In this document: in pieces, positions 1 through 22,535 of the stretch | How positions within the stretch are numbered: position 1 is the stretch's first letter | How the letters are laid out: every line of letters starts with the position of its first letter | Source of the DNA: a bacterium | Lineage (GTDB): Bacteria; UBP6; JAFGXH01 | Length of the DNA: 22,535 nt | Assembly (NCBI GenBank): GCA_027064085.1 | Contig: JAMOQH010000008.1 | Coordinates: 1 to 22,535, forward strand | Direction of reading: 5' to 3' | Made by a program: the position numbers and the translations under genes | Notes under the pieces: generated by a model | Databases searched by the model: none | What the model was told of the DNA's origin: nothing | What the model saw: the letters and a program-made list of their open reading frames with translations, nothing else

Positions 1-231
1 GTTACAATTGTTGCTCCTACAACAGCAACTGTTACTTTAGATGGTTCAACAATTTCAGATACAAGTTTTACTGATATTGGGGCAACTGGATACATGAGAG
101 CTAGAATTTCTTTGAGTGATGGAAGTCATTCAATTGTTGCAACAGAACCTGTCGGTATATCAGTTTATGGATATGATAGTTATGTTTCTTATGGTTATCC
201 TGGTGGACTAAATCTTAAAGCGGTTAAATAG
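1..231 (+). CDS. C-terminal end of an IgGFc-binding-like surface protein (partial, 5' end outside window)
   Basis: Frame 1 is open from the first base to a TAG at 229-231, giving 76 residues. The segment is Thr/Ser/Val-rich and beta-like, and ends in SYGYPGGLNLKAVK. That ending resembles the C-terminus of the IgGFc-binding domain found in many large myxobacterial-type surface proteins, often alongside MopE-type repeats. The next gene begins 9 bp downstream and itself carries MopE-type repeats, so the two probably form one transcription unit of exported proteins. No signal peptide or upstream domains are visible because the gene is cut. The family call rests on this short tail only; another beta-sandwich adhesin is possible. 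Confidence 0.6.
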   Translation, partial: VTIVAPTTATVTLDGSTISDTSFTDIGATGYMRARISLSDGSHSIVATEPVGISVYGYDSYVSYGYPGGLNLKAVK

Positions 232-240
232 GGGGAATAA

Positions 241-3200
241 ATGAAAAATTTTATATTATTAATTGTATTTTTGGTTTCTTTACTATTTACTGCATGTGGT
301 AATAACGAAGGAAATAATGATAATACAACACCAAAGGATTGTAATCCTAAGTGTGCTGATTATCAAATATGTAATTTTCAAGGAAAATGTGTTACAGATA
401 TAGGAAAATGCGAAACAAGCAGTGATTGTTCTCCTGCTACTCCTATTTGTAACACAGAAACTCATCTTTGTGAAAAGGAAAATAATAATTTTGAGTGTTA
501 TGATCTTGATGGTGATGGTTTTGGTGCTTTTTGTGACAAAGGTGAAGATTGTGATGACAGTAATCCTCTTGTGAATCCTGATGCAAAAGAGTTATGTGGT
601 GATAAAATTGATAATAACTGTAATAGGGTTGTTGATGAGTTTTGTTCTTGCATAAATGGTGAAATTAAAACATGCCATACTAGCTCTGATGATAAAAGAA
701 ATGTTGGTGTGTGTAAAGATGGTTATAAAGTTTGTGAAAATGGAAGCTTTTCAAGTTGTCAGTATGAAATTTTACCCTCAGATGAAGTTTTTGATGGATT
801 GGATAATGATTGTGATGGCAATACCGATGAAGGTTTTGAAGTAAATGCATGTGGTGAAATTGGGGTTGTTCCTGATGAGATATGTGGCAATGGACTTGAT
901 GATAATTGTAATGGTATCATAGATGAAAACTGTGGTTCTTGTACTGAAGGTGATGTAAGAAACTGTTATAGTGGAATTCCTAAGAACTTAGGAGTTGGTG
1001 AATGCAAAGCAGGTACTCAAACTTGTACAGATGGAGTTTGGGGAGTATGCGAAAATGAAATAAAACCAACTTCCGAAATATGTGATAATAAAGACAATAA
1101 TTGTGATGGTAAAATTGATGAGGGCGTTTTAAATGCATGTGGTACTTGTGGTGATGTTGCTGAAGAAACATGTGATGGAATAGATAATAACTGTAATGGT
1201 GAAATTGATGAAGGATTGGTTAATGCCTGTGGTGTTTGTGGGGTAGATACTCCTGTTCCTGATGAAGTCTGTGGAAACGGCATAGATGATAACTGTGATG
1301 GCATAATTGATGAAGGTTGTACTTGTTCCTTACAACAAGAATGCTATTTGGGGCCAGATGGAACTAGAGGAAAAGGTGTTTGTAAAGCAGGTGTTCAACA
1401 ATGTATTGCTGGTGAATATTATGATGCAAATTGTGTGGGGCAAGTTATTCCATCTATTGAATTATGTGATGGGTTAGACAATGATTGTAATGAAAAAACT
1501 GATGAAGGTTTTAATGTTGGTGAATCTTGTTTTGTTGGTTTAGGTGCCTGTAAGACAGAGGGTATTATGGTTTGTGATTCTGATAAGCGTGGAAGTCATT
1601 GTGAACCTAATTCTGAAATCCCTGAACCAACAGAAGAAATTTGCGATGGTATTGATAATAATTGTAATGGCTCTGTTGATGAAAATTTTGCACTTGTTAA
1701 TCAGGAATGTTTTAAAGGAATTGGAGCTTGTCAAGGAGCTGGTACATATATTTGTAATGATGCTAAAAATGGAGTTATTTGTACAGCAGAAGAAGACTTA
1801 AGTAAGGCTAGTGAAGAAATTTGTGATCAAATGGATAATAACTGTAATGGATTTATTGATGAAGGTTTTGAATTTGTTGGAACTACATGTCAAGGAGGTA
1901 AAGGCGTTTGTGCAACAACAGGTATTTATCAGTGTTCAGATGATGGTTTGGAAATTGTTTGTGATGCAACAGGAGATACTTCCTTGCAAGTAGATGAAAT
2001 TTGTGGAGATAATCTAGATAATGATTGTGATGGTTTTATTGATGAAGGATTTGAACAATTAAATGAAAGTTGCAGTTCAGGTAGGGGAGTTTGTGCAACA
2101 ATAGGTAATTATCAATGCTCTGATGATGGTCTAAGTCTTATTTGTGATGCCGAGGAGGACCTTTCACTGGCTAGAACTGAATTATGTGGGGATAATGAAG
2201 ATAACGATTGTGACGGACTTGTAGATGAAGGTTTTAACTTAGTTGGTTTTGAGTGTGAAGCAGGCTTAGGTGTTTGTAAGGAAAGTGGGCATTATGTTTG
2301 TAGTGATGACAAGCTTTCCGTTGTTTGTGATGCTGTTGAAAATGGTAATGCAAATCAAGAACTTTGTGGAAACAATACTGATGATAACTGTAATGGCTTG
2401 GTTAATGAGGGATTTGAAGATGAGGGGAAACCATGTACTGTTGGTTCTGGTCCTTGCCAAATGACTGGGGTGTGGGTTTGTGATGCTGATAATGATAGTA
2501 AATCATTGAAATGTTCTGTTGAACCTGATATGACAAAAGCAAGTATTGAACTATGTGGAGATAATGAAGATAATGACTGTGATGGACTAATTGATGAGGG
2601 ATTTGACTTAATTGGAGCAATTTGCAAAGTAGGTAAGGGCGTTTGTAAAAAAGAAGGTGTTTACCAATGTTCACTTAATAAATTAGAGTTAGAATGTAGT
2701 GAAACAGAAGATTTAAGTTTAAAAACAACTGAATTATGTGGTGATAACCTTGATAATGATTGTGATGGACTAATTGATGAAGGTTTTAATGTTGGTGAAT
2801 CATGTAGTGCTGGGTATGGTCCCTGTAAGGTTGAAGGTGGTGTTTATATTTGTGATGTAAATGATTTAACAAAAACAGTGTGTAATGTCTCTCCTGATAT
2901 GAGTAAGGCAAGTCAAAATGAATTATGTGGAGACAATATTGATAATAATTGCAATGGTTATGTTGATGAGGGATTTGAAATGCTGACTGTTTCCTGTTCC
3001 AATGGTGTTGGTGCATGTAAAAGAAATGGGGAATACCAATGCAGTGAGGATAAGCTAAGTCTTGAATGTAGTGCTACTCCAGGAACACCATCTGCAAATG
3101 AACTTTGTGGAAATAATATTGATGATAACTGTAATGGTTTGGTTGATGAAGGTTTTGAGCTAGAAGGTGAAACCTGTTATGCTGGTAAGGGAGTTTGTCA

Positions 3201-4566
3201 AGGTTCAGGCACTTATAGTTGTAATTCTAGTCTATTATCTCTTGATTGTTCTGCAACTGAAGATTTAAGTCAACAAACAACAGAATTGTGTGGAGATAAT
3301 AAAGATAATGACTGCGACGGTTTTGTTGATGAGGGATTTACAATTGGTGCTACATGTAGCAATAATGAATTAGGTTTATGCTTAAGAACTGGAGTTACAG
3401 AATGTGTAAATGGAGCAGAAGTTTGTTCCGCAGGGCATGTTGATGGTACTCCCGAGGTATGTGATGGAAAGGACAATGATTGTGATGGTGAAACTGATGA
3501 AGATTTTACTGAATTGTATGATGTTTGTTATTCTTCTGGTTTAGGTGTATGTAAAACTCAAGGTGTTAAAATATGTGACCCTAATGATAACACATTATTA
3601 ATATGTTCCGCAGAAGATATTGCAGGAACAACAGAAGTTTGTAATGATGGTCTTGATAATGACTGTGATGGAGATACCGATTATGATGATGATGATTGTG
3701 AATTACCTACTTATAGTTGTGGAACCGTTCCGACCAATCCTGTTATTTTAGAAACAGTTAATCTATCTAATACAGTAACAGGTGTTCCTGATTCTATGTT
3801 TTGGGAGGTGGTATCTCAACCAGTAGGTTCTAATATTATCTTAACAACTCCAACTTCTGCAAGTACTTCTTTTGTACCTTTAATTGCTGGAGATTATCAC
3901 ATTAAGTTTACTATAACTATTGATGGAACGGAGCATGTTTGTGATTATGATAATATTTTTATACAGCCATCAGATACATTGAATGTTTCTATTCTTTGGC
4001 AAACTCCTGCTGACTTTGACTTACATTTGTTAAAGCCGGGTGCAACTGTTAATGATTGGCAAACCGAGAACGACTGTTATTATGATAATTGTAAAGTTTG
4101 TGCTCAAGATGTTCAAATTCCTAATCAAACTTGTAGTCCAAATAATCAAATAGAATGGTTTACCTCAAATTCTTCTGATGATGCTCAATTAGATGTTGAT
4201 AATAGAATTGGTTGTGCTGATACAGATGATAATGGAAGTTTTGAAACTTGTTATCCTGAAAATACTTCTATAGAAAAGCCACATAATGGAAGTAGTGCAG
4301 AACATTACACTGTAGGACTTTATTATTATTCAGGCAAGCCAAATGGTCGTGAAGGCGAGGGGAGTTCAAATGTTCAAGATGTTACTGTAACAATTTACTG
4401 CAGAGATGATATTCATGGCAGTATTCAAGAGCATAAATATCTTTGTTCTGATATGAATGTTGGGGAATGGTGTTTTGTAAGGGATATTTTATGGGAAAAC
4501 AGTACTTGTACAATTGGAAGTGCAACAAGAGTTATCTCGGGAAATAAATCTGCAACTGATTTATAA
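241..4566 (+). CDS. Giant lipoprotein with 19 MopE-type metal-binding repeats and a YfaP-like C-terminal domain
   Basis: This 1441-residue protein starts with a lipoprotein signal peptide; the lipobox FTAC puts the lipidated Cys at residue 19, followed by Gly, consistent with outer-membrane sorting. Residues about 88-1158 hold 19 copies of a Cys-rich motif of the form E-[LIV]-C-[DG]-x-x-x-D-[ND]-[ND]-C-[DN]-G-x-x-D-E-G-F. Only the first copy has the full MopE form with an upstream DLDGDGFG and DCDD segment. From about copy 7 on, copies alternate with linkers carrying a C-x(5)-G-x-C pair and a second Cys pair, giving a module of about 55-60 residues. Residues about 1160-1245 look like a PKD-like beta domain. 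Residues about 1247-1410 carry DFDLHLL, typical of YfaP/DUF2135-like domains, with many Asp and Cys. MopE-type motifs are predicted to bind metal, and the paired Cys suggest disulfides. The start has a GGGGGA ribosome site at 231-236 overlapping the previous stop. A binding role (calcium, copper or surface) is inference. Confidence 0.88.
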   Translation: MKNFILLIVFLVSLLFTACGNNEGNNDNTTPKDCNPKCADYQICNFQGKCVTDIGKCETSSDCSPATPICNTETHLCEKENNNFECYDLDGDGFGAFCDKGEDCDDSNPLVNPDAKELCGDKIDNNCNRVVDEFCSCINGEIKTCHTSSDDKRNVGVCKDGYKVCENGSFSSCQYEILPSDEVFDGLDNDCDGNTDEGFEVNACGEIGVVPDEICGNGLDDNCNGIIDENCGSCTEGDVRNCYSGIPKNLGVGECKAGTQTCTDGVWGVCENEIKPTSEICDNKDNNCDGKIDEGVLNACGTCGDVAEETCDGIDNNCNGEIDEGLVNACGVCGVDTPVPDEVCGNGIDDNCDGIIDEGCTCSLQQECYLGPDGTRGKGVCKAGVQQCIAGEYYDANCVGQVIPSIELCDGLDNDCNEKTDEGFNVGESCFVGLGACKTEGIMVCDSDKRGSHCEPNSEIPEPTEEICDGIDNNCNGSVDENFALVNQECFKGIGACQGAGTYICNDAKNGVICTAEEDLSKASEEICDQMDNNCNGFIDEGFEFVGTTCQGGKGVCATTGIYQCSDDGLEIVCDATGDTSLQVDEICGDNLDNDCDGFIDEGFEQLNESCSSGRGVCATIGNYQCSDDGLSLICDAEEDLSLARTELCGDNEDNDCDGLVDEGFNLVGFECEAGLGVCKESGHYVCSDDKLSVVCDAVENGNANQELCGNNTDDNCNGLVNEGFEDEGKPCTVGSGPCQMTGVWVCDADNDSKSLKCSVEPDMTKASIELCGDNEDNDCDGLIDEGFDLIGAICKVGKGVCKKEGVYQCSLNKLELECSETEDLSLKTTELCGDNLDNDCDGLIDEGFNVGESCSAGYGPCKVEGGVYICDVNDLTKTVCNVSPDMSKASQNELCGDNIDNNCNGYVDEGFEMLTVSCSNGVGACKRNGEYQCSEDKLSLECSATPGTPSANELCGNNIDDNCNGLVDEGFELEGETCYAGKGVCQGSGTYSCNSSLLSLDCSATEDLSQQTTELCGDNKDNDCDGFVDEGFTIGATCSNNELGLCLRTGVTECVNGAEVCSAGHVDGTPEVCDGKDNDCDGETDEDFTELYDVCYSSGLGVCKTQGVKICDPNDNTLLICSAEDIAGTTEVCNDGLDNDCDGDTDYDDDDCELPTYSCGTVPTNPVILETVNLSNTVTGVPDSMFWEVVSQPVGSNIILTTPTSASTSFVPLIAGDYHIKFTITIDGTEHVCDYDNIFIQPSDTLNVSILWQTPADFDLHLLKPGATVNDWQTENDCYYDNCKVCAQDVQIPNQTCSPNNQIEWFTSNSSDDAQLDVDNRIGCADTDDNGSFETCYPENTSIEKPHNGSSAEHYTVGLYYYSGKPNGREGEGSSNVQDVTVTIYCRDDIHGSIQEHKYLCSDMNVGEWCFVRDILWENSTCTIGSATRVISGNKSATDL
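502..3714 (+). repeat. Array of 19 MopE-type coding repeats
   Basis: The array covers residues about 88-1158 of the large lipoprotein. The core codon pattern (GATAATGATTGTGATGG or a close variant) recurs with few changes, especially in copies 10-17, which are near-identical in protein (GDNxDNDCDGxxDEGF). Such homogeneity suggests recent internal duplication or recombination between units. The antisense open frames here (for example 1017-1304 and 2355-2674) are by-products of this repetition. Confidence 0.85.
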
Positions 4567-4604
4567 TTACTTTAATTATCTCCATTTCTATCATTACTTT
4601 GTTG

Positions 4605-4623
4605 AGAGGCATTGCATGCCTCT
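4605..4623 (+). terminator. Probable terminator hairpin after the MopE lipoprotein gene
   Basis: A 7-bp stem AGAGGCA / TGCCTCT encloses the loop TTGCA, 38 bp past the stop codon, followed by a short T-rich stretch (TTTACATAAATTTT). The T-run is weak, so termination is plausible rather than certain. The core GAGGCATTGC also resembles the palindromic element inside the glycosyltransferase gene. The remaining sequence to 4727 is AT-rich, with only a weak possible promoter (TTGATA 4676-4681, TATAGA 4697-4702, 15-bp spacer). Confidence 0.5.
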
Positions 4624-4727
4624 TTACATAAATTTTATTTATTTAACATAAAAATTTTAAAAAATTGAATATATCTTGATATGATTAGTCATTTATTATA
4701 GAATGAGCTTACCATTAGGAGGATTAT

Positions 4728-5723
4728 ATGTTAAAGTTTTTAGGTTTATTTTTAATTTTTAGTAATATGTTATTCGCAACTCAGACCTTAAAATTGGATA
4801 TTGTTACTGGAGAAAAGGGTGGAACATATTATGAATTTGGCCAAGATATAGCGTCTGTTGTTAGCGCAGAAGTTAAAGTTAACAATATTTCAACAGGTGG
4901 TACCATTGAAAACTTATTGGGGCTTGTAGAAGATAAATATAATGGCTTTATTATTGTTCAAGATGATGTTTTAAATTATATAAGAGTAAATAAAAGAAAT
5001 TCTCTTAAATTAATAAAGAAATTTAAGAAAAATGCAACTCCTGATAATCTTGAAGCTTTAATTAGCAATATAAAAGTTGTTTTTCCTCTTTACGCAGAAG
5101 AAGTTCATGTTTTAGTAAAAAAAGATGGTGATATAAAAAAAATATCAGACTTAAACGGTAAAAAAATTAATGTTGGTTCTAAACTTGGTGGAAGTCGTCT
5201 TACAGGTGCTATTATTTTAAGTATTGCTTCTGTAAAAGCCGAAAAATTTCATTATGAAAATAAAGATGCCATTAATAAGTTATTAAATGGTGATATTGAT
5301 GCAGTTATTTTAGTTGGTGGAGCTCCATTAAAGTTTTTAGAGAAAATGGATAAAGAAACAAACTTGACATTATTGTCAATACAATCTAAGGATTTAGATG
5401 GTTATTATTACAATTCAGTAATAAAAGCAAGTACATATCCATGGCTTGAAAATAATGTTAAAACCTATGCAACAAGGTCAGTTTTAATTACAACAGCAAG
5501 TTCCACTTCTCTTACATGTGCTGCCAAAAAAAGAACAGTTGAAGCAATCCTAAAAAGTCTTAAGAAATTGAAGGATTATGAACATAAGAAATGGGAGCAA
5601 GTTACCCCGTCTTTGGAGGTAAAAGGTTGGAGTAGGGAAAAATGTGTTGCACCTATTATTGAAAAATGGTCTAAAGAGAAGGCTAAAATGAAAAAAATTA
5701 TGAAAAAAATTAAAAATCCATAG
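4728..5723 (+). CDS. TAXI-family TRAP-type periplasmic solute-binding protein
   Basis: This 331-residue protein has a signal peptide (hydrophobic residues 3-17, likely cleaved after LFA). The mature start, with GEKGGTYYEFGQDIA at about residues 28-42, is the typical ligand-binding opening of TAXI-type TRAP solute receptors. It is followed by STGGTIENL and a QDDVLNYI-type segment, also characteristic. Family members bind small organic acids or amino acids and deliver them to a fused DctQM-type permease. No TRAP membrane subunit is encoded next to it, so it is an orphan receptor here; it may serve a permease elsewhere or a sensor. The last 25 residues are strongly Lys-rich. The start is fixed by AGGAGG at 4717-4722, five bases before the ATG. 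Ligand unknown. Confidence 0.85.
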   Translation: MLKFLGLFLIFSNMLFATQTLKLDIVTGEKGGTYYEFGQDIASVVSAEVKVNNISTGGTIENLLGLVEDKYNGFIIVQDDVLNYIRVNKRNSLKLIKKFKKNATPDNLEALISNIKVVFPLYAEEVHVLVKKDGDIKKISDLNGKKINVGSKLGGSRLTGAIILSIASVKAEKFHYENKDAINKLLNGDIDAVILVGGAPLKFLEKMDKETNLTLLSIQSKDLDGYYYNSVIKASTYPWLENNVKTYATRSVLITTASSTSLTCAAKKRTVEAILKSLKKLKDYEHKKWEQVTPSLEVKGWSREKCVAPIIEKWSKEKAKMKKIMKKIKNP

Positions 5724-5766
5724 TAAAAAAGTTTCAATTACATCATTTTTATACAATAAAACACTT

Positions 5767-5796
5767 TCCATGTAATGGACCACGAATGTGGTTGGA
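5767..5796 (+). other. Two adjacent short hairpins downstream of the TAXI gene
   Basis: Two small inverted repeats sit back to back: CCAT-GTA-ATGG (5768-5778) and ACCAC-GAAT-GTGGT (5779-5792). The flanks TCCA (5767-5770) and TGGA (5793-5796) can also pair, so the region could form either two hairpins or a branched structure. GTTTTG follows. It may be the 3' end of the TAXI transcript; function unproven. Confidence 0.35.
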
Positions 5797-5812
5797 GTTT
5801 TGAAAAATAAAC

Positions 5813-5831
5813 TAGACAATTTGTCTATTTT
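5813..5831 (+). terminator. Weak hairpin with T-run, possible terminator or operator
   Basis: The inverted repeat TAGACA-ATT-TGTCTA is followed directly by TTTT. It lies 90 bp after the TAXI stop and about 90 bp before the ankyrin gene. The stem is only 6 bp and AT-rich, so it could equally be a protein-binding palindrome. The rest of the gap to 5920 is AT-rich with no clear promoter. Confidence 0.3.
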
Positions 5832-5920
5832 AATGTGAAAAAAAATAATATTTTCAATCAATTTCTTGTAATTATAAAATGCTTTTGATATATTTAACTT
5901 AAGGATAAGTAAGGAGATAA

Positions 5921-7531
5921 ATGCTAAAAGAACTTGAGAAATTAAAAACAAAAATAAATAAAAAAACTCCATTCTATGTTTTAAAGCAAATAATTTGTTC
6001 AGAGTTAAAAGCTAGTCCTCTTAAAAATATACTTTTACAAACTTATGAAATTGGAATTCCTGCTGATTTATTAATAAACCAAGATTTAACACAAGAAAGA
6101 AAAGATATACTTGTGAATTTTTTAAGAAAAGAATTTTTAATGGATAAAAATGCTGCAAAGTTAATCATTAAGCATTGGATATTTATTCTAGGTATTGATG
6201 ATTATAATGAATCTTTGCAAAATAATACTGAATTAGCAAATGAATTTTTAGGTGATTATGGAGAAGAAAGTACTCAGTCAAAAGTAAGATTGGTGGGGTA
6301 CAGAGATATTGAAGTTAATAATGAAATCAACAATAAAGAAAATGAAGTGGAAAGTAAACTTTTATCAAATATTTTCCTTGATGGTTTGAAAAAAGGTGAT
6401 ATCGAAAAAGTGAAAAAAGCTGTAATAAGAGGGTTCTCCATTGATTTTAAAGATAAGGGAAATCGTGATGCTTTGATGATTTGGATTACTAAAAGAGGTT
6501 ATCTAGATATTTTGACCTATTTAGTTGAAAAGGGTTTGGATATTAATAGCCGTTTTGAGAATGGTAGAACTGCATTGATGTATGTTGCTAAAACAGAACA
6601 TATTGGGATTTTTAACTATTTGATATCCTTAGGATTAAAAGTTGATGATAAAGATGATAGTGGCAAAAGAGTGTTAATGTATGCTACCGAAAATGGCTTT
6701 TTACCAATTGTAAAAAAAATAGTAAGTCTTGGAGCTGATATAAATATCGGAACAAATGGTTATACAAAAGTTGGTAATAAAGTTTATTCTTTGGGAAAGA
6801 CAGCTTTGATGTATTCTATTGCAAGTAAAAATCAGGAAGTTATAGAGTTTTTATTAAATAATGGAGCTAATATTTTTGCAACTAAAAATGGTGTTAAAAA
6901 AAGTAAAAATGGTGAAATTGAGCCTATTGGTAAAAATGTAATTATGTATGCCATTGAACATGGTGTACTAAATCTTGTGAAATATCTAGTTAGTCGAGGA
7001 GCGTTGTTATTAGATGTTAAAGATGAATATAATAATAATTCTTTAGTATATGCTGTAATTAAAAAAGATATAAAAATGGTAAAATATTTAATTTCTAAAG
7101 GTGTTTCTGTAAATGCAATGAATAAAGATAATTTAAATCCTTTGATATATGCAATTAAAATGAATGAGTTGAATATTATAAAACTATTGGTTTCAGAAGG
7201 AGCTATTTTAGATGGTTCTTTTTATTCTGATGAAAATGGTGAAATCACAAGGCCTATTCATTATGCAATAAAGGAAGATAATGAAGATGTAATTAAGTTT
7301 TTATTATCTAAGGCTATTAATATAAATGAACAAGACTCAGAGGGTAAAACTCCATTAATGTACGCTATTGAAAAGCATAATATTAAATTAATTAAGCAAT
7401 TTATATCTAATAAAGTAGATATAGAAAAAACTGATAATAATGAAAATAATGCTCTTTGGTATGCAGGTAGTACGAATAACAATAAAATAATATCACTTAT
7501 AGAAAACTATATTAAAAAAGATTATAGGTAG
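5921..7531 (+). CDS. Cytoplasmic ankyrin-repeat protein with an N-terminal helical domain
   Basis: This 536-residue protein has no signal peptide or membrane segment. Residues 1 to about 95 are helical and include a segment (FLMDKNAAKLIIKHWIFILG) resembling the short helical module seen in many bacterial repeat proteins. An acidic linker follows. Residues about 150-536 contain eleven ankyrin-type repeats, recognisable by G-K-T-A-L-M-Y-A at each first helix and by L-L/V-x-x-G-A/L-D-I-N at the turn. Repeats 4, 5 and 8 carry enlarged loops of 10-15 residues rich in Gly, Asn and Lys at equivalent positions. Ankyrin repeats bind proteins; no catalytic motif is seen. The start has AAGGAG seven or so bases upstream. 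The sigma-factor gene starts 7 bp after the stop, so the two are probably co-transcribed and the product may act on the sigma factor (inference). Confidence 0.85.
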   Translation: MLKELEKLKTKINKKTPFYVLKQIICSELKASPLKNILLQTYEIGIPADLLINQDLTQERKDILVNFLRKEFLMDKNAAKLIIKHWIFILGIDDYNESLQNNTELANEFLGDYGEESTQSKVRLVGYRDIEVNNEINNKENEVESKLLSNIFLDGLKKGDIEKVKKAVIRGFSIDFKDKGNRDALMIWITKRGYLDILTYLVEKGLDINSRFENGRTALMYVAKTEHIGIFNYLISLGLKVDDKDDSGKRVLMYATENGFLPIVKKIVSLGADINIGTNGYTKVGNKVYSLGKTALMYSIASKNQEVIEFLLNNGANIFATKNGVKKSKNGEIEPIGKNVIMYAIEHGVLNLVKYLVSRGALLLDVKDEYNNNSLVYAVIKKDIKMVKYLISKGVSVNAMNKDNLNPLIYAIKMNELNIIKLLVSEGAILDGSFYSDENGEITRPIHYAIKEDNEDVIKFLLSKAININEQDSEGKTPLMYAIEKHNIKLIKQFISNKVDIEKTDNNENNALWYAGSTNNNKIISLIENYIKKDYR

Positions 7532-7538
7532 GGGCGTT

Positions 7539-8867
7539 TTGGCAAAAAAAAGTTTTTCAAATTCTAATATAAATAAGTATTTAGAAGAAATTGGTAGAAT
7601 TTCAATATATACGAAGCAAGAAGAAAATAAATTTTTTAAAGATCTTGAAAGGAATGCTTTAATATTATGGAAATTTATATTTAAATGTATATATGATAAT
7701 GAAAACTTGCATTTAATAGTAATAGATATTTTTACTACAAGAACAACTAAAGTAGTACTAGAGCTAATAAAATTATTTAATAGAGAAAAGATTACTATAG
7801 AATATTTAAACAGTTTGTTAATTATGATTGAAGAGAAGGAAGAGGAAGTTGAAAGAAAAGCTGATATTAGAAATATAGATATAATTCTTAATGATATTAA
7901 AAAATTTGATAATATTAAAGACTTAAGAGCTTATTATGTTGAAAAAAATAACAAAGATTTAATTTTTAATTTTATTGAAGATTCTGTGATTTTTTTATTA
8001 GATAATTTATTTTATTTTGATGGATTTATTGAGTTTAAAGTTGCTTTACAAGATAAGTTTATGAATAATAAGTTACTTAAAAATTGTAGTATTGAAAACT
8101 TTGAGAAGATTTTTATTAAAACATTATTAGAAATTGATTATATTAAAAATAAATTTGCAACAGCCAATTTGAAATTAGTTGTAAGTATTTCAAAATACTA
8201 TATGAAAAGTAGTTTACCTTGGGGAGATATAATACAAGAAGGTAATATTGGACTTCTTAGAGCTATAGAAAAGTTTGATTATAAAACAGGTAATAGATTT
8301 TCTACTTATGCTATTTGGTGGATTAGACAATCTATAGTAAGGGCGATAATTGAAAAGGCAGGGGTAATAAGAATACCTTTACATTTAATTGATGGCTACA
8401 ATAAAATTAAAAGGGTTATTCTAAAGTATATTAATTTAAAAAATAGATTTCCTGAACCTGATGAAATAACAGAAGAAACAGGTATTTCCAATGTAAAAAT
8501 AAATAAAATACTAAGCTATATCAACCTTGAGGTTGTATCATTAAATTCTCCTGCAGGGGATAGATTTTCTAACAATCCAATTCGTTTTGAGGATATTATT
8601 GAAGATATTAATAATGAAGCTCCCTTAAAAAAATTAGAAGATGAATTTATTGCATTGTTTATGAGGGAACATCTTGATAAATTAGGGGATATGGAAAAAA
8701 CTGTACTACAATTAAGATATGGCTTTGAAGATGGAGAAGCTTTGACTCTTGAAGAAATTGGTAATCGTTATAATTTATCAAGGGAAAGGATTAGGCAAAT
8801 TCAAGAAAAGGGACTTGTTAAATTAAGAAGCCTTCTCAAAAAAAATAGTAAGATGCTAAATAGCTAG
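7539..8867 (+). CDS. Sigma-70 family RNA polymerase sigma factor (RpoD-like, group 1 or 2)
   Basis: This 442-residue protein starts at TTG; AGGGG at 7530-7534 overlaps the ankyrin stop and fixes the start. Region 1.2 is at residues about 9-38 (NKYLEEIGR plus TKQEE). A non-conserved, mostly helical insert follows to about 200. Region 2 begins at FATANLKLVVSISKYYM (206); the DNA-melting and -10 recognition helix RFSTYAIWWIRQSI is at 253-266. Region 3 follows (RIPLHLIDGYNKI), then region 4 (about 385-438) with an HTH ending in RERIRQIQ at 415-422, where the usual final Glu is Gln. There is no region 1.1. The insert length fits RpoD-like factors rather than ECF or FliA types. Neither dnaG nor rpsU adjoins, and the ankyrin gene precedes it, so an alternative (group 2) factor is likelier than the housekeeping one, but this is not provable here. 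Confidence 0.9.
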   Translation: MAKKSFSNSNINKYLEEIGRISIYTKQEENKFFKDLERNALILWKFIFKCIYDNENLHLIVIDIFTTRTTKVVLELIKLFNREKITIEYLNSLLIMIEEKEEEVERKADIRNIDIILNDIKKFDNIKDLRAYYVEKNNKDLIFNFIEDSVIFLLDNLFYFDGFIEFKVALQDKFMNNKLLKNCSIENFEKIFIKTLLEIDYIKNKFATANLKLVVSISKYYMKSSLPWGDIIQEGNIGLLRAIEKFDYKTGNRFSTYAIWWIRQSIVRAIIEKAGVIRIPLHLIDGYNKIKRVILKYINLKNRFPEPDEITEETGISNVKINKILSYINLEVVSLNSPAGDRFSNNPIRFEDIIEDINNEAPLKKLEDEFIALFMREHLDKLGDMEKTVLQLRYGFEDGEALTLEEIGNRYNLSRERIRQIQEKGLVKLRSLLKKNSKMLNS

Positions 8868-10381
8868 ATGATTTCAACATAATAATCAAGTTGTATTAAA
8901 TAAGAAATTAATTTTTTTTCAATTTCTTTATTGTAATTAATACTTTTTGTGTCTAATTTTTGAATATTATCTCTAAATTTTTTATTATGTACTAAGGTTT
9001 CTATAATTAGTGAATTTGCTTCTAATGTAAAAAGTTTTTGATTTATTAGTATTTTATTAGTTTTTAAATCATTTAAATATGTTATAAGAGAATTAGGTAA
9101 CTCTTTTAGTGATATTGTTTTAATAAATAATAAAAAAATATTTAATTTTAAGCCTTTATTTAGAGTTTTAAGTAATTTACTTTTATTTAATGTATAATTT
9201 TTATTCGTTTTTTGATTAGTAAATTGTTCTAGTAAAATCCTATTTAAATGTGTAATTTTATTAATAACAATAATTTCAAAATTTTCTAAAATAATAATTT
9301 CTTTATTTATATTAATAGGGATATCAGATTCTTTATTTGATAATAACTCTATTTGTTTGTTACTAATATAAAAGATTTTATCTTTATTGATATTAAATGA
9401 ACTTATTAGTCCTAGATAGAATAAATTGTTAGAAAATATTATTAAATCATTTAATCTTTCTGTTTGATTTATTGAAATTTTTTTTAATTTATTATAGTTG
9501 TTTATTTCAATAAATTTATAAATTTCATTTACTTTATAGTAAGAATTTATTTTTAATTCTATTAAGCTTTTAATTATAATATTTCTAAATTTTATAATAT
9601 CTTCAATAAACTCAGGAGGTTTTTTAGGATAAATAGTTTCTAAAAATTTATAACTATTTGTTAAAGTATTTTCTAAGTTTTTTATGAGATTATTTAAACT
9701 TAGTTCTTCTTTATAATTTGGAATAATTTTTCTATTTTTTATTTTTATTAAATTTGTGTGATATAATAATCTAAAAATATCTGATAAAAAATTTATATTT
9801 ATTGAACTTTTTAATATTTTTTTAGATTCTTCTGTAATTTTAAATTTTCTTTCATTAATACTTAATATTCTTAATTGAGAAAAAATATAAGTGTAAAAGA
9901 TTAAATTATAATTATTTGGTATTATTAAGTCTTCACTTATTAAATCTATTGCTGTTGGTTCCCAAATTTTAGGTTTTGAAACAAATGTTTTTAATAATTC
10001 TTGTAAATCAGTAGGAATATATTTTTTTTGATAGACAAATAATGAGAAATAGCTAGGATAAGTATTGTTTGTAAATAATATATTTTTTCTTTCAAATGCT
10101 GGTAATTTCTCATACTTAGCTAAAATATAGCTTTCAATATATAATCCATCTAAATTATAAAGAATATCTGATATGACTTTTTTGGGGAAATCATGTAAGT
10201 TATAATAATAGTTTCTAAGTTTAACAGGTGTTTTAATATTTTTTACCAAGCTTTTTATTATTTCTTTTTTATCTCCTAATTGATGTAAGTCAACTAAAGA
10301 AGATAAGTCTTTAAGGTATTTGTCTGATAGTTCATTAAGTATATCAATAAGATATATTTTTTTATGTTTATTAATATTCAT
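8864..10381 (-). CDS. Protein with an apparent XPB/Ssl2-type helicase-associated domain (no helicase motor)
   Basis: This 505-residue protein is Lys/Ile/Asn-rich with no signal peptide. The N-terminus (about 5-60) has a LIDILNELSDKYLKDLSSLV pattern followed by short helices, as in SAP/HTH-like starts of helicase-associated proteins. Residues about 350-440 show the pattern of the Helicase_C_3 / XPB-Ssl2 helicase-associated domain: a IIILENFEIIV strand, an L-x-x-F helix, YTLNKSKLLKTLNKGL, then a helix ending in LPNSLITYLND. The tail (L-x-x-N-x-LI-x-E-T-L, then IEKKLISYLIQLDYYVEI) also fits. No Walker motifs are present. The start overlaps the upstream acidic gene by 11 bp, suggesting translational coupling; no strong ribosome site is seen. 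The 3' end overlaps the sigma gene by 4 bp in CTAG. The domain call is by pattern only; function unknown. Confidence 0.6.
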   Translation of the reverse strand: MNINKHKKIYLIDILNELSDKYLKDLSSLVDLHQLGDKKEIIKSLVKNIKTPVKLRNYYYNLHDFPKKVISDILYNLDGLYIESYILAKYEKLPAFERKNILFTNNTYPSYFSLFVYQKKYIPTDLQELLKTFVSKPKIWEPTAIDLISEDLIIPNNYNLIFYTYIFSQLRILSINERKFKITEESKKILKSSININFLSDIFRLLYHTNLIKIKNRKIIPNYKEELSLNNLIKNLENTLTNSYKFLETIYPKKPPEFIEDIIKFRNIIIKSLIELKINSYYKVNEIYKFIEINNYNKLKKISINQTERLNDLIIFSNNLFYLGLISSFNINKDKIFYISNKQIELLSNKESDIPININKEIIILENFEIIVINKITHLNRILLEQFTNQKTNKNYTLNKSKLLKTLNKGLKLNIFLLFIKTISLKELPNSLITYLNDLKTNKILINQKLFTLEANSLIIETLVHNKKFRDNIQKLDTKSINYNKEIEKKLISYLIQLDYYVEII

Positions 10382-10814
10382 TTAACTCATTAAATGAATT
10401 GTCTTCATAGAAATCTTCATTTGATACAGTATATTCATCATCATTAAATGATATCTCCATATCTTTGTCTTCATCTGTGATTAATTCCTGTATTTCTATT
10501 TCATCAATAATATACTTCTCTGATATTTCAGATAAAAATATAACAAATGATTCAGTATAGGAGTTTATGCTTACTGTATCATCTAATTCTACAGTAGGTA
10601 GTTCATTGTTTTCCCAAAATTCTATTTCTTCTAATAATTCTCTAATTAAAGAATTTTTATTGAAGTTTTGATTATAGAAATTTGGCAATATTATTTTATC
10701 ATCATCATAATACTCATAAAGCCATTCTATTAAATTAGATGTTTCTTGATAAAATTCTTCTGCATCTTCTGGATTTAAAAATTTTATATCAAGATTATAT
10801 GCATATCGTTCCAT
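10371..10814 (-). CDS. Small acidic protein of unknown function
   Basis: A 147-residue protein very rich in Asp and Glu, with a Tyr/Phe-containing acidic tail (SFNDDEYTVSNEDFYEDN). I do not recognise a family. It has no signal peptide, Cys motif or membrane segment. The first part (YNLDIKFLNPEDAEEFYQET) looks like an alpha/beta fold. I place the start at the ATG at 10814 rather than the in-frame ATG at 10847, because GGGAG lies eight bases upstream of the former and nothing comparable precedes the latter. Its stop overlaps the start of the helicase-associated-domain gene by 11 bp, so the two products are probably made together and may interact; the acidic surface could mimic DNA or RNA (speculative). 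Confidence 0.75.
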   Translation of the reverse strand: MERYAYNLDIKFLNPEDAEEFYQETSNLIEWLYEYYDDDKIILPNFYNQNFNKNSLIRELLEEIEFWENNELPTVELDDTVSINSYTESFVIFLSEISEKYIIDEIEIQELITDEDKDMEISFNDDEYTVSNEDFYEDNSFNELNEY

Positions 10815-10851
10815 AATTAAATCTCCCAAAAATTTTATACAAAACATTTTA

Positions 10852-10880
10852 TTTTTAAGGTTAATTTCTCAATTTGTCAA
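10852..10880 (-). promoter_or_regulatory. Predicted sigma-70 promoter for the acidic / helicase-associated gene pair
   Basis: On the minus strand a perfect TTGACA (10880-10875) is followed after 17 bp by TAAAAA (10857-10852). The -35 is consensus and the -10 is poor. Transcription would start near 10845, about 30 bases before the chosen ATG at 10814, which supports that start over the upstream one. Confidence 0.45.
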
Positions 10881-10893
10881 GTTAAATTTAATA

Positions 10894-10926
10894 AAATACC
10901 GAATATTTATTATTTAGCGGGTATTT
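10894..10926. other. Inverted repeat between divergent promoters, candidate operator
   Basis: AAATACC (10894-10900) and GGTATTT (10920-10926) form a 7-bp inverted repeat with a 19-bp AT-rich spacer. It lies between the minus-strand promoter for the acidic gene and the plus-strand promoter for the ABC-F gene, where a shared regulator could bind. Chance cannot be excluded in such AT-rich DNA. Confidence 0.25.
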
Positions 10927-10958
10927 CAAGTGTTTTGAGATTATTATAAAAAATTTAT

Positions 10959-10987
10959 TTGACAATAATATCAATTAATAATATATT
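10959..10987 (+). promoter_or_regulatory. Strong sigma-70 promoter for the ABC-F gene
   Basis: TTGACA (10959-10964), a 17-bp spacer and TATATT (10982-10987). Transcription would start near 10994. AAGGA at 11005-11009 is seven bases before the ATG at 11017, leaving a short leader of about 23 nt, with no room for the long attenuator leader that many antibiotic-resistance ABC-F genes have. Confidence 0.7.
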
Positions 10988-11016
10988 CTTTTTTTGGTAT
11001 TTTTAAGGATGTTTTT

Positions 11017-12627
11017 ATGCTAACAGTTAACAATTTAGGGCTTTCATACGGAAATCAACAACTTTTTAAAGATGTAAATATTAAGTTTACACCAGGACAC
11101 TGTTATGGAGTTATTGGTGCAAACGGTGCTGGTAAATCAACTTTTTTAAAAATTTTATCAAATGAAATTGATGCAGATACTGGAGATGTATTTATTACGC
11201 CAGGTGAAAGAATGGCTGTTTTAAAACAGGACCACTTTCAATATGAAAATTTTGATGTTCTTGAAGCTGTTATTATGGGAAACGAAGTCCTTTATAGTAT
11301 AATGAAGGAAAAAGATGCAATTTATGAAAAAGAAGATTTTACTGATGAAGATGGTGTTAGAGCTTCTGAATTAGAAATTGCTTTTAGCGAAATGGAAGGT
11401 TGGGGGGCTGATAGTCAGGCTGCAAGTATATTAAAAGGTTTGGGAGTAAAAGATGAATTTCATTATAAAAAAGTAAAGGAACTGGAAGATAAGGATAAAA
11501 TTAAAGTTTTATTGGCACAAGCACTTTTTGGTAATCCAGATATTTTACTCCTTGATGAGCCAACTAACCACCTTGATATAAAATCTATTGTTTGGTTAGA
11601 ATATTTTATTCAAAATTTAAAATCTATAGTTATTGTTGTTTCTCATGATAGACATTTTTTAAATAAAGTTTGTACTCATATAGCAGATATTGATTATAGT
11701 CAAATTAAAATATTTGTTGGAAATTATGATTTTTGGAAAGAATCAAGTGATTTAGCATTAAGATTAAGGCAAAAAGCTAATCAAAAAATATCAGATAAGA
11801 GAAAGGAACTTGCTAGTTTTATTCAAAGATTTTCAGCAAATGCATCTAAAGCTAAACAAGCAACTTCTAGGTCTAAATTATTAGAAAAATTAACACTAGA
11901 AGATTTACAGCCAACAAGTAGAAAATATCCTTATATTAATTTTAAACCCAAAAGAGATATTGGTAATACTATTTTAACAGTAGAAGAGTTAAATAAATCC
12001 ATTGATGGGGTAAAAATCCTAAATAATATTAGTTTTGATTTGCAAAAAGGAGATAAAGTTGCTCTTGTTGGTGAAAATGAAATTGCAAAATCAATGTTAA
12101 TTCAAATTTTATCAGAAGAAGAAGGAGTTAATCAGGATAGTGGAGAATTTAAATGGGGAGTAACGGTAGTTAAATCCTATTTACCGAAAGATAATTCAAA
12201 TTTATTTAATGGAGTTGATTATAATCTAATTGATTGGATGAGGCAATTTTCAGAAGAAAAAGAAGAAAGTACCATGAGGTCTTTTTTGGGAAGAATGTTA
12301 TTTTCAGGAGAAGAAGTTTATAAAAAGGTTGAAGTTTTATCTGGTGGAGAAAAGGTTAGGTGTGTAATATCAAAATTGATGTTAACAGGAGCAAATACTT
12401 TACTTTTAGATGGTCCTACTAATCACCTAGATTTAGAGTCAATTTCCTCATTTAACGATGCTTTAATTGATTTTAAAGGAATACTATTAATGTCTTCACA
12501 TGATCATAAATTTATTCAAACTGTTGCAAATAAAATTTTAGAAGTAAAAGATGATGGAACAATGGAACTTTATTATTCTACTTTTGATGAGTATTTAGAA
12601 AAAAAGTTAAAAGAGGCTAAGGATTAA
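11017..12627 (+). CDS. YbiT-type ABC-F ATPase with one degenerate ATP site
   Basis: This 536-residue tandem ABC protein lacks membrane segments and matches the E. coli YbiT type of ABC-F factor in length and in the linker (FIQRFSANASKAKQATSRSK). ABC-F proteins act on ribosomes, usually at the E site. Domain 1 has an intact Walker A (GANGAGKST, 34-42), Walker B with catalytic Glu (LLLDEPTNHLD, E181) and switch His210. Its signature is lost (LEDKD, 156-160). Domain 2 has an intact signature (LSGGE, 441-445) and His495, but Walker A reads GENEIAKSM (352-360) and Walker B reads LLLDGPTNHLD with Gly466 for the catalytic Glu. Composite site 1 (Walker A1/B1 plus signature 2) is therefore intact and site 2 fully degenerate. 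It overlaps the next gene by 3-5 bases. Confidence 0.9.
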   Translation: MLTVNNLGLSYGNQQLFKDVNIKFTPGHCYGVIGANGAGKSTFLKILSNEIDADTGDVFITPGERMAVLKQDHFQYENFDVLEAVIMGNEVLYSIMKEKDAIYEKEDFTDEDGVRASELEIAFSEMEGWGADSQAASILKGLGVKDEFHYKKVKELEDKDKIKVLLAQALFGNPDILLLDEPTNHLDIKSIVWLEYFIQNLKSIVIVVSHDRHFLNKVCTHIADIDYSQIKIFVGNYDFWKESSDLALRLRQKANQKISDKRKELASFIQRFSANASKAKQATSRSKLLEKLTLEDLQPTSRKYPYINFKPKRDIGNTILTVEELNKSIDGVKILNNISFDLQKGDKVALVGENEIAKSMLIQILSEEEGVNQDSGEFKWGVTVVKSYLPKDNSNLFNGVDYNLIDWMRQFSEEKEESTMRSFLGRMLFSGEEVYKKVEVLSGGEKVRCVISKLMLTGANTLLLDGPTNHLDLESISSFNDALIDFKGILLMSSHDHKFIQTVANKILEVKDDGTMELYYSTFDEYLEKKLKEAKD

Positions 12628-13819
12628 AGCTTTATATTTAGAAAGTTTTTATAGTGGTTCACATAAGTTTTTTTTAGATAATTTAATAAAATATAGTAAA
12701 TTTGGTATAAAAAAAATTGTAATTAAAGAAAAATCTTGGAGGTTAAATTACGAAAAATCTGCTCTTTATTATTATGGAAAAATAAAAAATATAGAACAAT
12801 ATGATTTAATTATCGCTTCTTCTTTAACCGACATAAGCACCTTAAAAGCTTTATATAAAAAATTTCCTAAAATTGTTATGTATTGGCATGAAAATCAATT
12901 TGAATATCCCAATAAAAAGGCTCATTATATTGGTTTTAAAGAATTACAAAATTTTATTTCCAGTGATGTAAATATATTTAATTCCAATTTTCATAGAGAT
13001 GATTTTTATAAAAAGGCTAAGAAAGAGTTGAAAAAATTTAATTTGAATGATTTGTATGTTGTTTTAGAAAAAAAATATAATTCTTCTTTTATTGTATATC
13101 CTGGATTTGATATGAAAAACATAGATAATCAATTATCCACATGTAGAGACGATGGCATTGCCTCGTCTCTGCATCAAGATGGCATTGCCTCGTTTGGTAA
13201 TCTGAGCCAAGGCAATCTGAGCCAAGGCAATCTGAGCCAAGGCAATCTGAGCCAAGGTAATCTGAGCCAAGGCAATGCCTTGGCTGTACGGGAAGAAAAT
13301 AAGATCATTTTATGGAATCATAGGTGGAGTAAAGATAAGGATTATTTTATGTTTTTCTCTATGATGAGGAATTTAAAGAAAAATGGATATAAATTTAAAT
13401 TAAATATTTTTGGTGAAACAGTTTTAGCAAATAATGATGATTTTATATATTTTAAAAAGCAAATGGGAGATTATATCAATAAATTTGGCTTTTTAAGCAG
13501 TAAACTAGAATATTATAAAGAAGTTTCTAAGTCTGATATTGTTATCTCAACAGCTATTGAGGAGAATTTTGGTATTTCCATTGTTGAATCTATGTATTTA
13601 GGAGCAACACCTATTTTACCCAATAGGCTTTCTTATCCAGAATTAATTCCTATAAAATATCATAATGATATTTTATATAATTCTTATGACGATGCATTGT
13701 TTAAAATAAAATATATTTTAAACAATAATAAATACTTAAATTTATCTGATTATATGAATAAGTATGATATTCGAGAATCAATTAATCAATTAAATGAGAT
13801 TATAAAAAACTTACATTGA
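12623..13819 (+). CDS. Glycosyltransferase, DUF3524 / tRNA-queuosine mannosyltransferase (QTMAN)-like, probable ATT start
   Basis: The first ATG in frame is at 12878, but the frame is open upstream to a stop at 12608-12610, and those codons encode conserved family sequence: IKALYLESFYSGSHKFF matches the usual M-K-x-L-x-x-E-x-F-Y-x-G-S-H-K start of DUF3524. No ATG, GTG or TTG occurs there. An ATT at 12623, six bases after GAGG (12613-12616), sits where the family Met belongs. That gives 398 residues. The HENQFEYP motif and the segment with NSNFHRDDF follow, then WNHRW and a GT-B C-terminal part with EENFGISIVES (nucleotide-sugar site). Family members such as GTDC1/QTMAN mannosylate queuosine in tRNA-Asp; a bacterial role is inferred. 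Residues about 174-222 are a repeat-element insert between the two domains. The start overlaps the ABC-F stop, implying coupled expression of two translation-related proteins. Confidence 0.78.
   Translation: MKALYLESFYSGSHKFFLDNLIKYSKFGIKKIVIKEKSWRLNYEKSALYYYGKIKNIEQYDLIIASSLTDISTLKALYKKFPKIVMYWHENQFEYPNKKAHYIGFKELQNFISSDVNIFNSNFHRDDFYKKAKKELKKFNLNDLYVVLEKKYNSSFIVYPGFDMKNIDNQLSTCRDDGIASSLHQDGIASFGNLSQGNLSQGNLSQGNLSQGNLSQGNALAVREENKIILWNHRWSKDKDYFMFFSMMRNLKKNGYKFKLNIFGETVLANNDDFIYFKKQMGDYINKFGFLSSKLEYYKEVSKSDIVISTAIEENFGISIVESMYLGATPILPNRLSYPELIPIKYHNDILYNSYDDALFKIKYILNNNKYLNLSDYMNKYDIRESINQLNEIIKNLH
13141..13174 (+). repeat. Left hairpin of the inserted element
   Basis: The arms ATGTAGAGACGA (13141-13152) and TCGTCTCTGCAT (13163-13174) pair over 12 positions with one G-T wobble. 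Inside, GGC/GCC can extend the stem. The TGTAGAGACG...CGTCTCTACA form resembles widespread bacterial dispersed palindromes, recalled from general knowledge rather than searched. Confidence 0.8.
13196..13270 (+). repeat. Five 15-bp tandem repeats encoding NLSQG
   Basis: The unit GG(T/C)AATCTGAGCCAA occurs five times without gaps, followed by a partial sixth. Units 1 and 5 have GGT and units 2-4 have GGC. Because the unit is a multiple of three, copy-number change by slippage would lengthen or shorten the linker by five residues without a frameshift. Confidence 0.95.
13265..13285 (+). repeat. Perfect 21-bp palindrome at the right end of the element
   Basis: AGCCAAGGCA, a single central A (13275), then TGCCTTGGCT. 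The left half coincides with the tandem unit (AGCCAAGGCAAT), so the tandem array looks like an expansion of half of this palindrome. Confidence 0.9.
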
Positions 13820-13844
13820 CAAGTTCGTATTTATTCGCTATTAT
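13816..13844 (+). promoter_or_regulatory. Sigma-70 promoter of the first nuclease gene
   Basis: TTGACA (13816-13821), 17-bp spacer, TATTAT (13839-13844). The -35 contains the TGA stop of the glycosyltransferase. The start would be near 13851, leaving a leader of about 15 nt with GGAGGG at 13857-13862 ahead of the ATG at 13866. Confidence 0.65.
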
Positions 13845-13856
13845 TCGGACAGTTTC

Positions 13857-15196
13857 GGAGGGTTTATGAGATATGTTATTTTTTCATTTTTATTATTGTT
13901 TTTTTATTCATGCGAAAATGCTGATTATTCTACTGAAAATTTAGCAAAAAGCAAAAATATTGTTACTTTTAATTTAACTGGAGATACTTGTTCTTCAACA
14001 ATAGAAGAGATTAGTTCATCAACGACTATTAATTCCACTACTAGTGGATTTAGCAATAGTTTTTTGGCACCAAATTCTTGTAGTGATAGTCCTAGTCCTG
14101 ATAAAATCTATAAAATAATATTAGATTCTACTAAAAAATTTACTGCAGAGATATTTAATAGTGATTTAGACAGTGTATTATACTTAAAAAGAAGCTGTGA
14201 AAGTGATGCAATTATCTGTAATGATGATAAAAATGATAATGATTATCAAAGTAAAATTTCTGCTGTTTTAGAGGCTGGAGAATACTATTTAATTGTTGAT
14301 GGTTATGGGCAAAATAGTGTTGGAAGTTTTGAATTAAAGATTGATATTGATAGTGCAATTGGAGAGTCCTGTACGAATACAAAATGTAAAGCTGACTATA
14401 AATGTGAAATCCAAAATAATACTCCTATTTGTATTTGTAATTCAGGAAATTGTGATACTCAGGAGGGTTTAGCAGAAGGAGATATAACAATAAACGAGTT
14501 TATGGCTAATCCAAGTGGAAGTGATAGGTATAATGAATGGGTAGAGCTTAAAAATAATACCAATAATGATATTTCTATTGAAAATCTTAAAATTATGAAA
14601 GATAGCCGTTCTTATGTTTTAAATTCTAAAAACTTAGTTATTAAAGCTAATTCTTATTTTTTAATAGTTAAATCTCCTAATGTAAATTTAGAAACTTACG
14701 ATGCAATTATATCTAACTTATCATTAAGCAATAGTGCTACTCATACCTTAACTTTATTGGTAAATGATGTTCAAGTTGATCAAATAACTTATAACGGTTC
14801 AAGTAGTGGAGTTTCATCTCAATTTGACGGAACACAATGGTGTAAAGCTAAAACAGTAATTTCTGCTAATAATTCAGATAAAGCAACTCCGTTAAAGGAT
14901 AATACTTTATGTGGTGATTTATGTAGTCATAATTGTAATAATCATGGTGTTTGCAATGAAATAGATGGAAGTTGTGAGTGTAACACAGGATATAAAGGTG
15001 ATATTTGTAACGAATGTGAAACTGGGTATGAACTAAATGGAAATAACTGTGATGAAGTATTATCTCAATTACTTAATGAAAGAGATATAATTATTACAGA
15101 GTTTATGCCTAATCCCGAAGGGAGTGATACAATAGGTGAGTATATTGAATTGTACAATAGAACAGATCAAGATTTATCTTTAGATGGTTTGAAAAT
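13857..15196 (+). repeat. 1340-bp block identical to 17085-18424 (copy 1)
   Basis: From the ribosome site GGAGGG through codon 443 the DNA matches copy 2 base for base wherever I compared it, at a constant offset of 3228. The match stops at 15197 (T against A) and the sequences diverge strongly at once. On the left it stops at the Shine-Dalgarno (C13856 against A17084). Confidence 0.9.
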
Positions 15197-16985
15197 TATA
15201 GGAGATGATTCTGTTTATCATTTACCTAATGGTTACACTATAGATGCTAAATCTCATTTCGTAATTGGAAAAAATATAGCTGCTGCAGCTGGAAATGTTG
15301 ACGCTGTAATATCATCAATGAGCTTTAATAATACAGGTGAGCATATAATAATACTTGAATTAGATGATTTAAGTCTTGATATTATAAGTTATACTGATTC
15401 AGTAGAAGGAAAAGCAAAACAGTTGGATAGAAATCAGTATGATAATGATTTTGATGATTTGAATTGGTGTGATAAAGATAGTACTCCTAAACTTAAAAAT
15501 TTAGCTTGTGTTGAGCTTGACTATTGCGAAAATATAAATTGTAATAATGGTGAATGTATAAATGGCATAGATGGATATACTTGTATTTGTCAAGTTGGTT
15601 ATACAGGTGATAATTGTGATTCTTGTGATGGTAACAATCCAGATTGTGACTCAGCTCCTATTTCTAAATCAATAATTATAACAGAAATAATGATTAATCC
15701 TGATGGAAGTGATAATCTTGGCGAATGGATAGAAATTTATAATACAACAAATAATAGGCTTAAACTACAAAATGTTAAAATTCAAAAAGATGATGTGGTT
15801 TATGATGTAACGCTTATAAATGATAAAATAAATCCACATTCTTATTTTTTAATTTCAAGAAATTTGAATTTAGATAATGTCGGTGGAACGGCTACTTTTA
15901 ATTTTAATAATATCGGTACTCATAATTTAACTTTATTTGTTAATTCTGTTAAGATAGATTCAATGACTTACAATGATTCAGTTCCAACAAGAGCTTTTCA
16001 GTTAGATGTTTCTGTTTTAGATGCTGATGGCAATGATGATGTAAGTAACTGGTGTTATGGAAGAGTTGAAATAGCTAATCTTAGAGATAAGGGTACTCCT
16101 GGTGCTCCAAATAGAGGTTGCGGAGGTTGTGCTGCAATAGAGTGTCCATTAAATAGTCATTGTGAGTTAAATGATGGAAGTGCATCGTGTTTTTGTGAAA
16201 CAGGCTATGAGCTAGATAATAATTTAGGTATCTGTGTTATGACAGAGCAATGTGGAGTTTTATATGATAATGTTAGATCTTTAAGAGGTGAAGACCTAAG
16301 GCTGGCATTACAACAATTAACAGGGCAAAGATATAATCCTATTAAATATAGCGAATCCAAGGAGATTATGTATAGAGAAATTGATATTGATGAAAATCAT
16401 CAAACCCAATGTGTTTATACTGGAAGAAAAATGACAATAATAGATGAAGAACCATTAGATTCAAGAAATGGAAACTGTGATATTTGGAATTGTGAATGTG
16501 GAAATAAGGGTATGAATACAGAGCATACATGGCCTCAATCTAAATTTGATAAACAAGAGCCTATGAAAGGAGATCTACATCATTTATTTCCTACAGATGC
16601 TTGTACTAATAGTATGAGGTCAAGTTTTCCATTTGGTAAGGTATTATCTCCAAGTGGAATATTTGGTTCAGAAAACTATAAAGATGCAAATGGTAATTCT
16701 TATGGATACAGCAAGCTTGGAAATGGTTTACATGGAGTAGTTTTTGAGCCACCTTTAATACACAAGGGAGATGTCGCAAGAGCAATGTTTTATTTTATTG
16801 TTAGATATGGAAATTATAGTAATTTTCTTGATGATGAGCAAGAGGCTGTGTTAAGACAATGGGCTCATGATGATCCTGTTTCTGAATATGAAAGAATTAG
16901 AAATACTAAAATTGAAAAAGTTCAGTGGAACAGAAACCCTTTTGTTGATTGTCCTCAATTTCTAGATTTTATTTCAAATTTTTAA
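13866..16985 (+). CDS. Surface lipoprotein nuclease: PPC-like, three lamin-tail and three EGF-like modules, endonuclease I (copy 1)
   Basis: A 1039-residue protein with lipoprotein signal ending FYSC (Cys16), then Glu. Residues about 75-163 resemble a bacterial pre-peptidase C-terminal (PPC) domain. Three lamin-tail domains begin at about 206, 406 and 602, each opening with I-[TI]-x-E-[FI]-M-x-N-P-x-G-S-D and then E-[WY]-[VI]-E-[LI]. Each is followed by an EGF-like Cys module. Residues 796-1039 are an endonuclease I (EndA/NucM) domain: NTEHTWPQSKF (His887), DLHHLFPTD (His905, His906), FEPP...GDVARAMFYF and NRNPFVDCPQ. This family cuts DNA non-specifically in the periplasm or outside the cell with a metal-bound His and Asn. 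The product is probably a tethered extracellular DNase for nutrient or biofilm DNA (inference). Residues 1-443 are identical to the next gene. Confidence 0.9.
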   Translation: MRYVIFSFLLLFFYSCENADYSTENLAKSKNIVTFNLTGDTCSSTIEEISSSTTINSTTSGFSNSFLAPNSCSDSPSPDKIYKIILDSTKKFTAEIFNSDLDSVLYLKRSCESDAIICNDDKNDNDYQSKISAVLEAGEYYLIVDGYGQNSVGSFELKIDIDSAIGESCTNTKCKADYKCEIQNNTPICICNSGNCDTQEGLAEGDITINEFMANPSGSDRYNEWVELKNNTNNDISIENLKIMKDSRSYVLNSKNLVIKANSYFLIVKSPNVNLETYDAIISNLSLSNSATHTLTLLVNDVQVDQITYNGSSSGVSSQFDGTQWCKAKTVISANNSDKATPLKDNTLCGDLCSHNCNNHGVCNEIDGSCECNTGYKGDICNECETGYELNGNNCDEVLSQLLNERDIIITEFMPNPEGSDTIGEYIELYNRTDQDLSLDGLKIIGDDSVYHLPNGYTIDAKSHFVIGKNIAAAAGNVDAVISSMSFNNTGEHIIILELDDLSLDIISYTDSVEGKAKQLDRNQYDNDFDDLNWCDKDSTPKLKNLACVELDYCENINCNNGECINGIDGYTCICQVGYTGDNCDSCDGNNPDCDSAPISKSIIITEIMINPDGSDNLGEWIEIYNTTNNRLKLQNVKIQKDDVVYDVTLINDKINPHSYFLISRNLNLDNVGGTATFNFNNIGTHNLTLFVNSVKIDSMTYNDSVPTRAFQLDVSVLDADGNDDVSNWCYGRVEIANLRDKGTPGAPNRGCGGCAAIECPLNSHCELNDGSASCFCETGYELDNNLGICVMTEQCGVLYDNVRSLRGEDLRLALQQLTGQRYNPIKYSESKEIMYREIDIDENHQTQCVYTGRKMTIIDEEPLDSRNGNCDIWNCECGNKGMNTEHTWPQSKFDKQEPMKGDLHHLFPTDACTNSMRSSFPFGKVLSPSGIFGSENYKDANGNSYGYSKLGNGLHGVVFEPPLIHKGDVARAMFYFIVRYGNYSNFLDDEQEAVLRQWAHDDPVSEYERIRNTKIEKVQWNRNPFVDCPQFLDFISNF

Positions 16986-17043
16986 TTTATACAATATAAA
17001 GATTACTTGTTGATATTATAAGAAAAAATTATTGAAATATACA

Positions 17044-17072
17044 TTGACAAAATTCTGTTTTTAGAATAAAAT
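17044..17072 (+). promoter_or_regulatory. Sigma-70 promoter of the second nuclease gene
   Basis: TTGACA (17044-17049), 17-bp spacer, TAAAAT (17067-17072). Both hexamers lie exactly 3228 bp from those of the first copy, and TACATTGACAA is shared, but the spacer and leader have diverged. The preceding gap (16986-17043) is AT-rich with no clear terminator, so read-through from copy 1 is possible. Confidence 0.65.
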
Positions 17073-17084
17073 TAGTTAGCCAAA

Positions 17085-18424
17085 GGAGGGTTTATGAGAT
17101 ATGTTATTTTTTCATTTTTATTATTGTTTTTTTATTCATGCGAAAATGCTGATTATTCTACTGAAAATTTAGCAAAAAGCAAAAATATTGTTACTTTTAA
17201 TTTAACTGGAGATACTTGTTCTTCAACAATAGAAGAGATTAGTTCATCAACGACTATTAATTCCACTACTAGTGGATTTAGCAATAGTTTTTTGGCACCA
17301 AATTCTTGTAGTGATAGTCCTAGTCCTGATAAAATCTATAAAATAATATTAGATTCTACTAAAAAATTTACTGCAGAGATATTTAATAGTGATTTAGACA
17401 GTGTATTATACTTAAAAAGAAGCTGTGAAAGTGATGCAATTATCTGTAATGATGATAAAAATGATAATGATTATCAAAGTAAAATTTCTGCTGTTTTAGA
17501 GGCTGGAGAATACTATTTAATTGTTGATGGTTATGGGCAAAATAGTGTTGGAAGTTTTGAATTAAAGATTGATATTGATAGTGCAATTGGAGAGTCCTGT
17601 ACGAATACAAAATGTAAAGCTGACTATAAATGTGAAATCCAAAATAATACTCCTATTTGTATTTGTAATTCAGGAAATTGTGATACTCAGGAGGGTTTAG
17701 CAGAAGGAGATATAACAATAAACGAGTTTATGGCTAATCCAAGTGGAAGTGATAGGTATAATGAATGGGTAGAGCTTAAAAATAATACCAATAATGATAT
17801 TTCTATTGAAAATCTTAAAATTATGAAAGATAGCCGTTCTTATGTTTTAAATTCTAAAAACTTAGTTATTAAAGCTAATTCTTATTTTTTAATAGTTAAA
17901 TCTCCTAATGTAAATTTAGAAACTTACGATGCAATTATATCTAACTTATCATTAAGCAATAGTGCTACTCATACCTTAACTTTATTGGTAAATGATGTTC
18001 AAGTTGATCAAATAACTTATAACGGTTCAAGTAGTGGAGTTTCATCTCAATTTGACGGAACACAATGGTGTAAAGCTAAAACAGTAATTTCTGCTAATAA
18101 TTCAGATAAAGCAACTCCGTTAAAGGATAATACTTTATGTGGTGATTTATGTAGTCATAATTGTAATAATCATGGTGTTTGCAATGAAATAGATGGAAGT
18201 TGTGAGTGTAACACAGGATATAAAGGTGATATTTGTAACGAATGTGAAACTGGGTATGAACTAAATGGAAATAACTGTGATGAAGTATTATCTCAATTAC
18301 TTAATGAAAGAGATATAATTATTACAGAGTTTATGCCTAATCCCGAAGGGAGTGATACAATAGGTGAGTATATTGAATTGTACAATAGAACAGATCAAGA
18401 TTTATCTTTAGATGGTTTGAAAAT
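17085..18424 (+). repeat. 1340-bp block identical to 13857-15196 (copy 2)
   Basis: This is the partner of the block at 13857. Promoters and distal coding regions have diverged while this part has not, which points to homogenisation after duplication rather than a wholly recent duplication. Confidence 0.9.
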
Positions 18425-20240
18425 AATAAGAGATGATAGCTCTTGGAATATTCCAAGTGGAAATACCATAAATGCAAATTCATATTTTGTAATTGCAAGG
18501 AGTAGTAGTGCTGCTAATGGAAATGTAGATGCTATCATTTCTTCTATGAGCTTTAGTAACACTGGAGACCATACTATAACAATTGAAATTGGTGACTTAG
18601 CTCTTGATACTGTTACTTATAGTGGCTCCATTGAAGGGCAAGTTAAACAATTAGATATAAATAAATACGACACAGAGTTTTCTCCTAATAATTGGTGTGA
18701 TAAAGATGGTTCACCGAAAGCAGAAAATCTACTTTGCAATGATGTTGACCCTTGTGAAAATATAAATTGTAATAATGGAGAATGTGTTGCTGATGCAAGT
18801 GGATATATTTGTGTTTGTCAGCCTGGTTTTGGTGGTAATAACTGTGAAATTTGTGATGAAGCAAACCCCGATTGTCCAAGAATGGCTAATCCTAATGATT
18901 TAGTTATAACAGAACTTATGATTAATCCTGATGGTAGTGATAGTTTAGGTGAATGGATAGAAATTTATAATGCTACAGACCATAAGATTAAATTAGAAAA
19001 TGTTAAAATTCAAAAAGATTCTATTGTTTATAATGTAAACCTAATAAATACAGTAATAAATCAAGGTGCTTATTATTTAATTGCAAGAAACTCAAGTATT
19101 CCAAATGCAGATGCTATTTCATCATTTAGTTTAAATAACACTGGAGCACATACTATTTCTTTACTTGTAAATAGTTTTATTATTGATACCATAAGTTATG
19201 AATCATCAAAATCAGCAATTTCCTTTCAATTAGATGCTAGTATTTTAAGTACAGATAGAAATGATGATGTTAATTTTTGGTGTGATGGAACTGCCAATAT
19301 TGAAAACTACAATGATAAAGGAACTCCAAAGGCTCCAAACAGAGGTTGTGGAACATGTGCAACATTAGAATGTCCTTTAAATAGTGCTTGTGTAAGCAAT
19401 GGGGAAAATGCTAGTTGTGTATGTAATACAGGCTATGAAATGAATAATGAAATTGGTATCTGTACAATGATTGAAACTCAAGAAAATGGATATTGTGGAG
19501 TTTTATATGACAATGTTAGGAACTTAACGGGTGATGAATTAAAAATAGCATTACAGCAATTAACAGGTCAAAGATATAACCCAGTAGAATACGATATCTC
19601 AAGAAAGATTATGTATAGGGAAATTGATATGTTTATGAAAAATGGTAAAAAATATGTCCGAGGTGTTTATACAGGACGGGTAATGGAAATTAAAGATGAT
19701 GAACCGTTAGATTCAAGAAGTGGAGATTGTAATATAAAAACATGTAGATGTGGAAATAAGGGTATGAATACAGAGCATACATTCCCGCAATCTAAATTTG
19801 ATAAGCAAGAACCTATGAAAGGAGATGTTCATCATTTATTTCCTGTAGATGCTTGTACAAATGGAAGGCGTTCAAGTTTTAAATTTGGTAATGTTGTTGT
19901 TGCAAATGGTGGAACTTTTGGTTCTATGGATTACAAAGATGAATTTGGAAATCCTTATGGCTTTAGTAAGCTTGGGTCATCAAATGGTAGAACTGTTTTT
20001 GAGCCACCTTTAATACATAAAGGTGATGTTGCAAGAGCAATGTTTTATTTCGTAATAAGATATGGAAATTACAGTAATTTTCTTGATGATGTGCAAGAGG
20101 CTGTATTAAGGCAATGGGCTATTGATGACCCCGTTTCTGAATATGAAAGAATTAGAAATAGTAAAATTGAAAAATTGCAGTGGAACAGAAATCCATTTAT
20201 TGATTGTCCGCAATTTATTAATGAAATACAAGATTTCTAG
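17094..20240 (+). CDS. Surface lipoprotein nuclease, tandem paralog (copy 2)
   Basis: A 1048-residue protein with the same architecture as copy 1: lipoprotein signal (FYSC, Cys16), PPC-like domain, three lamin-tail and three EGF-like modules, and an endonuclease I domain from about 801. Catalytic-type motifs are intact: NTEHTFPQSKF (His895), DVHHLFPVD (His913, His914), FEPPLIHKGDVARAMFYF and NRNPFIDCPQ. Residues 1-443 are identical to copy 1; the second lamin-tail half, the third module and the nuclease have diverged but align throughout. Differences in the nuclease include HTF for HTW, a longer segment with MFMKNGKKYVRG, and RRSSFKFGN for MRSSFPFGK, so the two may differ in substrate or activity. 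It has its own promoter and GGAGGG ribosome site at 17085-17090. Confidence 0.9.
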   Translation: MRYVIFSFLLLFFYSCENADYSTENLAKSKNIVTFNLTGDTCSSTIEEISSSTTINSTTSGFSNSFLAPNSCSDSPSPDKIYKIILDSTKKFTAEIFNSDLDSVLYLKRSCESDAIICNDDKNDNDYQSKISAVLEAGEYYLIVDGYGQNSVGSFELKIDIDSAIGESCTNTKCKADYKCEIQNNTPICICNSGNCDTQEGLAEGDITINEFMANPSGSDRYNEWVELKNNTNNDISIENLKIMKDSRSYVLNSKNLVIKANSYFLIVKSPNVNLETYDAIISNLSLSNSATHTLTLLVNDVQVDQITYNGSSSGVSSQFDGTQWCKAKTVISANNSDKATPLKDNTLCGDLCSHNCNNHGVCNEIDGSCECNTGYKGDICNECETGYELNGNNCDEVLSQLLNERDIIITEFMPNPEGSDTIGEYIELYNRTDQDLSLDGLKIIRDDSSWNIPSGNTINANSYFVIARSSSAANGNVDAIISSMSFSNTGDHTITIEIGDLALDTVTYSGSIEGQVKQLDINKYDTEFSPNNWCDKDGSPKAENLLCNDVDPCENINCNNGECVADASGYICVCQPGFGGNNCEICDEANPDCPRMANPNDLVITELMINPDGSDSLGEWIEIYNATDHKIKLENVKIQKDSIVYNVNLINTVINQGAYYLIARNSSIPNADAISSFSLNNTGAHTISLLVNSFIIDTISYESSKSAISFQLDASILSTDRNDDVNFWCDGTANIENYNDKGTPKAPNRGCGTCATLECPLNSACVSNGENASCVCNTGYEMNNEIGICTMIETQENGYCGVLYDNVRNLTGDELKIALQQLTGQRYNPVEYDISRKIMYREIDMFMKNGKKYVRGVYTGRVMEIKDDEPLDSRSGDCNIKTCRCGNKGMNTEHTFPQSKFDKQEPMKGDVHHLFPVDACTNGRRSSFKFGNVVVANGGTFGSMDYKDEFGNPYGFSKLGSSNGRTVFEPPLIHKGDVARAMFYFVIRYGNYSNFLDDVQEAVLRQWAIDDPVSEYERIRNSKIEKLQWNRNPFIDCPQFINEIQDF

Positions 20241-20287
20241 TTATTTATAATATTAGTATATAAGGTTGTTGTTAAATATAGATGTAT

Positions 20288-20312
20288 CATAATTATAAAT
20301 TTTTAAATTATG
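20288..20312 (+). other. AT-rich inverted repeat before the propeller lipoprotein gene
   Basis: CATAATT (20288-20294) and AATTATG (20306-20312) form a 7-bp AT-only-but-one stem with an 11-base AT loop, 23 bp before the ATG at 20335. It could be a weak terminator for copy 2 or an operator. AGGAG at 20324-20328 is the ribosome site. The remaining gap from 20241 is AT-rich with no convincing promoter. Confidence 0.25.
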
Positions 20313-20334
20313 AAGCTATTTATAGGAGAAAAAA

Positions 20335-22284
20335 ATGAATAAAGTTTTGTTAATTATGATTGTTTTGCTTTCCTTCTGTACAATATCTTGTACAAGTGGA
20401 GAGGGAGCGAGTACTGAAGATAAATGTAAAGATATTACTTGTGATTCTCATGGAACTTGTAAAATATTAAATGAGGAAGCTTATTGTGATTGTCAAGTTG
20501 GTTATGAAAATGGAGATAATAAATTATCTTGTATAAAAAAATCAGAAGATGGGGTTTGTAAAAGTGTTTCTTGTGGAGAAAATGGATATTGCGAAGCCAT
20601 AAATGGTGAAGCAACTTGTAATTGTAATCCAAATTATCATGCATCGGGGCTTAATTGTATCAAAGATGGTGAAGTTGATCCTTGTGAAAATGTTAGTTGT
20701 GGAGAAAATGGAACTTGTAAAACTATAGCAAATCAAGCAACTTGTAATTGTGATGGGGGCTATCATGCAGTTGGATTAAATTGCGTAAAAGATGATATAG
20801 TTGATCCTTGTGATGGCATTTCTTGTGGAGATAATGGAACTTGTAAAGTTATTAATAAATTACCTGAATGTGATTGTGCTACAGGCTATCATGAAAGTCA
20901 ACTTGTTTGTATTAAAAACGAGGAAAATTTCTCTTATAAAACTATAGTAAGTGGTACAACTAATTCCGAAAAAGGAGTTAGTATTGCTGTTGATAGTAAT
21001 GATAATAGATGGATAGTTGGTGAATTTAGCAATACTCTTGATTTAGGTTGTGAAAATACTTTAAGCTCAACAAATGATAATAATGCTTTTCTTGCTAAAT
21101 TAACTAGGTCTGGAAATTGTTTGAAATTAATAAAATTAGACAGTACTGAAATTGTAGAGCCAGCAAAAATAATTGTTAATAATGATAATGTATATGTAAT
21201 AGGTTCTTTTATGGGGCAATTAAAGATTGGAGACTTAACTCTTAGTTCTAAAGGTGAAAGCGATATTTTCTTATTAAAATTGGATATTGAAGCTAATATT
21301 AGTTTCTCTCAAACTTTTGGCTCAATTTCTGATGATTATGGTTATGGTTTATTTGTTGAAAATAATAATGTTTATATTTCAGGAAGTTTTCAAGAAGATT
21401 TAAATTTTGGTAATAGTATTTCTAAAACTCCTATGGGAGGAGATGACATGTTTATAGCTCAGTTAAATAACAATCTCGAAACAAATTGGGTTTATACTGT
21501 TGGTAGTAGTGGAAATGAAGTAGTTAATGATTTAGTTGTTAAAAATGGTTTTGTATATGCAGTGGGTGAATTTTCAGTAACTCTTGATTTTGATGATACT
21601 TCTGCAAAAGACAAAAAGAATCCTAGTGCTCAAGATGGTTTTATTTTAAAATTATCTGATACAGGTGAATATCAGTGGGTAAGAACAGTTGGTGGGGACT
21701 TAGATGATTACTTATCTAAAATAGCAATAGATGATAATGATAATTTATATGTTGCAGGTAGCTTTACTGATATTATTGATGCAAATTGGAGTGAAGATGC
21801 TGGTGCAGAAGATATTTTTATTGCAGATGGACATCATGATGTTTTTATAACTAAACTAGATACTGATGGAAATTATATAAATACTAAACAATTTATAGGA
21901 ATAGGGGATACAGAAGGGCATAAAGGTGATGATTTTGTAAAAGATATGTTTATCAAAGGAAATAAATTATATCTAACTGGTATTTTTAGTGATTTATTAT
22001 CATTTGATCCTGCTGATGAAGATAATGAACTTGCATTAAGGATGACAGAGGGTGGATATGATGGTTTTATTGCTGTTTTAAATGATGGCTTGTATGAGTC
22101 TGTTTTTACTTTTGGTAGTGATTTAGATGATTATGCAAATTCTATTGCAATAGATAGTACTGGAATGCTTATAATGACAGGAAGTTGGCAAAATACTGCA
22201 CAGTTCTCTCCTGATGAAAATATTGCTGATGAGAAGGAATCAAAGGGTAGTTTTGATTTATTCGTATGGAATTACAAGGAATAG
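20335..22284 (+). CDS. Lipoprotein with four EGF-like modules and a seven-repeat SBBP-type beta-propeller
   Basis: A 649-residue protein with lipoprotein signal ending TISC (Cys19), followed by Thr. Four EGF-like modules span about residues 30-200, each of the form C-x(3-4)-S/T-C-x-x-x-G-x-C...C-x-C-x-x-x-Y-x(6-8)-C. The rest (about 205-649) holds seven related blades, each with a [IL]-x-[VI]-D-x-x-[ND]-N-x-Y-[VI]-x-G-x-F core, then a [FI]-[LI]-x-K-L strand and a Gly-Ser ending. These match SBBP-type repeats of bacterial beta-propellers. The architecture suggests a binding or adhesion protein displayed by stalk-like EGF modules; no catalytic motif is seen. It shares EGF style with the two nuclease lipoproteins upstream, suggesting a common surface. 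Confidence 0.87.
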   Translation: MNKVLLIMIVLLSFCTISCTSGEGASTEDKCKDITCDSHGTCKILNEEAYCDCQVGYENGDNKLSCIKKSEDGVCKSVSCGENGYCEAINGEATCNCNPNYHASGLNCIKDGEVDPCENVSCGENGTCKTIANQATCNCDGGYHAVGLNCVKDDIVDPCDGISCGDNGTCKVINKLPECDCATGYHESQLVCIKNEENFSYKTIVSGTTNSEKGVSIAVDSNDNRWIVGEFSNTLDLGCENTLSSTNDNNAFLAKLTRSGNCLKLIKLDSTEIVEPAKIIVNNDNVYVIGSFMGQLKIGDLTLSSKGESDIFLLKLDIEANISFSQTFGSISDDYGYGLFVENNNVYISGSFQEDLNFGNSISKTPMGGDDMFIAQLNNNLETNWVYTVGSSGNEVVNDLVVKNGFVYAVGEFSVTLDFDDTSAKDKKNPSAQDGFILKLSDTGEYQWVRTVGGDLDDYLSKIAIDDNDNLYVAGSFTDIIDANWSEDAGAEDIFIADGHHDVFITKLDTDGNYINTKQFIGIGDTEGHKGDDFVKDMFIKGNKLYLTGIFSDLLSFDPADEDNELALRMTEGGYDGFIAVLNDGLYESVFTFGSDLDDYANSIAIDSTGMLIMTGSWQNTAQFSPDENIADEKESKGSFDLFVWNYKE

Positions 22285-22336
22285 TTACTTATTTTGGTAA
22301 ACAATTATTAAAGAATTATTCACTCCCTTTGTTTGC

Positions 22337-22354
22337 TTTATTTTATAAAATAAA
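22337..22354. other. Perfect 18-bp AT palindrome downstream of the propeller gene
   Basis: TTTATTTTATAAAATAAA is perfectly self-complementary, 52 bp after the stop codon and before the next promoter. It could serve as a weak terminator or a protein-binding site. Being purely A/T, some such palindromes are expected by chance. The rest of 22285-22407 shows nothing else. Confidence 0.3.
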
Positions 22355-22407
22355 TTATTTATTTAATCTATTATGAACTAGTACAACAGTAAAATAACAA
22401 AAATATA

Positions 22408-22435
22408 TTGCATAATCCTAAATATGGGTTATAAT
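22408..22435 (+). promoter_or_regulatory. Sigma-70 promoter for the gene starting at 22473
   Basis: TTGCAT (22408-22413), 16-bp spacer and a perfect TATAAT (22430-22435). An AGGAGGG ribosome site at 22460-22466 is six bases before the ATG. Confidence 0.65.
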
Positions 22436-22472
22436 AGAAAGTGGTTATATTTTAGAACAAGGAGGGTAATTT

Positions 22473-22535
22473 ATGATAACAGTAACCATTGTTTTTATTG
22501 CTCTGTCTAGCTCCTCCTTGGGAATGGGATTATTG
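22473..22535 (+). CDS. Start of a membrane-anchored protein (partial, 3' end outside window)
   Basis: Only 21 codons are visible: MITVTIVFIALSSSSLGMGL and a final Leu. The segment is hydrophobic from the second residue, as in an uncleaved N-terminal membrane anchor. It faintly recalls the start of RnfB-type electron-transport subunits, but 21 residues cannot support a family call. The strong promoter and ribosome site indicate a real, well-expressed gene that begins a new unit. Confidence 0.6.
   Translation, partial: MITVTIVFIALSSSSLGMGLL

Follow-up and report, generated by a model that had tools for sequence, protein, structure and literature searches.

A YbiT/YkpA-type ABC-F ATPase with one intact and one degenerate composite ATP site, a pattern recurring across its branch of the family

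The window analysed here is the whole of a 22,535-nucleotide stretch of contig JAMOQH010000008.1, which belongs to a draft bacterial genome of 195 contigs (assembly GCA_027064085.1), and the gene under study is a complete open reading frame for an ATPase with two ABC domains (NBD1 and NBD2). The two composite ATP sites of such a protein are assembled crosswise, site 1 from Walker A1/B1 and signature 2 and site 2 from Walker A2/B2 and signature 1. The coordinates, frame and motifs of the gene, which are as the original prediction had given them, are set out below with the conservation of each motif among 233 YbiT-family proteins or, for site 2, the 221 that form the degenerate clade described later.

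11017..12627, + strand: YbiT/YkpA-type ABC-F ATPase, 536 aa, complete ORF
11116..11142, + strand: Walker A1 GANGAGKST, residues 34-42 (site 1), intact; Gly39 and Lys40 in 233/233, residue 41 Ser in 231 and Thr in 2
11227..11229, + strand: Q-loop 1 Gln71 (site 1), intact; 233/233
11482..11496, + strand: signature 1 LEDKD, residues 156-160 (site 2), degenerate; strongly variable across the family
11554..11577, + strand: Walker B1 and D-loop DEPTNHLD, residues 180-187, with Glu181 (site 1), intact; Asp180 and Glu181 in 233/233
11644..11646, + strand: H-loop 1 His210 (site 1), intact; 233/233
11686..11943, + strand: PtIM linker (ABC_tran_Xtn, PF12848), the ABC-F hallmark, residues 224-309; Pfam 66.3 bits
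12001..12003, + strand: A-loop 2 position Ile329, not aromatic (site 2); aromatic in 9/221 clade members
12070..12096, + strand: Walker A2 GENEIAKSM, residues 352-360 (site 2), degenerate; full consensus in 3/221 clade members
12187..12189, + strand: Q-loop 2 position Lys391, not Gln (site 2); Gln in 6/221 clade members
12337..12351, + strand: signature 2 LSGGE, residues 441-445 (site 1), intact; Ser-Gly-Gly in 233/233
12412..12414, + strand: Gly466 codon GGT replacing the catalytic Glu of Walker B2 (site 2); GGA and GGC in two sister species
12499..12501, + strand: H-loop 2 His495 (site 2), kept; Gln, Lys, Arg or Tyr in 36/221 clade members, same-phylum relatives among them

Directly after the ABC-F gene lies a QTMAN-type (tRNA-queuosine mannosyltransferase-like) gene at about 12605-13819, the open frame of which extends upstream to the ABC-F stop without ATG, GTG or TTG; it contains a 15-bp tandem repeat (5.2 copies, 13199-13276) read as in-frame GNLSQ repeats. 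Two tandem genes at 13866-16985 and 17094-20240 encode secreted endonuclease-I proteins (lamin-tail domains, EGF, Endonuclease_1); their first 1331 nt are identical and the later parts differ, and the pair is a recent duplication or gene conversion. At the other end of the window, 241-4566 encodes a secreted protein of 1441 residues with many MopE-type metal-binding (DNDGD-like) motifs. When six neighbour proteins were compared with the flanking regions of five relatives, none had a syntenic match, so that no functional partner can be inferred.

Tandem ABC domains on a single chain (PF00005 matched at two stretches by Pfam, and two ABC folds in the AlphaFold2 model), together with the PtIM linker and the lack of a transmembrane domain, place the protein in the ABC-F family. 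Within this family it is nearer to YbiT than to EttA, Uup, YheS or the resistance factors: E. coli YbiT is the top match in a PDB sequence search at 469.6 bits (YheS 250, EttA 241) and is also the closest PDB structure when the fold of the model is compared. The top NCBIfam model is likewise NF011646 (YbiT-type ABC-F ATPase, PRK15064), at 614.8 bits, which lies under its curated cut-off of 762, and by this sequence score the protein is named YbiT-type and not equivalog. The curated models for the antibiotic-resistance (ARE) factors Msr, Vga, Lsa, Sal and OptrA all scored far under their cut-offs, and a resistance role was rejected. The same genome encodes one other full-length ABC-F, which is 31% identical. 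ABC-F proteins characteristically bind the ribosomal E site when in the ATP state; for E. coli YbiT this is known from its PDB entries, which are ribosome complexes titled ‘Non-hydrolytic’ and ‘Hydrolytic’ conformations. It is highly probable, in our estimation, that the window protein is a housekeeping translation factor of the YbiT/YkpA type with one hydrolytic ATP site.

Site 1 is canonical throughout: all three of the parts named in the original prediction (GANGAGKST, DEPTNHLD and LSGGE) are intact. At site 2 the three corresponding parts are all non-canonical, as had been claimed: signature 1 reads LEDKD, Walker A2 reads GENEIAKSM, and the Walker B2 region reads D465-G466-PTNHLD. To these our analysis adds two losses, those of the Q-loop Gln (Lys391) and of the A-loop aromatic residue (Ile329). 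With site 2 degenerate, the protein does not possess the two complete composite ATP sites of a canonical dual-site ATPase. Two glycines of the GxxGxGK consensus of Walker A2 have gone (G355E, G357A), yet the motif is degraded and not erased, because Lys358 and Ser359 remain; also still present at site 2 are the Walker-B Asp465, the D-loop Asp472 and the H-loop His495. In the AlphaFold2 model (mean pLDDT 87.9, pTM 0.81) NBD2 is a complete ABC fold, but the P-loop 2 helix begins three residues early, at 355 and not at 358, the equivalent of the Lys40 at which its NBD1 counterpart begins; this single ligand-free model suggests that the nucleotide loop of site 2 is shortened. E. coli YbiT has the same architecture and length, is 41% identical over its full length and also has a non-canonical signature 1 (VAPG), but it keeps Walker A2 (GTNGVGKST), the Glu of Walker B2, the second Q-loop Gln and the second His, whereas of these four the window protein keeps only the His. 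The comparison with E. coli YbiT drawn in the original prediction was therefore right.

What had been presented as a feature of one protein proved to be a property of a branch. We compared 233 distinct YbiT-family proteins from Bacillota, Bacteroidota, Fusobacteriota, Spirochaetota and the phylum of the window, counting identical proteins from overlapping samples once. Among ten site 1 positions checked, Gly39, Lys40, Gln71, Asp180, Glu181, His210 and the Ser-Gly-Gly of residues 442-444 were invariant, and the sole variation was that at residue 41. Unlike these, the site 2 positions vary freely, residue 466 being Glu in 144 proteins, Asn in 53, Asp in 20, Gln in nine, Gly in six and His in one. 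In the degenerate clade, which comprises 221 of the 233 proteins, the full Walker A2 consensus, the Q-loop Gln and the A-loop aromatic residue survive in only three, six and nine members, respectively, although the NBD1 equivalent of the A-loop 2 position is aromatic in 213. Glu466 has been lost in 89 of the 221, Lys358 in 84 and His495 in 36, so that at least one of the three is missing from 157 members and all three are present in 64. Asp465 (219/221) and Asp472 (221/221) are, by comparison, near-constant, which argues that NBD2 is not freely decaying. The motifs further indicate that loss tracks the composite site and not the domain, because signature 2, which lies in NBD2 and serves site 1, is invariant, while signature 1, which lies in NBD1 and serves site 2, is lost. 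The uniqueness of the window protein was accordingly rejected, YbiT/YkpA-type proteins from all five of the sampled phyla having the same degenerate site; judged from its sequence, it is an advanced member of a widespread ABC-F branch with one intact ATP site. In the sampled Fusobacteriota (L150-L177 and L230-L253) the catalytic Glu of site 2 is replaced by Asn, in the form DNP[TSN][ND]HLD, with few exceptions.

A tree of 131 representatives, computed with the motif columns excluded, placed the degenerate clade (122 rows) apart from E. coli-type YbiT, the split having an SH-aLRT value of 100; this was a quick tree in which many inner nodes are weakly supported. The minimum numbers of changes between the canonical and lost states, which are approximate and may include reversals, were 15 for Glu466, 17 for Lys358 and 12 for His495. 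Gly466 is also found in L102 and L103, the sister of which (L104) has Glu, and in L184, and must therefore have arisen more than once. The YbiT subfamily was defined to include both E. coli YbiT and B. subtilis YkpA by Murina et al. 2019 (PMC6723617), and we place YkpA in the degenerate clade on that assignment and on where the tree puts its Bacillaceae relatives, rather than on the sequence of YkpA itself. As a control, 37 non-YbiT ABC-F paralogues were collected from Spirochaetota and Fusobacteriota genomes, with the second ABC-F of the window's genome as the query; many of these genomes carry a degenerate YbiT too. All 37 have kept both sites, with the Gly, Lys, Gln, Glu, His and signature of site 2 intact; a single Ala in signature 1 was the lone deviation. 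Neither the genomes nor the alignment can therefore account for the loss, which is specific to the YbiT branch.

Two sister species from the same family as the window (G001 and G002, the sources of L042 and L009) encode orthologues that are 69-70% identical to the window protein, and the replacement of Glu466, whose conservation in the lineage was a check put forward with the original prediction, is found in both. The record of L009 is titled Anaeromyxobacter dehalogenans, yet its protein is the same as that of G002 and the title looks wrong. The three species specify this Gly by three different codons (GGT in the window; GGC and GGA in its sisters), and this weighs heavily against two trivial explanations. 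A draft genome in many contigs could have been misassembled or misread at codon 466 and in Walker A2, but Gly466 in two independent sister genomes, encoded differently, leaves such an error with next to no probability, and we rejected it. Relaxed selection on a decaying or redundant gene, with the changes falling at random, might be read from the somewhat lower conservation of NBD2 than of NBD1 (62.7 vs 72.2% identity to L009). However, L009 and L042 differ by a dS of 0.54 and a dN of 0.031 (dN/dS 0.057, and 0.045 for NBD2 alone), the Gly is maintained by three synonymous codons, the window species and both sisters all have an intact ORF, and site 1 is untouched; decay is thus very improbable, and a pseudogene was rejected on the sister dN/dS. 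The original prediction had preferred selection to random decay, and the strong purifying selection (dN/dS about 0.06) and the recurrence of the site split in 233 relatives bear this out; because of that recurrence, and because both sites are intact in the 37 paralogues, the split is more than chance. Members of other families within the same phylum (L091-L093) show a different loss at the same composite site: Glu466 is kept, but the switch His of site 2 is replaced by Gln.

Our current working hypothesis, which we hold to be fairly probable, is that YkpA-type YbiT proteins form a natural single-site ATPase family, in which site 2 degenerated in the common ancestor, Glu, Lys and His were then lost repeatedly and independently, site 1 was frozen, and ribosome binding and release are powered by the hydrolysis of a single ATP in each cycle. 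With two ATP molecules bound, ABC-F factors close; they bind the E site, and their departure requires hydrolysis (PMC11282234). In the window protein, ATP at site 1 would close both NBDs and the protein would bind the ribosomal E site, with the PtIM placed near the peptidyl-transferase centre. Site 2 would close as a structural or non-hydrolytic ATP-bound interface, the fixed half of the clamp. Since Lys358, Ser359, Asp465, Asp472 and His495 are kept, site 2 could hold nucleotide without hydrolysing it, the first three residues possibly still holding Mg-ATP, and the simplest reading is then that hydrolysis at site 1 alone would trigger release and reset the factor. Hydrolysis at site 1 only is something that we infer from the motifs. 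Like its characterised relatives, the window protein probably helps translation through charged stretches; YkpA/YbiT relieves stalling at poly-Lys and poly-Glu (PMC11381351).

A counterpoint to the single-site hypothesis is that the lost residue differs across the clade, being Glu, Lys or His, and some of the 64 members with all three may hydrolyse slowly at site 2. For the window protein itself, the same five retained residues might serve a slow two-site ATPase in which another residue, or His495/Asp465, replaces Glu466. We consider this improbable, as signature 1, the Q-loop Gln, the A-loop aromatic residue, two P-loop glycines and the Glu have all gone together, Lys or His is also missing in other clade members, and no compensating residue at 466 is common to the clade. 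Somewhat less unlikely, though still doubtful, is a variant of the one-site hypothesis in which site 2 is a nucleotide-free or regulatory surface for some other ligand or a ribosomal element. Many clade members have Ile, Val or Thr for the P-loop Lys and no aromatic residue in the A-loop, and the predicted shortening of P-loop 2 would fit such a surface, but Asp465 and Asp472 are near-invariant and the window protein retains Lys358 and Ser359, a combination that fits Mg-nucleotide.

Unequal sites are made plausible by other asymmetric ABC proteins. The closest are MsrD and, as cited there, Vga(A), which are likewise two-site ABC-F ribosome factors with functionally unequal sites (PMC10314930). 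MsrD, however, has both Glu residues, its asymmetry having been shown by mutation, and the site 2 mutant E434Q is the more damaging, being more toxic and losing resistance (PMC10314930); function through site 1 only cannot therefore be assumed for all ABC-Fs, and the division of labour must differ among their branches. ABCE1 is also a ribosome-bound twin ATPase whose sites do different work, site II governing release (PMC6124641), but it belongs to another family, has an Fe-S domain and no PtIM, and both its catalytic Glu residues are present. The exporters CFTR, MRP1, TAP and TM287/288 likewise combine one consensus with one degenerate composite site, and their non-canonical motifs from both NBDs gather at one site, as here (PMC7756269). 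These are membrane transporters from other ABC branches, in which the degenerate site is NBS1 and not site 2, and the analogy is mechanistic only. In the open literature, to which our search was confined, we found no earlier account of an ABC-F or YbiT protein with such a site.

Most studies of how the work is shared between the two ATP sites of ABC-F proteins have used double EQ2 mutants. In the YkpA-type branch the single-site experiment has been repeated by evolution, with natural Gly, Asn, Asp and Gln at the position of the site 2 Glu, and the interest of the finding lies in the breadth and repetition of these losses. It extends the degenerate-site theme of the ABC exporters to a soluble translation factor, and it predicts that the clade's factors can complete their cycle with site 1 hydrolysis alone and that the site 1 mutation E181Q would be enough to trap them on the ribosome.
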